A stretch of 64,000 bases of DNA, taken from Endomicrobium proavitum. GTDB lineage: Bacteria; Elusimicrobiota; Endomicrobiia; Endomicrobiales; Endomicrobiaceae. Shown here in pieces: positions 1 through 64,000 of the stretch. The notes beneath the pieces were generated by a model that was not told where the DNA came from, ran no database searches, and was given only the letters and a program-made list of their open reading frames with translations. Each line of letters opens with the position of its first letter. The stretch's first letter is position 1. The DNA lies in assembly GCF_001027545.1 (NCBI RefSeq), contig NZ_CP009498.1, forward strand, positions 992,001 to 1,056,000. Reading direction: 5' to 3'. The translations under genes were made by a program, and so were the position numbers.

Positions 1-1196
1 CTATTCTTGAAGCCTCGTCGGCATACAGAAAATCCGTGGAAGCTTACAAAAAGGGAGATTTTAAAACCGCAAAAAAACAGTTTTCAAATTTCACAAACAA
101 ACTTGAGAAGGCGGAAATAAATTCCGAACTTTATTATTTTCTATTTGACGATCTTGAAAGCATTCTTACAAAACTCAACAGAATTTATTCCATAGACGAG
201 CCTTTGCCCTACAACGGAAAAGACAAACCGTCCATACCTATGGAGTGCGAAGACAACTCTCTTGTTGAAAAATACATAAACGTTTATTCCGTTACCGCAA
301 AAAAAAATATGCAAACTGCCCTTGAGCGCAGCGGCGCATACCGCGCTATGATTTTGAAAACTCTCCAAGAATTTAATTTGCCCGAAGAACTTTTATATTT
401 GCCGATAGTTGAAAGTTTATTTTACAACGGCGACGTTTCTCACGCAGGCGCAGTGGGGCTTTGGCAAATTATGCCACACAGAGGAAGAGCGCTGGGGCTG
501 CAAATAAACTATTGGATTGACGAAAGAAAAGATCCGCAAAAAGCTACAAGAGCGGCGTGTTTATATCTTAAAGAATTATACATTATGCTTAACGACTGGC
601 ATTTGGTTTTAGCCGCTTACAACAGAGGCGAATACGGGCTTATCCGCGACATGAAATTTTCTAACGCCACAAATATTACCGAGATGACCGACAGAAACGC
701 AATACCCAAAGAAACGCAAAGATACGTTCCTCAGTTTATTGCCGTTGTTACGGTTGCAAGAGATTTGAAAAAATACGGTTTTACAAATTTAAATTACGCA
801 GCGCCTGCCGCATACGACGTTTACAAAACGGATAAAGTTATAGATTTAAAAATAGCGGCGCAGTGCGCTCAAACCACAATTGAAGAAATAAAAAAGTTAA
901 ACCCCGCGCTTAACGCGTGGTGCACGCCTCAAGGATATCCGGGGTTTGAACTTAAAATTCCTTACGGTTCAAAAGAAAAGTTTTTAGAAAATATTGCAAA
1001 AACGGAAAATTTAAACCCGTCGCCGGGATTTATAAAACATAAAGTTGTTAAAGGCGAGTATCTTGAAAAAATAGCAAAACTTTACGCCACAACGCCGTCG
1101 GAAATTAAAAAAGACAACCCGCAGCTTAACAAACAAAAATATTTAAAACTAAATCAGGTTTTAATTGTGCGCCCCGGAAAGAAATACTTTAAATAA
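1..1196 (+). CDS. LysM-containing lytic transglycosylase, MltD-like (5' end outside window)
   Basis: The product is predicted to cleave the glycan strands of peptidoglycan in the periplasm. The frame is open from base 3 with no stop, so the GTG at 36 is probably internal and the gene starts before the window; about 397 residues are visible. The SLT catalytic region carries the family motif around PEELLYLPIVES (catalytic Glu), then AVGLWQIMP and the AAYNRGEYG segment. The C-terminus holds LysM-type repeats (VYKTDKVIDLKIAAQ... and HKVVKGEYLEKIAKLYATT), which bind peptidoglycan. This order, catalytic domain then LysM, is that of MltD. The exact paralogue is not certain without the N-terminus. 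A terminator at 1359-1393 follows. Confidence 0.85.
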   Translation, partial: ILEASSAYRKSVEAYKKGDFKTAKKQFSNFTNKLEKAEINSELYYFLFDDLESILTKLNRIYSIDEPLPYNGKDKPSIPMECEDNSLVEKYINVYSVTAKKNMQTALERSGAYRAMILKTLQEFNLPEELLYLPIVESLFYNGDVSHAGAVGLWQIMPHRGRALGLQINYWIDERKDPQKATRAACLYLKELYIMLNDWHLVLAAYNRGEYGLIRDMKFSNATNITEMTDRNAIPKETQRYVPQFIAVVTVARDLKKYGFTNLNYAAPAAYDVYKTDKVIDLKIAAQCAQTTIEEIKKLNPALNAWCTPQGYPGFELKIPYGSKEKFLENIAKTENLNPSPGFIKHKVVKGEYLEKIAKLYATTPSEIKKDNPQLNKQKYLKLNQVLIVRPGKKYFK

Positions 1197-1214
1197 GGCA
1201 AAGTGAAAAGTGAC

Positions 1215-1251
1215 ACGAAGTGTCATCCCGGAATGTCTTAATCCGGGATCC
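1215..1251. repeat. Dispersed palindromic repeat (REP-like)
   Basis: A short palindrome of the type TGTCATCCCGGAAT...ATCCGGGATCC sits between the transglycosylase gene and the convergent phosphoesterase gene. The arms CCCGGA and TCCGGG are visible. Elements of this appearance are scattered through intergenic DNA of many bacterial genomes. Only one copy of this exact type was noticed here, so its dispersed nature is inferred from its likeness to known elements. Confidence 0.45.
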
Positions 1252-1326
1252 ACGTTTGCTAAATATTATACGTGTTCATTATTTAACGGTAAAGTGGAAA
1301 GTGAAATTAACGGCAACGACAAAATT

Positions 1327-1353
1327 AAATATTTTTCGCTGCGTTTAGGATAA
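1327..1353. repeat. Half-copy of a possible dispersed structured repeat
   Basis: Read on the minus strand, this stretch contains TATCCTAAACGCA followed by AAAATATTTA after a small insert. The same order of words occurs on the plus strand near 54475-54495, in the inverted repeat upstream of glmS. The match is short and found by eye. Confidence 0.25.
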
Positions 1354-1358
1354 ATAAA

Positions 1359-1393
1359 AAAAAGAGCCCTGCACATTGTGCGGGGCTCTTTTT
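1359..1393. terminator. Bidirectional rho-independent terminator
   Basis: The inverted repeat AAAAAGAGCCC...GGGCTCTTTTT continues inward through five more pairs, one of them G-U, to a three-base loop. It is flanked by A and T runs, so it can terminate both the rightward transglycosylase gene and the leftward phosphoesterase gene. Bases 1197-1434 contain only this terminator, the repeats listed here, and short GTGAAAAGTG/CACTTTTCAC words. Confidence 0.85.
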
Positions 1394-1434
1394 ATTTGTT
1401 TTTGTCATTAATTCCACTTCTCACTTTCCACTTT

Positions 1435-2535
1435 TCACTTTTTCTTTTTCAAGTTAATAACTGCAATTTCGCTTGTGTTAAACAATCTCATAGGAGGCCC
1501 CCATAGGCGCGTTCCGGAGGTTATATACATTACGGAGCCGTTTTCTTTGTAGAAACCGTAATTATACTTCATGAAAAATCTTCTTATAATTTCTATCGGC
1601 GGAATTTGTCCGGCGTGGGTATGTCCGGAAAGCTGCAAAATTTTTGTTATCTTTGAGGCTTTATCAAAAGATTCCGGTCTGTGGCTTAAAAAAATTACAG
1701 GGTATCTTTTATTTACATTTTCCAAAGAGTCCGCAATAGCTTCGTCGCCGTTCCACTGCGTATCATTTATTCCCGCGATGTTAATTATATTACCCGCCAA
1801 AACGCTTTCGTTGCTTAAAACTTTTACGCCAAGCGAGGCAAACATTTGCGTAAAAGTTTTTACGCCCGTATAGTATTCATGGTTTCCGGTTACAGCATAA
1901 ACGCCGTAAGGCGCTTTGAGTTTTTCAAATCCGTATTTTATATACCTGCCGTCCGTAAATATATCCGCGTCTATTACGTCGCCGGTTATAACAATAATAT
2001 CCGGTTTTAAACTTTCAACTTTATCAAAAATTTTATTTATGGTTTTTTGTGACGTGTAATTGTTAATATGCAAATCCGAAAGCTGAACAACTTTTAAAGA
2101 TTCAACGGGAAGATTTGCAACGGCAACTTCAACTTCCGTAACATTAAGTATCATCGCAAAATTTATAAGCGCCCACACCGCGCAAACGGAACTTACAGTT
2201 ACGGCCGCAAGGGTGGAATAAAATCTAAAATTTTTTATTTTAAAAATAAGCGCCGCCAAATTTACTATATCGTTTAAAATAAAAACTGTTATAAAAATTC
2301 CAAAAACGCCCATGCACACGTATCCTGCGGGCACAATTATATTGCCCGCCGGAATGTAATGTCTTGCTCCGAAAAACGCCGCTATAGACAAAATACAGGC
2401 AAAAGCAAACGCTATATATATGTATATGGAATTAATATTAAGTCCGGAACTTATGCGTTGGGCAATATAAAAGCAGCCCGCAAAAATAATTAAGATTATT
2501 ACAATAAGAAACATAAGCATTCCCCCGTTTTTCAT
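1435..2535 (-). CDS. Membrane-anchored metallophosphoesterase (YkuE/calcineurin-like)
   Basis: The 366-residue product has about four hydrophobic N-terminal segments (residues ~5-145) and then a calcineurin-like phosphoesterase domain. The metal-binding motifs are visible: QLSDLHIN (DxH), ITGDVIDA (GDxxD), VTGNHEYY (GNHE), LSHRPESF and [10 protein letters not shown] (GHTH). This order is that of YkuE-type predicted phosphohydrolases facing the outside of the inner membrane; the substrate is unknown. The ATG overlaps the TGA of the upstream DUF4416 gene (ATGA), so the two are probably translationally coupled. A second in-frame ATG (MLMFLIVI) is also possible as start. Confidence 0.85.
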
Positions 2536-3065
2536 TTTATATCTTTTAATTGTTTCAAAAGTTTTGCTCTGGCCTTAAGCAAAAAATCCGCCGCGGTTTG
2601 CGACATGTAGTCTTGATAAGACCACGGAAGTTTCATAAAACCGTCTTTTTTATAAATTGTAGTAACTTCGCCGTATATTCCTTTTGACAAGTAAATTCTA
2701 TGGCTGAAGTCTTTTGTTGTGGCAAGAATTACGGTAGCAGGCGTAATGTAACCCGGGTCTATATTAATTTTTCTTTTCTCGCCGTCCGCAAAAGAATCTT
2801 CCGCCGAATTTGTCCAAATTTTTATATCTGAAATTTCGTCGGCGTAAATCAGTTTGTCAAAAGACACCCAAAAACGCCGAAGAACCGCGCCCATTTCGGG
2901 ATTGTAATAATTGCTAAACTGCGTAAAATCTATAATTTCGCTTTTAAAATCTATTTCGCCGAATTTTTCTTTAAGGCGGTTTAACGCTTTATTTGTAACG
3001 TCGTCGCCCGAAGTTATTATTCCGCAAAAAAGTTTCACGCGGTTAGCCGTTGAAATTTTGCCCAT
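2532..3065 (-). CDS. DUF4416 family protein
   Basis: This 177-residue soluble protein has the features of DUF4416: the opening [14 protein letters not shown], the central [20 protein letters not shown] and the [20 protein letters not shown] block, then [14 protein letters not shown]. The molecular function of the family is not established. I chose the ATG at 3065 because GAGGAAAG lies just upstream; the frame is open further upstream but that part is AT-rich and intergenic in character. It overlaps the phosphoesterase gene by four bases and diverges from the gene at 3143. Confidence 0.85.
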
Positions 3066-3095
3066 ACTTTCCTCTTTTATTTTGCTCTTTGTTAT

Positions 3096-3119
3096 TGTAA
3101 AATATAAAAACATTTTACA
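3096..3119. promoter_or_regulatory. Palindrome in divergent promoter region, candidate operator
   Basis: TGTAAAAT and ATTTTACA form perfect 8-bp arms separated by 8 bp, in the 77-bp AT-rich gap between the divergent DUF4416 gene and the exported-protein gene. Both promoters must lie here. That a regulator binds it is inference only. Confidence 0.3.
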
Positions 3120-3142
3120 AAATAATAAAATTTGAGGAAACC

Positions 3143-3604
3143 ATGAAAAAAATTTTTATTTCGCTGTCGCTGCTTTTAATTCTTTCCTGTACGGCGTTTG
3201 CCGCCGATAAATTTACCGAAGGTTCCGACTATAGCGTAGATTTTAACGTAAACACAACAAGCAAGCCGGCTGTGCTGCATATAAATTTTACGGCGGTGGT
3301 TCCGGACAGTTCCGAAGCTGAAGACGTTTTAAAAACCCAGCTTTCCGCTTACGGCAAAAAACAAAATAAAAATATTATCGGTTCGGTTTGGTATCCGGAA
3401 AGCGACGTAAAATCAAAAGTAAAATTTAAAGAAGGCGTAAGCTCTTTAGTGTGGATTTCAAAAACAAAAAAAATAGTGCCGTTTCCGGAATATGTGGCGT
3501 TTTTAAAAAGAGAAAGAATTTCCAAAAGAGATAAATCGCTTGCAAAAATTAGAGAAGCCAGAGAAGCTGCCGAAGATACCGAGATATATCAGGAAGGAAG
3601 ATAA
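3143..3604 (+). CDS. Small exported protein of unknown function
   Basis: I do not recognise a family. The 153-residue product begins with a clear signal peptide (MKKIFISLSLLLILSCTAFA, cleavage after AFA near residue 20). The Cys lies too early relative to the AFA site for a confident lipobox. The mature part looks like a beta-rich domain (FTEGSDYSVDFNVNTTS..., LHINFTAVVP) with a charged helical C-terminus rich in Lys, Arg and Glu. GAGG lies upstream of the ATG. It precedes the M23 endopeptidase gene by 11 bp and is probably cotranscribed, which hints at a cell-wall role. Confidence 0.6.
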   Translation: MKKIFISLSLLLILSCTAFAADKFTEGSDYSVDFNVNTTSKPAVLHINFTAVVPDSSEAEDVLKTQLSAYGKKQNKNIIGSVWYPESDVKSKVKFKEGVSSLVWISKTKKIVPFPEYVAFLKRERISKRDKSLAKIREAREAAEDTEIYQEGR

Positions 3605-3615
3605 AAATAGCGGCT

Positions 3616-4584
3616 ATGGAAGAAATTAAAAAAGAAAAATTTGAACAAATAAAAAATGCCGTTTTGCGGTGGTCTGTTTTTTTTGCGGCGCTTATCGCTA
3701 TTTTTATAGTTATACAGTTGTCGGCGGCTTTCATATTTCCGAAACTTTACGGCGCGCCTAAGGTAAAGCTGCCTGTTTTTTCCGCAGAAGAAATTCTACA
3801 AGACCCGCAGGCAAGAATGATTTATCTTGCGCCGCGCGTTCGCGGAGTTCATTTTTCCGTGTATAAAATTCAGCCCAAAGATAACCTTTGGAAACTTGCC
3901 GGAAAATACGGTTATTCTGTCCACACCATCATAGGATGCAATCCCCAGCTGACAACTTATAACGTAAATACAAACCAAAAGATTTTAATTCCGTCCGCAG
4001 GCGGCTCTCTTCACCCTGTGCGCAAGGGCGACTCATGGGAAAAAATTGCGGAGAAATACGATATTGAAACCGACGTTTTAAAATTTGAAAACTACGGCGT
4101 GTCAAGTTTTACGGAGGGCGACTTTATTTTTATTCCCGGAAGAAAACCGGCGATAGATTTAATGAATGAATCAATGCAAGAAAAATATTCTTTGCGTTCG
4201 CTTTTTGTTTCCCCTTTAGGCGGAAGACTTTCAAGCGTTTTCGGAAAAAGGAAACATCCCGTAACCGGAAAAGTAAGTTTGCACGGCGGTATAGACATTG
4301 CAGTTAAATCAGGAACGTGGGTTGGCGCCGCGGCAGACGGAGTTGTTATTCTTGCAAGCTACGACGCAGGACATTACGGCACAGCGGTTTTTATAGATCA
4401 TCAAAACGGATATATTACGCATTACGGACATCTCTCGTCAATAAACGTGCGCGTAGGGCAAAGGGTTAAAGCGCACCAGCTGATAGGCAAAAGCGGCGCA
4501 ACAGGAAGAGTTACCGGCCCGCACCTTCATTTCACCGTAAAAAAAGGCAATACCTCAATAGACCCGCTGAAATTTCTTTGGTAG
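3616..4584 (+). CDS. LysM/M23 peptidoglycan endopeptidase
   Basis: The 322-residue product has one N-terminal membrane segment (residues ~17-45), two LysM modules (YKIQPKDNLWKLAGKYGYS near residue 78 and HPVRKGDSWEKIAEKYDIE near residue 132) and a C-terminal LytM/M23 domain. Zinc ligands of the family are present: HGGIDIA (HxxxD) and HLHFTV (HxH), with ITHYGHLSSI between. It should be an inner-membrane-anchored, periplasm-facing DD-endopeptidase or an amidase activator of the EnvC/NlpD type; the intact ligands favour an active enzyme. The gene is followed by the terminator at 4663-4720. Confidence 0.9.
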   Translation: MEEIKKEKFEQIKNAVLRWSVFFAALIAIFIVIQLSAAFIFPKLYGAPKVKLPVFSAEEILQDPQARMIYLAPRVRGVHFSVYKIQPKDNLWKLAGKYGYSVHTIIGCNPQLTTYNVNTNQKILIPSAGGSLHPVRKGDSWEKIAEKYDIETDVLKFENYGVSSFTEGDFIFIPGRKPAIDLMNESMQEKYSLRSLFVSPLGGRLSSVFGKRKHPVTGKVSLHGGIDIAVKSGTWVGAAADGVVILASYDAGHYGTAVFIDHQNGYITHYGHLSSINVRVGQRVKAHQLIGKSGATGRVTGPHLHFTVKKGNTSIDPLKFLW

Positions 4585-4662
4585 TTAGAACGGCAAAACT
4601 CGCCGCGCTGATGAACAAAGACGAAGTCCCGAAGACGGGTAAAAATTTAAAAACATACAATT

Positions 4663-4720
4663 TAAGTAAGGATAAAAAACCGGAAGAGTTAAAATTCTTC
4701 CGGTTTTTTATCCTTACTTA
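4663..4720. terminator. Long perfect inverted-repeat terminator at the island edge
   Basis: A 25-bp perfect stem (TAAGTAAGGATAAAAAACCGG... and its complement) closes on an 8-base loop with internal A and T runs. It can end transcription from the M23 gene on the right-going strand and from the leftward toxin array. The remainder of the gene-free stretch 4585-4775 shows nothing else recognisable. Confidence 0.85.
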
Positions 4721-4775
4721 CACTTTTATCTTTGCAGCCATAAGAAACACATCCTATACGCAGACCACACCGTAT

Positions 4776-4940
4776 TTAGACACTGCGGTGCAGGCTACTT
4801 ATGTCTGTGTTGCTTTTTTGGGAAACTATTTCATAAAAAGCTGTAAACATTGACGGGAAGTAAGAAGAATAGCCAAGCGTTGCGCTTGCTTGGCTATTTA
4901 ATATTATTATTGATAGTAGTGGTATTAGGATTTTTTTCAT
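4776..4940 (-). pseudogene. Terminal orphan-cassette leader relic (locus 1)
   Basis: This 54-codon frame encodes the whole orphan leader (MKKILIPLLSIIILNSQASA, then TLGYSSYFPS to QKSNTD). Where intact cassettes continue with SAWVTEQT it runs into unrelated sequence and a stop (ISSLHRSV). The break therefore lies exactly at the junction between leader and CdiA-derived pretoxin. The 60 bp upstream (to about 5000) match the conserved cassette head. It marks the far end of the locus 1 array. It has no obvious Shine-Dalgarno sequence. Confidence 0.8.
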
Positions 4941-5019
4941 TTTAATAGTATTCATTTCATTGTGATAAAAGTTTTACTGTTTGCTGAGGCGGTTGTTATG
5001 CCCCATTGACCCATTCAGG

Positions 5020-5502
5020 TCAGATCTTTTGTGCTTTTTTTAAATATTTTTTTAAAAAATCTACATCCGCTTTGTGTGTGGGTTGTATACCTAAATTTTT
5101 ATATTTCCAGAGCATTTGTCTTTGTACAATATTTATTCTACTCTCATCAAACTCACTATAATCAAAATAGATATTGAATTTACCTACGTTGAACAACTGC
5201 ATCGTCAAACTACTCCATACCTGTTGCTTTTGAGTTCTAAACTCCTCCCATAAAGACCTTATATATTCCATAAGATCATCATATAATGAATTGATATATT
5301 GTTTATCAATACCCGGAAAATCTTCTATATCTAAACTATATACAGGCTTGTTGTTTTCATCTGTATAATAATAAAATATAACTGTACTTCTATCCTCTTC
5401 TACCTCTGCATATAACATAACTCGCTGCCACTTTTCAGGTATCATAGCACTTACTGCACTTCCTATTTTTTGATACAACGCTTCTATTCCTTTTGTATTC
5501 AT
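5020..5502 (-). CDS. yezG: YezG/DUF600-type immunity protein
   Basis: The 160-residue product matches the YezG family (DUF600), known antitoxins of the LXG DNase YeeF. The recognisable blocks are MNTKGIEALYQKIGSAVSAM, YAEVEEDRSTVIFYYY, the SLDIEDFPGID stretch and WSSLTMQLFNVGKFNIYFDY. It is cytoplasmic, as expected for protection against a DNase. Its ATG follows the TAA of the upstream DNase frame without a gap, and GGGAG lies seven bases before the ATG. The neighbour's DNA/RNA non-specific nuclease signature independently supports the pairing. Confidence 0.85.
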   Translation of the reverse strand: MNTKGIEALYQKIGSAVSAMIPEKWQRVMLYAEVEEDRSTVIFYYYTDENNKPVYSLDIEDFPGIDKQYINSLYDDLMEYIRSLWEEFRTQKQQVWSSLTMQLFNVGKFNIYFDYSEFDESRINIVQRQMLWKYKNLGIQPTHKADVDFLKKYLKKAQKI

Positions 5503-5943
5503 TTATTTGCTCCCAGATTTATTCAATAATACATCAGAGAATTTCTCATTATCAATTGAATATTTGATATCCAATTTACTAGGACGCAAAGAAGTACCTT
5601 CATATTTAGGTTGAATATTAACAGTTACACTTTTTCCATCTTTCAACGCTTGTGCCAATATATTCTCAAGTTTTTTATATGCGCTTAAATTCAAATTTGA
5701 ATCCCCTGCAACTAAATTATCCAAATTACCAGAACCACCAAATCGTGTACCTATAAGATGTGAACCATGATCTGTTATCAGTCTATCTACCCCACCTGCT
5801 GACAGTTGAGCATTTGGATTACGAATGCCTTGTTCTAACCTCAATGTACCACCAGACTCTATTATTCTTCCAAACTTATCTGATTTGTATTGATATCCAT
5901 TAGTCTTATATGCTATTGAGCCGTCCGCCTCTTTTACTATTAC
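5503..5943 (-). pseudogene. Headless DNase toxin C-terminus (Endonuclease NS_2-like, YeeF type)
   Basis: The frame is open from 5943 (just after a TAA) without a clear start; TTG at 5844 is the only start-like codon near the domain. The product reads VKEADGSIAYKTNGYQYKS... and then the nuclease signature GGVDRLITDHGSHLIGTRF, where the His corresponds to the catalytic His of the family D-x-G-x-HLI motif. It continues NLDNLVAGDSNLNLSAYKKLE and GKSVTVNIQPKYEG. This is the typical C-terminal nuclease of LXG and CdiA toxins. It lacks leader, pretoxin and secretion signal, so it is a 5'-truncated cassette. Its partner YezG-like immunity gene is intact. Confidence 0.75.
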
Positions 5944-5983
5944 TTATTATTTTCGGATAATACTTTCTTGTTAGCAATATATA

Positions 5984-6382
5984 TTATTTGAATAATCCAG
6001 AAACCAACCATAATCCAAACTCAAATATTATATGTGCAATAAAAATCATTGTTTTAAAAAAAACATCAAAGAATCCAGATATAACACCAACAACTATTAA
6101 TGCTACGCAATTACATAGATATATTATTAGCTTTTCTTTTAGTCCTTTCTTTTCTATAACATGCAAATATTTAAATATTAAACCGACTGCCAAAATATCT
6201 AATAGAACTGACACAAAACAAATATATACTGACATATTTCTTTGAGGCATATTAAATTTTAATTGGGACAATATAGTCACGAAATCAACCTTATAAAAAA
6301 CAATAAAATATGTTATTGTCCAAAGAACAACTGCAATAATGTTTTCTTTTAATTTTTCACCAATTATAAATATATTATTCAT
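5984..6382 (-). CDS. Small polytopic membrane protein, possible immunity protein
   Basis: The 132-residue product has about four hydrophobic segments (residues ~13-33, ~50-70, ~85-105 and ~108-130) and no family I recognise. It sits downstream of the type-44-like toxin frame and of another small membrane protein, 41 bp apart, in an array where each toxin gene is followed by its immunity gene. A membrane immunity protein would suit a toxin acting in the envelope or inserting in the inner membrane, but this is inference from position. Confidence 0.5.
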   Translation of the reverse strand: MNNIFIIGEKLKENIIAVVLWTITYFIVFYKVDFVTILSQLKFNMPQRNMSVYICFVSVLLDILAVGLIFKYLHVIEKKGLKEKLIIYLCNCVALIVVGVISGFFDVFFKTMIFIAHIIFEFGLWLVSGLFK

Positions 6383-6423
6383 TATCTACTCCATATAGAG
6401 TTGAATTATTTCAATATTTTTTA

Positions 6424-6690
6424 CTATTTATGCACTACGTCAATAGAAGCAATAACAAAAACAAAAGTAATTGCTACTATCATGGAATTAACGCATAACA
6501 AGATACTCTTTGCAATTATCTTATTTTTTATTTTTATGAATATAAAATAATTAATTATGGCCATAGTAATTACAAAAATTGGATAGTAATAAAAAGCTAA
6601 AAATGAAATCAAAAATATCGCTAACATACAGATAATATTTAAAAATGTTAATATGCTTTCTACAATTTTTTTTATTGACTTTTCAGACAT
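6424..6690 (-). CDS. Small membrane protein, possible immunity protein for the type-44-like toxin
   Basis: The 88-residue product is mostly hydrophobic, with about three membrane spans (residues ~15-35, ~38-54 and ~60-84) after a short charged N-terminus. It starts 17 bp after the stop of the headless toxin gene at 6708 with GAGGGG just before the ATG, the position of an immunity gene. No family was recognised. Whether this gene, the next one, or both confer immunity cannot be told from sequence. Confidence 0.5.
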   Translation of the reverse strand: MSEKSIKKIVESILTFLNIICMLAIFLISFLAFYYYPIFVITMAIINYFIFIKIKNKIIAKSILLCVNSMIVAITFVFVIASIDVVHK

Positions 6691-6707
6691 ATAATTTACC
6701 CCTCTTA

Positions 6708-7577
6708 TTACTTTATAAACAATGGTTTGTTCATATCGTAAATCTGAAGTCGCATAGATTGCCCTTTTTCTAATATCTTTTGATTTTGAGCATTCAACTC
6801 CACTTGACGCAATATCTCTTGCTTCGCTTGTTCTTGAATTTTTCTCTGTTCCTCAACTTTATTTTTTTGTTGTTGCTCGGCAACCCCAAGCAATATATGG
6901 TTAAATGCCTCATCAGTTTCTCCAAGATTACGCAGCCCATCATTTAAAGATCTATATTCTTTTATATTGATATTAGGATAATTTGAGTATTGATGATAAA
7001 CACCAGCTCCTAATTCTAAAGATCTATTTGAAAAGTTTATATTTTCTATATGCCTTCCAAATAATATATTACCCAAGCCTCTTCCTGAAACTATTTTTCC
7101 ATTGTATAAATAGCCATTATAATCACCCAAATACTGTTTAATATCGTGTTTGCCTCCACTTCTTGATTCCCATAGTGTTATGCCTCCAAAATCCCCTTTT
7201 GCTTGTTCCACATTATCATTAATCAATGCCGTCTTATCATTGCCAAGGGAAATATTGTAGTCGCCTATCACCAAAATATTATCAAGGAAAATAGTTGCGC
7301 CTATTGCAGCTCCAAGGTCTCTGTTGGTGCTATCATGCTTTACGAACTCATCGTCAAAAGGCGTTTGCCCTATAATTTTATTATATTCATTATATACATT
7401 AACATCGCCGTCTTTTTTAGCTCCTAATACTTTATAGCGACCTATTCCTACCCATTTTACTTGTGTGCTATAGCTTTTGTCTTCAAGTTTTACTTGGTTT
7501 GCTTTTTGTGTATTTTCTTTCAGCAACGTATTATTGCTTGTGTTAGATGAATATAGACAAATCATCTTTGGCGTCAT
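6708..7577 (-). CDS. Headless orphan toxin, resembles polymorphic toxin type 44
   Basis: Residues ~10-30 (SNTSNNTLLKENTQKANQ) match the end of the pretoxin of cassette 8653-10560, but the leader and most of the pretoxin are missing. The C-terminal part has GGKHDIKQYLG, then GRGLGNILFGRHIENINF and SLELGAGVYHQY. This resembles the type 44 polymorphic toxin domain (K...GN..fG......L..AG..Q), whose activity I cannot assign. The last 60 residues are a Gln/Glu-rich helix. The ATG lies inside the preceding HEAT-like immunity gene (35-bp overlap). Without a signal peptide it is probably a silent module. Confidence 0.6.
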   Translation of the reverse strand: MTPKMICLYSSNTSNNTLLKENTQKANQVKLEDKSYSTQVKWVGIGRYKVLGAKKDGDVNVYNEYNKIIGQTPFDDEFVKHDSTNRDLGAAIGATIFLDNILVIGDYNISLGNDKTALINDNVEQAKGDFGGITLWESRSGGKHDIKQYLGDYNGYLYNGKIVSGRGLGNILFGRHIENINFSNRSLELGAGVYHQYSNYPNINIKEYRSLNDGLRNLGETDEAFNHILLGVAEQQQKNKVEEQRKIQEQAKQEILRQVELNAQNQKILEKGQSMRLQIYDMNKPLFIK

Positions 7578-7878
7578 TTAAAATTCCTATTAATTCCATA
7601 TTTTTACTTTGCTCAATACTCTCAATGTTTTTTTTAAAAATATTGACATTATCTAAACCATACACGCGAGCAATATGCCCCATGCCAATAATACCAATTT
7701 TTTTTATATCTAAATCACTATGCTCCATAGCCCAGTTAGAATATTTTATCGCCAACACCTTATCTATCTTATTTGTAAACAGTGATAATAATGCGGAAGT
7801 AATTTTATCTTTATCACCTGATTGGATATAAGATGTAATTATTTGTTTATCTAAAATGTCATAGCTTTTATATATCAT
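7543..7878 (-). CDS. HEAT-repeat-like immunity protein, orphaned
   Basis: The 111-residue product resembles short alpha-helical immunity proteins found after polymorphic toxins: tandem helices with IGIIGMGHIARVYG in the middle and the ending NDAKDDLSIFI, which looks like the usual C-terminus, so the gene seems complete. Its ATG overlaps the TGA of a toxin scar (ATGA) and GGGAG lies about ten bases upstream. The matching toxin has been lost apart from a few C-terminal codons. Retained immunity without toxin is a classic sign of selection for protection. Confidence 0.6.
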   Translation of the reverse strand: MIYKSYDILDKQIITSYIQSGDKDKITSALLSLFTNKIDKVLAIKYSNWAMEHSDLDIKKIGIIGMGHIARVYGLDNVNIFKKNIESIEQSKNMELIGILNDAKDDLSIFI

Positions 7879-8077
7879 GGAAGTATTACTCCCTTTTTTG
7901 TTGCTTTGCCGGATTTTATTAACACATTTTTCATTTCTTGGGTTTTGGTTACGTCGCGGTTTAAGCTCTGGATTGCTTCGCTTTCGCTCGCAATGACGGA
8001 GCCGCCTATTATTATTGTTCCGTTTCCTATTGTGGCTTTGGTTCCTTAGTAAATCTAAAAGAGTCGCTTGTTAAAAT
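7875..8077 (-). pseudogene. Recombination scar: toxin and pretoxin fragments
   Basis: From high to low coordinates, the stretch first encodes TSDSFRFTK in one frame, similar to HEPSDSFKITN near the end of the 8653-10560 toxin. After a frame change it encodes TKATIGNGTIIIGG and LNRDVTKTQE, matching the conserved pretoxin, and ends after KSGKATKKGVILP at a TGA. A palindromic repeat replaces the usual VEQTENDLQG between the two pretoxin pieces. It is a mosaic left by deletion of a whole cassette body. Confidence 0.7.
7968..7998. repeat. Palindromic repeat inserted in frame inside the pretoxin scar
   Basis: The minus strand reads CGTCATTGCGAGCGAAAGCG followed by AAGCAATCCAG, a well-known type of dispersed bacterial repeat usually found between genes. 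Here it lies within pretoxin-derived coding sequence and reads through as VIASESEAIQ, keeping the frame on both sides. Confidence 0.7.
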
Positions 8078-8635
8078 TTATTTCAGCTTACTTATTATTA
8101 AAGGTTTCTCACAATCATTATTATTGCCATTTTCATTGTACTTAATGGATATCATTCTTTGATATTCCCAATTATCTTCTATATCGTCTTTATCCCTAAA
8201 AAAACTATATTCCACATAATAATTACTACCAAAGATCCCATTTAAATAACTATCAAGCAAAGGATATGTATATTCTTCCCAGATATAGTTATTTACAATG
8301 TTTCTTTTTTTATATAGGCAAATCTCAGGCGGTCTTACACTCATATCTTTAATTATATCTTCTAAAGAATTTATTGTATGTTTTTTTATTTTCGCCTTAT
8401 CTGTCAAACTTATCCTAAATACTGGAATAAATTTATCAAGCAAGTTGTTTTCTTTGCATATATTTACTAATGCTTTTAAAAATCCAAACCCATGCTCTAA
8501 AAAAATTTTATAATTGCTTTTTTTATTTTCTATTTCTAGTATACCATCCATATGATCATCAACGGTTTTTTTAGAAAGATCTTTTTCAACATAATATTCA
8601 TTTAACCATTTTAAAACTTCCTTTTTATAATCCAT
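8078..8635 (-). CDS. Immunity protein for the nuclease-like orphan toxin
   Basis: No family recognised. The 185-residue product (start MDYKKEVLKWLNEYYVEKD) is soluble and mixed alpha/beta. I chose the ATG at 8635 because GAGGAAGAGGGAG lies just upstream and 17 bp separate it from the toxin stop; an upstream in-frame ATG at 8689 would overlap the toxin gene. Absence of a signal peptide fits a cytoplasmic target, consistent with the nuclease-like character of the adjacent toxin. Position immediately after the toxin gene is the evidence for an immunity role. Confidence 0.65.
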   Translation of the reverse strand: MDYKKEVLKWLNEYYVEKDLSKKTVDDHMDGILEIENKKSNYKIFLEHGFGFLKALVNICKENNLLDKFIPVFRISLTDKAKIKKHTINSLEDIIKDMSVRPPEICLYKKRNIVNNYIWEEYTYPLLDSYLNGIFGSNYYVEYSFFRDKDDIEDNWEYQRMISIKYNENGNNNDCEKPLIISKLK

Positions 8636-8652
8636 ACATTCTCCCTCTTCCT

Positions 8653-10560
8653 CTATTTTGGCAATGTCCAACCATTCTTTTCTATCCATTCTTTTGTTTT
8701 ATTAGTAATTTTAAAAGAGTCGCTCGGTTCATGTCTCCAAGTGCCATCTTTATTTAATGCCGTATTCTTATTGCCATCTTTAAAATGAATGTGATCTTGG
8801 TCTCCTATAGTCCTATTACCCTTATCAACTCTCGTTATATCTTTGGGGGCATTTCCCTTTTGAACATCTCGGTTCATTTGACTTGTTGTTTTATCTTTTT
8901 TAGTCTCACCTTTATCTTTTTTATCAGGTTCTTTTCCATTATTTGGACTACCGCTTGCCGATGTTGTTTCTGCTGAAGATGCCCCTGATGTTTCTGCGTT
9001 TACACTATCATTTGCCATAAGAATAAGTGTTATACCTGCTATTACTGCATTTTGAAAATTTAAATCTGAAATGGAAAAATTTGTTTCCTGTATTGTTTTC
9101 CCAGTTGCATATGCTATTGCAGCTGCTCCAATTGCTTCTATAGCATAAACACCTATTGCCGCAGCAGGATTATACGCCTTATTCTCATCTGCAACTGCGT
9201 TTGCTGCAATTGTATTTTCTTTCAGCAATGTATTATTGCTTGTGTTATATATGTTATTCCAATTAAGTTGCGTTAGCGTTCCATATCCGCTTGTGTTGCT
9301 GTTGTTTTCTGTTATTGTTTTTGCGCCGGTTAGCCATGATACTGCGTTGTAGTATGTCAGCTCGCTTTTTGCCGCTCCTTTGGCTATGCTTTCGTTTCCG
9401 GTGTAATTGTGCGCTCGCTCTTCTGCGTCCGTTAATGCAAACGTCAGCGCATTTGTTGCTGCTCCGTTTCCTAAATTGACGTAGCCTTGGTGTTCTTTTA
9501 TATCGTTAAACCCTAATACTACTTTTCCTGCGCTGTCTATCAACTCGCCTTTTTCGCTATACATTAAATTGCTTTTTCCGTCCGCTGTCATTTTGGCTAA
9601 CGCTTGTATTTCTTCCGGCGTTGCTTTTCCTGCTTTGATTTTTTCTACTATTGTTCCTGCTTCTTCGCTTCCGCCTCTTAATATTCCCGTTGCGTTTGCG
9701 CTTTGGTTGGCTTTCCATACGCTTATTATATCCGTTTTATCATACGCCGGATTTTCGCCGTTTTCAGAACTGTTTTTTGATGCCGTTATGTTTGCGTATA
9801 TTGCCGTTAGCGGGCTTGCTGCTGTGCTTAATGCTCCTGCTGTTGCTTTTACGGCGTTTCCGGGTAAGTTCTCAAAATCGTTGGCTATGTTTTGGTAGCC
9901 GGTTGTGTAGCCTATTACTTTTCCGTCTTTGTCTTTTACTTCTGTTTTTATGAAGCCTAACAGCGCTCGGTTGTCTATTGTTGCGCTTGCGTCTAATGCA
10001 CCGGTTATTATATCTTTGGTTGTTTCTTGCGCGTTGGTTACGTCGCGGTTTAGACCTTGCAGGTCATTTTCTGTTTGTTCCACGCCGCTTATTATTATTG
10101 TTCCGTTTCCTATTGTGGCTTTGGTTTTTTGTTCTTTTTCTTCGCCCGTATTTTTTAGCGTTAGCGTTGTGCTTCCGTTGGGGGCTACGTTTGTTTTTCC
10201 TTTGTCGCTTTGCGATGTGCCTATGCTTGTTGATAAGCCGAAGCCTTTGCTTTCTGTTGTGTTTCTGTCTTCTATGTCGTTGTGTTCTAACTCTTTGGTT
10301 GTTAGCGTTAGGTTGTTGCTTTCTGAATTTATTACTGCTCCCGTTACTGTTGTTTTGTTGCCTACGTTTATTGTTACGTTATTTCCGCCAGTTAATGTTG
10401 TCTGTTCGGTTACCCATGCTATATCGTTGTTGCTTTTTTGGGAAACTATTTCATAAAAAGCTGTAAACATTGACGGGAAGTAAGAAGAATAGCCAAGCGT
10501 TGCTTGCGCTTGGCTATTCAATACTATTATTGATAGCAGTGATATTAGGATTTTTTTCAT
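8653..10560 (-). CDS. Orphan CdiA-CT cassette with its own signal peptide; nuclease-like toxin
   Basis: The 635-residue product has the leader MKKILISLLSIIVLNSQAQA|TLGYSS (residues 1-44). It then has the conserved CdiA-derived block (AWVTEQTTLTGGNNVTINVG to IANDF, ~45-215), the type A pretoxin (NAVKATAGALSTAASPLTAI..., DAEERAHNYTGNE) and a divergent C-terminus. The last ~100 residues hold DQDHIHFKDGNKNTALNKDG, then TWRHEPSDSFKI and GWTLPK, a pattern I recall from C-termini of YD/Rhs and CdiA toxins and take as a His-dependent nuclease-like domain, without a firm family name. The conserved start is the MKK codon; an ATG five codons upstream is not shared by all cassettes. No good Shine-Dalgarno sequence precedes it. 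Confidence 0.75.
   Translation of the reverse strand: MKKILISLLSIIVLNSQAQATLGYSSYFPSMFTAFYEIVSQKSNNDIAWVTEQTTLTGGNNVTINVGNKTTVTGAVINSESNNLTLTTKELEHNDIEDRNTTESKGFGLSTSIGTSQSDKGKTNVAPNGSTTLTLKNTGEEKEQKTKATIGNGTIIISGVEQTENDLQGLNRDVTNAQETTKDIITGALDASATIDNRALLGFIKTEVKDKDGKVIGYTTGYQNIANDFENLPGNAVKATAGALSTAASPLTAIYANITASKNSSENGENPAYDKTDIISVWKANQSANATGILRGGSEEAGTIVEKIKAGKATPEEIQALAKMTADGKSNLMYSEKGELIDSAGKVVLGFNDIKEHQGYVNLGNGAATNALTFALTDAEERAHNYTGNESIAKGAAKSELTYYNAVSWLTGAKTITENNSNTSGYGTLTQLNWNNIYNTSNNTLLKENTIAANAVADENKAYNPAAAIGVYAIEAIGAAAIAYATGKTIQETNFSISDLNFQNAVIAGITLILMANDSVNAETSGASSAETTSASGSPNNGKEPDKKDKGETKKDKTTSQMNRDVQKGNAPKDITRVDKGNRTIGDQDHIHFKDGNKNTALNKDGTWRHEPSDSFKITNKTKEWIEKNGWTLPK
10487..10519. 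repeat. Perfect inverted repeat inside orphan leader
   Basis: GAATAGCCAAGCG and CGCTTGGCTATTC form 13-bp perfect arms around a 7-base loop within codons 15-26 of the leader (SQAQATLGYS). The same perfect repeat is present at 33436-33468, and 9-11-bp versions occur in the other leaders. Confidence 0.7.
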
Positions 10561-10620
10561 TTTAATAACATTCATTTTATTATGATGAAAGTTTTACTGT
10601 TTGTTAGGGCGGTTGTTATG
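10561..10620 (-). repeat. Conserved cassette head upstream of orphan leader
   Basis: About 60 bp between an immunity gene and the next leader recur before five leaders (also near 4941-5000, 27341-27400, 30879-30938 and 36684-36741). On the minus strand the common words are CAACCGCCC, AACAGTAAAAC and TATTAAAATG. A short palindrome GTAAAACTTTTAC, perfect in the 36.7-kb copy, lies in it. It may carry a promoter or operator; no convincing -35/-10 pair was seen. Confidence 0.6.
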
Positions 10621-10630
10621 TCCACCATGA

Positions 10631-11239
10631 TCAGAGTTTCATATACTTATTTTTTAAATTCAATAGTTCTTCACCTAAATTTTTACTAAAAATCCAAGAA
10701 TCAACGACATTTCGTCCATAAGAAGGATTAAATTTGCTACATGACAAACTTTGCATCATATTTTCAATTTGATCTTTTATTGATCGTAACAATAAAACAT
10801 TATTAATTTCGCCTTTATCAAAATAATAGATTATCTTATCTGTCAACAAACCCAAAACAACCATAGAGTTTTCCAAAAAAATTTTCTCCTTGCTTGAATG
10901 AATATTGGTTGTATTATATTCCTTTAATTCAATAGATTTAAGCAATATAAAATAATTATAAATATCAAAAAGCTTTTGAGTTAGCTTTTGCGGAATATCT
11001 AAAGATTCTTTAATTAACACCGGATATTGAATATTTGATATATTAATATAATTAAATTTTTTAATTTTGAGTAGCTCATCCTTGATAAAATTCAATATAT
11101 TAAAATATTCTGAATTACTCACATTCTTTAATATTTCATTATCAATATCTTTTATTGCGTTTTGTATATCCAATAAAAGTAAGCCTCTATAATAATCTAT
11201 TTTACTTGTAATAAATTGTCTAAATTCTGTATATACCAT
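10631..11239 (-). CDS. Immunity protein for orphan toxin at 11197
   Basis: No family recognised. The 202-residue product is an all-helical, Lys/Ile/Asn-rich soluble protein. It overlaps the 3' end of the toxin gene by 43 bp in another frame. The start is supported by AGGAGGAG six bases upstream of the ATG, one of the best ribosome-binding sites in the array, in contrast to the weak one of its toxin gene. It has no signal peptide, so the toxin's target is probably cytoplasmic. Its base composition is much more AT-rich than the neighbouring pretoxin DNA, as is common for immunity genes. Confidence 0.65.
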   Translation of the reverse strand: MVYTEFRQFITSKIDYYRGLLLLDIQNAIKDIDNEILKNVSNSEYFNILNFIKDELLKIKKFNYINISNIQYPVLIKESLDIPQKLTQKLFDIYNYFILLKSIELKEYNTTNIHSSKEKIFLENSMVVLGLLTDKIIYYFDKGEINNVLLLRSIKDQIENMMQSLSCSKFNPSYGRNVVDSWIFSKNLGEELLNLKNKYMKL

Positions 11240-13323
11240 TGTTCTGCTCCTCCTACATATTGACTTCCATATTGTAATTGAGAACCAGCTTTACCCTTTA
11301 TAATCGTAGCACCTTCTTTAATTTGAAATTGATTTACCCCACTCATTAAACTCCATTGAGGTGGAACAGCCAAATTTGCTCTATTTGTTAATGGCGTAAA
11401 AGTATCAAATAAATAATGCCCAACAGGCAATGAATTTTGATTATCAAAAAACCTTAATCCATATGTTGCATTATCAGCTTTACTAACAGTGATAGTTCTA
11501 ATATCAAAAGAATTTAAAATTTCAATTCTTCTATTTCTTGAAACTCCTTGCGACATCAGATATGCAGAAGCCTCTTTTACTCCAGCATATTCTACTGCCT
11601 TTCCTGCTGTCTCTGCTATTGCGTGTTTTGCTATGTTTTTTGCTATGGCTTCTGTTGCTTCTTTTTTTATTATTCCTGCTACTGCTTGTTTGCTTATTAC
11701 TGCTCCTTCCCCTATTATTGGCGCTACTGTCGCAAAATCTAATGCTCCTCCTACTACTCTGAATATCCATCCTAATATCGGTCTTCCATTGTCTATTAAT
11801 ATTCCTCCGTCTTGATATAACGGATAACTTGTTAGATTATCCCTCAATATCACTCCTCCTATCATTACATCTTTCTTTGCTTCTGCCCTAAATGTCGGGT
11901 ATCCGTTTTGCGCTTCTACTTCCATATCTCGTGTAAAATTCGCAAACACGTTATTTATTATTTCACCAACTATTGCGCTTGAGTCTATATTGTCGTCATA
12001 TGCGTTCATTGTTCCTATTCCAAAGCGGTCGTTTACTGCATTTCTTATTGCATTGTTGTTTCCTGTATTTAATACTGCGCTTCCTGCGTTGCTTGCATTC
12101 CATTCGCTGCTTGTCAGCTTGTTTGTGTTTGCATTCCCAAAGTTCTTTAAATCCCATATCGCTTCCGCTGTGTTTCCTCGGTTTATTGCCGTTTGCTCGT
12201 TTGCGTGACCTTCAATGCTTTCTGTCTCGTGAAACACTGTATTTATTACGTTTCCGCTTTTTGTTAAATCTGTTTTATTTGTGTTTATCCCTATTGTTTT
12301 ATTTTCTCCGTCTTCATACGCATATCCTCTGTTTTCTATCCCCTCATTATACAGCTCTACTTCCCCGGCAAAACCTCCGCCTGCTGCCGCTATGTCTGCC
12401 GTTTCTTGTAATGCATCCCTCACGCCTTCCGCTTCATAATTTGTTAATCCGTTCAATTTATCCGTCAGCTCTTTGTTTGCTTGTATCTCTGCCGCTTTTT
12501 TATCGTCCTCTATATACTTCAACGCCGCTTCTATTATGTTTGTTTCGCTGTCTAATAATGCATTTTTTATTGACTGCGTTACTATATTGTTTGTTAAACC
12601 TTTTCCTATCTGCGCTAAATTTGTATCCAAATTTGCAAAATCGTTGGCTATGCTTTGGTAGCCGGTTGTGTAGCCTATTACTTTTCCGTCTTTGTCTTTT
12701 ACTTCTGTTTTTATGAAACCTAACAGCGCTCGGTTGTCTATTGTTGCGCTTGCGTCTAATGCGCCGGTTATTATATCTTTGGTTGTTTCTTGGGTGGTTT
12801 CTGTGTTTCTGTTTAGACCTTGCAGGTCATTTTCTGTTTGTTCCACGCCGCTTATTATTATTGTGCCGTTTCCTATTGTGGCTTTTGTTATTTGTTCTTT
12901 TTCTTCGCCGGTGTTTTTCAACGTTAGCGTTGTGCTTCCGTTGGGGGCTACGTTGGTTTTTCCTTTGTCGCTTTGCGATGTGCCTATGCTTGTTGATAAG
13001 CCAAAGCCTTTGCTTTCTGTTATGTTTCTGTCTTCTATGTCGTTGTGCTCTAACGCTTTGGTTGTTAGCGTTAGGTTGTCGCTTGCGCTTGCTATTACTG
13101 CTCCTGTTACTGTTGTTTTATTTCCTACGTTTATGTTGACGTTATTTCCGCCGGTTAGACTTGTCTGCTCGGTTACCCATGCGCTGTCGGTGTTGCTTTT
13201 TTGGGAAACTATTTCATAAAAAGCGGTAAACATTGATGGGAAGTAAGAAGAATAGCCAAGCGTTGCGGTTGCTTGGTTATTTAATATTATTATTGATAGT
13301 AGTGATATTAGGATTTTTTTCAT
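11197..13323 (-). CDS. Orphan CdiA-CT cassette with signal peptide; type-46-like toxin
   Basis: The 708-residue product carries the orphan leader (1-44), the conserved block from DSAWVTEQTS, the type B pretoxin (ANLDTNLAQIGKGL..., FHETESIEGHANEQTA) and a unique C-terminus from residue ~574. Up to that point it is colinear and nearly identical with CdiA of locus 1. The toxin has FDTFTPLTNRANLAVPPQWS, QFQIKEGATIIKGKAGSQ and QYGSQYVGGAEQWY, which resembles the polymorphic toxin type 46 pattern; I hold that name loosely. The ATG overlaps the TGA of the preceding immunity gene (ATGA), and there is no Shine-Dalgarno sequence, so expression may rely on coupling. Confidence 0.75.
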   Translation of the reverse strand: MKKILISLLSIIILNNQATATLGYSSYFPSMFTAFYEIVSQKSNTDSAWVTEQTSLTGGNNVNINVGNKTTVTGAVIASASDNLTLTTKALEHNDIEDRNITESKGFGLSTSIGTSQSDKGKTNVAPNGSTTLTLKNTGEEKEQITKATIGNGTIIISGVEQTENDLQGLNRNTETTQETTKDIITGALDASATIDNRALLGFIKTEVKDKDGKVIGYTTGYQSIANDFANLDTNLAQIGKGLTNNIVTQSIKNALLDSETNIIEAALKYIEDDKKAAEIQANKELTDKLNGLTNYEAEGVRDALQETADIAAAGGGFAGEVELYNEGIENRGYAYEDGENKTIGINTNKTDLTKSGNVINTVFHETESIEGHANEQTAINRGNTAEAIWDLKNFGNANTNKLTSSEWNASNAGSAVLNTGNNNAIRNAVNDRFGIGTMNAYDDNIDSSAIVGEIINNVFANFTRDMEVEAQNGYPTFRAEAKKDVMIGGVILRDNLTSYPLYQDGGILIDNGRPILGWIFRVVGGALDFATVAPIIGEGAVISKQAVAGIIKKEATEAIAKNIAKHAIAETAGKAVEYAGVKEASAYLMSQGVSRNRRIEILNSFDIRTITVSKADNATYGLRFFDNQNSLPVGHYLFDTFTPLTNRANLAVPPQWSLMSGVNQFQIKEGATIIKGKAGSQLQYGSQYVGGAEQWYIQNLDNLLQVK
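11604..13192. repeat. 1.59-kb direct repeat, copy 1 (orphan pretoxin)
   Basis: This segment is colinear with 14503-16091 at a constant offset of 2899 bp, checked at both ends and in the middle, with only scattered substitutions and no net indel. It covers the conserved block and type B pretoxin up to the toxin junction (AETA). Confidence 0.9.
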
Positions 13324-14036
13324 TTTAATAATTCGTTAATAATTGCATTCAATGGTCTGTTTTTTGACATAAATTCATTAAAAGATAAGTTTTTTTCTTT
13401 TGAAACACTTATGTAGTCTTTTAGGATTTCTTTTATTTCTTCTTTGTTAGTTTCTAACAATAATATATCAAGTGCATATAAACCATAATTGAATTTTTTT
13501 TGATTTATTTGTCCTACATCTTCACTTACTTTCCATTTCGCAAAACTACTAAGGACTCCTTGTATATTTTTATTATTCTCTATTTCTTCTTTAAATTTTT
13601 TCATTTCATCATTATTTAACTTACAATATTCACGATACCAATATAAAAAATTAGAAGTAATGTCATTTTTATAGTTGTCGCTCATTTCACTAAATTTTCT
13701 CATTTTGAATGTGCCAATATCAATTGTTGCATTATAAGCAGATTCAAATTGCACTAATATTGCATCATAATGCACAATATTACTTTCAGGAGATAAATCT
13801 ACTTTCACACCCCAATCAACCATTGCTTCAGATATATTACGCAATACTGTTTGTTTTTCTTCTATTGATATTTCTTCATCTTCATATGGATAATTCCATG
13901 TTTGGACATTTCTTAGTGATAAAACTTCAGTGGCTTTAGGTAAAAGTTCTATATATAAAAGAAGTTCTTTCCCATCTTCTGTTATGTATTCTATGCCCTG
14001 AGCTCTTCCCCATATTTTTACTTGAAATTTTCCCAT
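13320..14036 (-). CDS. cdiI: CdiI immunity protein of locus 1 CdiA
   Basis: No family recognised. The 238-residue soluble product (MGKFQVKIWGRAQGIEYITE) overlaps the cdiA 3' end by 19 bp and ends in an ATGA overlap with the next orphan cassette. AAGGAG lies upstream of the ATG. There is no signal peptide or membrane segment, so the cognate toxin should act in the cytoplasm. Its assignment as immunity protein rests on position directly behind the toxin-encoding end of cdiA. Confidence 0.7.
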   Translation of the reverse strand: MGKFQVKIWGRAQGIEYITEDGKELLLYIELLPKATEVLSLRNVQTWNYPYEDEEISIEEKQTVLRNISEAMVDWGVKVDLSPESNIVHYDAILVQFESAYNATIDIGTFKMRKFSEMSDNYKNDITSNFLYWYREYCKLNNDEMKKFKEEIENNKNIQGVLSSFAKWKVSEDVGQINQKKFNYGLYALDILLLETNKEEIKEILKDYISVSKEKNLSFNEFMSKNRPLNAIINELLK

Positions 14037-17000
14037 CTTAATAATTTCTCCTTGCTATCATAATAATTTATTTGCAAAACATTATCATTTGCTTTGAAAG
14101 TTGGATATTCAATCTTCTTAAATATTCTATCAGGACTCGCTCCTTCAACGAATGCGTTTACAACGCCAGAAGCTTGGCTTGCATATTTTTCAGACAATGC
14201 GCCCCAATATGTATCTCCGATAGTGGGGTTTATATTATATAAATCATAAGTCTTTAAAAACTTTCCTCCTGCTGTATCGTCAATCCTTATCAAATTATTC
14301 TGTTGAGCAAATCTCATTGCCGCTTCTTCATTAGCTATACTACCACTATAAACAACTGATTTGTTTAAAGGTGTATATGCATCTAATAATGTCGAAACTA
14401 AACTTTTTGCATCTTTTTCAGTCGTTCCAATAACAGTTCCTGTTGGCGTCACATAAAAATCCGGCAATGCTTTTGTCGCAATATTTAACTCTGCTTTCTT
14501 CACTGCTGTCTCTGCTATTGCGTGTTTTGCTATGTTTTTTGCTATGGCTTCTGTTGCTTCTTTTTTTATTATTCCTGCTACTGCTTGTTTGCTTATTACT
14601 GCTCCTTCCCCTATTATTGGCGCTACTGTCGCAAAATCTAATGCTCCTCCTACTACTCTGAATATCCATCCTAATATCGGTCTTCCATTGTCTATTAATA
14701 TTCCTCCGTCTTGATATAACGGATAACTTGTTAGATTATCCCTCAATATCACTCCTCCTATCATTACATCTTTCTTTGCTTCTGCCCTAAATGTCGGGTA
14801 TCCGTTTTGCGCTTCTACTTCCATATCTCGTGTAAAATTCGCAAACACGTTATTTATTATTTCACCAACTATTGCGCTTGAGTCTATATTGTCGTCATAT
14901 GCGTTCATTGTTCCTATTCCAAAGCGGTCGTTTACTGCATTTCTTATTGCATTGTTGTTTCCTGTATTTAATACTGCGCTTCCTGCGTTGCTTGCATTCC
15001 ATTCGCTGCTTGTCAGCTTGTTTGTGTTTGCATTCCCAAAGTTCTTTAAATCCCATATCGCTTCCGCTGTGTTTCCTCGGTTTATTGCCGTTTGCTCGTT
15101 TGCGTGACCTTCAATGCTTTCTGTCTCGTGAAACACTGTATTTATTACGTTTCCGCTTTTTGTTAAATCTGTTTTATTTGTGTTTATCCCTATTGTTTTA
15201 TTTCCTCCGTCTTCATACGCATATCCTCTGTTTTCTATCCCCTCATTATACAGCTCTACTTCCCCGGCAAAACCTCCGCCTGCTGCCGCTATGTCTGCCG
15301 TTTCTTGTAATGCATCCCTCACGCCTTCCGCTTCATAATTTGTTAATCCGTTCAATTTATCCGTCAGCTCTTTGTTTGCTTGTATCTCTGCCGCTTTTTT
15401 ATCGTCCTCTATATACTTCAACGCCGCTTCTATTATATTTGTTTCGCTGTCTAATAATGCATTTTTTATTGACTGCGTTACTATATTGTTTGTTAAACCT
15501 TTTCCTATCTGCGCTAAATTTGTATCCAAATTTGCAAAATCGTTGGCTATGCTTTGGTAGCCGGTTGTGTAGCCTATTACTTTTCCGTCTTTGTCTTTTA
15601 CTTCTGTTTTTATGAAACCTAACAGCGCTCGGTTGTCTATTGTTGCGCTTGCGTCTAATGCGCCGGTTATTATATCTTTGGTTGTTTCTTGGGTGGTTTC
15701 TGTGTTTCTGTTTAAACCTTGTAAGTCATTTTCTGTTTGTTCCACGCCGCCTATTATTATTGTTCCGTTTCCTATTGTGGCTTTTGTTGTTTGCTCTTTT
15801 TCTTCGCCGGTGTTCTTTAGCGTTAGCGTTGTGCTTCCGTTGGGGGCTACGTTGGTTTTTCCTTTGTCGCTTTGCGATGTGCCTATGCTTGTTGATAAGC
15901 CAAAGCCTTTGCTTTCTGTTATGTTTCTGTCTTCTATGTCATTGTGTTCTAACTCTTTGGTTGTTAGCGTTAGGTTGTTGCTTTCCGAATTTATTACTGC
16001 TCCCGTTACTGTTGTTTTGTTGCCTACGTTTATTGTTACATTACTGCCGCCTGTTAGACTTGTCTGTTCGGTTACCCATGCGCTGTCGGTGTAGTCGTTG
16101 CCTGTGTTGAAGCCTGCCCCTACGCTGTTGTTGCCGGCGTTGCTTTTCTCGCCGCCTAACAGGCTTCCCATGCTTTTGGTTCCTATTCCTACGCTTACGT
16201 TGGCGTCCCAGCTGTTTCCTTTGCTGTAATATGTGTCTTGCAGACTTTCTACTGTTAAATTATTTCCTACTGTTACATCTAAATTATTTTTTGCCGTTAC
16301 GTTGGCTCCGCTTAATGTTGCGTTGTTGCCTACGTTTATTTCTATATTATTTGCTACGCTTTCGCTGTTGTTGTATGTTGTTGCTTTTATTTTTGATGAG
16401 CTTTCCCCTCCGCCGGCGCTCACTTGCACGGAATTATTTCCTACGCTTACCCCTGCGCTTGCGTGCGCGCTTTTGTCTTCTTGCGCATACGTGTCTTTGC
16501 TTGCTTGTATTATTAAATTATTGCCCACGTTGTAACTTAGCGTTCCGTTTGTTGCATAGGCGTTTGTTCCTTCTTGTATCATGTCGTTTGCGGATTTGAA
16601 ATTTATATTTCCGTTGCTTGCTATGTTTCCTTGCACACTTAATATACTTTCGCTTTTGCTTTGTTGGCTCATTGTGTCGTAATTTGCAAACGCGGAAGCA
16701 TACATTCCCGTTCCAAAACTGCTGCTTGCCGCCGATGCTGCTCCTGCTATGCTTGCCGCTAACCCTACCGTTGCGTTTGCTAAATTCAAACTTGCCATTG
16801 CTACGTTTGCCGTTGCGTCGTCCACCGCTTCTTGGCTGGCTTTGCCTTGCTCTTGCAGCTCTTGTATTCGCTTTAGCTCGCTTGCCGCTTTTTCTACCGC
16901 TTGCTCCGCTTCCACTACCGCCGCGGCCGCATAGCCGGCGTCCACGTATGCGTTGCCTATTTTCACCCCTACCGTTACCGTTGTTTCGTCGTGGCGGCTT

Positions 17001-20000
17001 TCGCTGCTTTGACTGTTTTGCGCCGACGCTAATATTATTTTCCCGTCCGCCGTTACATTTATATCCCCGTTGGCTTCTATTTGGCTTCCTGCGCTTATTA
17101 CGTCTTTTGTTGATTCTATGTTTACTTTCCCCGCTGCGCTTATTTCGTTTACTTGCGCTACTCCTATTTTGCTTGTGCTTTCATCCACGCTTTCTTCGTA
17201 GCTTGTTGATGCTTCTATTCCACGCCCGCTTATATCTATTTTTATATTCGTTATCGCCGCTAATATTCCGTCCCACTCTTCATGGTAGCTGTAAACGTTT
17301 TCATAGTCTTGCGCGGCAAACAGGTTTACGCTGCCTTTGCTTTCGGCTTTTTCTAATTTTCCTTCCTCGTTTACTTTGTAGCCGCCTTTTATGTTAACAT
17401 CCCCTGCGGCTGTCAACGCGGCTGATATTGAATTTACATCCTTGCCCGCTATTAAATTTATGTTTCCCTTTGTTGTTATGTTTGTCTTTTGGTTTACTCC
17501 CGTTTCCTTACTATTTATATCTATGCTTCCGCCTGTCCACGCGTTGCTCTCTTTTTCCATTGAATAATCATACGTTGTGTCTAACGCCGTAGTTAAGTTG
17601 ATTTTCTCTTTTGCAGTTAACGTTACGTTGCCTTGCGAATTTATTTCCGTGTTTTGCAGCGTTATATTTTGCCCGTCCGCTTTTATGGCTCCGTTTATTG
17701 ACGTTATGTTGCTTCCTATATTTTTTAAACTTTCCGTTTCCCTCTGGCTTGTTGTGCTATCCTCAAACCAAAATCCGTCGTAGCTTACCTTGTTGTATTC
17801 CCTGTTGTAATCTTCCACTACCCCTGCGTTTATATTTCCGCCTGCCTTCATATCTACTTCTTCTACCGCAAGCATTGAGCTGCCTTTTAAATTTATATCC
17901 CCTTCTGCGTTTATTGTAAGCTTTCCTAAACTTGCTATTTGCCCTGTTGTTCCTACTGCCGTTTCTGTGTTTGAATACGACAGCTCCTTATTGATTATAA
18001 TTTTCCCAAATTTATTATACGTATATGCCTCATACGTGTCCGTTCTCTTGTCCGTTTCGTTGTTTACTTCTTTCGCGTTTATCTTTATTTCGCTGTCGGC
18101 TTTTGTTGTTGCTATTAGCCCGCTTTCATTATTGACTATTCCCAATGCTCCCGCGTTTAAATATACTAAATCGCCCGCCGTTATTACCGCTTGCTCTCCT
18201 CCTATTGCGTTTGTTGCATTGTTTATCTTTTCCATTGTTACTACTACCGTTTTGCTTGCCAGTATTGCTCCCGCGTTGTTTAATTCCCCACCGCTTCCGT
18301 CTTTGCTTTTTATTATTACGTCGCTTCCGCTTATTAACGTGTCCGTATTTAATTTTGCGCTGTTTTTCTGCTGCGCTTTTTCCAGCTCTTGCGCATAATA
18401 TACCCCATACCCTTCTTCATAGTTTGTTTTATATATCTTCTCAAAATCAGTAGCTTCTATTTTTGCTTGTTTGCTTTGCTGGTAGTATTGCTCTTGTTTC
18501 TCCACTGCATATTCTTTAAACAACTCTTCTTTTGCTTTTTCTTGCGCTTCTTTTAAGATTTCTTCCCCTGTTTTGGCGCTTAGCATTAACTTGTTTTGTA
18601 TAAACACTTTTCCTATATCGGTATTATACGGATATACTTCTTTCTTTGCTTGTTCTACTAACTTTTGATATTCCTCTTGGTTGTTATTTATGTACTCTTC
18701 TACCTCTTTATTTATTTTTTCCTGCGCTTCTTGTTTTGCTTGCAGCTCTATGTTTTTTATTTCGCCGGTTACCGCCGCATTTGCTTTTTCTTGCGCCCTT
18801 ATATCCCCTTGTTTTCCCGCCTGTTGTTGGCTTAACAATGCTTGCGTTTTTTCCAACGCTTTTTCCTGCGTCATTAATAGGTTTAACGTTGTTTGGCTTA
18901 AATATATTTGCGGCACCAACGTTGTTGTTTTCTCACCGTTGGGCAGCTGCACTTCTTTTAACACATACCACACTATATCTTCTTCTAACTCGTTTATTTG
19001 CTTTGCCGTTAATTCTTTCCCAAACTCCAATTCCAACTTGCTTACTTTTTGCGCGTCTAAACTTTCATAGGCTTGGTTTATAAACCCTTCCACATCTTGC
19101 CCTGTGTAATGCAGATTTTCTAAAAATCCTTTCTGCTCCAAACTGCGCTTTAACAGGTCGTATTCCATATACCTGTCCCCTAAAAATTTTGCGTCTATTA
19201 CATACGGGTCTAACCCTATTCTGTTTAAAAAATACTGCGACCCCAAAAACGTTGTTTTGTCCGTAAGCAACGGGTCTGTTTCATACAAATAATGCGCATT
19301 TACCGAAGGTCTATACTTTCCGTATTTGCTTTCCGGAAGCTTAAACCCTGCTAAAACGTCTATTACCGCTCCTTTATATTCTACTGCCGTTGCTTGGCTT
19401 GGGTTTTTATTTGCCGCGTTTTTTGCGCTGCCGCTAAACGGCTTTTTATCCGGATGCCCTGCATTTTCTTCGCTAATGCTTCCTTTTTTATCCGCATTTA
19501 CATTTCCCGTTGCGTCGCTTATTACTCCGTTATATATTTTGTTCGCTTCTATTTCTACCAACCCGCCGGATACTATTCTTGCCGCTCCGTTTGTTGTTTT
19601 TAATGTAACGTCTATTTGGTCGCTTCCTGCATTTTTGGTTATATGTCCGCTTTTAATTCTGCCAAGATCATACCATTTTCGCGATTCACGCTTCTTGTAA
19701 TACCTCGTTGCCTTTACGTTAAATTCCGATACGCTGTTTACTATTGTTTCTGCTTCTAACTTTACTCCGCTTTGCCCGTATATCAAACTGTTGTAATTTA
19801 TTATGTTGTTTAACGCTTCTATTCCTACTTTCCCTTCGTTTGACACTATCTGTGACTCTTGCGTTGTTAGCTTTGAGCTGTATATCTGCTCGCTTGTCAT
19901 TTTTGTTCCGTTGCTTGTCGGGTTACCGTAATTTGCCATTACATATTCCGCTGCCGCATACGGATTTTCATATATATTTATATCGTCGCTTCCGTAATTT

Positions 20001-23000
20001 ACCGCCTCTTGCGCTTTTATTTCTATATCTTTTTCCGCTTCTATTCGCCCGTTATAATTTATTAGCTGCCCTACTTTGCTGTTTATATACGCTTTGTCTC
20101 CTCCTACGTATATATTTTCTCCCGAATATATTCCCGTTCCTACTTCGCTTCCTCCCGCGTTATTAAACAATACTTCCTTTATATTAAAGTTTATATTCCC
20201 GCCGGCGTATATTAAACTGCGCTCGTTGTTGTGCAATACGCTTTGCGAATTTATCTCCATATTTTTGTCCGAATATATTCTTCCGTAATTGTGTATTCCT
20301 GTTTTTTCTACGCTTGCCGTATTTTTATTATCTATTCTTAATCCACGTATATATTGCTGCGCGCTGTTTAACGATTTCGCCTCGCTTACAAACGTTTGCA
20401 GTTTCCATTCTTCTTCTACATAATTATTTGTTCCCTTATACCCTTGCGCCAATAGCCCTTGCGCTTTTTCTTCAAAATCGCTTTCATTTAAATTTATCCA
20501 GTTTATATTGTCATACAACGCCAAGCGTTCTTGCTCTTGCGTTATTTTTTCCTCTATCTTTCCAAGACGCTCTTGTTCGTCCGTTTTTACCTGCTCTTGT
20601 CTTATTTCTTCTTTCTTTGATAATATCAAGCTCGTTTGATAATTTGCTATTTCCGAAAGCTGCTCCGCCGTTAGGGTTGCTTCTTCCCCTATGCTTGCTA
20701 CGTACTGCTCTACCAACTGCTGTATTTCATTTGTTTGCTCTGCATTTAAATTTATGTTCTCTATCTTTCTTTCCGGCAACGTCCACTCTTGCGCTTCATA
20801 TTTTACTCCTAATATTTCCGCCAATCTCTCTTGCACAAATTCTTCGTTTATTATTACTGTTTCTGTTCTTGTTTGCCCGTTTTCCGTTTCTTCCCCTACC
20901 GTTACCTGCGCTCCCAACGTAAAAATATCCGCGTTATATACATACTCTTCTTTTAACTCTTCTATTTCTTCTTTTATTCTTAACTCTCTTATTTTCCTTT
21001 CTACTTTGTAATAGTTCTCTTCATCTTTTACTTCACCTAATATTTCGTATAACTTATCTATATCTGTTATGTTTGCTATATTTGCTATCTGCGCAATTAC
21101 CTCCGCCGCCGTTTGCGGCTGCTGCGTGCTATCTCCGCCTTGCTCCCCTATATCGTTTAGCTTATAATATCCATTTATTTCTTTACTGCTCTCTAATTTC
21201 ATATCTCCTAACGACTGCATATATCCGTAATTCATTATCCGCTCGCCCGATTTTAACGTTAATCCTTTTCCTCCCGTTATTGTCGCTTCGCTTCCTATTG
21301 CCGCTCCGTTATATATTCCTTTTATTGCGCTTGCCTCTATCTTGTTTGCCGCATATATCTCTCCGCTGTTTCTTATATCCCCGTTTACTACCGCGTTTAT
21401 ATCGTTTGCTTTTATATACCCGCTTTCTTCGTTAATAAAATTTCCTAACCCTACGTCTAAACCCATCTCCCCGTCGGAATATATTTCCCCGCCGTTTACA
21501 AACCCTCTTGCCGCTTCTATTTCTATTGCGCCTCCGGTTATGCTTGCCCCAAAAATATTTCTTATTTCTTTATTTGACTTCAACCCAAACTTTTCCCCTG
21601 CATACATCTTATTGTAATTTACTATTTCGTCCGCTTTTATTTTTATTTCTTTTTCCGACGTTATTTCTCCCGCGTTATTATTATTGAAGTCCTTTTCCGA
21701 CGTTATTTCCAAAAGGTTTTTTGCATATATTGCGCCGTCATTATTTATTTGCGCTTTCCCCGCTATGCTTATATTATTGCCCGTTATTTGCGCATTTATC
21801 TCATTTATTATACTGCCTGCCGCATTTACTAACAACCCTTCTTTTGCGTATATCCCGCCGATATTTAATATATTAACGCCGTCTATTTTTATTGCTTCCT
21901 CCGACGATATTTTTCCCTCGTTATTTACTTCTTTTCCCGCTTTGATTATTATTTCATTGCTTGCTTGTATATCGCCGCCGTTGGTTATTTCTTCGCCTGC
22001 TGTCACCGTTATCTTTGCCGACTCTATTGCCGCTCCCGCCGCATTGCTTATCCCTTTGTCCGTTTTTATATTTAATACGTTTTGCCCGTATATTATTGCA
22101 TCGTTGGTTACTTGCTTTTTTGCCGTTATTGTTACTTCATTGCCTGCGTATATATTCCCGTAATTGTTTACTTGCCCGCCGAGCGTTGCAATGCTTATTT
22201 TCTCTGCGTTAATTATCCCTGTTACGCTGTTTCTTATTTCCCCTTCCGATTTAACATTTATTTCTTTTCCCGCATACATTACTCCATTGTTTTCTACTCC
22301 GCCTTTTGCTTCTATTTCTATTGCTTCCTCTGTTGCTTCTGCTCTTATTTCCGCTCTGTTTTCCAATTTTCCCTTCACTTTCATCTTCACGCCTTTCTTT
22401 CCGTTTACTTCCATTTCCTCCAACATCAAATTCCCGTTTACATCAAACTCTATTTCGTTTACATCGCTTATTAAATCTTTTCTTAACCTTACTCCCACTC
22501 CATCCTGCGTAGCTATTATGCTTATTCTTCCCGCATAGATCCCTCCAAATACGCTTGAATCTATCCCGAACTCCGGCTTCACTTCTTCCGCTACGCCTTC
22601 CTCGCTTGTTACTTCAAACCGCTTCTTTTCTTCATTATATACCGCCTGCTTATTTCCGCTTATTACCTGTATTTCGCTACTTGCTCCCCCTACTATATCT
22701 CCGTTTATCTCTATTATTGCCCCAATTATTTGCGCGTAATCTACTTCCCTTGCGTCTATACCTAAATTATACGCTACTATATTTCCGCTTTTATCCGTTA
22801 CGTTTCTTCCCACTACGCTTATTATTGCATTGGCTTCTTTTGACATCATAAACGGATTTAATTTTCCTTGAGCGTCTAACGTATTGTTTGCATCCCCCAT
22901 TCCGCTTGCTCCGCTTATCAGCGACAGCTTCTGCGTATTTATAAATCCCCCGCCGCTTATCATTATTCCGTTTGGGTTGGCTATTATCAAATCCGCTCTC

Positions 23001-23524
23001 TTTCCAGCTATCTCCACATATCCGTTTATTTTTGTTTGTTTTACTCCTGTTACTTCATTCAATATTATTTCCGCTTCTTTTCCGCCTTCCTTATTATAAT
23101 TCGGGTTACCGTATATTACCCCGCCTATATTCGTGTTTGTCGCTTCCCCTTTATAATTATTTATTATCAAGTTCTCTTCGTTTACATTGAAATCTTTATA
23201 GTAGTTTGCGCTCACCCCTCCTGCGCTTGGCCTGTTTATTTGCACCACCGGCGTTCCGTTTTGCGTTCTGTCTATCTCTATTTCTCCCCGTCCCCGCCCA
23301 TTATCCGCTTCCAGCCCTTTCACAGGGTTATCTGCCGTATTATTTAACGAGTGGTTTACTATGTTTGTTGACGACGAGTTTTCTCCCAACTCCGCGCTCG
23401 CCGCGTAGGCTTTTTCTTCTCCCAATATTCCCGCTACGCTTTCTACTATTATCCCTTGCCCTATTGATATCATTACCGATATCATTATTGCTATTACCTT
23501 TCTCACTCTTTCCCTCGCTTTCAT
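14018..23524 (-). CDS. cdiA: CdiA/FHA-family two-partner exoprotein with C-terminal toxin (locus 1)
   Basis: This 3168-residue protein should be exported by the CdiB encoded just upstream and deliver its C-terminus into neighbours. It has a long signal peptide (to ~41, ...AYA|AS), a TPS domain with the NPNG motif (IIANPNGIMISGGGFINT, residues 183-186), and long FHA-type beta-helix repeats. Two Glu/Lys/Gln-rich, probably coiled-coil inserts lie at ~810-1040 and ~1500-1720; a receptor-binding role is conceivable. The conserved block starts near residue 2480 and is followed by the type B pretoxin. The last ~160 residues are the variable toxin, with YWGALSEKYASQASGVVNAF and FKKIEYPTFKANDNVLQI. 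I cannot assign its activity. AGGGG lies upstream of the ATG. Confidence 0.9.
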   Translation of the reverse strand: MKARERVRKVIAIMISVMISIGQGIIVESVAGILGEEKAYAASAELGENSSSTNIVNHSLNNTADNPVKGLEADNGRGRGEIEIDRTQNGTPVVQINRPSAGGVSANYYKDFNVNEENLIINNYKGEATNTNIGGVIYGNPNYNKEGGKEAEIILNEVTGVKQTKINGYVEIAGKRADLIIANPNGIMISGGGFINTQKLSLISGASGMGDANNTLDAQGKLNPFMMSKEANAIISVVGRNVTDKSGNIVAYNLGIDAREVDYAQIIGAIIEINGDIVGGASSEIQVISGNKQAVYNEEKKRFEVTSEEGVAEEVKPEFGIDSSVFGGIYAGRISIIATQDGVGVRLRKDLISDVNEIEFDVNGNLMLEEMEVNGKKGVKMKVKGKLENRAEIRAEATEEAIEIEAKGGVENNGVMYAGKEINVKSEGEIRNSVTGIINAEKISIATLGGQVNNYGNIYAGNEVTITAKKQVTNDAIIYGQNVLNIKTDKGISNAAGAAIESAKITVTAGEEITNGGDIQASNEIIIKAGKEVNNEGKISSEEAIKIDGVNILNIGGIYAKEGLLVNAAGSIINEINAQITGNNISIAGKAQINNDGAIYAKNLLEITSEKDFNNNNAGEITSEKEIKIKADEIVNYNKMYAGEKFGLKSNKEIRNIFGASITGGAIEIEAARGFVNGGEIYSDGEMGLDVGLGNFINEESGYIKANDINAVVNGDIRNSGEIYAANKIEASAIKGIYNGAAIGSEATITGGKGLTLKSGERIMNYGYMQSLGDMKLESSKEINGYYKLNDIGEQGGDSTQQPQTAAEVIAQIANIANITDIDKLYEILGEVKDEENYYKVERKIRELRIKEEIEELKEEYVYNADIFTLGAQVTVGEETENGQTRTETVIINEEFVQERLAEILGVKYEAQEWTLPERKIENINLNAEQTNEIQQLVEQYVASIGEEATLTAEQLSEIANYQTSLILSKKEEIRQEQVKTDEQERLGKIEEKITQEQERLALYDNINWINLNESDFEEKAQGLLAQGYKGTNNYVEEEWKLQTFVSEAKSLNSAQQYIRGLRIDNKNTASVEKTGIHNYGRIYSDKNMEINSQSVLHNNERSLIYAGGNINFNIKEVLFNNAGGSEVGTGIYSGENIYVGGDKAYINSKVGQLINYNGRIEAEKDIEIKAQEAVNYGSDDINIYENPYAAAEYVMANYGNPTSNGTKMTSEQIYSSKLTTQESQIVSNEGKVGIEALNNIINYNSLIYGQSGVKLEAETIVNSVSEFNVKATRYYKKRESRKWYDLGRIKSGHITKNAGSDQIDVTLKTTNGAARIVSGGLVEIEANKIYNGVISDATGNVNADKKGSISEENAGHPDKKPFSGSAKNAANKNPSQATAVEYKGAVIDVLAGFKLPESKYGKYRPSVNAHYLYETDPLLTDKTTFLGSQYFLNRIGLDPYVIDAKFLGDRYMEYDLLKRSLEQKGFLENLHYTGQDVEGFINQAYESLDAQKVSKLELEFGKELTAKQINELEEDIVWYVLKEVQLPNGEKTTTLVPQIYLSQTTLNLLMTQEKALEKTQALLSQQQAGKQGDIRAQEKANAAVTGEIKNIELQAKQEAQEKINKEVEEYINNNQEEYQKLVEQAKKEVYPYNTDIGKVFIQNKLMLSAKTGEEILKEAQEKAKEELFKEYAVEKQEQYYQQSKQAKIEATDFEKIYKTNYEEGYGVYYAQELEKAQQKNSAKLNTDTLISGSDVIIKSKDGSGGELNNAGAILASKTVVVTMEKINNATNAIGGEQAVITAGDLVYLNAGALGIVNNESGLIATTKADSEIKINAKEVNNETDKRTDTYEAYTYNKFGKIIINKELSYSNTETAVGTTGQIASLGKLTINAEGDINLKGSSMLAVEEVDMKAGGNINAGVVEDYNREYNKVSYDGFWFEDSTTSQRETESLKNIGSNITSINGAIKADGQNITLQNTEINSQGNVTLTAKEKINLTTALDTTYDYSMEKESNAWTGGSIDINSKETGVNQKTNITTKGNINLIAGKDVNSISAALTAAGDVNIKGGYKVNEEGKLEKAESKGSVNLFAAQDYENVYSYHEEWDGILAAITNIKIDISGRGIEASTSYEESVDESTSKIGVAQVNEISAAGKVNIESTKDVISAGSQIEANGDINVTADGKIILASAQNSQSSESRHDETTVTVGVKIGNAYVDAGYAAAAVVEAEQAVEKAASELKRIQELQEQGKASQEAVDDATANVAMASLNLANATVGLAASIAGAASAASSSFGTGMYASAFANYDTMSQQSKSESILSVQGNIASNGNINFKSANDMIQEGTNAYATNGTLSYNVGNNLIIQASKDTYAQEDKSAHASAGVSVGNNSVQVSAGGGESSSKIKATTYNNSESVANNIEINVGNNATLSGANVTAKNNLDVTVGNNLTVESLQDTYYSKGNSWDANVSVGIGTKSMGSLLGGEKSNAGNNSVGAGFNTGNDYTDSAWVTEQTSLTGGSNVTINVGNKTTVTGAVINSESNNLTLTTKELEHNDIEDRNITESKGFGLSTSIGTSQSDKGKTNVAPNGSTTLTLKNTGEEKEQTTKATIGNGTIIIGGVEQTENDLQGLNRNTETTQETTKDIITGALDASATIDNRALLGFIKTEVKDKDGKVIGYTTGYQSIANDFANLDTNLAQIGKGLTNNIVTQSIKNALLDSETNIIEAALKYIEDDKKAAEIQANKELTDKLNGLTNYEAEGVRDALQETADIAAAGGGFAGEVELYNEGIENRGYAYEDGGNKTIGINTNKTDLTKSGNVINTVFHETESIEGHANEQTAINRGNTAEAIWDLKNFGNANTNKLTSSEWNASNAGSAVLNTGNNNAIRNAVNDRFGIGTMNAYDDNIDSSAIVGEIINNVFANFTRDMEVEAQNGYPTFRAEAKKDVMIGGVILRDNLTSYPLYQDGGILIDNGRPILGWIFRVVGGALDFATVAPIIGEGAVISKQAVAGIIKKEATEAIAKNIAKHAIAETAVKKAELNIATKALPDFYVTPTGTVIGTTEKDAKSLVSTLLDAYTPLNKSVVYSGSIANEEAAMRFAQQNNLIRIDDTAGGKFLKTYDLYNINPTIGDTYWGALSEKYASQASGVVNAFVEGASPDRIFKKIEYPTFKANDNVLQINYYDSKEKLLRWENFK
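14503..16091. repeat. 1.59-kb direct repeat, copy 2 (CdiA pretoxin)
   Basis: Copy of 11604-13192 inside the 3' part of cdiA, same orientation. Recombination between the copies would replace the CdiA toxin with that of the next orphan cassette and delete the original immunity gene. Confidence 0.9.
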
Positions 23525-23640
23525 TCTACTGCCCCTTTATTTTTTTATTTATTTACTCTATTTTTTGTTCTTTATATTTCCCGTCTTTGTCCCAGCCATT
23601 ATTTCCTATTTTCTAATTCCTAACTCCTAATTGTCGTTAA

Positions 23641-25764
23641 CTACCAGCTTACTCCAACTTTCCAATAAACAGCTTCTTCTTCTTTTGACATATTGTCTCT
23701 TGTTTGCAAATATTTTGGGCTATGCAATCCTTTAGCGTAAACTAACGACATATTTATATATTGCCCGTAATAATTTAAAGACGCTCCCGCTCCCATCATA
23801 TAACCGCTTTTTGAATTGTATTCTTTATCGTATATATCTTCATATTTATCTTCTACATATCCGAAATCATAAAACACGGACAAATGCGTTTTTGCAAGCA
23901 GCGAATTTAACGAATCGCCAAGCAAAAATACCGTTTTATATTTCATTGCCGCGCTGCCGGTTAAAACATTCGGCATAAGCTGCAACGCGTTTACCTTAAA
24001 ATCATTCCTTGCGTAAAATCCGTTATCGCCGCTTATAGAACTTTCTTTAAAACCTCTTGTAGAATACTCTCCGCCTACGCTAAACTGATTTGCTCCGTAA
24101 AGGCTGTTAAAACTATACTGCGAATCTATTGTTAAAGTATAAGACAGCGGAAGTCTATTTCTAACGCCGGAATTTTTGTTTTTTGTAAGCAGAGGAATAG
24201 AAAACCCCGTATTAAAATACAGATACAATTTTAACAAATTATACTCAAGTCTTGGGTCGCTGCTGAGCATTTCATAATTCATGTAAGTGTCGGCATCGGT
24301 CTTTGACCCAAACCAACTTACTCCTCTTTGGTAAGAAGGTTTTAATATTATCGTTCCCAAACTTGTATATATTACGTTGTTAAAATATACGGACACATTG
24401 CTTCTTCTGCCGCTTCCCGTTTCGCTTCTTACGTCTCTTATATAACTTTCGGTATCTTTTATTTCCACTCCGCTTCCAAAATTTAATTTATAAATCTGCG
24501 TTCTGTATATTACTCTGTCCAAAGTATAAGCTTGGCTTAACGATTGCCCCGTTATATGAAAACGAGTGTATTGACCTTCAACCGTGCTTTTATAGTTAGA
24601 ATAATTTAAAGACGCGTTAAGCGTCCAATACCCGAAAGGAAACGACACGGCGCCCTGCAACGCTTTGCTGAATTTCTTTTTTTCATCGTCATTATTAAAC
24701 ATGTCCAACGTTTTATACGCGTGGCTTTGTCCGTAATCTACAGACGAATCTTTTTTATCCAAGTTAAATAAACTGTCGCTGTTTTCCGTGTAACTTATAT
24801 ATATGTTGTCGTTAATAGAAAGCAAATTATCCTGACTTACGCTTAAATTCAAAACTTGTTCGCCTGTAGATTTTGAACCGCCGTTGTTGTAATTTAAATT
24901 TAGGAATGTAGTTCTTGCGCCGGAGGCAACTCCGCCGGCAAGCGGGTTTTGATTGTTAATAATTACAATATTGGAGTATGCTTGCTCTAACGCACGTTTG
25001 TCTGCAGCCGGAGCAATTTCCATTGTAACGTTGTTTGACTGCAGCCTGTTCATTTGGTCTAAACCCTGCTCAAAAACATTCATATTAACAGGCTTATTGA
25101 CGGCAAACGGGAATGCAAAAAAAAGGCGGGCGTTATTTCTAAATTTTCCGATTTTTGAAACGGTTTTGCTTGCGTTATCTTTTGTAACCTGCTCCAGTGA
25201 TATCTTGCCGGTTTTTCCTTCTTCTACTATTACAATAAAAGTCGTTTCCGTTTGTCCCGTTTCTTTATTGTCTATTATATTTATTTGTTCCGGGTCAAAA
25301 TAGACTTTTGTCGTAATATACCCTCTGCTGATATAGTATTTTAAAAGCATAGATTGCAGCAGCGAAACGTTATATTTGTTTATAGGTTTGTTTAGGAATT
25401 GCTTTAATACGGCTTTATGCAATGTTTTGCCGGAAAAAATTTTATTTCCAATTACTACTATTTTGTCAAACTTATAAATAGTATCCGCGTCGGACTGCAT
25501 AATATCTTCCGCAGCGCCGCCGCCCTCAGGAAGCACAATGCCCTCTTTAACCCTGCTGTCTCTTACCCTTTGCGTTTCCAAAATATTTCTTATGTTTTCC
25601 TTGTACTGCTTTTCCTGCTCCTGCTGTTGAAGAATCTGTTGCCGCTCATGTTCCCCCGGCGGCAGCACAGATTGGGCAAATGCAAAATTAAAAGACGCCA
25701 ACACAGTTAACATAGCTAAAAATACGGAAATACGCTTTTTCATTTTATTCATAGTTTTTTTCAC
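23641..25764 (-). CDS. cdiB: CdiB/TpsB outer-membrane transporter (locus 1)
   Basis: The 707-residue product is the Omp85-superfamily partner that exports CdiA. It has a signal peptide (ISVFLAMLTVLASFNFAFA), a Gln/Glu-rich linker, POTRA-like regions (IYKFDKIVVIGNKIFSGKTL and the region with YYISRGYITTKVYFDPEQI), and a 16-strand-type barrel ending in W (YWKVGVSW). The barrel contains QFSVGGEYSTRGFKESSISG, the conserved (V/I)RG-(Y/F) loop motif of FhaC proteins. The first codon is GTG; ATGs at 25752 and 25743 are alternatives, and the last gives the most typical signal peptide. The 116 bp to cdiA hold no clear signal. Confidence 0.9.
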   Translation of the reverse strand: MKKTMNKMKKRISVFLAMLTVLASFNFAFAQSVLPPGEHERQQILQQQEQEKQYKENIRNILETQRVRDSRVKEGIVLPEGGGAAEDIMQSDADTIYKFDKIVVIGNKIFSGKTLHKAVLKQFLNKPINKYNVSLLQSMLLKYYISRGYITTKVYFDPEQINIIDNKETGQTETTFIVIVEEGKTGKISLEQVTKDNASKTVSKIGKFRNNARLFFAFPFAVNKPVNMNVFEQGLDQMNRLQSNNVTMEIAPAADKRALEQAYSNIVIINNQNPLAGGVASGARTTFLNLNYNNGGSKSTGEQVLNLSVSQDNLLSINDNIYISYTENSDSLFNLDKKDSSVDYGQSHAYKTLDMFNNDDEKKKFSKALQGAVSFPFGYWTLNASLNYSNYKSTVEGQYTRFHITGQSLSQAYTLDRVIYRTQIYKLNFGSGVEIKDTESYIRDVRSETGSGRRSNVSVYFNNVIYTSLGTIILKPSYQRGVSWFGSKTDADTYMNYEMLSSDPRLEYNLLKLYLYFNTGFSIPLLTKNKNSGVRNRLPLSYTLTIDSQYSFNSLYGANQFSVGGEYSTRGFKESSISGDNGFYARNDFKVNALQLMPNVLTGSAAMKYKTVFLLGDSLNSLLAKTHLSVFYDFGYVEDKYEDIYDKEYNSKSGYMMGAGASLNYYGQYINMSLVYAKGLHSPKYLQTRDNMSKEEEAVYWKVGVSW

Positions 25765-25772
25765 GAATTCAT

Positions 25773-26258
25773 TTATAAAAAACTGTCTAAATCAAAAATT
25801 TCCGCGATATTATTTGAAGCGTTTAGAAGCGCGACGGTTTTTCTGCCGTAGCGCGACCCGCAAGCTTCGCCCGGGTTTAGAAACAACGTTTCTTCGCTTT
25901 TTTCTATCTTTGGTTTATGCGTGTGTCCGTAAAAAATATAATTATATTCTTTGCTAACATGTAAAAGAGGTCTGTGAGACATAACAAATTTTTTATTTTC
26001 TATTGTAAACTCAAACGGCTCCGGTTTTATAATTCCAAAACTTGAAATTATATTTTCAAGCGCCGCGCGTTCAAAATCGTTATTGCCGAAAACAGCTTTA
26101 AACCCGCAGTTAAGTTTAGCAAATTCTTGCGCCGCAGAAGGCGAAAAAATATCTCCGCAATGTAAAACCAAATTTACATTGCGGAGATTAAAGAACTCTA
26201 TTGCCTGTTTTATACAAACTAAACTGTCATGAGTGTCTGAAAGTATGCCTATTAACAT
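25773..26258 (-). CDS. YfcE/MJ0936-type metallophosphodiesterase
   Basis: The 161-residue product is a small calcineurin-like phosphodiesterase: MLIGILSDTHDSL (DxH), VLHCGDIFSP (GD), VFGNNDFE (GNND), VMSHRPLL and IFYGHTHKPKI (GHTH), ending with a LNPGEACGSRYGRKTVAL segment. These proteins hydrolyse phosphodiesters in the cytoplasm with two divalent metals; the natural substrate is unknown. I chose the ATG at 26258 because the domain begins there. It lies 8 bp before the start region of cdiB and could be cotranscribed with it, though no functional link is known. Confidence 0.85.
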   Translation of the reverse strand: MLIGILSDTHDSLVCIKQAIEFFNLRNVNLVLHCGDIFSPSAAQEFAKLNCGFKAVFGNNDFERAALENIISSFGIIKPEPFEFTIENKKFVMSHRPLLHVSKEYNYIFYGHTHKPKIEKSEETLFLNPGEACGSRYGRKTVALLNASNNIAEIFDLDSFL

Positions 26259-26375
26259 ATTATTTATAGGAAGATTAGGGAGCCGGAAAATTTGAGAGTT
26301 TAGAGAAGCTATAGTCGTTAAGTTTTTGCCGTTGCTAAACATTCCAACGTTCTATCTTCCCTCCTTCTGCCGTTT

Positions 26376-26603
26376 CTACACCGACTGCACTTCTTTTACT
26401 TCCGCAACAGCGTCTTTAATAGCTTTTGTTACGCCATACTGCAAAGTCATTGCCGCCATTGGGCAGCTGCCGCAAGCGCCCACAAGTTTTACTTTTACTA
26501 TTCCGTCGTCCGACACATCAATAAGTTCAACATTCCCGCCGTCTGCCTGCAAGTGCGGACGAACGGTATTTAACGCCGCTTCAACTTTTTCTTTTAATGA
26601 CAT
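26376..26603 (-). CDS. NifU-like Fe-S scaffold domain protein
   Basis: The 75-residue product is the stand-alone C-terminal NifU/Nfu domain: HLQADGGNVELIDVSDDGIV, then VKLVGACGSCPMAAMTLQYGV with the CxxC pair that binds a [4Fe-4S] cluster for transfer to apoproteins. The length matches small bacterial Nfu proteins. GGGAG lies upstream of the ATG. It is followed by an unrelated phosphodiesterase and preceded by a DUF4190 gene. Confidence 0.9.
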   Translation of the reverse strand: MSLKEKVEAALNTVRPHLQADGGNVELIDVSDDGIVKVKLVGACGSCPMAAMTLQYGVTKAIKDAVAEVKEVQSV

Positions 26604-26625
26604 AATATTCTCCCAAGTTTAAATT

Positions 26626-26865
26626 TTAATGCGAATTTGCCGCGCCTGCCGCAACCATTGCCGCTATAAAAAAGAAATATATTAAAACCCAGCCGATAAC
26701 GCTGAGAGCCGACAAAATTATTCCGGCAATTCCCAAATTTCTGTTATCCTCTTTTCTGCTTAAACCTATCGCCCCGAAAATAATTCCTAAAATCGGCGGC
26801 ACGCCGCACAAAAGCGACCCGCCCAAGAAACTTACAAGCCCCAAAACAAAAGACGCTATGTTCAT
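26626..26865 (-). CDS. DUF4190-type small membrane protein
   Basis: The 79-residue product has two hydrophobic hairpins: SFVLGLVSFLGGSLLCGVPP followed by ILGIIFGAIGLSRKEDNRNL and GIAGIILSALSVIGWVLIYF. The G-L-x-x-x-I-x-G-x-I-G-L pattern followed by a charged turn is typical of DUF4190. Function unknown. GGAGGCGAT lies upstream of the ATG. Confidence 0.8.
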   Translation of the reverse strand: MNIASFVLGLVSFLGGSLLCGVPPILGIIFGAIGLSRKEDNRNLGIAGIILSALSVIGWVLIYFFFIAAMVAAGAANSH

Positions 26866-26927
26866 ACTATCGCCTCCGTAAAACTAAAAAATATAAAAAA
26901 GATACAACAACCGATTTTTACTTTGAG

Positions 26928-27010
26928 TTTTTTGATTATGCAAGGCTTGCCGCGACGAAGTTTATCTTAAATATAAATGAGAAGCGGCATAACGCGGCTG
27001 AATCAAAAAA
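26928..27010. repeat. Structured inverted repeat, possible dispersed element
   Basis: TTTTTTGATT and AATCAAAAAA form outer arms, with inner arms GCCGCG and CGCGGC. The centre contains GAAGTTTATCTTAAATATAAAT and a GCGGCATAACGC word. A related arrangement (GAAGTTTATTTTTTAAT... GCGCATAAACGC) is seen on the minus strand upstream of glmS. It lies between the DUF4190 gene and the tRNA gene and could also act as a terminator. Confidence 0.35.
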
Positions 27011-27023
27011 ATAAAAACAAAAA

Positions 27024-27097
27024 CGCGCCCAAGAGGAGTTGAACCTCTAACCTTTTGATTCGTAGTCAAACGCTCTATCCAATTGAGCTATGGGCGC
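27024..27097 (-). tRNA. tRNA-Arg (anticodon ACG)
   Basis: The minus strand folds as a complete cloverleaf: acceptor GCGCCCA/TGGGCGC, D-stem GCTC/GAGC, anticodon stem TTTGA/TCAAA with loop CTACGAA (anticodon ACG), T-stem AGAGG/CCTCT with loop TTCAACT. The discriminator is G and CCA is not encoded. It lies between the two toxin loci. Confidence 0.95.
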
Positions 27098-27286
27098 ATA
27101 AATAAAGAGATTTTATTTTACTTAATTTTAAGACAAAAACAAAGAGGCAGGCAATAGCTGCAACAGCAGATTCCGGAAGGTTCAATATACAATAAAAAAA
27201 CAGAGTAAAAAATGAACCAACTTTTGACCTGTTTTCTATGTAAAAACGACACTGTAATTAACAGATAAATAAAAGTTGCTTCACTG

Positions 27287-27340
27287 TCAATTGCCCCGTG
27301 ACATTATTATTGATAGTAGTGATATTAAGATTTTTTTCAT
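27287..27340 (-). pseudogene. Truncated orphan leader at the end of locus 2
   Basis: A 17-codon frame reads MKKILISLLSII and then MSRGN and a stop. Identity to the orphan leaders breaks just before the inverted repeat of the leader. The 60 bp upstream match the conserved cassette head. It marks the far end of the locus 2 array. The rest of the gap 27098-27431 shows nothing recognisable. Confidence 0.75.
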
Positions 27341-27431
27341 TTTAATAGCATTTATTTCATTGTGGTAAAAGCTTTACTGTTTTTGGGGCGGTTGCCATAG
27401 ACTTCACTTATAGTTGCGCTTGATGTCATGA

Positions 27432-28403
27432 CTATTTAAATATGTTCTTGACTTTATACACTACCCTATCAATGAATCCTTTTTTTTCATTGCTTTTATT
27501 GTCAGGCAAATCTTTTCTTATACCTTTACAAAATTCTTCAATCGATAATATTGTTTTATCGCTTGGGTCTGCTCCTGTGTATATTTTTTTTATGTCTTCA
27601 GGAGTATATGAAACAATATCCAAGTCCAAACCAAAAGAACCGAAAGGTTCATCATCTATTTCGCCAAAAGTTTTCATTAGAAATTTTAAATAATAGTAAT
27701 GCTCATACATCAATACTTCCTTTTTTGAATAAGTTTTACCTGTTTTCTTATCTTTATAATAATACTCTATAAAATCTTTTGATAGAATTATTTTATCTTT
27801 ATTAAAACTTATAAATTCACTGCCTCTTATGTGAACTTTAGTTCCATCCCTGAAACCACTATCTACCTCGCTTTCATAAATTTTTATTTCTGCATTCTTG
27901 CTTTTATTTCTACCAATTCCATAAGGTGTTATATTTAATCCATCAACATATAAATATCCATCATCTATATATATTGTATGTTCTATTCCACCATATAACC
28001 GATACTTAAATGTTTTGCCTGTCCTTTCATCTATGGCTATCATTATTTGATAACTTGTAGCTTCATCAATAAAACTATGCAGTATATATATATCATTTTT
28101 TATTTTATAAGCGCTATAATTCCATGCGTTCCCATCTGAAAAATAATTTTTTGTTATAGCTATTTGTACTTTTACATCATCCTTATTTATTTTGTAAAAA
28201 TCATATCCATCTTCTTGAAATGTATAGACATTACAATTTAAATTAAAAATTGGAGTTAATTTTGGCAAGCCTTCTTTGAATTCTTTACTATTCAACATTT
28301 TTTTTAATTGCTCATCGTACTCTTCCCAATCAACTGAAATCGTAGCACATACTATTGATATTTGAGCTATGAAAATTAATATAGTTATAATTATTTTTTT
28401 CAT
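27432..28403 (-). CDS. Exported immunity protein for M23 orphan toxin
   Basis: The 323-residue product has a signal peptide (MKKIIITILIFIAQISIVCA) and a mature domain related over its length to the immunity protein at 36775. The last ~50 residues (YTGADPSDKTILSIEEFCK..., then DRVVYKVKNIFK) are almost identical in the two. Family unknown. A periplasmic immunity protein is what a peptidoglycan-cutting toxin requires. The ATG directly follows the toxin TAA, with AGGGG seven bases upstream. Parallel presence beside two M23 toxins makes the pairing strong. Confidence 0.75.
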   Translation of the reverse strand: MKKIIITILIFIAQISIVCATISVDWEEYDEQLKKMLNSKEFKEGLPKLTPIFNLNCNVYTFQEDGYDFYKINKDDVKVQIAITKNYFSDGNAWNYSAYKIKNDIYILHSFIDEATSYQIMIAIDERTGKTFKYRLYGGIEHTIYIDDGYLYVDGLNITPYGIGRNKSKNAEIKIYESEVDSGFRDGTKVHIRGSEFISFNKDKIILSKDFIEYYYKDKKTGKTYSKKEVLMYEHYYYLKFLMKTFGEIDDEPFGSFGLDLDIVSYTPEDIKKIYTGADPSDKTILSIEEFCKGIRKDLPDNKSNEKKGFIDRVVYKVKNIFK

Positions 28404-30878
28404 TTAATTACCCCTATAAATATTCAATATTTCACTCTCAAATTGAGGAAAGAATAAATTCTCTTCATTTATAGGTTGGTATTTCCCTCTTGAACCTATA
28501 ATACTTAAATATGGGTAATAATAATCTTTAGGATCCTTAAGATTATTATTTTCTCTAATTTCTATATGGACATGAAGAGGTGTCGGAGCTTCCCCAGGTT
28601 TATCATGCCTACTTGGCGATTCTATTTGAATATTTTGTAAAGTTCCTATTATATCCCCTTGTTTCACATAAGATCCTAATTGTATATAGTTAGCAGGTTT
28701 CACATACAACAATTTATCAGCACCATTTGCTGTTTGTATTGTGATTGTTTTTAAATTACCATTTTTAGTTTCATATGGCTGCCCTGTACGTATAATTTTA
28801 CCATCTGCAGGTGCATAAACATATTCCCCCTCAACAGCATATATATCTAATCCTTGATGTGCATACCCTCCAGCTCTATTTGCCCCGATTAAACCAACCC
28901 CTCCTCCATCTTCAATACGAACATCTCCAGTTACCGGAGCAATATGATCACGTCCTTCTATAGTAAAATCTCCCAAATACGCTAATGTATTCATCGGATT
29001 TCTTATTCCAATATCTATTAATGTATCATAAAGGGTAGGCACAAAATTTCCTAACAATGAATTATCTGCCTCACCATTTCCAATATGCCATCTCATAGCA
29101 TCTCTGAGAACTTCATTTCCTCCACCATTCTGGATAAAATCAATTATTGTTCCTGTAACTGTTTCATCATTATTAAAAAGTGAAAGTAATCCTATATCAG
29201 AATGCACTTCTTCATTCATAAATTTATTCTCAACGTCTGTAAGTTCTTTATCTGTCATCTTATCTATTTGGTCTTTATCAAGAAAAATTGAAGCATACGA
29301 TATCTGTTCATCTTTATAATCTTCCTCCATATTCTTATCTATCTCTGTAACATCATCAGATACTCTGTATGCATTAAAATCTGACATGTCTCCAACATGG
29401 ACTATTTTATTCGCGCTATTTACAAATAACGCATTTGCTTTATTACCATCGCTGACACTATTAGCCAAAACTGTATTATTTAGCAGCAACGTATTATTGC
29501 TTGTATTATATGTGTTATTCCAATTAAGCTGCGTTAGCGTTCCATATCCGCCTGCTCCGCTGTTGTTTTCTGTTATTGTTTTTGCGCCGGTTAGCCATGA
29601 TACTGCGTTGTAGTATGTCAGCTCGCTTTTTGCCGCTCCTTTGGCTATGCTTTCGTTTCCGGTGTAATTGTGCGCTCGCTCTTCTGCGTCCGTTAATGCG
29701 AACGTCAGCGCGTTTGTTGCTGCTCCGTTTCCTAAATTGACGTAGCCTTGGTGTTCTTTTATATCGTTAAATCCTAATACTACTTTTCCTGCGTTATCTA
29801 CAAGCTCCCCTTTTTCGCTATACATTAAATTGCTTTTTCCGTCCGCTGTCATTTTGGCTAATGCTTGTATTTCTTCCGGCGTTGCTTTTCCTGCTTTGAT
29901 TTTTTCTACTATTGTTCCTGCTTCTTCACTTGAACCTCTTAATATTCCCGTTGCGTTTGCACTTTGGTTGGCTTTCCATACGCTTATTATATCCGTTTTA
30001 TCATACGTCGTATTTTCGCCGTTTTCAGAACTGTTTTTTGATGCCGTTATGCTTGCGTATATTGCCGTTAGCGGGCTTGCTGCTGTGCTTAATGCTCCCG
30101 CTGTTGCTTTTACGGCGTTTCCGGGTAGATATTTAAAATCGTTGGCTATGCTTTGGTAGCCGGTTGTTGTTTTTGCTATTGGTTCCCCGTTGGCGTTTGT
30201 TTTTATTGAGCCGTCTTCGTTTTGTTCATAGACTGTGTTTCCGTCTTTGTCTTTTACTTCTGTTTTTATGAAACCTAACAGCGCTCGGTTGTCTATTGTT
30301 GCGCTTGCGTCTAATGCGCCGGTTATTATATCTTTGGTTGTTTCTTGGGTGGTTTCTGTGTTTCTGTTTAAGCCCTGCAGGTCATTTTCTGTTTGTTCCA
30401 CGCCGCTTATTATTATTGTGCCGTTTCCTATTGTGGCTTTTGTTGTTTGCTCTTTTTCTTCGCCGGTGTTTTTTAGCGTTAGCGTTGTGCTTCCGTTGGG
30501 GGCTACGTTGGTTTTTCCTTTGTCGCTTTGCGATGTGCCTATGCTTGTTGATAAGCCAAAGCCTTTGCTTTCTGTTGTGTTTCTGTCTTCTATATCATTG
30601 TGTTCTAACTCTTTGGTTGTTAGCGTTAGGTTGTCGCTTGCGCTTGCTATTACTGCTCCTGTTAGCGTTGTTTTGTTGCCTACGCTTATTGTTACGTTAT
30701 TTCCGCCGGTTAGACTTGTCTGTTCGGTTACCCATGCGCTGTCTGTGTTGCTTTTTTGGGAAACTATTTCATAAAAAGCGGTAAACATTGACGGGAAGTA
30801 AGAAGAATAGCCAAGCGTTGCGGTTGCTTGGCTACTCAATACTATTATTGATAGTAGTGATATTAGGATTTTTTTCAT
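28404..30878 (-). CDS. Orphan CdiA-CT cassette with signal peptide; M23 peptidase toxin
   Basis: The 824-residue product has the orphan leader (MKKILISLLSIIVLSSQATA|TLGYSS), the conserved block, the type A pretoxin (DAEERAHNYTGNE) and, from ~residue 540, a region shared with CdiA of locus 2. The C-terminus is an M23/LytM endopeptidase: HQGLDIYAVEGEYVYAPADG (HxxxD near residue 674) and LHVHIEI (HxH near 769). Zinc ligands are intact, so it should cut peptidoglycan cross-links of the target cell. The MKK start is used because it is shared by all cassettes; an ATG five codons upstream exists. No Shine-Dalgarno sequence is seen. Confidence 0.85.
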   Translation of the reverse strand: MKKILISLLSIIVLSSQATATLGYSSYFPSMFTAFYEIVSQKSNTDSAWVTEQTSLTGGNNVTISVGNKTTLTGAVIASASDNLTLTTKELEHNDIEDRNTTESKGFGLSTSIGTSQSDKGKTNVAPNGSTTLTLKNTGEEKEQTTKATIGNGTIIISGVEQTENDLQGLNRNTETTQETTKDIITGALDASATIDNRALLGFIKTEVKDKDGNTVYEQNEDGSIKTNANGEPIAKTTTGYQSIANDFKYLPGNAVKATAGALSTAASPLTAIYASITASKNSSENGENTTYDKTDIISVWKANQSANATGILRGSSEEAGTIVEKIKAGKATPEEIQALAKMTADGKSNLMYSEKGELVDNAGKVVLGFNDIKEHQGYVNLGNGAATNALTFALTDAEERAHNYTGNESIAKGAAKSELTYYNAVSWLTGAKTITENNSGAGGYGTLTQLNWNNTYNTSNNTLLLNNTVLANSVSDGNKANALFVNSANKIVHVGDMSDFNAYRVSDDVTEIDKNMEEDYKDEQISYASIFLDKDQIDKMTDKELTDVENKFMNEEVHSDIGLLSLFNNDETVTGTIIDFIQNGGGNEVLRDAMRWHIGNGEADNSLLGNFVPTLYDTLIDIGIRNPMNTLAYLGDFTIEGRDHIAPVTGDVRIEDGGGVGLIGANRAGGYAHQGLDIYAVEGEYVYAPADGKIIRTGQPYETKNGNLKTITIQTANGADKLLYVKPANYIQLGSYVKQGDIIGTLQNIQIESPSRHDKPGEAPTPLHVHIEIRENNNLKDPKDYYYPYLSIIGSRGKYQPINEENLFFPQFESEILNIYRGN

Positions 30879-30954
30879 TTTAATAGTATTCATTTTATTG
30901 TGGTGAAAGTTTTACTGTTTGTTGGGGCGGTTGCCATAGACTTTTGACCCAAAG

Positions 30955-31710
30955 TTAAACACGACCACGAATTACAGGTAGCACATTAATTCCATTATCT
31001 GGATTCCTTTTTAATTCTATATATTCACTATAATTACCTGTATTTTTGTATATTACCTCGCCTTCCTGCAAAATTGTTGCATTCAATAATTCTTTTTTTT
31101 CTACTTCTTTTGTTTGCTTTAGATCGAAATATTTTTTACCAACTTCATCATTTATCAAAGCGTACCCTTTTTGAAACAAATATACATTTAAAAATGCCTC
31201 CATAAACTCCTCATCTTCATGCATGACAAATCCAGACCACACCCACACTTCATCTTGGGATTTTAATTTCCCATGTTTGGGATATTTTATTGGTTGTTTC
31301 GTATAAAATTTAGCATATTCTATACCTTCACTCTTTGCTTCTTCATAAATTTTAGTGAACATGTCTTGATCAGATAACTCTAAAAATTTGAAGTTTATAT
31401 TTTTATTACTATCTATAACAATCTTACCCATAAATTTGACTTCTGGATAGTATTTCACTTTGTTAAGATTTGGAATATTATTAGATTGCATGTAAAAATA
31501 ATTATACCTCCAATCATTATTATGGTTTTTTTTCGCTTGCTGCAAATACTCATGCAAACCAATAGAATCCGTATATTTAACAATATATAACACATTTGAA
31601 TCTTCCATAATCTTTTGTTTTCCTCCTGTTTCAGCAGTTTTACAAGACATCACAACAACCACAAACATGCTTATCAATATAATACATGAAAAAGAAATTA
31701 TACTTTTCAT
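30955..31710 (-). CDS. Lipoprotein immunity protein for the zincin toxin
   Basis: The 251-residue product begins with a lipoprotein signal (hydrophobic stretch followed by VVMSC, Cys at residue 23) and should be anchored in the periplasm. The mature part is mixed alpha/beta (VWVWSGFVMHEDEEFMEAFL) and matches no family I know. Its ATG overlaps the TGA of the zincin toxin gene (ATGA), and GGGGGG lies just upstream. The pairing suggests the toxin is met, or cuts its substrate, in the periplasm. Confidence 0.7.
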   Translation of the reverse strand: MKSIISFSCIILISMFVVVVMSCKTAETGGKQKIMEDSNVLYIVKYTDSIGLHEYLQQAKKNHNNDWRYNYFYMQSNNIPNLNKVKYYPEVKFMGKIVIDSNKNINFKFLELSDQDMFTKIYEEAKSEGIEYAKFYTKQPIKYPKHGKLKSQDEVWVWSGFVMHEDEEFMEAFLNVYLFQKGYALINDEVGKKYFDLKQTKEVEKKELLNATILQEGEVIYKNTGNYSEYIELKRNPDNGINVLPVIRGRV

Positions 31711-33509
31711 TTGCCCCCCATTTTTATACCTTGTTTATTTATTTGCTCAAGATATTTTTGGAGGACGCTTGTTCCAGCTTCTCTTGCTGCGACTTCTTGC
31801 GGATTACTTTCATATCTATTGAATCTTGCTTCTGAATCACCTATATTAAAATCATATGGTAAATACAATATGTCATCATTTAATCTAAAGATTTCAACTT
31901 GTTGCCGGATACCTGAAAAGGCATTATACTCAAAAGAATATAATTGTTTTATACTATTATTTAATGGCTTATTTACAATACCATCAAATATAGGGTTAAA
32001 ATATGTATCTAACACTTCATACTTATTTAATTTATTTATTAAGGAGTTTTGATTAGCGTGCTCTCCTTCATGAATGATAGTGTCAAATATTCCGTTAAAT
32101 TTATTACTATAATCTAATGTGTTATAGTTGATAGTAAGTGTTTTCGAAATAGAATTATACGAGCCTTGTAAATCTTTATTCCTATCATATCCAACAATTG
32201 CTCCGCCTTGTAATGAATCTTGAGAATTATAAACTTCCGATTGTAATTCAATTATTGTTTTTATAATTCTTTCTTTCATTTTATCTTGCGATTGCAATGC
32301 TTTATCGTATTCATCCACTGAATCATATTGTTTCCTGTCAATCTCATTCCAAATGGCAGGATCCTTCATCAAACTTACTATTTCTGAATTTTTGGCTAAT
32401 TCTTCAACTAACTTATTATCTAAGTTTTTCTTATAGTCTATATAGTTTGGATGCAATGGTAACTGCGCATATATATCTGCAGCAACTAATTTTGCATTTG
32501 TTATTTCCTGAATTATTTTATCTTTATCTTTCTGTGTTTTTGCGCTTGTTTTTTGTTCTTCAAGCTTTTCTATTTTATTTTTTAAGTCGGTAAGTTCTTC
32601 TATTTTTGTAGCAAAATATACGCTTACCGCTTGTTTATCATCCGGATCTATACCTTGTTTTTCTAACTGTTCCCGAATCTCTTCGTTTGTTTTTTTAGTT
32701 GCACTTTCCTGTAACTCTTTTACAAATTTCAAGTTCCTTTTATATTCTATTTTCTTTACTATTTCTTCTCTTTGCGACGGTGTTAATATGCTTAATCCTT
32801 TGATTAACTCATCTTTCAGATAGTCAAGTCCTTTGCCAAGTTTGATTGCATCTTCTACCACTGACCATTTTCCTATATCACCAGTATACAACGCTTCTAT
32901 TCCACTTACTACAAACCTTACATCTACATTAAACTCGGCGTTTAGGGCGTTTGTTGTTTGGGCTCTCGTTATTTCTTGGGTGTTGGTTACGTTGCGGTTT
33001 AGTCCCTGCAGGTCATTTTCTGTTTGTTCCACGCCGCCTATTATTATTGTGCCGTTTCCTATTGTGGCTTTGGTTTTTTGTTCTTTTTCTTCGCCGGTGT
33101 TCTTCAACGTTAGCGTTGTGCTTCCGTTGGGGGCTACGTTGGTTTTTCCTTTGTCGCTTTGTGATGTGCCTATGCTTGTTGATAAGCCAAAGCCTTTGCT
33201 TTCTGTTATGTTTCTGTCTTCTATGTCATTGTGTTCTAACGCTTTGGTTGTTAGCGTTAGGTTGTTGCTTTCTGAATTTATTACTGCTCCCGTTACTGTT
33301 GTTTTGTTGCCTACGTTTATTGTTACATTACTGCCGCCGGCTAATGTTGTCTGTTCGGTTACCCATGCGCTGTCTGTGTTGCTTTTTTGGGAAACTATTT
33401 CATAAAAAGCTGTAAACATTGACGGGAAGTAAGAAGAATAGCCAAGCGTTGCTTGCGCTTGGCTATTCAATATTATTATTGATAGTAGTGATATTAGGAT
33501 TTTTTTCAT
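31707..33509 (-). CDS. Orphan cassette with signal peptide; HExxH metallopeptidase toxin
   Basis: The 600-residue product has the leader and the shortest version of the conserved block (to LNRNVTNTQE, ~residue 185), with no A/B/C pretoxin after it. A long Lys/Glu-rich helical segment (~230-360, partly coiled coil) precedes a zincin-like domain: FDTIIHEGEHANQNS (HExxH near residue 480) and RYESNPQEVAAREAG (probable third ligand Glu near 573), the minigluzincin arrangement. It is predicted to be a zinc protease toxin. Its leader is preceded by 109 bp (33510-33618) unlike the conserved cassette head. Only a weak AGAAA precedes the ATG. Confidence 0.75.
   Translation of the reverse strand: MKKILISLLSIIILNSQAQATLGYSSYFPSMFTAFYEIVSQKSNTDSAWVTEQTTLAGGSNVTINVGNKTTVTGAVINSESNNLTLTTKALEHNDIEDRNITESKGFGLSTSIGTSQSDKGKTNVAPNGSTTLTLKNTGEEKEQKTKATIGNGTIIIGGVEQTENDLQGLNRNVTNTQEITRAQTTNALNAEFNVDVRFVVSGIEALYTGDIGKWSVVEDAIKLGKGLDYLKDELIKGLSILTPSQREEIVKKIEYKRNLKFVKELQESATKKTNEEIREQLEKQGIDPDDKQAVSVYFATKIEELTDLKNKIEKLEEQKTSAKTQKDKDKIIQEITNAKLVAADIYAQLPLHPNYIDYKKNLDNKLVEELAKNSEIVSLMKDPAIWNEIDRKQYDSVDEYDKALQSQDKMKERIIKTIIELQSEVYNSQDSLQGGAIVGYDRNKDLQGSYNSISKTLTINYNTLDYSNKFNGIFDTIIHEGEHANQNSLINKLNKYEVLDTYFNPIFDGIVNKPLNNSIKQLYSFEYNAFSGIRQQVEIFRLNDDILYLPYDFNIGDSEARFNRYESNPQEVAAREAGTSVLQKYLEQINKQGIKMGGK
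33436..33468. repeat. Perfect inverted repeat inside orphan leader
   Basis: Same 13-bp arms and 7-base loop as at 10487-10519, within the leader codons for SQAQATLGYS. Confidence 0.7.
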
Positions 33510-33618
33510 TTATTTCTTTTGACTTGCAATTGTCAACGCCAAATTTTTACTTGATGTTGATACCTTGCAGTTTGTGATGTATTTTATTTTTGCAATATAT
33601 TTCTATAAGTTTAATGAT

Positions 33619-34383
33619 TTATGCAATAATTTTTTCAAAGCTATTATCAAATTTTTCTTTGAAATCAGATATATAATAATTTTCATCTAAAAAATAATTG
33701 TTATTTACAAGAGCATATATATAAACATCTTTATTTGTTAGAAATTCCTTTATTTCATTATCATTTTTAAAACAAATTTCAGATTTAATTGGTACAGTTA
33801 ATATATTATCAGACCATATATATAAACATTTGCAATGATTTTTTACTGTTCCTGTTATAAAACAAGATTTATATTTCTTACTTTTAATAAATGCAAATTT
33901 TTCACAAAAAAGTTGGTCATAGTGATTAACATGAGTTGCCACAGTAAAATTTATATAGTTCTTGTATTTTTCTAAATATTTAGATAGCGCATTATAAATT
34001 GTCCATTCTTCTATTTGCTTTTCCAATGTATTACGCGCAGGCATATAATATATCAGCCCCTCAGTTCCTTCAGGGTATTTAAAAAAGCCACATATATAAT
34101 CAACATACAAACTTAACTCTTGAGCGTTAAAATCAAATTGTTTCAACTTCATTAAATACAAATATAAAATTCGATTTTTACATACTAATAGATCTGCCTT
34201 TTCAAAAAAAGATAACTTGTATAAAAACTTTTTTAAATCATCATATTGATAACCATTTCCCTTCAAATAATTATCAACAGAAAAATCTTTTGCTATCCCT
34301 ATTTTTATAGAAAAAAGTAACTCTGTAAAAGAAAAATTATAATAAATACTACTGAAATCTAATTTATCAAAATCAATGATCAT
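33619..34383 (-). CDS. Immunity protein for orphan toxin at 34380
   Basis: No family recognised with confidence; the opening (IYYNFSFTELLFSIKIGIAKD) faintly recalls DUF2247-type immunity proteins. The 254-residue product is soluble with no signal peptide, so a cytoplasmic target is likely. The ATG overlaps the toxin TGA (ATGA) and GGAGGT lies five bases upstream, within the toxin's final codons. It is AT-rich relative to the adjoining pretoxin DNA. Confidence 0.65.
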   Translation of the reverse strand: MIIDFDKLDFSSIYYNFSFTELLFSIKIGIAKDFSVDNYLKGNGYQYDDLKKFLYKLSFFEKADLLVCKNRILYLYLMKLKQFDFNAQELSLYVDYICGFFKYPEGTEGLIYYMPARNTLEKQIEEWTIYNALSKYLEKYKNYINFTVATHVNHYDQLFCEKFAFIKSKKYKSCFITGTVKNHCKCLYIWSDNILTVPIKSEICFKNDNEIKEFLTNKDVYIYALVNNNYFLDENYYISDFKEKFDNSFEKIIA

Positions 34384-36683
34384 TTTTTACCTCCAAAATT
34401 ATTAGGAATGCCATTGATTTTTCCATTCTCTATAAAGAGTTGATGAGTTATTTCATTATTTTCGTTTACAACATATTCAAACACTCCATTTTTACCGTTA
34501 ACTACACCTTCCGTTTGAATAAGATTATAATTTTTACCATCGTTACCTTTTATAGCAAAGTTTTTCGTGCTATCATTAGTAATAACCTCGTTTTTTATAA
34601 GCTTACTATCAGCAGCTTTATGATATAAATCCTGTTTATTTGCACTTCCAACTATACCAGCATCAACAAATTTACTACTATCACTTACAATTTTAGTGCC
34701 CAAGTTATCTGCTTCTTTTTTTATTGTATTCCCAACTGCTTTTACTGCTGCAGTTACTTCCATCCCCGCTGTGTTCCCCAACAACGTATTTATAACACGC
34801 GACCTCGCGGCAGCACTTGCTCCGCTTGCTAATACTGTTGCATTTAAGCCGTCCCTTAATGCTCCGCCGAGTATATACTCTACTCCCTCATATTTATATC
34901 CGTTTTTATATAACTCTATTCCCGTTTTATAATACTCTGCATGCACAAAATAATCAGGATGTTCTGTTGCTATATACGCTGCCGTGTATAGAAATGGCAA
35001 CGGAATTTTTGACGTTATCTTTTGAGTCGCAGAAAGGTTATAACCTACTTCTAACGCCCTTTCTCCTTCTCCCATATAATCGTATGCTGTTACTGCTTTT
35101 CCTATTCCCCATTCAATTGTTCCATATGCATTTATTAGCGGGTGAAACCAAAACTTATCTTGCATATAATCCATCGCATCGCCTATATCTTCCTTTGTTC
35201 TCTTATACCCTGTTGCTCTTTCTTCTTCTATGTATGTATTCGCTTCGCTTACATAACTATCCACCGGGGTTGAAAGTTTTGTAAACGGATTGAAATGCAA
35301 TCTGTTTTCATCGCTAATTTTACTTACTGCTAATGTGTTTGTTTGCAGCAGGCTGCTGTTTTTATTGCTTTCATACCAACCGCTTATTGTTTCTGCGCCG
35401 GTTGTGTTTACGCTTGTAAAATTCAGCACGTTTCCTAATCCCCACATAAACTTTGCTAAGCTTCCTGCGTTTTTTGCTATGGCTTCGTTTTCTGTGTAAT
35501 TATGCGTGTATTCGTGCCCTAACGTTTCTATGAATTTTTCTGTGTTTGTTACTGTTTCTTTTGCTGCATTTATATAATTATTGTTTTCATTCTCGTCGCC
35601 TTTTTGTCTAAATCCGTTCGCTTCGTCTTGCTCATCGTAATATATTTTTGCCGTGTCGCCTGACCCTGCTTGTATTTCTTCCGCGCTTTTTCCTTCGCTT
35701 AAATTATTTATTGTTTCCCTGTTATAGTTATTTTGATTTACAAACGTTTTTTGATTTGCTTTCCATTCATCCGCTATTTCGCTTACACTTATTTCTTTAT
35801 CCCCTATTACATCATACAGCGTTTTCCCTGTTGCTATTGCTGTTCCCGCTGCTCCTAATATTGCTTTTGCTGCATTTCCGGGTAAGTTCTCAAAATCGTT
35901 GGCTATGCTTTGGTAGCCGGTTGTTGTTTTTGCTATTGCTTCCCCGTTTGCGTTTGTTTTTATTGAGCCGTCTTCGTTTTGTTCATAGACTGTGTTTCCG
36001 TCTTTGTCTTTTACTTCTGTTTTTATGAAACCTAACAGCGCTCGGTTGTCTATTGTTGCGCTTGCGTCTAATGCGCCGGTTATTTGGTCTTTGGTTGTTT
36101 CTTGGGTGGTTTCTGTGTTTCTGTTTAAACCTTGCAGGTCATTTTCTGTTTGTTCCACGCCGCCTATTATTATTGTGCCGTTTCCTATTGTGGCTTTTGT
36201 TGTTTGTTCTTTTTCTTCGCCGGTGTTCTTCAACGTTAGCGTTGTGCTTCCGTTGGGGGCTACGTTGGTTTTTCCTTTGTCGCTTTGCGATGTGCCTATG
36301 CTTGTTGATAAGCCAAAGCCTTTGCTTTCTGTTATGTTTCTGTCTTCTATGTCGCTGTGCTCTAACGCTTTGGTTGTTAGCGTTAGATTATCGCTTTCTG
36401 AATTTATTACTGCTCCTGTTACTGTTGTTTTGTTGCCTACGTTTATTGTTACATTACTGCCGCCGGTTAATGTTGTCTGCTCGGTTACCCATGCGCTGTC
36501 TGTGTAGTCGTTGCCTGTGTTGAAGCCTGCTCCTATGCTGTTGTTGCCCGCGTTGCTTTTTTGGGAAACTATTTCATAAAAAGCTGTAAACATTGACGGA
36601 AAGTAAGAAGAATAGCCAAGCGTTGCGGTTGCTTGGCTACTCAATACTATTATTGATAGTAGTGATATTAGGATTTTTTTCAT
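34380..36683 (-). CDS. Orphan CdiA-CT cassette with signal peptide; type C pretoxin, unknown toxin
   Basis: The 767-residue product has the leader followed by KSNAGNNSIGAGFNTGNDYT and then DSAWVTEQT. It is the only orphan that keeps the stretch between KSN and DSAW found in full-length CdiA. A type C pretoxin follows (NAAKAILGAAGTAIATGKTL..., with ETLGHEYTHNYTENEAIAK near residue 390, an intact HExxH). The last ~75 residues contain FAIKGNDGKNYNLIQTEG and THQLFIENGKINGIPN. I have seen this THQ-x-FI-x-x-G-x-x-G-x-PN ending on other polymorphic toxins but cannot name it. No Shine-Dalgarno sequence precedes the ATG. Confidence 0.75.
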   Translation of the reverse strand: MKKILISLLSIIVLSSQATATLGYSSYFPSMFTAFYEIVSQKSNAGNNSIGAGFNTGNDYTDSAWVTEQTTLTGGSNVTINVGNKTTVTGAVINSESDNLTLTTKALEHSDIEDRNITESKGFGLSTSIGTSQSDKGKTNVAPNGSTTLTLKNTGEEKEQTTKATIGNGTIIIGGVEQTENDLQGLNRNTETTQETTKDQITGALDASATIDNRALLGFIKTEVKDKDGNTVYEQNEDGSIKTNANGEAIAKTTTGYQSIANDFENLPGNAAKAILGAAGTAIATGKTLYDVIGDKEISVSEIADEWKANQKTFVNQNNYNRETINNLSEGKSAEEIQAGSGDTAKIYYDEQDEANGFRQKGDENENNNYINAAKETVTNTEKFIETLGHEYTHNYTENEAIAKNAGSLAKFMWGLGNVLNFTSVNTTGAETISGWYESNKNSSLLQTNTLAVSKISDENRLHFNPFTKLSTPVDSYVSEANTYIEEERATGYKRTKEDIGDAMDYMQDKFWFHPLINAYGTIEWGIGKAVTAYDYMGEGERALEVGYNLSATQKITSKIPLPFLYTAAYIATEHPDYFVHAEYYKTGIELYKNGYKYEGVEYILGGALRDGLNATVLASGASAAARSRVINTLLGNTAGMEVTAAVKAVGNTIKKEADNLGTKIVSDSSKFVDAGIVGSANKQDLYHKAADSKLIKNEVITNDSTKNFAIKGNDGKNYNLIQTEGVVNGKNGVFEYVVNENNEITHQLFIENGKINGIPNNFGGKK

Positions 36684-36774
36684 TTTAATAGTATTTATTT
36701 CATTATGGTAAAAGTTTTACTGTTTCTGGGGCGGTTGTTATGAACTTTACTTATAGTTGCGCTTGATGTCATGA

Positions 36775-37818
36775 CTATTTAAATATGTTCTTGACTTTAT
36801 ACACTACCCTATCAATGAATCCTTTTTTTTCATCGCTTTTATTGTCAGGCAAATCTTTTCTTATATTTTTACAAAATTCTTCAATTGATAATATTGTTTT
36901 ATCGCTTGGGTCTGCTCCTGTGTATATTTTTTTTATGTCTTCAGGAGTATATTGAACAATATCCCAATCAAACCCAGTTTCCCAATACGGATACTCTATT
37001 TTTCCAAAAGTATTTGTTAAAAATTTTAAATCATAATAATACCAATACATTAATGCTTCTTTTTTTGAATATGTTTTGCCTGTTTTTTGATCTTCATATC
37101 TATATTCAACAAAATCTTTCATAAAAAATACTTTATTTTCATCATAACTTCTAATATAAATATTATCTTTATCATCAACATCTAAAACAATATTTTTACT
37201 GATATTGTTTCCTATTCCATATGGTTCTATGTTAATAGTTTGCATTTCAGTGTAATATCCAGCCTTTGCTATATATTCAAAATGCTCTCCAAAATAAACG
37301 CTCCCTATATCAATTGCATAAGGTGAAGACTTAACGCTAAATGGTTTATATATCAAGGAATTGATATATAAATGCCCATCATCAATGTAAGTTGATACTG
37401 AATCAATAGAAAAATCTCCACCATCAAAATATTCAAATATACAATTATTTCTTTCATCTATCGCAAACACTCTTACCCACTGCGTATCAAAATCATCGCA
37501 GCTCCATACAATATATAATGTATTTCTTGTTTTAAAAGCCTCATACATCATCCAAGAACTATCAGATAATTCCACTTTCGCTATCTTTACTTTTTTACTT
37601 TCTCCTACTCTTTTATATATAACACCTTTATCCACATCAAGCTCATATATCTGCCCTTTAAAATCAATTATAGGAATTAACTTTGGTTGATTTTCTGTAT
37701 ATTCTTTACTTTTTTGCATTATTTCACGTTTTTCATAAAAATCTTTAGGAACTTCTGCATAAACAAGTGTGTATGATAATATAACAAAACTCAATAGATA
37801 TAAAACATATTTTTTCAT
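36775..37818 (-). CDS. cdiI: Exported CdiI-type immunity protein of locus 2 CdiA
   Basis: The 347-residue product has a signal peptide (MKKYVLYLLSFVILSYTLVYA|EVP). It is homologous to the immunity protein at 27432, with an almost identical C-terminus. The ATG at 37818 is preferred over an upstream in-frame start at 37899 because AAAGGA lies seven bases before it and it begins the signal peptide. The partner toxin is the M23 domain of the adjacent CdiA, so periplasmic location of the immunity protein makes sense. Mechanism unknown. Confidence 0.75.
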   Translation of the reverse strand: MKKYVLYLLSFVILSYTLVYAEVPKDFYEKREIMQKSKEYTENQPKLIPIIDFKGQIYELDVDKGVIYKRVGESKKVKIAKVELSDSSWMMYEAFKTRNTLYIVWSCDDFDTQWVRVFAIDERNNCIFEYFDGGDFSIDSVSTYIDDGHLYINSLIYKPFSVKSSPYAIDIGSVYFGEHFEYIAKAGYYTEMQTINIEPYGIGNNISKNIVLDVDDKDNIYIRSYDENKVFFMKDFVEYRYEDQKTGKTYSKKEALMYWYYYDLKFLTNTFGKIEYPYWETGFDWDIVQYTPEDIKKIYTGADPSDKTILSIEEFCKNIRKDLPDNKSDEKKGFIDRVVYKVKNIFK

Positions 37819-37888
37819 TAGTAATCCTTTATTCGCATAGCGTAATAGTTGTAATAAATCTCTACACAACAAACTGATAGGTATAGAT

Positions 37889-40800
37889 TTAATAATCAAA
37901 TATTATACTATTGCCCAACGATGGATCTGCTACAGGGAAAAAATAATCTTTATCATTTGTATCAATATATTGTTTGTATTGCGGTTTTCCTATTATATTA
38001 ACATTCAGTGAAGGATATAATACATTTTGCGGATTTTGAATTGTACCATTCTCTATAATAGTATAATGCACATGTACAGGTGTTTCAGCATGTTTAACTG
38101 GAGATTCTGTTTGAATATTTTGAGAAGTACCTACAAAATCTCCTTTATTAATTTGTACACCTGTTTTTAATAAGCTTGTACTACCTATTTTCTTGCCTGC
38201 ATCTAAATATATCCAGTCTGCAGGCATAACATATAACAGTTTTTCTGTTCCTGTAACAGTTTTTATCTCAATCAACCTCAAGTTCCCGTTAACATCTTTA
38301 CCATCTTTATCTTTATCATATGGTTGTCCTATTTTTGTAATTACACCATCTACAGGTGAAAGAACATAGTTTCCTGGAAAAGAATATATATCAAGTCCTT
38401 CATGTTGCCCTACTCCTGCATCTCTAATTCTTGATGCCCCATATAAACCCCATCCAGCGTTATCAACAATACGTAATTCTCCCGCTACTGGAGCAAATCC
38501 AGAATCAATTGAAAAATTACTTACATTCAATAATACATTAGTAGGATTTCTCACACCAATATCTATTAATGTATCATATATATTTGGGATTGATGTTCTC
38601 AAAAGAGAAGTTTCATATTCCCCATTACCTATAATAGATTTAAATTGTTCTGTAGTTGCGTATTTGCTCTCCCAACCTTTATATATCAAATCTATTAATG
38701 TTTCCGTCACAGTTTCTCTATTATTAAAAAGTGAAAGTAATCCTATATCAGAATGCACTTCTTCATTCATAAATTTATTCTCAACGTCTATACGTTCTTT
38801 ATCTGTCATCTTATCTATTTGGTTTTTATCAAGAAAAATTGAAGCATACGATATCTGTTCATCTTTATAATCTTCCTCCATATTCTTATCTATCTCTGTA
38901 ACATCATCAGATACTCTGTATGCATTAAAATCTGACATGTCTCCAACATGGACTATTTTATTCGCGCTATTTACAAATAACGCATTTGCTTTATTACCAT
39001 CGCTGACACTATTAGCCAAAACTGTATTATTTAGCAGCAACGTATTATTGCTTGTATTATATGTGTTATTCCAATTAAGCTGCGTTAGCGTTCCATATCC
39101 GCCTGCTCCGCTGTTGTTTTCTGTTATTGTTTTTGCGCCGGTTAGCCATGATACTGCGTTGTAGTATGTCAGCTCGCTTTTTGCCGCTCCTTTGGCTATG
39201 CTTTCGTTTCCGGTGTAATTGTGCGCTCGTTCTTCTGCATCCGTCAATGCAAACGTCAGCGCGTTTGTTGCTGCTCCGTTTCCTAAATTGACGTAGCCTT
39301 GGTGCTCTTTTATATCATTAAATCCTAATACTACTTTTCCTGCGCTGTCTATCAACTCCCCTTTTTCGCTATACATTAAATTGCTTTTTCCGTCCGCTGT
39401 CATTTTCGCTAACGCTTGTATTTCTTCCGGCGTTGCTTTTCCTGCTTTGATTTTTTCTACTATTGTTCCTGCTTCTTCGCTTCCGCCTCTTAATATTCCC
39501 GTTGCGTTTGCGCTTTGGTTGGCTTTCCATACGCTTATTATATCCGTTTTATCATACGTCGGATTTTCGCCGTTTTCAGAATTATTTTTTGATGCCGTTA
39601 TGCTTGCGTATATTGCTGTTAGCGGGCTTGCTGCCGTGCTTAATGCTCCTGCTGTTGCTTTTACGGCGTTTCCGGGTAGATATTTAAAATCGTTGGCTAT
39701 GCTTTGGTAGCCGGTTGTATAGCCTATTACTTTTCCGTCTTTGTCTTTTACTTCTGTTTTTATGAAGCCTAATAAAGCTCGGTTGTCTATTGTTGCGCTT
39801 GCGTCCAGCGCGCCGGTTATTTGGTCTTTGGTTGTTTCTTGGGTGGTTTCTGTGTTTCTGTTTAAACCCTGTAAGTCATTTTCTGTTTGTTCCACGCCGC
39901 TTATTATTATTGTTCCGTTTCCTATTGTGGCTTTGGTTTTTTGCTCTTTTTCTTCGCCGGTGTTTTTTAGCGTTAGCGTTGTGCTTCCGTTGGGGGCTAC
40001 GTTTGTTTTTCCTTTGTCGCTTTGCGATGTGCCTATGCTTGTTGATAAGCCAAAGCCTTTGCTTTCTGTTATGTTTCTGTCTTCTATGTCGTTGTGCTCT
40101 AACGCTTTGGTTGTTAGCGTTAGGTTGTTGCTTTCTGAATTTATTACTGCTCCCGTTACTGTTGTTTTGTTGCCTACGTTTATGTTGACTTTATTTCCGC
40201 CGGTTAATGTTGTCTGCTCGGTTACCCATGCGCTGTCGGTGTAGTCGTTGCCTGTGTTGAAGCCTGCCCCTACGCTGTTGTTGCCGGCGTTGCTTTTTTC
40301 CCCGCCAAGAAAGTTGCCCATTCCTTTGGTGCCTATTCCTACGCTTATGTTGGCGTCCCAGCTGTTTCCTTTGCTGTAATATGTGTCTTGCAGACTTTCT
40401 ACTGTTAAATTATTTCCTACTGTTACATCTAAATTATTTTTTGCCGTTACGTTGGCTCCGCTTAATGTTGCGTTGTTGCCTACGTTTATTTCTATATTAT
40501 TTGCTACGCTTTCGCTGTTGTTGTATGTTGTTGCTTTTATCTTGCTGCTTGACTCCCCGCCGCCGGCGCTCACTTGCACGGAATTATTTCCTACGCTTAC
40601 CCCTGCGCTTGCGTGCGCGCTTTTGTCTTCTTGCGCATACGTGTCTTTGCTTGCTTGTATTATTAAATTATTGCCCACGTTGTAACTTAGCGTTCCGTTT
40701 GTTGCATAGGCGTTTGTTCCTTCTTGTATCATGTCGTTTGCGGATTTGAAATTTATATTTCCATTGCTAAATATATTTCCTTGCACACCTAATATACTTT

Positions 40801-43800
40801 CGCTTTTGCTTGTTTGGCTCATTGTGTCGTAATTTGCAAACGCGGAAGCATACATTCCCGTTCCGAAGCTGCTGCTTGCTGCCGATGCCGCTCCTGCTAT
40901 GCTTGCTGCTAACCCTACTGTTGCGTTTGCTAAATTCAAACTTGCCATTGCTACGTTTGCCGTTGCGTCGTCCACTGCGTCTTGGCTGGCTTTGCCTTGC
41001 TCGTGCAGCTCTTGTATTCGCTTTAGCTCGCTTGACGCTTTTTCTACCGCTTGCTCCGCTTCCACTACCGCCGCGGCCGCATAGCCTGCGTCCACGTATG
41101 CGTTGCCTATTTTCACCCCTACCGTTACCGTTGTTTCGTCGTGACGGCTTTCGCTGCTTTGACTGTTTTGCGCCGACGCTAATATTATTTTTCCGTCCGC
41201 CGTTACATTTATATCCCCGTTGGCTTTTATTTGGCTTCCTACGCTTATTACGTCTTTTGTTGATTCTATGTTTACTTTCCCCGCTGCGCTTATTTCGTTT
41301 ACTTGCGCTACTCCTATTTTGCTTGTGCTTTCATCCACGCTTTCTTCGTAGCTTGTTGATGCTTCTATTCCACGCCCGCTTATATCTATTTTTATGTTTG
41401 CAGGGTTGATCATATCCAACAGTCCGCCGCTCTTTTTATGATAGCTGTAGCTGTTTTCATAATCCTGCGCTGCCAATAAATTTATTTTTCCTTCTACATT
41501 ATTCCCCTTTTCATCTTTTGCTCGTTCCAATTCCCCTTGGCTGTTTATTACGTATCCGCTTATTAAATCTACATCTTCCCCAGCTTCGTATTTTCCGGAT
41601 ATGCTCGTTATTGCTTTTGCCGATATTAACCTTATATTTTTACCAGACAATATGCTTGTTGATTTGTTGCTTCCCGTTTCTTTTGCTTTTATATCCGTTT
41701 CTGTTCCCGTCAACTTATTTCCGCTTTCTTTTTTATTATACGCGCTTTGCGTTTCTAACGCCGTTAGTATATTTATTGCCCCTTGCTGCGCTACTACATC
41801 TATTTCCTTTGCCGCTATTTCGCTGCCTGTTATTGTTATATCTTTTGTTTCCGATTTTATTAACAACTCTCCTGCTATATTTATACTGCTGCCGCGCTCT
41901 TTTGTTGTTTCTACATTTTTTTCTTCGCTATCTTTATTCTTAAATGCATTCCCTGCTACTATTCCCCCTACAAGTCCCCCAAACATCGTTCCTGCTAATG
42001 CTCCTAACGCATTGAAACTTTCTTTTTCATGGTGATAATAACTTTTCTCGCTTTCTTCAAAGCTTAATATGTTTATGTTGGTTTTGGCTTCTATCCTACT
42101 TTCCGCTCCTCCTTCTATGTCGCTTCCTATTATGTTTACTTCGTTTCCTGCTTTTATCTTTACGCCTTTTGCTCCGCTTATTTGGCTTGCTGCCGCTGTT
42201 GTTTTTTCATTTCTTGTTTCTTCTTTTTCGTAGCTTAATCCGAACGTGCCGTTTTCTATTTTTATTCTTTCTGCGCTTTCGTAATTGGCTCCCGCTAAAA
42301 TATTTATGTCCATTCCTGCTGTTAATTCCATTATTCCGTTCAGGCTTTCTAACGTGCTTGACAGTATATTTATGTTATTTCCCGTCAATATTTCTACATT
42401 CCCCGCTACGCTTACTACGCTTCCTACGTTCCATTCTTTATACTCGTGCTCCCTGTGTTCTTCTCTTCTTCCCCACCCTTTGTTTTGTTTCTCTATTACT
42501 TCATACTCGCTTCTTCCCATCATGCTTAATATATCCAAACTTCCGTTAGGCAAATGCCAATACAGATTTCCTCCTACCCCTATCATGTATCCTTTCAGTT
42601 CCATGTTCGCTTTCTCGCCTTGGATGTACATGTCCCCTCCGCTTCTTAACACCCCTAACAGCGGTCTTGTTACATCTTCGCCGAACTCGTAATGGTACTT
42701 TATGTAATATTTGTCCCTCTTTTCTATTCCTTCTAATTTTATATCACCTTCGCTTTCCAGCCTTACTTCCCCTGCTCCGTATATGCTTAGGTATTTTGCG
42801 TTTATTTTTCCGCCGCTATATATGCTTAAATTCCCTCCGCTGTATATTTGCCCGCCTTCGTTTATGTGTGTTTTTCCGTATTCTATTATATAGCTCGGTA
42901 TCCCAAAAAACGCCCATTTCCCTCCGTTGTATCTGCCTCCCGTTTCCTGCTTTGTTGCTGCTCCTTCAAAATTATTTCCCGCTTTTATTTCTACTTCTTT
43001 TAACCCGCTTATTTCCCCGTCGTTGTTTGTTATGTTATTTATTGCTTCTATTGCTGTTTTCCCGCCCGCGCTTAATCTTGCGCTGTTATTTATATTATTC
43101 GCCGTTATTGTTAAATTATTTTCCGCTTCTATACCGCTCATTATTAGCTTGCCGTCTTCGCCCGCGGTTCTGACTATTGCTCCGCTAAACAGCTCTTGTT
43201 CCAAATCACCTTGCAGATTTATTTCTATTTCCCCGCCTACTATTTTCCCCAGCACGTCGCTTGTGTATATATACTTGCTCCATATATCGCCTGTTACTGT
43301 TCCATCCTTCATATACTCATCGCCGAAAAATCCGTTTGCCGCCCACTGATTATACGAGCTCCATCTTGATTTTAATAAATACTCAAACTTCCTTGCTCCG
43401 TTTATTAAATTATTTCCCGTTATACTTAATTTGTTTTTTCCCTCTATCGTTGCGCTTTCGTTTACTATATTCCCCGCTTCTATTTCTACCTCGTTTGCTC
43501 CTATATAACTTCCTTTATCTTTCCCCGCGCTTTTTCCTGCGTATTCTTGCCAATACTCATACTGTATCACATGTCTCTTCCACTGCTCTAATGTTTTGTT
43601 TACATACATCGTCCCTATCCCTTCTATCTTATCCAACCCCGCCGTTTTTATCGCCTCATTCTTTATTTCTTCCGCTTTTATCGTTAACTTGTTTTCTGCT
43701 TTTATTTCGCTGCCTATATTATTTACTTCTTTTGCTTTTTCTTGCGTTAGTCCTTCTATATTTATATTCCCGCCTTTTATTTCCCCGCTTTTCCATCCTT

Positions 43801-44974
43801 CGTCGTTTATCTTATTTATTAGCCCTTCTACCCCGTATATCCCGTTGTTTATTTTGTCCGCTTTTATATTAACTTCGCTCCCTTCTATTACTCCGCTTAC
43901 ATTATTTAATTCTTTTACCCCTATTTTTACTTCCCCCTCGCTTCCTATATATCCTGCTGCTAATACGTTTTCTGCTTTGTCCGCTCTTATTTCCACTTGC
44001 TCTTTGGCGTATATTTCTCCGCCTTCGTTTTTTACCTCTTTGGCTTCTATCTTTATTTTTTCTTCGCTGTTTACTTTTCCTTTTATTTCTACTTTTCCGT
44101 CTGCTTTTATTTCTATATCTTCTACGCTGCTTATTAAGTTGCTGTTTGCAGATGTTTTTACCCCAAACCCTTCTTCCGTTGCCACTATCTTTATTTTATT
44201 CCCATACATACTTCCAAATCCGCTTGCTTCTACTGCGTATTTGTTTTCTGCGTTGTCTTGCGCTTCTTCTCTTATTATTTCTTCGCTTTCATTATCGTAT
44301 TTCCCGTATCCCGCTTTTATTTCTATTTCTTTTGCTTTCAACGCTCCGCTTATTTTTGTGTACCGGCTTACCAGCTTTACTGCGTCCTCATGCTCTAACC
44401 CTTCTTCCCCTATTTCTATTCTCCCAGCTTTCCCCAAATTAAAAAAAAGCCCATCGGAATTTTCTTCCGATGAGCCTGTTATCAATTTTATTTGCCCTGT
44501 ATTTATAAAATTACTGCCGTTTACTGCTATCCCCCACGGGTTGGCTATTATTATATCCGCTTTTTTTCCTGCTATTTCTATCGCCCCAAAGATTGTGCTT
44601 CCTGCGTTTCCGCTTATTACTTCGTTTATTATTACTTCCGCTTCTTGCTGCGTTAAATTTACATTGCCTTCTATTTCTACGTCTTCACCGGCGCCGCCTT
44701 GTCCTTTAAATAGTTCCGGCTTTATACTGTTTTTTGAATTGTTCAATATTAAATTGTTTTCATCTACGTTGAACTTATCATACTTATTATGCGATATTCC
44801 TTTTTCATTCGGCGCTGCTACATTCACCACCGGCGTTCTTTTTGCTCCAACTTCTTCATACCTTACGTTTGCTCCTGCTCCTGCAGATACTTCTATATTA
44901 TTTGCGCTGAAGGCATAGTTCACTTGACCCGCTACTATTGCCGTTGTTATTAGCAGGCTTACTAACTTTTTCAT
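37889..44974 (-). CDS. cdiA: CdiA/FHA-family two-partner exoprotein with M23 peptidase toxin (locus 2)
   Basis: The 2361-residue protein has a signal peptide (MKKLVSLLITTAIVAGQVNY to AFS), a TPS domain with NPWG (IIIANPWGIAVNGSNFINTG), and FHA beta-helix repeats. It lacks the two long helical inserts of the locus 1 CdiA. From KIDISGRGIEASTSYEESVD on it is nearly identical with the locus 1 CdiA up to the conserved block, then has the type A pretoxin. The C-terminus is an M23 peptidase: HEGLDIYSFPGNYVLSPVDG (near residue 2190) and VHVHYTI (near 2305), zinc ligands intact. The ATG at 44974 follows GAGGT; an upstream in-frame ATG at 45013 begins in AT-rich spacer. Confidence 0.9.
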   Translation of the reverse strand: MKKLVSLLITTAIVAGQVNYAFSANNIEVSAGAGANVRYEEVGAKRTPVVNVAAPNEKGISHNKYDKFNVDENNLILNNSKNSIKPELFKGQGGAGEDVEIEGNVNLTQQEAEVIINEVISGNAGSTIFGAIEIAGKKADIIIANPWGIAVNGSNFINTGQIKLITGSSEENSDGLFFNLGKAGRIEIGEEGLEHEDAVKLVSRYTKISGALKAKEIEIKAGYGKYDNESEEIIREEAQDNAENKYAVEASGFGSMYGNKIKIVATEEGFGVKTSANSNLISSVEDIEIKADGKVEIKGKVNSEEKIKIEAKEVKNEGGEIYAKEQVEIRADKAENVLAAGYIGSEGEVKIGVKELNNVSGVIEGSEVNIKADKINNGIYGVEGLINKINDEGWKSGEIKGGNINIEGLTQEKAKEVNNIGSEIKAENKLTIKAEEIKNEAIKTAGLDKIEGIGTMYVNKTLEQWKRHVIQYEYWQEYAGKSAGKDKGSYIGANEVEIEAGNIVNESATIEGKNKLSITGNNLINGARKFEYLLKSRWSSYNQWAANGFFGDEYMKDGTVTGDIWSKYIYTSDVLGKIVGGEIEINLQGDLEQELFSGAIVRTAGEDGKLIMSGIEAENNLTITANNINNSARLSAGGKTAIEAINNITNNDGEISGLKEVEIKAGNNFEGAATKQETGGRYNGGKWAFFGIPSYIIEYGKTHINEGGQIYSGGNLSIYSGGKINAKYLSIYGAGEVRLESEGDIKLEGIEKRDKYYIKYHYEFGEDVTRPLLGVLRSGGDMYIQGEKANMELKGYMIGVGGNLYWHLPNGSLDILSMMGRSEYEVIEKQNKGWGRREEHREHEYKEWNVGSVVSVAGNVEILTGNNINILSSTLESLNGIMELTAGMDINILAGANYESAERIKIENGTFGLSYEKEETRNEKTTAAASQISGAKGVKIKAGNEVNIIGSDIEGGAESRIEAKTNINILSFEESEKSYYHHEKESFNALGALAGTMFGGLVGGIVAGNAFKNKDSEEKNVETTKERGSSINIAGELLIKSETKDITITGSEIAAKEIDVVAQQGAINILTALETQSAYNKKESGNKLTGTETDIKAKETGSNKSTSILSGKNIRLISAKAITSISGKYEAGEDVDLISGYVINSQGELERAKDEKGNNVEGKINLLAAQDYENSYSYHKKSGGLLDMINPANIKIDISGRGIEASTSYEESVDESTSKIGVAQVNEISAAGKVNIESTKDVISVGSQIKANGDINVTADGKIILASAQNSQSSESRHDETTVTVGVKIGNAYVDAGYAAAAVVEAEQAVEKASSELKRIQELHEQGKASQDAVDDATANVAMASLNLANATVGLAASIAGAASAASSSFGTGMYASAFANYDTMSQTSKSESILGVQGNIFSNGNINFKSANDMIQEGTNAYATNGTLSYNVGNNLIIQASKDTYAQEDKSAHASAGVSVGNNSVQVSAGGGESSSKIKATTYNNSESVANNIEINVGNNATLSGANVTAKNNLDVTVGNNLTVESLQDTYYSKGNSWDANISVGIGTKGMGNFLGGEKSNAGNNSVGAGFNTGNDYTDSAWVTEQTTLTGGNKVNINVGNKTTVTGAVINSESNNLTLTTKALEHNDIEDRNITESKGFGLSTSIGTSQSDKGKTNVAPNGSTTLTLKNTGEEKEQKTKATIGNGTIIISGVEQTENDLQGLNRNTETTQETTKDQITGALDASATIDNRALLGFIKTEVKDKDGKVIGYTTGYQSIANDFKYLPGNAVKATAGALSTAASPLTAIYASITASKNNSENGENPTYDKTDIISVWKANQSANATGILRGGSEEAGTIVEKIKAGKATPEEIQALAKMTADGKSNLMYSEKGELIDSAGKVVLGFNDIKEHQGYVNLGNGAATNALTFALTDAEERAHNYTGNESIAKGAAKSELTYYNAVSWLTGAKTITENNSGAGGYGTLTQLNWNNTYNTSNNTLLLNNTVLANSVSDGNKANALFVNSANKIVHVGDMSDFNAYRVSDDVTEIDKNMEEDYKDEQISYASIFLDKNQIDKMTDKERIDVENKFMNEEVHSDIGLLSLFNNRETVTETLIDLIYKGWESKYATTEQFKSIIGNGEYETSLLRTSIPNIYDTLIDIGVRNPTNVLLNVSNFSIDSGFAPVAGELRIVDNAGWGLYGASRIRDAGVGQHEGLDIYSFPGNYVLSPVDGVITKIGQPYDKDKDGKDVNGNLRLIEIKTVTGTEKLLYVMPADWIYLDAGKKIGSTSLLKTGVQINKGDFVGTSQNIQTESPVKHAETPVHVHYTIIENGTIQNPQNVLYPSLNVNIIGKPQYKQYIDTNDKDYFFPVADPSLGNSIIFDY

Positions 44975-45038
44975 TCGTTTACCTCGTTTAATTTTTCTTA
45001 TATTATAAACCAATTTGTATTATTTTTCCACTAAAATA

Positions 45039-47822
45039 TTACTGAATAACCTGATCATACGGATATACATTGCTTAAATAATTATTTACCGGCGACGTAT
45101 CGCCTCCGTAAACATTGCTTTCAAAGAAATAATATTTGTTGTTGCCGCTTTGCGCAGAGTTAAAAACGGTTGTGCCGGTTAAATACAATCCAAAGTAACT
45201 TCCGACGGGTTGCGCCGTAAGTATGTTTTGAGATAAAATACTTCCGATATTATCTTGCAGCCATATGCCGTGCCCTTCGCTGCTTACAGTGATATTGTTT
45301 TCTGATATTGGAGAAGCGCTGCTTTGCGATTTAATTGCAAAATTTTGATTACCCGATAAATTATTCTTCTCGACAGAAGAAGCAGATCCTAAAATATTTT
45401 GTATAAAAATTCCGCCGTTTATTCCCGTATTATTTCTTACAGTATTTGCTTTTATAATAACGTCGCTTGAATTTTGCGCGTAAATTCCGCCTGTTTTATT
45501 TCCCGCGACGGTATTTCTGCTTATTTCCGTAACATCGGAAGCATTTGTTAAAGTTATTGCGTTGCCGTCATTTTGCGAAATTTCATTATCTGAAATTTTT
45601 CCGTTTGGAGAAGCCGAAACAAATATCCCGTCGGACAGATTGCCTGCAATAGAATTAAAATTTGCCGTATAAGCGTTTGTGTTATATAAACTTATGCCGT
45701 TATTATTTTGGATAACGGTATTCATGCTTAACGTTGCATTTAACCCGCCGGTAACAAAAATTCCGTCAAAAACATTAGAGAATATTTGATTATTTGAAAC
45801 ATAAGTATTTGACGTATTCTGTAAAAATATTCCGCTGCTGTTATTGAAAATATAATTATTTGAAATATAACTTATCTGCGACGCCGCATCTTGAATACCG
45901 ACTTGATTATCACTTATTTCATTACCTGATACGCCGACGCTTTTTGACGCATTAAGATAAATACCCGCTAAAGAGTTTTCAACAATTGTATTTTGATTAA
46001 TATCGGAATTCTGTAAATTATTTGCATAAATTCCGTTGCCGCTATTGGCGCTTATTATATTTGACGCCACTGTTATACTGCTTGAATTTAAAGCATATAT
46101 GCCGTTAGCGCCGTTATAATACGCGTCGTTGCCGACAATTTGTAAATTTGACGAAGCTGAAATAAACATTCCGTCGCTTGAATTTGAAGAAATGTTATTT
46201 TGGAAAATAACGAAATAAATACCGCCATTTACAAACACGCCGGTGCTGTTTTCTATTATATTGTTGCCCGCAATATACGTTGAGCCGCTGCTGTTGTAAA
46301 TATTTACGCCGTATTTATAATTATTATTTATATCGTTTGAATATATTTCCGCATCGGCGTTATAAACTTCTATTCCCGTTGCATTGCCTTGTAAAACGTT
46401 GTCAAAAATTACAGGCGCCCTTTGGGAAGAGTTTACTTCAACGGCTTTTGCAAATCCTTGTATGGTATTTTCAAAAACCGATATACTTCCGCTTGAAAAG
46501 TTTGTTATATAAATTCCGCTTTTTGTGTTTGTGGAAATATTGTTAATGTTAAAACCCGAAATATACACATCCGTAAGCAATCCTGTAACAGCTATTGCAT
46601 TTACATTGGAGCCCACATTTATAACGCTTTCTTCATTTATATTAAAATTAGGCAAAGCTACATTTTTTGACGCCAAAGATTTATACGCCAATATTTCAAC
46701 CCTTTGCGACAAGTGACCGGAAATATTTATTTCTGAACTTTGATTATACTGTCCGGGCAAAAATAACAACGCTGCATTGCTTTCCGTAACAAGTTTGTTT
46801 AAAGCAATGCCGCTTGAAACGCCGGCGGGGTTATCAAAAGTGCCGTTTCCAGTTCCGTTTGGAGAAACAACGGTAAAATAATATTCGTCGCCGTTATCGT
46901 TTAACAATAAATCTTCATGATGTTTTTTTCTGCTTTGCGCGGTGCGCACATACATGTCTCTTTGAACGGTTTCGCCCATTCTTTCAATAACAGGTTTAGG
47001 CGTGTTTTTTATATATTTTATAACCCCGAAAAAAGGATTTTTTGCCTGCAGCAATTTTTTAAAATCAAACGGCAAACTTATTTCGGCTCCTGCTTGCCAA
47101 TTTGCGCCGTTAAAATTTTTATTGTCATATACCGCATAATTTAATCTCAAAATTTTAATCGGTTTATATTCCGCTCTGCCTTTATATCCTTTAAGAATAT
47201 CTCCGCCATTATTTTGCGTTTGATAATAGTATCCTCCGCCGAAAATTTTTAACTCGCCGAGAATTTCGGGAAAAGGTATTTTAAAACCTATTTCTCCGTC
47301 AAAACCTTTCATTGACGATTCATATCCGTATGTGGCGGCAATATGATGCCCAAGAGGAATATCGTATATTTTACCCGTATAATAACGCGTGTTTGCAAAT
47401 GGAATATATCCGTTTGCTCTAAAATCTATCCATCTGCTTAAAAACTCTACGCCTACGCCTGCCTGCTGAAAGCTATTTCCCGCTTCGCTGTTTCTTATAT
47501 CGTAATAAAGGTTTGCTCCTACTATTGCTCCGGTTTCTAAAATATTTAAATATTGTCTAAAGCCCAAACCTAAATTTGTTTCGTGAGCATTGCTTGCAAA
47601 AACGCTTTTACCGGTAACGCTAACTCGCGGCGAAATAAATAAAAAAGATTTTTCGCTTCCCGCAACAGGAAGAAGCAAATCAATATAAGAATCCCAATTG
47701 CTGTCGTTACCGTTTATGCCGCCGGATAAATCGCCGGCATAAGGAAACGCTTTTGCATAAGACAAATATGCAAAAGACATTAGAAAAATAAAAATTAATA
47801 ATACGCGTTTTATTATCTTCAT
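45039..47822 (-). CDS. Inverse autotransporter with right-handed beta-helix passenger
   Basis: The 927-residue product has a signal peptide, then an intimin/invasin-type inverse-autotransporter barrel (residues ~30-275: VSVTGKSVFASNAHETNLGL, GFRQYLNILETGAIVGANLY and YDIRNSEAGNSFQQAGVGVE). The rest, ~330-900, is a right-handed parallel beta-helix made of short NosD/PbH1-like repeats (N-x-I-x-x-N-x-x-G-I). It should be a surface adhesin or surface enzyme; beta-helices of this sort often bind or cut glycans, but no catalytic motif stands out. It lies between tpsB and cdiA, 3 bp after the former and 64 bp before the latter, which is unusual. Confidence 0.85.
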   Translation of the reverse strand: MKIIKRVLLIFIFLMSFAYLSYAKAFPYAGDLSGGINGNDSNWDSYIDLLLPVAGSEKSFLFISPRVSVTGKSVFASNAHETNLGLGFRQYLNILETGAIVGANLYYDIRNSEAGNSFQQAGVGVEFLSRWIDFRANGYIPFANTRYYTGKIYDIPLGHHIAATYGYESSMKGFDGEIGFKIPFPEILGELKIFGGGYYYQTQNNGGDILKGYKGRAEYKPIKILRLNYAVYDNKNFNGANWQAGAEISLPFDFKKLLQAKNPFFGVIKYIKNTPKPVIERMGETVQRDMYVRTAQSRKKHHEDLLLNDNGDEYYFTVVSPNGTGNGTFDNPAGVSSGIALNKLVTESNAALLFLPGQYNQSSEINISGHLSQRVEILAYKSLASKNVALPNFNINEESVINVGSNVNAIAVTGLLTDVYISGFNINNISTNTKSGIYITNFSSGSISVFENTIQGFAKAVEVNSSQRAPVIFDNVLQGNATGIEVYNADAEIYSNDINNNYKYGVNIYNSSGSTYIAGNNIIENSTGVFVNGGIYFVIFQNNISSNSSDGMFISASSNLQIVGNDAYYNGANGIYALNSSSITVASNIISANSGNGIYANNLQNSDINQNTIVENSLAGIYLNASKSVGVSGNEISDNQVGIQDAASQISYISNNYIFNNSSGIFLQNTSNTYVSNNQIFSNVFDGIFVTGGLNATLSMNTVIQNNNGISLYNTNAYTANFNSIAGNLSDGIFVSASPNGKISDNEISQNDGNAITLTNASDVTEISRNTVAGNKTGGIYAQNSSDVIIKANTVRNNTGINGGIFIQNILGSASSVEKNNLSGNQNFAIKSQSSASPISENNITVSSEGHGIWLQDNIGSILSQNILTAQPVGSYFGLYLTGTTVFNSAQSGNNKYYFFESNVYGGDTSPVNNYLSNVYPYDQVIQ

Positions 47823-47825
47823 TTT

Positions 47826-49556
47826 TTAAAAATAAATTTTACCTTCAATATTAAAATACACAACGTCGCCCTCATTTGGCAAATGACTTTTATTATAAAC
47901 GCTTCTGCTCCAATATACGCCGGCATTTATATATTTGGCTCTGAAAGCCGCGCCGGCTCCTGCGCCGGCAAGAGAATACTTTTCTTTATACGCTAAATTT
48001 TGAACATATCCGTAATCGGCAAAACCGGAAATAGAAGTGTAAGCTAAAACGTTAAATATCCCGTTTCTTTGAAAAATATCCGCAAGCGTCCATGTTAAAT
48101 CGTTTTTTAAATAAAATCCTTTTTCGCCGTTAACGCTTCCCTCTTTAAACCCTCTAACCGAGCTTTGCCCGCCAATTGATATTTGTTCCGAAGAATATAA
48201 AATATCGTCGCAATAATGCCCGTTTGCCGTTAATGCATATTTAGACTGCAATTGTATTAACGGTATTTTAAAATACTGCGAATATTGAGTATATAAAGAA
48301 ACCGACGAGAACTGACCTTTTGGAGAACCTTCAATATCATAGTTTTTAATTGCTCCCAGCCAATTAAGCCCGCAGTTATAAGACAGTTTTCCGTAAATAC
48401 TTGAAGCGTTTAAATAATATAAAAATGTTAAAAAACCGGAAGACACGGTAAGCTTTTTGCTTGACGCGTCTATGCGAATGTTGTCAATAAAATTCTCGGT
48501 TTCTTTTACCGACAACTCTCCGCCGAGAGAAATTTTATATGTTTGTCCTCTTTTTACAATAACTTCAAGACTTGCGTTTTCATTTTGAGTGGTTCCGTCG
48601 GACACATATTGAGAACCGAAAGAAACGCCCATTGGAGTATTGTAATCGCTTTTAAAAAAAGACGTCATAAAAGTAAAATACCCGAACGGAACGCTAAAAG
48701 AAGCGAAATAACCGTTGTTTCTTTTGTCGTCTTTATTGCCGTCTATATTTCTTGAATAATTAAAATATAAATTATCGTTAAGCATTAAAAGATTATCGGC
48801 GCTTATTGAAACTCCGGCTTTATAATAACCCGTATTTTCCGTTCCGCTGTTATCGGCGCTGAAAGAAAGATTGAATCTTTTTCCTATATCGTTTGTAACG
48901 CGTATAACGGAATAGCCGTCTTTGCTTGCCGGAAGAATTTCCATAGACGCGTTATTTGACGCAAGCCTGTTCATTTGCTCAAGCCCTTGGTCAATATCGG
49001 CAATATTTAACAAAGATCCCGCGGCAAAAGGATAAAAAGAAAAAGACTGCAGCGCATTAAAAAATTTAGGATACTTTTTACCAGCCGCATTTTGAAAAAC
49101 AACGTCTTCTATATATCCGTCCATAACGACAAAAGTTAATATATCATCGTTAAGCGTATTGCCGTCTATATAAACTCTTGCAGAAGCATAGCCCGCGTCA
49201 AAAAACAGTTTTTGCAGTTTCTCCTGAATTTCGGATATTTCCTGTATCCCCATCATTTTTTGTTTATACAAATCCAAAACATTATTTATTGCCGATTGCG
49301 AAACGCCCGGAATATCGGAATTAGTAATTTCTATTTTTTTAAACTGTTTTTTATTTGTTTTGGCAGTATTGTTTGCCGGTTCGTATTGCGGTTCTTTATA
49401 GCTGTCTTTTATAAAATTTGTTCTGTTGTCAATTTCCTGCTGCCTTATTAATTCATTATAATGAGAATCTATATTGCGCTGTATATCATCCGTTACAGCC
49501 GCATAAACGTTTACATTTATAAAAAATAACAATAGCGCAGTAAAAAAATTTTTCAT
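47826..49556 (-). CDS. cdiB: CdiB/TpsB outer-membrane transporter (locus 2)
   Basis: The 576-residue product has a signal peptide (MKNFFTALLLFFINVNVYA), POTRA-like parts (FKKIEITNSDIPGVSQSAIN and FFDAGYASARVYIDGNTLND), and a barrel ending in YFNIEGKIYF. The FhaC-family loop motif is seen in QISIGGQSSVRGFKEGSVNG. It is shorter than the locus 1 transporter mainly at the N-terminus. It should export the locus 2 CdiA. It begins 3 bp after the OmpA-like gene and is followed after 3 bp by the inverse autotransporter gene, so these form one transcription unit. Confidence 0.9.
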   Translation of the reverse strand: MKNFFTALLLFFINVNVYAAVTDDIQRNIDSHYNELIRQQEIDNRTNFIKDSYKEPQYEPANNTAKTNKKQFKKIEITNSDIPGVSQSAINNVLDLYKQKMMGIQEISEIQEKLQKLFFDAGYASARVYIDGNTLNDDILTFVVMDGYIEDVVFQNAAGKKYPKFFNALQSFSFYPFAAGSLLNIADIDQGLEQMNRLASNNASMEILPASKDGYSVIRVTNDIGKRFNLSFSADNSGTENTGYYKAGVSISADNLLMLNDNLYFNYSRNIDGNKDDKRNNGYFASFSVPFGYFTFMTSFFKSDYNTPMGVSFGSQYVSDGTTQNENASLEVIVKRGQTYKISLGGELSVKETENFIDNIRIDASSKKLTVSSGFLTFLYYLNASSIYGKLSYNCGLNWLGAIKNYDIEGSPKGQFSSVSLYTQYSQYFKIPLIQLQSKYALTANGHYCDDILYSSEQISIGGQSSVRGFKEGSVNGEKGFYLKNDLTWTLADIFQRNGIFNVLAYTSISGFADYGYVQNLAYKEKYSLAGAGAGAAFRAKYINAGVYWSRSVYNKSHLPNEGDVVYFNIEGKIYF

Positions 49557-49559
49557 ATT

Positions 49560-50015
49560 TTATTTTTCGTTTTTTAATATCATAATTTCCGCGCGACGGT
49601 TACGTTTTTTGCCGTCTTCGGTTTTATTATGGCTTGCAGGCTCTTTAGAGCTGTATCCGGCAGCGTTAATTCTTGTTTTATTAATTCCATTGCTAACAAA
49701 ATAATCTGCTATTACTTTTGCTCTTGCAAAAGATAAATTCTTATTTAATTTTTCCTCGCCGCTTGAATCCGTATGTCCGATTATTAAAACCTTATTTTCA
49801 GGATACGACAAAAGCAGCGAAACAAGTTTACGCAAAGCCGTTTCATACTCCGGTTTTATCTCAACCTTTCCGGTATCAAAGAAAACGGCGCTTGCAAAAA
49901 CAGAGAAAGCGTTTTCATTTTTTAAAGATGCAGAACTGCCGCCGGCATAAGCGGCGTGATTAAAAAAGATAAATGAAAAACAAATTTGGAAGGCAATAAC
50001 GCAGGCAAGTTTCAT
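49560..50015 (-). CDS. Small OmpA-like peptidoglycan-binding protein
   Basis: The 151-residue product has a signal peptide (to ~25, ...HAAYA|GG) and one OmpA C-terminal domain: SAVFFDTGKVEIKPEYETAL, IIGHTDSSGEEKLNKNLSFA and NRRAEIMI. The Asp and Arg expected to bind diaminopimelate are present (HTDSSG and NRRAE). There is no barrel or lipobox, so it is a periplasmic wall-binding protein. Its ATG overlaps the TGA of the amidohydrolase gene (ATGA), tying the toxin locus to the housekeeping operon. Confidence 0.85.
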   Translation of the reverse strand: MKLACVIAFQICFSFIFFNHAAYAGGSSASLKNENAFSVFASAVFFDTGKVEIKPEYETALRKLVSLLLSYPENKVLIIGHTDSSGEEKLNKNLSFARAKVIADYFVSNGINKTRINAAGYSSKEPASHNKTEDGKKRNRRAEIMILKNEK

Positions 50016-51157
50016 TTCAAATACTTTTTTACGATATAAGTTACAAACTCCGCCGCTTTTGGAAGAGCGGACTCGTCTATGTTGAAATTAGTGTGGTGCC
50101 ACGGGTTTGATGTTTTTTTATCTTTTGACGTGCCTACATACATGAAGTTGCCCGAAACTTCTTCCAAATAGTTTGCAAAATCTTCGCCGCCCATTGACGG
50201 TTTTTCTATAAGTTCTACGTTTTTTTTGCCGTAAAATTCTTCGGCGGCTTTGTGGCAAAACTGCGTAACTTTTTTTGTGTTTATAAGCGGCTCATCAACA
50301 AAAGCGTAATCGGCGCTGCATTTAACGCCGTAAGATTTCTCAATACCTTTAAGTTTATTTAAAATACTTTTTTTGATAATTTGTCTTGTTTTATTATTAA
50401 AAGTGCGCACCGTGCCTACCAAAGTAACTTTATCGCAAATAATATTATAAGCCTGACCGCCGGAAATTTTCCCGAAAGTTATAACGGCATTTTCAACCGG
50501 AGCAATTTCCCGCGAGATAATGCTTTGCACGGAATTTACAAAAGCAGACGCGGCAACAATTGCGTCTTTGCCTAAATGAGGATACGCGCCGTGCGCTATT
50601 ACGCCTTTAATTTCTATATTTACTTTATCTACGGCTGCCATCATCTCGCCGTATTTTATGCCGATTTTTCCTGATTTTATCCACGGGCAAACGTGAAGCC
50701 CTAAAATTATTTCAGGTTTAGGATTTTTTAAAGCGCCGTCATTAATCATATTTTTTGCGCCGTCGGCGCTTTCTTCGGCAGGCTGAAAAATAAAGCGAAC
50801 CGAACCGTTAATGCTTTCTTTTTGCGCTGACAAAAGTTTTGCCGCGCCAAGCATTATTGCAACATGCGCGTCATGTCCGCAAGCGTGCATAATTCCGCGG
50901 TTAACAGATTTGTAATCTACGGCATTTTCTTCCAAAATAGGAAGCGCGTCTATATCTGCCCTTAACGCTATTGTTTTACCTTTTTTATTTCCCGCAATAG
51001 TCGCTATAACGCCGGTTTTTGCAATTCTTTTATAAGGTATGCCGAAAGATTTTAATTTGGATTCTATATATTTTGCGGTTTTATATTCGCAGCCGGAAAG
51101 CTCCGGATTTTTGTGAACGTCTCTGCGAATTTGTATTATTTCTTTATCAATGCTCAT
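50012..51157 (-). CDS. M20-family amidohydrolase (N-acyl amino acid/hippurate hydrolase type)
   Basis: The 381-residue product is a cytoplasmic metal-dependent amidohydrolase that removes an acyl group from amino acids or peptides; the exact substrate is open (N-acetyl-diaminopimelate, hippurate and others are possible). Family motifs are visible: RRDVHKNPELSGCEYKTAKY, LRADIDALPI, MHACGHDAHVAIML, PAEESADGAKNMI, GAHGAYPH-type sequence (GVIAHGAYPHLGKDA) and SMGGEDFANYLE. Length is normal for the family. It may be the first gene of the transcription unit that continues into locus 2. Confidence 0.9.
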   Translation of the reverse strand: MSIDKEIIQIRRDVHKNPELSGCEYKTAKYIESKLKSFGIPYKRIAKTGVIATIAGNKKGKTIALRADIDALPILEENAVDYKSVNRGIMHACGHDAHVAIMLGAAKLLSAQKESINGSVRFIFQPAEESADGAKNMINDGALKNPKPEIILGLHVCPWIKSGKIGIKYGEMMAAVDKVNIEIKGVIAHGAYPHLGKDAIVAASAFVNSVQSIISREIAPVENAVITFGKISGGQAYNIICDKVTLVGTVRTFNNKTRQIIKKSILNKLKGIEKSYGVKCSADYAFVDEPLINTKKVTQFCHKAAEEFYGKKNVELIEKPSMGGEDFANYLEEVSGNFMYVGTSKDKKTSNPWHHTNFNIDESALPKAAEFVTYIVKKYLK

Positions 51158-51191
51158 TATTTTCTCCTAATATTTCAGCAACCCATACAGC

Positions 51192-52079
51192 TTATATTTT
51201 ACCGAAATGTTTTATTATTGCGTTTGGTATATTTTCAATTATATCGCTTGCAATAACGCTTGTTACGCCTTTCTCTTTTTCCGCAAGTTCCCCTGATAAT
51301 GCGTGAATAAAAACTGCTGCGCATACCGCAGAATATAAATCGCGGCTTACGCAAGCAAATGCGGCAATAATTCCGCCCAAAACATCTCCGCTGCCGGCAG
51401 TTGCCATGGCCGGCGTGCCGCTATCGTTAACATATATACTTTCCCCGTCTGAAACAGCAGTGTTATGTCCTTTAAGCGTAAAAATAATTGAGTGATCTTT
51501 GGCAAACTTCTTAACGATATTTTTGCGGACTTTGAGATCCATAATTTCTTTTGACCAGCTATTTAACGCTGCAAGTTTGTTGTTCTTGCCAAACAGAAGA
51601 GCTTTAAATTCCCCAATGTGCGGCGTTAAAACAAGTTTTGCTTTCGCATATTTGAATTCGTCTGTTTTTTCATTAAACGCCGAAAGCGCGCTTGCGTCTA
51701 AAACTATCGGAATATTTACGGAACATATAATTTCTTTTGCAAGAGCGTATAAAGAACCGTAGTTTAAAACCATCCCCGGACCCAAAACTACCGCGGAAAC
51801 TTTTTTTGCTTTTATAAAATTTATTATATCCTGCGCATGCGAATAAACAAAAAACATAATTTCAGCGTTTGCGACAGCTTGCGCATTAAGCAAAAATTTT
51901 TCTTCAACCGCGTAAGTTACAAGCCCCGCCCCTGCGCGCAAAGCCGCGTTGCAGCACAAAACGCCGGCGCCGGGCATAGTTTTTGAACCTGCAATAACAA
52001 GCACATGCCCGTAATCGTATTTATTACTTTCAAGACTTCTTTTTAAATTTTTAGAAAAACCTTCTATTTTTTTATCCAT
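51192..52079 (-). CDS. nnrD: ADP-dependent NAD(P)H-hydrate dehydratase
   Basis: The 295-residue product repairs hydrated NAD(P)H using ADP or ATP. It is the stand-alone YjeF C-terminal (carbohydrate-kinase-like) domain: GHVLVIAGSKTMPGAGVLCC, AVVLGPGMVLNYG, LTPHIGEFKALL, and the active-site SGTPAMATAGSGDVLGGIIA. The N-terminal epimerase domain, fused in many bacteria, is absent and not nearby. It sits next to acpS, an arrangement common in other phyla, where nnrD often follows acpS. Confidence 0.9.
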   Translation of the reverse strand: MDKKIEGFSKNLKRSLESNKYDYGHVLVIAGSKTMPGAGVLCCNAALRAGAGLVTYAVEEKFLLNAQAVANAEIMFFVYSHAQDIINFIKAKKVSAVVLGPGMVLNYGSLYALAKEIICSVNIPIVLDASALSAFNEKTDEFKYAKAKLVLTPHIGEFKALLFGKNNKLAALNSWSKEIMDLKVRKNIVKKFAKDHSIIFTLKGHNTAVSDGESIYVNDSGTPAMATAGSGDVLGGIIAAFACVSRDLYSAVCAAVFIHALSGELAEKEKGVTSVIASDIIENIPNAIIKHFGKI

Positions 52080-52143
52080 AAAATTTGCAAAACAACAAAA
52101 GCGGCATATCCTGAAACAAATTTAGAATGACAGATACTAAACC

Positions 52144-52479
52144 TTAAAAAGCTACCGCTACTGCTACTACGTATTTTTTAGTGTGCGACAGAGAAACGTC
52201 TATTTTCTTATATTTTTTATTTTTAATGTAAACTTCCGGTTTTCCAAAATCCGTATTTTTTATGGATATATCGCTGACAATAAGTTTTTTATTGTGCGAA
52301 CTTAACGCTTTCCAAACGGCTTCTTTAGCGGCAAACCTAACAGCCAAATGTTGCGCCGGGTTTTTTTTAGGAAGCGAGTAAGAAATTTCTATTCCGGAAA
52401 AAATACGCTTTAACGCATTCTTATCCGAAACATATTTTTTAAACCGCACAACTTCTTCTATATCTATACCAACGTTCAT
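52144..52479 (-). CDS. acpS: Holo-[acyl-carrier-protein] synthase
   Basis: The 111-residue product transfers 4'-phosphopantetheine from CoA to acyl carrier protein. The two magnesium/CoA-binding motifs are present: MNVGIDIEEVVRFKKYV at the start and VRFAAKEAVWKALS in the middle, with a C-terminal VSLSHTKKYVVAVAVAF strand. Length is typical. Confidence 0.95.
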   Translation of the reverse strand: MNVGIDIEEVVRFKKYVSDKNALKRIFSGIEISYSLPKKNPAQHLAVRFAAKEAVWKALSSHNKKLIVSDISIKNTDFGKPEVYIKNKKYKKIDVSLSHTKKYVVAVAVAF

Positions 52480-52503
52480 TGTTGCCGCCTATGTGAAATT
52501 ATT

Positions 52504-52549
52504 ACAACTACCCCTCACCCTACCCTACCCCGCAAGTGGCGAGGGAACT
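52504..52549. repeat. Degenerate dispersed palindromic repeat
   Basis: The stretch CCCCTCACCCTACCCTACCC followed by CGCAAGTGGCGAGGG has the look of a common intergenic bacterial repeat (CCCTCACCC...GCGAGGG). It lies between acpS and glmS. Only this copy was noticed. Confidence 0.4.
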
Positions 52550-52565
52550 ACAAAAAATAAAGCGC

Positions 52566-54395
52566 CTATTCAACTGTTACGGATTTAGCAAGATTTCTCG
52601 GCTGATCTACGTCTTTACCTAAAACTTCCGCCACAAAATACGCTAACAGCTGAAGAGGAATTACGGTTATAAACGGCGAAAAAAGTTCGCTTGTAGCGGG
52701 AACGTAAATTTGCGCGTCGCTTTTTTGTTTTATTTCTTTATCATTTTCGCTTGCAACGGCAATTACTATTGCGCCTCTCGCTTTAGCTTCGGAAATATTA
52801 GAAAGAATTTTTTCGTAAACGTCGCCCAGCGGAGCAATTGCAACTATAGGCATGGACTCGTCTATTAAAGCGATAGGTCCGTGCTTCATTTCTCCGGCGG
52901 CATACCCCTCGGCGTGAATGTAAGAAATTTCTTTAAGTTTTAACGCGCCTTCCAAAGCTATAGGGAAATTTACGTGTCTTCCCAAATATAAAAAATCTCT
53001 TTTTGCGGAAAAATTCTTTGCAACTTCTTTTACATTGTCTGAAGTTTTCAAAAAATCTCCGACTTTTACGGGAATACTCCACAACTCTTTTATGTATTCT
53101 TTTAAAACATCTTTTGATAAAGACTCTTTTTTTGCAGCCCAGTCTAAAGCAAGAATATAAAGCGCGGTAAGCTGCCCTGTAAATGCTTTTGTAGAAGCAA
53201 CCCCAATTTCAGGACCGCAGCGCGTGTAAATTACATGCTGCGCTTCGCGGCTGATGCTTGATTCCATAACGTTACATACTGCAAGAGTCTGGCATCCTTT
53301 TTTATTGGCAAGCCTTAAAGCCGCCAAAGTGTCGGCGGTTTCGCCCGATTGAGAAATAACTATTACCAAAGTTTTATTATCAATAACTGGTTCTCTGTAT
53401 CTAAATTCCGACGCAATATCTACTTCAACGGTAACTCTTAAAAATTTTTCAAACAAAAATTTTGCAACAAGTCCCGCGTTATAAGAAGTGCCGCAGCCGA
53501 TAATGCATATTTTTGACAAATCTTTAATAAACTTTGTTTCTATTTTAACTTCTTCAACATATACTCTTGCTTCGTCGGGAAAAACTCTTCCTTTCAAAGT
53601 ATCTTCAATTGTTCTGGGCTGTTCAAAAATTTCTTTAAGCATGAAATGTTTATAGCCGTCTTTTTCCGCGGTTACCGCGTCCCACTGAATATTTTTTACA
53701 TCTCTCTCTATTTGCTTTCCTGCGGCATTTTCAATTTTTATTGATTCTCTTGTAATTTCCGCAATATCGCCGTTTTCAAGAAAAATCATATTTCTTGTAT
53801 AACTTAAAAGCGCCGGAATATCCGAAGCAATAAAATTTTCACCTTTGCCTACGCCAACAATAAGAGGAGCGTCGTATCTTGCGCAGACAATTTTATCCGG
53901 TTCGTCTTTGCAAATAACGCCAAGCGCATAAGAACCTCTAACATCTTTAAGCGCCATTTTTACCGCTTCAAATAAATTATTTTTGTAATATTTTTTTATA
54001 AGGTGAGCTACAACTTCCGTATCGGTTTCAGATTTAAAAACGTTTCCTTCTTTTTGGAGTTTTGTTTTTAATTCTATGTAATTTTCAATAATTCCGTTAT
54101 GAACTATAACAATGCTTTTTGTGGGGTCTGTATGAGGGTGCGCATTTTCTTCCGACGGTTTGCCGTGAGTTGCCCAGCGGGTGTGCCCTATGCCTAAATC
54201 GGAATGCAAAGGTTTTTCTTTAAGAAGTTGGGCAAGGTTACAGAGTTTTCCTACGCTTCTTCTTATATCAAGTTTGCCGTCTGAAACCACGGCAATGCCG
54301 GACGAATCGTATCCTCTGTATTCAAGTTTTTTTAAACCGTTAAAAATTATATCAGAAGCATTTTTATTTCCGATGCAGCCGACTATTCCGCACAT
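52566..54395 (-). CDS. glmS: Glutamine-fructose-6-phosphate aminotransferase
   Basis: The 609-residue enzyme makes glucosamine-6-phosphate for cell-wall synthesis. The processed N-terminal Cys is encoded (MCGIVGCIGN, class II glutaminase domain to ~240), followed by two SIS sugar-isomerase domains (IIGCGTSYNAGLVAKF, VISQSGETADTLAAL, EVGVA-like region IGVASTKAFTGQL) and the C-terminal DQPRNLAKSVTVE. I chose the ATG at 54395 over an upstream in-frame start because the Cys must follow Met and GGAGG precedes it. With glmM nearby it forms part of the UDP-GlcNAc pathway. Confidence 0.95.
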   Translation of the reverse strand: MCGIVGCIGNKNASDIIFNGLKKLEYRGYDSSGIAVVSDGKLDIRRSVGKLCNLAQLLKEKPLHSDLGIGHTRWATHGKPSEENAHPHTDPTKSIVIVHNGIIENYIELKTKLQKEGNVFKSETDTEVVAHLIKKYYKNNLFEAVKMALKDVRGSYALGVICKDEPDKIVCARYDAPLIVGVGKGENFIASDIPALLSYTRNMIFLENGDIAEITRESIKIENAAGKQIERDVKNIQWDAVTAEKDGYKHFMLKEIFEQPRTIEDTLKGRVFPDEARVYVEEVKIETKFIKDLSKICIIGCGTSYNAGLVAKFLFEKFLRVTVEVDIASEFRYREPVIDNKTLVIVISQSGETADTLAALRLANKKGCQTLAVCNVMESSISREAQHVIYTRCGPEIGVASTKAFTGQLTALYILALDWAAKKESLSKDVLKEYIKELWSIPVKVGDFLKTSDNVKEVAKNFSAKRDFLYLGRHVNFPIALEGALKLKEISYIHAEGYAAGEMKHGPIALIDESMPIVAIAPLGDVYEKILSNISEAKARGAIVIAVASENDKEIKQKSDAQIYVPATSELFSPFITVIPLQLLAYFVAEVLGKDVDQPRNLAKSVTVE

Positions 54396-54419
54396 ATTAT
54401 TTCCTCCGTGCACATCGTC

Positions 54420-54490
54420 TTTTGCGTTTATGCGCTGTTACACATTAAAAAATAAACTTCTTCACGGTGACGCCTATCCTAAACGCAAAA
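54420..54490 (-). promoter_or_regulatory. Inverted repeat in the glmS 5' leader
   Basis: TTTTGCGTTTA and TAAACGCAAAA are perfect 11-bp arms 49 bp apart, between pdxJ and the glmS start. On the transcript they would form a long hairpin 25 bases upstream of the ATG. The interior (GAAGTTTATTTTTTAAT..., GCGCATAAACGC) resembles the element at 26928-27010. It may be a dispersed repeat rather than a glmS-specific regulator. I do not see a glmS ribozyme core. Confidence 0.4.
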
Positions 54491-54507
54491 TATTTAGCGC
54501 TTAAAAA

Positions 54508-55236
54508 TTATTTAAGCAATACTTTCATCTCTTTAACAGCGGTTTCAATTCCTACAAAAACTGCGCGAGCTATTATTGCAAAACCTATATTAAATTCGTT
54601 CATCTTTGCCACGGAACATATCGGCGCTATATTATCATAGTCAAGCCCGTGTCCGGCGTTTAAAACAAGCCCTGCGCCGACAGCTTTATTTGAAGCCTCC
54701 GAAATTCTTTTTAATTCGCTTTTAAACTCTTTTGAATTTTTACCGAACCGTTTAAAATATTGCGCGTATTTTCCTGTGTGAAGTTCAATGCAATCCGCGC
54801 CTATTTCATGCGATGCCAAAACTTGTTTAATATCCGCGTCTATAAACATGCTCACAAAAATTCCGGAAGCTTTAAGCTTTGCAACAATTTGGGCAAGTTT
54901 CTTTTTTTGTCCCGCAACGTCAAGACCGCCTTCGGTAGTAAGCTCTTGCCTTTTTTCCGGAACAAGACAAACATAATCCGGCTTAACGTCTAAAGCTACG
55001 GCGACAATTTCTTCATTTGCCGCCATTTCAAGATTTAATTTTGTTCTCAAAGATTCTCTTAAACCGTAAACGTCTTTATCCTGAATGTGTCTTCTATCCT
55101 CGCGCAAATGCACGGTTATGCTGTCCGCGCCTGCTTTTTCGCAAGAAGCCGCCGCAGCTATAACGCTTGGAAACTCTTCTTTGCGAGCCTGTCTTAAAGT
55201 GGCGACGTGGTCTATATTTACTCCGAGTTTTATCAT
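54508..55236 (-). CDS. pdxJ: Pyridoxine 5'-phosphate synthase
   Basis: The 242-residue product closes the pyridoxine ring in the deoxyxylulose-phosphate-dependent vitamin B6 pathway. Clear motifs: LGVNIDHVATLRQAR at the start, DSITVHLREDRRHIQDKDV, CLVPEKRQELTTEGGLDV, IGADCIELHTGKYA and VGAGLVLNAGHGLDYDN. Length is standard. It overlaps glmM by four bases (ATGA) and so is in the same operon. Confidence 0.95.
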   Translation of the reverse strand: MIKLGVNIDHVATLRQARKEEFPSVIAAAASCEKAGADSITVHLREDRRHIQDKDVYGLRESLRTKLNLEMAANEEIVAVALDVKPDYVCLVPEKRQELTTEGGLDVAGQKKKLAQIVAKLKASGIFVSMFIDADIKQVLASHEIGADCIELHTGKYAQYFKRFGKNSKEFKSELKRISEASNKAVGAGLVLNAGHGLDYDNIAPICSVAKMNEFNIGFAIIARAVFVGIETAVKEMKVLLK

Positions 55237-56579
55237 TTTACAATTCCCAAAATTTCGGCATCCGCCGATTCTATTATACCTTGCGCTATTTTTTTTATTT
55301 CGCTTTTATTTTTACCCTCAACCATAACGCGCAGCAAATTTTCCGTTCCGGAGTACCGGACAAGAATTCTTCCGTCGGAACCTAATTTTTTTTCATATTT
55401 TTTTATCAAAACGCCTGTTTTGGAAAGCTTCTCAACCGGAATTTTAGCGGCAACTTTTTTATTTATAAGTATCTGCGGAAATTTTTGCACGCCGCTTACA
55501 AACTGCGAAAGAGTTTTATTTTCTTTAGCAAGCGCCGCAAGCAGCTGCACTGCGGACAGCAACCCGTCGCCGGTGCCAAGCAAATCGCTGAAAATAAAAT
55601 GTCCGGACTGTTCCCCGCCAAGCGACGACTTGAATTTTTTCATATCCTCAAGAACGTATCTGTCGCCGACTTTTGAAACAACTGTTTTAATTTTAGCTTG
55701 GCTCATGGCTTTTAAAAGGCCGATATTTGCCATAACGGTTGTTACCAAAACATTATTTTTTAATTTGTTTTCGCTTTTTAAAAATTTAGCCATAGACGAA
55801 AGAAAATAATCGCCGTCCCGAACAACCGCATTTTCATCTATGCAAATTAATCTGTCGGCATCGCCGTCAAAAGCAAATCCGCAAAACGCTTTATATTTTT
55901 TTACGGCGCTTGCCGCAATTTCCGGATAAAGCGCGCCGCAACATTTATTTATATTTTTGCCGTCCGGACTAACGTTTAACGCTACAACTTTTGCTCCGAG
56001 TTTTTTTAAAACGCCGACGGCGCATTTATACGCCGCGCCGTTTGCGCAATCGGCTATTATTGTTTTGCCTTTTAGAGAGCCGTGCCCAAAACTTTCAACT
56101 ATGAAATTTTCGTAAGCTTTTATCAGCGTATTATCTTCATGCAGATTGATATTTTTAGTTTTTATTGCGATTTTTTCGGCAAAGTACTTATTTATTTTTT
56201 TCTCAATTTTTGCTTCGGTAAAATCCGTAAGTTTAGAACCTTTAGAATTGAAAATTTTAATTCCGTTATCAATGTAAGGATTATGCGACGCCGAAATTAC
56301 AATAGCCGCAGAATATTTTCCGCTTCTTAAAAGAAACGACGCCGCGGGCGTAGGCATAACCCCGCCGAAAACCGGAACTGCTCCGCCGGACAACAAACCA
56401 AGAGCCAAGTATTTTTGTATTCTTTTGCCTGACTGCCTTGTATCGCGTATTATTAAAATTTTATTTTTTGAATTTTTAAGCGTTTGGGCAATAGCTTTGC
56501 CTATAACCGAAAGCGAGTAGTTGTCAAATGGAAATTCCGAAGAGTTGCCCCGTATGCCGTCCGTGCCGAATAGTTTCAT
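55233..56579 (-). CDS. glmM: Phosphoglucosamine mutase
   Basis: The 448-residue enzyme interconverts glucosamine-6- and -1-phosphate. It starts KLFGTDGIRG, has the phosphoserine loop VISASHNPYIDNGIK, the metal-binding AFDGDADRL, the sugar-binding LGGEQSGHFI and the phosphate-binding VRYSGTENLLRVMVEG. The ATG at 56579 is preferred because the family begins with (M)xxxFGTDGIRG; an upstream in-frame start at 56600 would overlap the cdaR relic. It follows cdaA and the relic, the gene order cdaA-cdaR-glmM known from Firmicutes. Confidence 0.95.
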   Translation of the reverse strand: MKLFGTDGIRGNSSEFPFDNYSLSVIGKAIAQTLKNSKNKILIIRDTRQSGKRIQKYLALGLLSGGAVPVFGGVMPTPAASFLLRSGKYSAAIVISASHNPYIDNGIKIFNSKGSKLTDFTEAKIEKKINKYFAEKIAIKTKNINLHEDNTLIKAYENFIVESFGHGSLKGKTIIADCANGAAYKCAVGVLKKLGAKVVALNVSPDGKNINKCCGALYPEIAASAVKKYKAFCGFAFDGDADRLICIDENAVVRDGDYFLSSMAKFLKSENKLKNNVLVTTVMANIGLLKAMSQAKIKTVVSKVGDRYVLEDMKKFKSSLGGEQSGHFIFSDLLGTGDGLLSAVQLLAALAKENKTLSQFVSGVQKFPQILINKKVAAKIPVEKLSKTGVLIKKYEKKLGSDGRILVRYSGTENLLRVMVEGKNKSEIKKIAQGIIESADAEILGIVK

Positions 56580-56583
56580 TTTT

Positions 56584-56682
56584 TTACCTGTAAACCACAA
56601 ATATCCAAAGAACTACGGCAAGACATAAAGCCAAAAGTTTAAGATGCCAGTTATGCATTATTCTTAATAAAAATTTTTTCAT
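56584..56682 (-). CDS. 32-residue CdaR/YbbR relic: lone membrane helix
   Basis: A small gene begins in an ATGA overlap with cdaA and ends 4 bp before glmM. It encodes MKKFLLRIMHNWHLKLLALC and LAVVLWIFVVYR. The N-W-x-L-K-L-L-x-L-x-L-A-x-x-L-W pattern is exactly the N-terminal membrane anchor of YbbR/CdaR proteins, which sit at this place in the operon and regulate CdaA. All YbbR domains are missing. The frame is intact and overlaps its neighbour tightly, so it may be expressed as a membrane microprotein rather than being dead sequence. Confidence 0.75.
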   Translation of the reverse strand: MKKFLLRIMHNWHLKLLALCLAVVLWIFVVYR

Positions 56683-57443
56683 TTCGTAAAATCCTCGCCG
56701 TTGGTCTCAATAATTTCTTTCAGCTTTGCGCTTGAAACGTTTGAATGAAGCTTATTTTTATAAGCCACCGAAACATTGCCCGTTTCTTCAGACACCACAA
56801 CTATTACAGCGTCCGTTACTTCGCTAAGTCCAAGCGCCGCTCTGTGGCGTGTTCCGTATATTTTTACATTTGTGTTGTGGCTAAGAGGCAGCACACAGCC
56901 GGCGGCGGTAATTTTATCGTTATAAATTATTATGGCGCCATCGTGAAGCGGAGCTGATTTATTTTTAAAAATAGAAAGTATAAGCTCTTTTGAAATATTG
57001 GCGTTTAAAATAACTCCCGTTTCAGCATAACTTTTTAAACCTATTTCATTTTCAACAACTATCAGCCCGCCTGTTTTTGTAGAACTTAAAATTTCAACGG
57101 CTTCTAAAATGTCGTTAACATATTCGTCTTTAATTCTTGCGCCTGAACCCCAAATATTTGCGCCTATCTGCGCAAAAACATTTCTTATTTCGCTTTGGAA
57201 AACGACGGCAAAAATTATAACTGCGGCAAGCCAAAATTTATTTAAAATCCAAGCTAACGCTCTTAAATGCACCACGTCTCTGGCGATGACGGTTAAAATA
57301 AGCACAAACAATATTCCAAGAAGAATTTGCGTGGCTCTTGTGCCTTTAATAATTAAAATAATGCGGTAAAAAATAAAAGCAAGTATAAGAATATCCAAAG
57401 CGTTTACTATATACAAATCGTATATGTGTCTTAACATCTGCAT
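56679..57443 (-). CDS. cdaA: Diadenylate cyclase CdaA
   Basis: The 254-residue product makes cyclic di-AMP from two ATP. Three N-terminal membrane spans (~12-85) are followed by the DAC domain with LHDGAIIIYNDKITAAGCVL (DGA at 168-170) and YGTRHRAALGLSE (RHR at 199-201), both catalytic motifs intact. The TGATG overlap with folP and the ATGA overlap with the following relic show an operon. Linkage to glmM is the classic arrangement, coupling c-di-AMP to wall precursor synthesis. A downstream ATG (57437) is an alternative start. Confidence 0.95.
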   Translation of the reverse strand: MQMLRHIYDLYIVNALDILILAFIFYRIILIIKGTRATQILLGILFVLILTVIARDVVHLRALAWILNKFWLAAVIIFAVVFQSEIRNVFAQIGANIWGSGARIKDEYVNDILEAVEILSSTKTGGLIVVENEIGLKSYAETGVILNANISKELILSIFKNKSAPLHDGAIIIYNDKITAAGCVLPLSHNTNVKIYGTRHRAALGLSEVTDAVIVVVSEETGNVSVAYKNKLHSNVSSAKLKEIIETNGEDFTK

Positions 57444-58624
57444 CAGACTCTCCTTATGCTTGTTATAAGTTTTAAAACATTAACGGTTTCTTTAACATCG
57501 TGAACGCGCACAATATCCGCGCCGCAATATGCCGCCAAAAAGTTTGCCGCCACAAAAGCGGTTTTATCTTCAGACGACGATGCCGCCCGGATAAACTTTT
57601 TTCTTGACACCGCTCCTACAACCGCGCCGAGAGAAGAAAACGCGCTCATATTTTTGACAAGCTCTAAATTGTGTTCTACGGTCTTGCCAAAACCCGGCCC
57701 CGGATCTACGGCTATAAATTCATTTTTTATTCCGAAAGAATTAGCGTATTTTTTTCGCTGCGAAAGAAACTCAAAAACTTCGCTTACGCAGTCTTTATAA
57801 GACGGATCTTTCTGCATGCTTGCCGGAACGCCTTGCATGTGCATTAAAATTACGCCGGCTTTAGAGTTTGCAATAAGCTTTGCAAGTTTGTCTTTGCCTT
57901 TTTGAAGAGCAAAAATATCATTGATAATATCCGCTCCTTCGTTAAGCGCCGCTTTTGCGGTTTCGTATTTATACGTATCTATTGAAACGGGAATTTTAAC
58001 CGCTTTTTTAATTTTTTTTAGAGCCGGCAGCAATCTTTTAATTTCTGTTTTTGCGTCAATAAGTTTTGCTCCCGGACGGGAAGACTCCGCGCCTATGTCT
58101 AATATTTTTGCTCCGGCTTTTTCAAACTCTATAGCCCGCTTTACTGCCTCGTCGGCATTTGTAAGACCGTCGCCGGAAAAAGATTGCGGATCCATGTTTA
58201 TTATGCCCATTACCGCGGGGCTTAAAATATCTATAAACGTTTTTTTATATTTCCAGATTTTTTTATCCGCAAGCAAACTGTCTTTTATTTCCGACAAATG
58301 CGCCGCAACTTCTTTAAGACCAAACGGCTGGAAGCAAAGTTTCTTAATTAATATTTCAATTTGTTTAACCGTTGCAAATAAAACTGTGTCGGAAAAACCT
58401 TTTTTAAATCTGCTGACATTTTCGTTTACCGCAGCGTCCGCGCCCGCGGAAAGAGCTTCTTGTTTTAAAATGCTTGCCGCTCGGTTATCTATAGCGTCTA
58501 TAACAACCGCAATAAGAACGGCTTTTTTTGCAAGTATTTTATGCGCAAATTTATCGCTGCCTGTTTTTTTAACAAGCTTTAACGCGTCTTCAAAGTTGTT
58601 AACTGCGGCTTTTCTTATAATCAT
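57443..58624 (-). CDS. folP: Dihydropteroate synthase, long form
   Basis: The 393-residue enzyme joins pterin pyrophosphate and p-aminobenzoate in folate synthesis. It is longer than usual (about 280) owing to a ~130-residue N-terminal domain with AASILKQEALSAGADAAVNE, as in some other long dihydropteroate synthases. Motifs of the barrel are present: GAKILDIGAESSRPGA, VSIDTYKYETAKAALNEGAD, HMQGVPASMQKD, DPGPGFGKTVEHN, AVSRKKFI and RVHDVKE. The usual NVTPDSFSDGG loop reads NMDPQSFSGDG, an unusual change at two positions. It overlaps folE by four bases. Confidence 0.92.
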   Translation of the reverse strand: MIIRKAAVNNFEDALKLVKKTGSDKFAHKILAKKAVLIAVVIDAIDNRAASILKQEALSAGADAAVNENVSRFKKGFSDTVLFATVKQIEILIKKLCFQPFGLKEVAAHLSEIKDSLLADKKIWKYKKTFIDILSPAVMGIINMDPQSFSGDGLTNADEAVKRAIEFEKAGAKILDIGAESSRPGAKLIDAKTEIKRLLPALKKIKKAVKIPVSIDTYKYETAKAALNEGADIINDIFALQKGKDKLAKLIANSKAGVILMHMQGVPASMQKDPSYKDCVSEVFEFLSQRKKYANSFGIKNEFIAVDPGPGFGKTVEHNLELVKNMSAFSSLGAVVGAVSRKKFIRAASSSEDKTAFVAANFLAAYCGADIVRVHDVKETVNVLKLITSIRRV

Positions 58625-59193
58625 TTTAGTAGAGACATCGCTTCCGTTCTTGTGCGAGCGTCTTTTAAAAATATTCCGCGCATTGCCGAAGTAACCATTT
58701 TTGACCCGGGCTTTTTAACGCCGCGCATTGTCATGCACAAATGTTCGGCTTCAAGCACAACCATAACGCCGCGCGGGCTGATAGATTTCATTACTGTATC
58801 GGCAATTTGTTTTGTAAGACGTTCCTGAAGCTGAAGTCTGTTTGCAAAAACTTCAACAAGCCTTATAAGCTTTGACACGCCGATAATTTTATCTTTTTTT
58901 GGAATATAAGCTATATGAGCCGTGCCGAAAAACGGCAGCAGATGATGCTCGCAAAGAGAATAAAAAGATATATCTTTAACCAAAATTATTTCTTCATGAT
59001 TTTCCGTAGAGTAATGAACGCCAGCAACTTTCAGCGGATCTACGGCATTGCCGGACAAAGCTTCTTTGTAAAATTCCGCCACTCTTTCGGGCGTGCGTTT
59101 AACGCCTTCCCTGTTTAAATCTTCCCCGAAAGATTCAAGCAAAAGTTTTACCGCTTTAGCGGCTTTTTTTTCGTCAAAATTAAATTTTTTCAT
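58621..59193 (-). CDS. folE: GTP cyclohydrolase I
   Basis: The 190-residue enzyme converts GTP to dihydroneopterin triphosphate, the first step of folate synthesis. Zinc ligands and active-site residues are visible: FYSLCEHHLLPFFGTAHIAY, VSKLIRLVEVFANRLQLQER and VVLEAEHLCMTMRGVKKPGS. Length is typical of the type IA enzyme. It is followed by folP with a four-base overlap. Confidence 0.95.
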   Translation of the reverse strand: MKKFNFDEKKAAKAVKLLLESFGEDLNREGVKRTPERVAEFYKEALSGNAVDPLKVAGVHYSTENHEEIILVKDISFYSLCEHHLLPFFGTAHIAYIPKKDKIIGVSKLIRLVEVFANRLQLQERLTKQIADTVMKSISPRGVMVVLEAEHLCMTMRGVKKPGSKMVTSAMRGIFLKDARTRTEAMSLLK

Positions 59194-59202
59194 TTTTAAA
59201 TT

Positions 59203-61014
59203 TTATAATGCCGCAAGTTTTTCGCCTTTAACTATTTTATCCAAATCCTGCCCTGAAAGAGTTTCGCGGTCAATTAAATAATCTACGACTTTATCTAAAA
59301 TTTTTCTGTTGTCCGTAAGAATTTTTACCGCTTTTTTGCTGGCGGCGTCTATTATTTTTTTAATCTCGTAATCTATAAGTTCCGACATTTTTTCAGAAAG
59401 ATGAGAATCTTTTGAAATATCTCTGCCGAGGAAAATTTCTTCTTTGCCTTTATCTAAAGCCATCGGCCCTACTTTGTCGCTCATACCGTAAACGGCAACC
59501 ATTTTAGTGGCAAGTTTTGTAGCTTCGGCAATATCCTGCGTTGCGCCGGAAGTAATGTCTTTATAAACTATCTCTTCAGCCGCGCGACCGCCGAAAAATA
59601 TCGCTATTTGATTTAACGCTTCTTTTTTTGAAATGGTGTTTTTATCGTATTCCGGCAGCTGCATTGTATAACCCAAAGCCGCGCCTCGGGGAATTATTGT
59701 AACTTTATGGACAGGGTCTGTGCCCGGAAGAAATTTTGCAACAAGCGCGTGCCCCGCTTCGTGATATGCCGTCATCTTAATTTCCTTCTCGGTTCTAAGC
59801 ATAGATTTTCTTGCGGGTCCCGCGTAAACTCTGTCTATGGCTTCTTCAAAGTTTTTCATGGTAACGTTTTCCTGCCCGTATCTTGCGGCAAGAAGAGCGC
59901 CTTCGTTTATAATATTTGCCAAATCCGCGCCGACAAAGCCCGGAGTTTGTTTTGCGATAACATTCAAATTTACATCATCGGCAAGTTTAACTTTTTTTGC
60001 GTGCACTTCTAAAATTTGTTCTCTGTCTTTTAATTCCGGACGGGCAACTACAACCTGTCTGTCAAAACGTCCCGGACGAAGTAGCGCCGGATCTAAAACG
60101 TCGGGTCTGTTTGTGGCGGCAATTAAAATAACGCCTTCTTTTGTATCAAAACCGTCCATCTCAACAAGCAGCTGATTTAAAGTTTGTTCTCTTTCGTCGT
60201 GACCGCCGCCAAGACCCGCGCCTCTGTGTCTGCCTACGGCGTCTATTTCGTCCACAAACAAAAGGCACGGCGCGTTGCGTCTGCCCTGTTCAAATAAATC
60301 TCTTACTCTTGACGCGCCAACGCCTACAAACATCTCAACAAATTCCGAACCGCTTGAAGAAAAAAACGGAACGCCGGCTTCTCCCGCCACCGCTTTTGCA
60401 AGAAGCGTTTTGCCCGTTCCCGGAGCTCCTACAAGCAGAACTCCTTTAGGAATTTTTCCGCCAAGCTTTTGAAATTTTGCCGGATCTTTTAAAAACTCTA
60501 CAACTTCGCTTAACTCTTCTTTTGCTTCGTTTGCGCCGGCAACGTCTTTAAAAGTAACTTTTGTGTTTCCGCTTCCGGCAAGTTTGGCTTTTGATTTTCC
60601 AAAAGACATGGCTTGTTTGTTTCCGTTAGACATTCCCTTCATCATCCACAAAAAGAAAATTATAAGAATAATTATAGGGCCGAAACTTATAAGCGCGTTT
60701 AAAAACCATTTATCGTTTAAACTGGCGGAAAAATTTTTAATTTTCGCGGCTTCCATATCTTTTATCAAAGACGGATCGTTCATCGGAACGGTTTTAAACT
60801 TCTTTACGGTTCCGTCGGCGTCTTTAAACTCGCCTTTTATAACTTCCGGAGAAACGACAACTTTTGTTACCGCGCCGGATGTTACGTATTGCTTAAACTG
60901 CGAATATTCAAGTTTTTCTTCGCCCTGTTTTTGTTTGGCGGAGTTCATAAGCATAAATATCATGGCAAATAACGCTACCCAAAAAATAACAAACCACGGA
61001 CTTCTCTGCTTCAT
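59203..61014 (-). CDS. ftsH: ATP-dependent zinc metalloprotease FtsH
   Basis: The 603-residue membrane protease degrades misfolded and regulatory membrane proteins. It has two N-terminal spans (~7-23 and ~105-126) flanking a periplasmic domain, an AAA+ domain with Walker A GAPGTGKT (196-203), Walker [12 protein letters not shown] and the second region of homology [18 protein letters not shown], and a peptidase domain with HEAGH near residue 415. Length is on the short side but normal. Position next to tilS is common in bacteria. Confidence 0.97.
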
Positions 61015-61037
61015 TGCGCGCCCTCTCTTATAAAAAA

Positions 61038-62009
61038 CTATTTTTTAATTTTTGAAAATACGGCTTTGTTACCCTTTACGGAAAAACTCCACTGCGAGGA
61101 AAGTTTAAAAACGGATTTATCTTTGGACAAAATTTTATCGGAAATTAAATCTATTACGGCGCTGTATTTTTTGTCCGGAATTAAATTTTTCAGTATTCTA
61201 AACCTTATTGTTTCATTATACCGTAAAAACGTTGGTAAATCAAGCAAAATCCTGTTTTTTGATATTTTAGCGCATTTTTTCAAAAAATTGATTGAAATTG
61301 CCTCTAAATACGCATCTTCGCGCTCTTGAATTCTACTTAAGGAAAATATTCTTTCTAACGCAAGCGGATTAATCTTTTCAACGGCAGGCACAACGGTGTG
61401 TCTTATTTTATTTCTTGTATATTCAAGCGAAAAATTACTTTTGTCCGTAGAAAAAGGGAGTTTTTGTTTTTTAACGTATTCGTCTATAAGCGTTCTTCTT
61501 ACCGAAAGCAGCGGACGAATTATTTCTATTTTTTTACTTATTTTTCTTGTTTGCGGAATGCCGGAAAAATTTCCGCTTCCTCTTAAAAGCCACATTAAAA
61601 CCGTTTCAGCGTTATCGTTTGCATTATGAGCAGTGGCAATTTTATTAAACTTATGCTTTGTCGCCGCATCTTCCAAAGCCGCGTATCTTAATTCTCTTGC
61701 GGCGGTTTCAATTGAAATTTTTGCAGCCTTTGAATACTCTTTAACAAGAAGTCTGCCGAGCATGCACGTAATTGCGAGTTTTTTGCAAAAATTTAAAACT
61801 TGCTTTGCCTCGCGCGAAGATTCTTTTCTTAATCCGTGGTTTAAATTTAAAACGGCAATATCTATTTTTATTTTTTTTGAGAGACGCCAAAACATATGAA
61901 GCATGCTCATGGAATCCGCGCCGCCGGAAACGGCAAGCAAAATTCTGTCGCCGTTTTTCACAAGTTCCGAACGAATAATATTTTTATAAAACCCTTCCCA
62001 CGCTTTCAT
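61038..62009 (-). CDS. tilS: tRNA(Ile)-lysidine synthase
   Basis: The 323-residue enzyme adds lysine to C34 of the AUA-reading tRNA-Ile. The PP-loop is LLAVSGGADSMSML near residue 25, followed by LNLNHGLR and ATAHNANDNAETVLMWLLRG with its family signature. It is about the size of the compact TilS lacking the C-terminal TilS_C domain of the long form. It overlaps the mprF gene by four bases. Confidence 0.93.
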   Translation of the reverse strand: MKAWEGFYKNIIRSELVKNGDRILLAVSGGADSMSMLHMFWRLSKKIKIDIAVLNLNHGLRKESSREAKQVLNFCKKLAITCMLGRLLVKEYSKAAKISIETAARELRYAALEDAATKHKFNKIATAHNANDNAETVLMWLLRGSGNFSGIPQTRKISKKIEIIRPLLSVRRTLIDEYVKKQKLPFSTDKSNFSLEYTRNKIRHTVVPAVEKINPLALERIFSLSRIQEREDAYLEAISINFLKKCAKISKNRILLDLPTFLRYNETIRFRILKNLIPDKKYSAVIDLISDKILSKDKSVFKLSSQWSFSVKGNKAVFSKIKK

Positions 62010-64000
62010 CTTACAAAAAACCTTTTTAAGAACTGTCTCATATTTTTTTCTTTCGGCGGCGAAATTAACGCCGTAAAATTTTTCAAAAACATCACTATGT
62101 ATTTATCCGGGTGAACCGCTACGTATTTGTTGTGCCACACGGGAGAAAATTTATTTTTAAACTCGCGCAGTTTTGTTAAATCGTAATGAAAATGTTCCGC
62201 AAACATGAAAATTTTTGCAAAATGTCTAACAGCGTCGGCGTCTTGAGAAACGTCCGGAAAATACGCAAGACCCAAATCAAACCACTTAAAGCCGTTGGAT
62301 TTTGCCCATAAGATATTTTTAGTAAGAATGTAAGGGAAAATATCGTCGGCAATTTTTAAATATCTAACTACTCCGGTGGACATTTCATATTTATTTTTAG
62401 CTGCCGCAAAAACTGAAAACGCGCAAATTTTGCCGTCCTTTCTTATTATGCTGAAATCCAAATCTTTCATGTAAGACTCGTCGTATTTGCCGGGAATAAA
62501 GTTTATACGCAAGTATCCGTGCTCTTGTTCCCACGTTTTGTTAATTTGAGCAAATATTTCTCTGTATTTTTCAAAATCCGCGCTTTTAACAACCTCATAT
62601 TCAAAACCCGAAGACTCCGCTTGCCGCTCAACCGACTGCATTGAAGTTAACAACTCTTTATTTTTATCAAAAGTTCTTAAAGGAATTTTAGCTTCCTGAC
62701 CGATATTAAAAATATCAAGCCCTATGTCGTCGTAAAGCTGTTTGTATCTGTGATCTATTCCCACAAACGCCGGCTTTACGGATTCTTTATCCGCGGCTTC
62801 TTTAAACTTCCACAAAAGTTCGCTCTTGTGAGAATAACCTCCGCCGACGGGATCTCCCAAAGATATAAGACTGTCTCCCGACTGCGCATACATTATAAAC
62901 GCCGTTTTTTCATCGTTTACCATATAGCTTTTGCCCAACGCTAAAGCGTCAAAAGCGTAAGCGTAATCCGACGAGTAAGTAATTCTTTTTATATCGTTCT
63001 CGTCAAAAACCACGGGTTTTTTGAAATAGTTTTTAAATATTTGCTCAAGCGCCACTATTATAAATATAACAACAAGCCCGACAGTAGCTCTTAAAAACCT
63101 CGCGGCGTCCGAGGCGCCGAATAAGTTTTCGTATAACACGTCAAAACGTATCCACGAAAAAATATCTTGTTTGTTTATGAAAAAACCCGTCCACACAACA
63201 AGAACAAACACGCCGCCGATTGCGGAAAACCACCACATGCTAAGAGAAGCGTCAAGTATTGATATGTTTCTGTAAAAATATTTTTTTGCAAAAAGAAGCG
63301 CTATAAAAAGTATTATAAACGCCGCAAGAACAAGGGGCGGCTCGCCTATAGCCAAAATTAACAGTATTGCAAATCCGACGAGAAAACACGTCCATTTATA
63401 CGAACCCTTTATTCTCAGCTGCAGCGCTCTGGACAAGAAAAGCAAACTTGCCGCTGTTACGCTTAAAAGAAAATGAGATAAATCTTTAGTCCATACGGGA
63501 AGAAGTCTTAAAAAATTTTGTATCTGTTCTACGTTAAAAGGCGTTGACGCGGAAAACATGGCTATCATGCCCGCAAAAAAAGTTGAAACCGCAAGAACCT
63601 GAACAACCGCCGAAGAAACTGTTTTTCCGAAAATTCTTGTTTTGTCGTCAAACTTTTTCACAAGACGCGCGATTTCATAAAAACCAAACATGGAAAGAGC
63701 TATTACAAGCGGACAAAAATAAAATATGGCTCTGTATGCAAGAAGTCCGCCGATAACTCCCGGGTGCTTTGCGGCCTGGGGAAGCAAAAGCGCAATAGAC
63801 GCTTCAAAAACTCCCATTCCTCCGGGAACCTGACTGATAATGCCTAAAAGCTGCGCCACAAGAAATACTTTCAGCAAAATAAAATACGGTATCTCGCCCG
63901 ACGGCATAAGCATAAAAAGAGTAAGCGAAGCTATAATCCAGTCCGCGGTGGCAAGAAGTATTTGCGCGGCAACAATTTTAATATTAGGAAAAGAAATTTC
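62006..64000 (-). CDS. mprF: MprF-like phosphatidylglycerol lysyltransferase (5' end outside window)
   Basis: The frame is open to the window edge, so at least 664 residues are seen and the start lies beyond. The first part is a polytopic flippase-type membrane region (LLGIISQVPGGMGVFEASIA is the UPF0104/LPG_synthase hallmark). The last ~330 residues are the DUF2156/GNAT-fold synthase domain (MYAQSGDSLISLGDPVGG, FVGIDHRYKQLYDDIGLDIF, MSTGVVRYLKIADDIFPYIL, FKWFDLGLAY). It transfers aminoacyl groups to phosphatidylglycerol and flips the product, giving resistance to cationic peptides. The amino acid used cannot be told. Confidence 0.88.
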   Translation of the reverse strand, partial: EISFPNIKIVAAQILLATADWIIASLTLFMLMPSGEIPYFILLKVFLVAQLLGIISQVPGGMGVFEASIALLLPQAAKHPGVIGGLLAYRAIFYFCPLVIALSMFGFYEIARLVKKFDDKTRIFGKTVSSAVVQVLAVSTFFAGMIAMFSASTPFNVEQIQNFLRLLPVWTKDLSHFLLSVTAASLLFLSRALQLRIKGSYKWTCFLVGFAILLILAIGEPPLVLAAFIILFIALLFAKKYFYRNISILDASLSMWWFSAIGGVFVLVVWTGFFINKQDIFSWIRFDVLYENLFGASDAARFLRATVGLVVIFIIVALEQIFKNYFKKPVVFDENDIKRITYSSDYAYAFDALALGKSYMVNDEKTAFIMYAQSGDSLISLGDPVGGGYSHKSELLWKFKEAADKESVKPAFVGIDHRYKQLYDDIGLDIFNIGQEAKIPLRTFDKNKELLTSMQSVERQAESSGFEYEVVKSADFEKYREIFAQINKTWEQEHGYLRINFIPGKYDESYMKDLDFSIIRKDGKICAFSVFAAAKNKYEMSTGVVRYLKIADDIFPYILTKNILWAKSNGFKWFDLGLAYFPDVSQDADAVRHFAKIFMFAEHFHYDLTKLREFKNKFSPVWHNKYVAVHPDKYIVMFLKNFTALISPPKEKNMRQFLKRFFVR

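What the first reader, a model, noticed from the sequence alone, without database searches (positions are those of the whole stretch)
56584..56682. CdaR reduced to a 32-residue membrane microprotein in the cdaA-glmM operon
Between cdaA and glmM, where YbbR/CdaR is expected, a tightly overlapping frame encodes only the conserved membrane anchor. An intact start, ATGA overlap and stop 4 bp before glmM suggest it is kept. If CdaR regulates CdaA through its helix, this may be the minimal regulator; if not, it marks loss of c-di-AMP control by the YbbR domains.
Basis: partly seen in the sequence, partly recalled or inferred. Interest (0 to 1): 0.6.

Follow-up and report, generated by a model that had tools for sequence, protein, structure and literature searches.

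The report
Stand-alone membrane anchor of CdaR
A 32-amino-acid membrane protein encoded beside the enzyme that makes the bacterial signal c-di-AMP turns out to be a widely conserved, stripped-down version of that enzyme's known partner CdaR, which suggests that the membrane helix alone, without the outer sensor-like domains, is the part that matters.

Summary
In Endomicrobium proavitum (genome length matches) a 32-residue frame overlaps cdaA by ATGA and ends 4 bp before glmM. No YbbR domain occurs in the genome.

It is neither chance nor decay. A homologous 24-50-residue anchor follows cdaA in 76 of 87 Elusimicrobiota loci examined and is fused to CdaA in two more. It is under purifying selection (pN/pS 0.21 over ten disjoint pairs). 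In the window's family all 64 cdaA-bearing genomes have it and none of 13 cdaA-less ones do. It matches the first ~30 residues of full-length CdaR in other phyla. Three separate in-frame CdaA-anchor fusions exist.

Anchor-only genes also occur in Omnitrophota (76 genomes, only 2 with YbbR) and in Margulisbacteria, between topA and panC (50 of 74 genomes, none with YbbR).

Best reading: a one-helix membrane subunit of CdaA, packing through a conserved K-[AS]-A-W helix face. Homology, conservation and linkage are shown; binding and regulation are inferred. No Pfam, NCBIfam or PHROGs family covers it.

The parts
56584..56682 (-). anchor-only CdaR microprotein, 32 aa, N-in single transmembrane helix
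   Evidence: ORF; homologues in 76 of 87 Elusimicrobiota cdaA loci, fused in 2 more; homologous to the N-terminus of CdaR; pN/pS 0.21
56605..56640 (-). residues K15 to W26: conserved helix face K15-[AS]18-A22-W26 (small-xxx-small motif)
   Evidence: K/R 97-100%, A/S/C at 18 100%, A/S/T at 22 100%, W 82-100% in four groups; helix packing is inference
56593..56637 (-). predicted transmembrane segment, residues 16-30 (LLALCLAVVLWIFVV), basic residues on the N-terminal side
   Evidence: read from the sequence; topology by the positive-inside rule (inference)
56679..56682 (-). ATGA overlap of the cdaA stop and the microprotein start
   Evidence: same overlap in 29 of the 57 Elusimicrobiota loci scored for start position
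56679..57443 (-). cdaA, membrane diadenylate cyclase, 254 aa
   Evidence: PF19293 CdaA_N, PF02457 DAC, TIGR00159
55233..56579 (-). glmM, phosphoglucosamine mutase, 448 aa
   Evidence: ORF; closest solved chains are GlmM
56587..56589 (-). AGG, the last sense codon of the microprotein, possible Shine-Dalgarno of glmM
   Evidence: read from the sequence; not tested
57443..58624 (-). folP, upstream gene overlapping the cdaA start
   Evidence: ORF; folP-cdaA-anchor order also in Omnitrophota

Best explanation
The frame is a real gene for a stand-alone CdaR membrane anchor. It makes a single N-in/C-out helix that sits beside the transmembrane helices of CdaA as a small subunit of the membrane-bound c-di-AMP cyclase. 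A conserved helix face (K15, A/S18, A22, W26) probably makes the contact. By that packing it would set the stability, orientation or oligomeric state of CdaA and so its activity. Full-length CdaR in other phyla is this same helix plus extracytoplasmic YbbR domains; here the outer input is absent and only the membrane module is kept. Shown: the gene, its conservation, selection, homology to the CdaR N-terminus, linkage and repeated fusion to CdaA, and absence of YbbR. Inferred: membrane insertion, binding to CdaA, effect on activity.
For: 1) Homologues directly follow cdaA in 76 of 87 examined Elusimicrobiota loci and are fused to it in 2 more, often with the same ATGA overlap. 2) Purifying selection: pS 0.390, pN 0.082, ratio 0.21 over ten disjoint pairs; cdaA itself 0.23 over all close pairs. 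3) In the window's family 64 of 64 cdaA+ genomes have it and 0 of 13 cdaA- genomes do. 4) The anchor profile hits the first ~30 residues of the long CdaR encoded after cdaA in other phyla, e.g. Desulfarculaceae MLKLITHNWSLKLLALAIALAMWLYV, 35 bits, E 7e-11. 5) In-frame CdaA-anchor fusions arose three separate times among unfused relatives (L037; L095/L096; L091/L097), and a separate CdaA clade carries the anchor in cis, with YbbR (L031-L033) or without (L100-L102). 6) In Omnitrophota short anchors and YbbR exclude each other: 2 of 76 against 62 of 69. 7) Published work reports that CdaR contacts CdaA through the membrane helices and that some streptococci fuse the two (review PMC10243994; PMC8573169).
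Against: No binding or activity data exist. Anchor-CdaA covariation was inconclusive (50% of the top 100 pairs fall in the CdaA membrane part against 35% expected; p 0.02 without correction for relatedness). It is not indispensable: families f8 and f19 and genome G203 keep cdaA with no anchor found. In Margulisbacteria it is unlinked from cdaA and 6 of 12 genomes without a cdaA hit still carry it, so a CdaA-independent role there is possible. In G008 and G131 it stayed with glmM, not cdaA. Some fusions come from metagenome assemblies.
Confidence: 0.66

Rival explanations
1. A leader frame whose translation only couples ribosomes to glmM; the peptide itself has no role.
For: It ends 4 bp before glmM and its last codon, AGG, could be part of the glmM Shine-Dalgarno site.
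Against: Amino-acid-level selection. The anchor persists where the next gene is not glmM: pdxJ in Omnitrophota, panC in Margulisbacteria, others in family f16. It is fused to CdaA in several lineages.
Confidence: 0.04
2. A decaying remnant of CdaR after loss of c-di-AMP control.
For: YbbR domains are absent from the genome and nearly so from the phylum. Degraded copies next to broken cdaA do occur in reduced endosymbionts G104, G108, G112.
Against: Phylum-wide retention, purifying selection, and presence in three phyla. Decay is seen only where cdaA itself decays.
Confidence: 0.04
3. A membrane tether or partner for GlmM (or another protein) rather than for CdaA.
For: In G008 and G131 the anchor stayed in front of glmM while cdaA moved. 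In Margulisbacteria it sits between topA and panC away from cdaA.
Against: It accompanies cdaA without glmM in f16 and Omnitrophota, is fused only to CdaA, and is co-lost with cdaA in the window's family. Its homologue CdaR is a CdaA partner in Bacillota (PMC10243994).
Confidence: 0.12
4. A structural helix needed only for insertion or stability of CdaA, with no control of activity.
For: No outer domain is left to receive a signal; fusion to CdaA is tolerated.
Against: None direct; this is a narrower form of the best explanation. Families f8 and f19 keep CdaA without it.
Confidence: 0.14

Closest known systems
CdaR (YbbR) of Bacillota, membrane-linked regulator of CdaA
   Same: Encoded directly after cdaA, in Bacillota usually before glmM; N-terminal helix with the same W/N-x-[LIV]-[KR]-..-[AS]-...-A-...-W motif.
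   Different: CdaR has one to four extracytoplasmic YbbR domains (number from the literature and recall) and 134-515 residues in the sampled loci; here there is no YbbR domain at all.
CdaA-CdaR fusion proteins of some streptococci (PMC10243994)
   Same: Cyclase and anchor in one chain, as in L037, L095/L096, L091/L097.
   Different: The Elusimicrobiota fusions carry only the anchor, no YbbR; the YbbR-bearing fusions L031-L033 belong to a separate CdaA clade.
Single-helix small membrane subunits that regulate an enzyme or transporter (for example KdpF, MgtS, phospholamban; recalled, not tested)
   Same: About 30 residues, one helix, encoded beside or acting on a membrane enzyme.
   Different: No sequence relation claimed; here the partner is a cyclase and the helix is homologous to the CdaR anchor.

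Membership tests
CdaR / YbbR family | gene directly downstream of cdaA, upstream of glmM | tested here: met
CdaR / YbbR family | N-terminal transmembrane anchor homologous to CdaR | tested here: met
   anchor profile finds the N-terminus of long CdaR after cdaA in other phyla, best E 7e-11; same conserved positions
CdaR / YbbR family | one or more extracytoplasmic YbbR domains (PF07949) | tested here: not met
   none in the frame or the genome; 4 of 295 in the phylum, one of those spurious
CdaR / YbbR family | binds CdaA through membrane helices and alters c-di-AMP synthesis | not testable with these tools
   needs two-hybrid, co-purification or c-di-AMP measurement; covariation inconclusive
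existing families of Pfam, NCBIfam, PHROGs | match to a curated model | tested here: not met
   none for the window protein; for the 39 members only two marginal single hits in Pfam, none in NCBIfam or PHROGs

The most novel reading that the evidence does not exclude
The membrane helix, not the YbbR domains, is the conserved functional core of CdaR: the usual single-helix subunit of CdaA-type cyclases. Whole phyla (Elusimicrobiota, many Omnitrophota, most Margulisbacteria) regulate or assemble the cyclase with a ~30-residue microprotein, and YbbR domains are an accessory outer input that is lost or kept independently.
Probability: 0.5. Interest if true: 0.8.

Novelty: new variant of a known kind. 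Interest (0 to 1): 0.66.

Why it matters
[quoted passage not shown] Nature has run the truncation experiment: in at least three phyla the YbbR domains are absent while the helix is kept, sometimes fused to CdaA, sometimes in another operon. That points to the helix as the working part and gives a 32-residue system in which the question can be tested directly. It also defines a widespread microprotein family with no model in the three protein-family libraries searched.

Tried and rejected
Frameshift artefact: rejected, same short frame in relatives. CdaR elsewhere in the genome: rejected. YbbR hit L034: an extracellular Ig-like protein, spurious. CdaA-anchor covariation (MI with APC, 175 pairs, Neff 102): inconclusive. 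A solved structure of the anchor with CdaA: none; 9g69 is the CdaA cyclase domain with GlmM. 'of' with a locus id instead of a genome handle failed. Literature searches for diadenylate cyclase with microprotein, and for c-di-AMP with Elusimicrobi-, found no prior description.

Full report
WHAT IS THERE. The window lies in a 1,588,979-bp single-contig genome. This equals the published length of Endomicrobium proavitum Rsa215, a PacBio-closed genome in phylum Elusimicrobiota (PMC4505116). On the minus strand run ftsH, folE, folP, cdaA, the 32-codon frame, glmM, pdxJ and glmS (names of the flanking genes other than cdaA and glmM from sequence reading). The frame is MKKFLLRIMHNWHLKLLALCLAVVLWIFVVYR at 56584-56682, with an ATGA overlap with cdaA and 4 bp to the glmM ATG. 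It has no YbbR domain, and none exists in the genome.

IS IT MORE THAN CHANCE. An open 31-codon frame has a 7.5% chance in random sequence of this composition, so the frame itself proves little. Relatives decide it. Of 87 Elusimicrobiota cdaA loci examined, 76 have a separate 24-50-residue homologue directly after cdaA and two carry it fused to CdaA. One of the nine others has it in front of glmM on another contig (G008). A profile of 39 of these proteins (A1) finds exactly one place in the own genome and 171 of 295 genomes of the phylum at E <= 0.05. By my reading of that table about 148 genomes pass E <= 0.001, and as far as the tables list them all have cdaA. In the window's family, 64 of 64 cdaA-bearing genomes have it and 0 of 13 cdaA-less genomes do. 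Related genomes are not independent, so the Fisher value is only descriptive. Ten disjoint pairs give pS 0.390 and pN 0.082, ratio 0.21, p 5e-22. Over 103 overlapping pairs the ratio is 0.35, against 0.23 for cdaA.

WHAT IT IS. A scan of GTDB genomes with a CdaA alignment brought 80 named loci, 76 of them outside Elusimicrobiota. There the gene after cdaA is usually a long CdaR of 134-515 residues, and the anchor profile hits its first ~30 residues, best in a Desulfarculaceae genome (35 bits, E 7e-11). No anchor-only gene was seen next to cdaA among those 76. Positions K15, A/S18, A22 and W26 (window numbering) are shared by the microproteins of three phyla and by the long CdaRs that the profile detects. 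The long-CdaR set is biased towards similarity, because only profile-detected members were counted. Spacing 15/18/22/26 puts them on one helix face, and A/S18-xxx-A22 is a small-xxx-small packing motif (inference).

FUSIONS. In L037 (G017), CdaA reads in frame into the anchor (287 aa), while its sister L028 keeps the ATGA overlap. L095/L096 (two genomes, genus g4) and L091/L097 (two genomes, f16 genus g62) are fused with longer linkers. In a CdaA tree these are three separate events nested among unfused, microprotein-bearing relatives. A separate CdaA clade (L031, L032, L033 and family f21) has the anchor in cis. The first three also have one YbbR domain, but L100-L102 of f21 end right after the anchor, and in L101 and L102 the next frame starts there. 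The tree suggests YbbR loss with anchor retention (support 0.84 for f21 with L033).

OTHER PHYLA. In Omnitrophota (193 genomes) the anchor profile hits 145. In 76 the open frame is 100 aa or less, and only 2 of those have YbbR; in 69 it is longer, and 62 of those have YbbR. Twenty of twenty short loci fetched, plus L216, show an anchor downstream of cdaA, with folP upstream and pdxJ next in nearly all. In Margulisbacteria (74 genomes) cdaA is in 62, YbbR in none, the anchor in 50. There it lies between topA and panC in 19 of 20 fetched loci, away from cdaA. Six of the 12 Margulisbacteria genomes without a cdaA hit still have it, so co-occurrence is not significant there. Whether that is assembly incompleteness or another role is open.

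HOW IT LIKELY WORKS. Literature on Bacillota says CdaR contacts CdaA through the transmembrane parts, that some streptococci fuse the two, and that how CdaR regulates CdaA is unclear (PMC10243994; PMC8573169). With that, the simplest mechanism is a one-helix subunit that packs against the CdaA membrane helices and affects its stability or oligomeric state, which in turn governs cyclase activity. Binding and effect are inferred. Covariation was too weak to help. No solved structure contains this helix with CdaA. The own genome has a KtrA-like protein with a TrkA_C domain beside a Ktr/Trk-type membrane subunit, a plausible c-di-AMP target (inference).

LIMITS. Many genomes are metagenome assemblies, so single fusions could be sequence errors; the two-genome fusions are less exposed to that. 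Families f8 and f19 and genome G203 have cdaA without a detectable anchor, so it is not strictly required. Literature searched is the open-access part only.

VERDICT. It is a new variant of a known kind: it fails the YbbR-domain criterion of CdaR but is homologous to its anchor and probably works through the same contact.

Noticed in passing
L208, L219-L233, L273-L292 (Margulisbacteria): Anchor-only CdaR-like microprotein conserved between topA and panC, unlinked from cdaA; six genomes have it without a cdaA hit. A CdaA-independent role or assembly gaps are both possible.
   Followed up: partly
L101:1944-2990, L102:1687-2748, L031:1783-2736, L033:419-1459: Directly after the fused CdaA-anchor(-YbbR) cyclases lies a DHH/DHHA1-type phosphoesterase gene by sequence reading (overlapping start in L101), a possible synthase-phosphodiesterase pair.
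   Followed up: no
L104, L105, L106 (G112, G104, G108): In reduced endosymbiont genomes cdaA is broken by stops or fragmented and the anchor is degraded with it.
   Followed up: partly
L042 and L098 (G008): cdaA has moved away next to a pyrB-like gene while the microprotein stayed directly upstream of glmM.
   Followed up: yes
L071, L072, L073, L085, L086 (family f8): cdaA without any detectable anchor, followed by a gyrB-like gene in the loci read: natural anchor-free CdaA for comparison.
   Followed up: no
L293:20-1746 (own genome, about 257.1-258.9 kb): KtrB/TrkH-like and KtrA-like pair with a TrkA_C domain, a candidate c-di-AMP receptor.
   Followed up: partly
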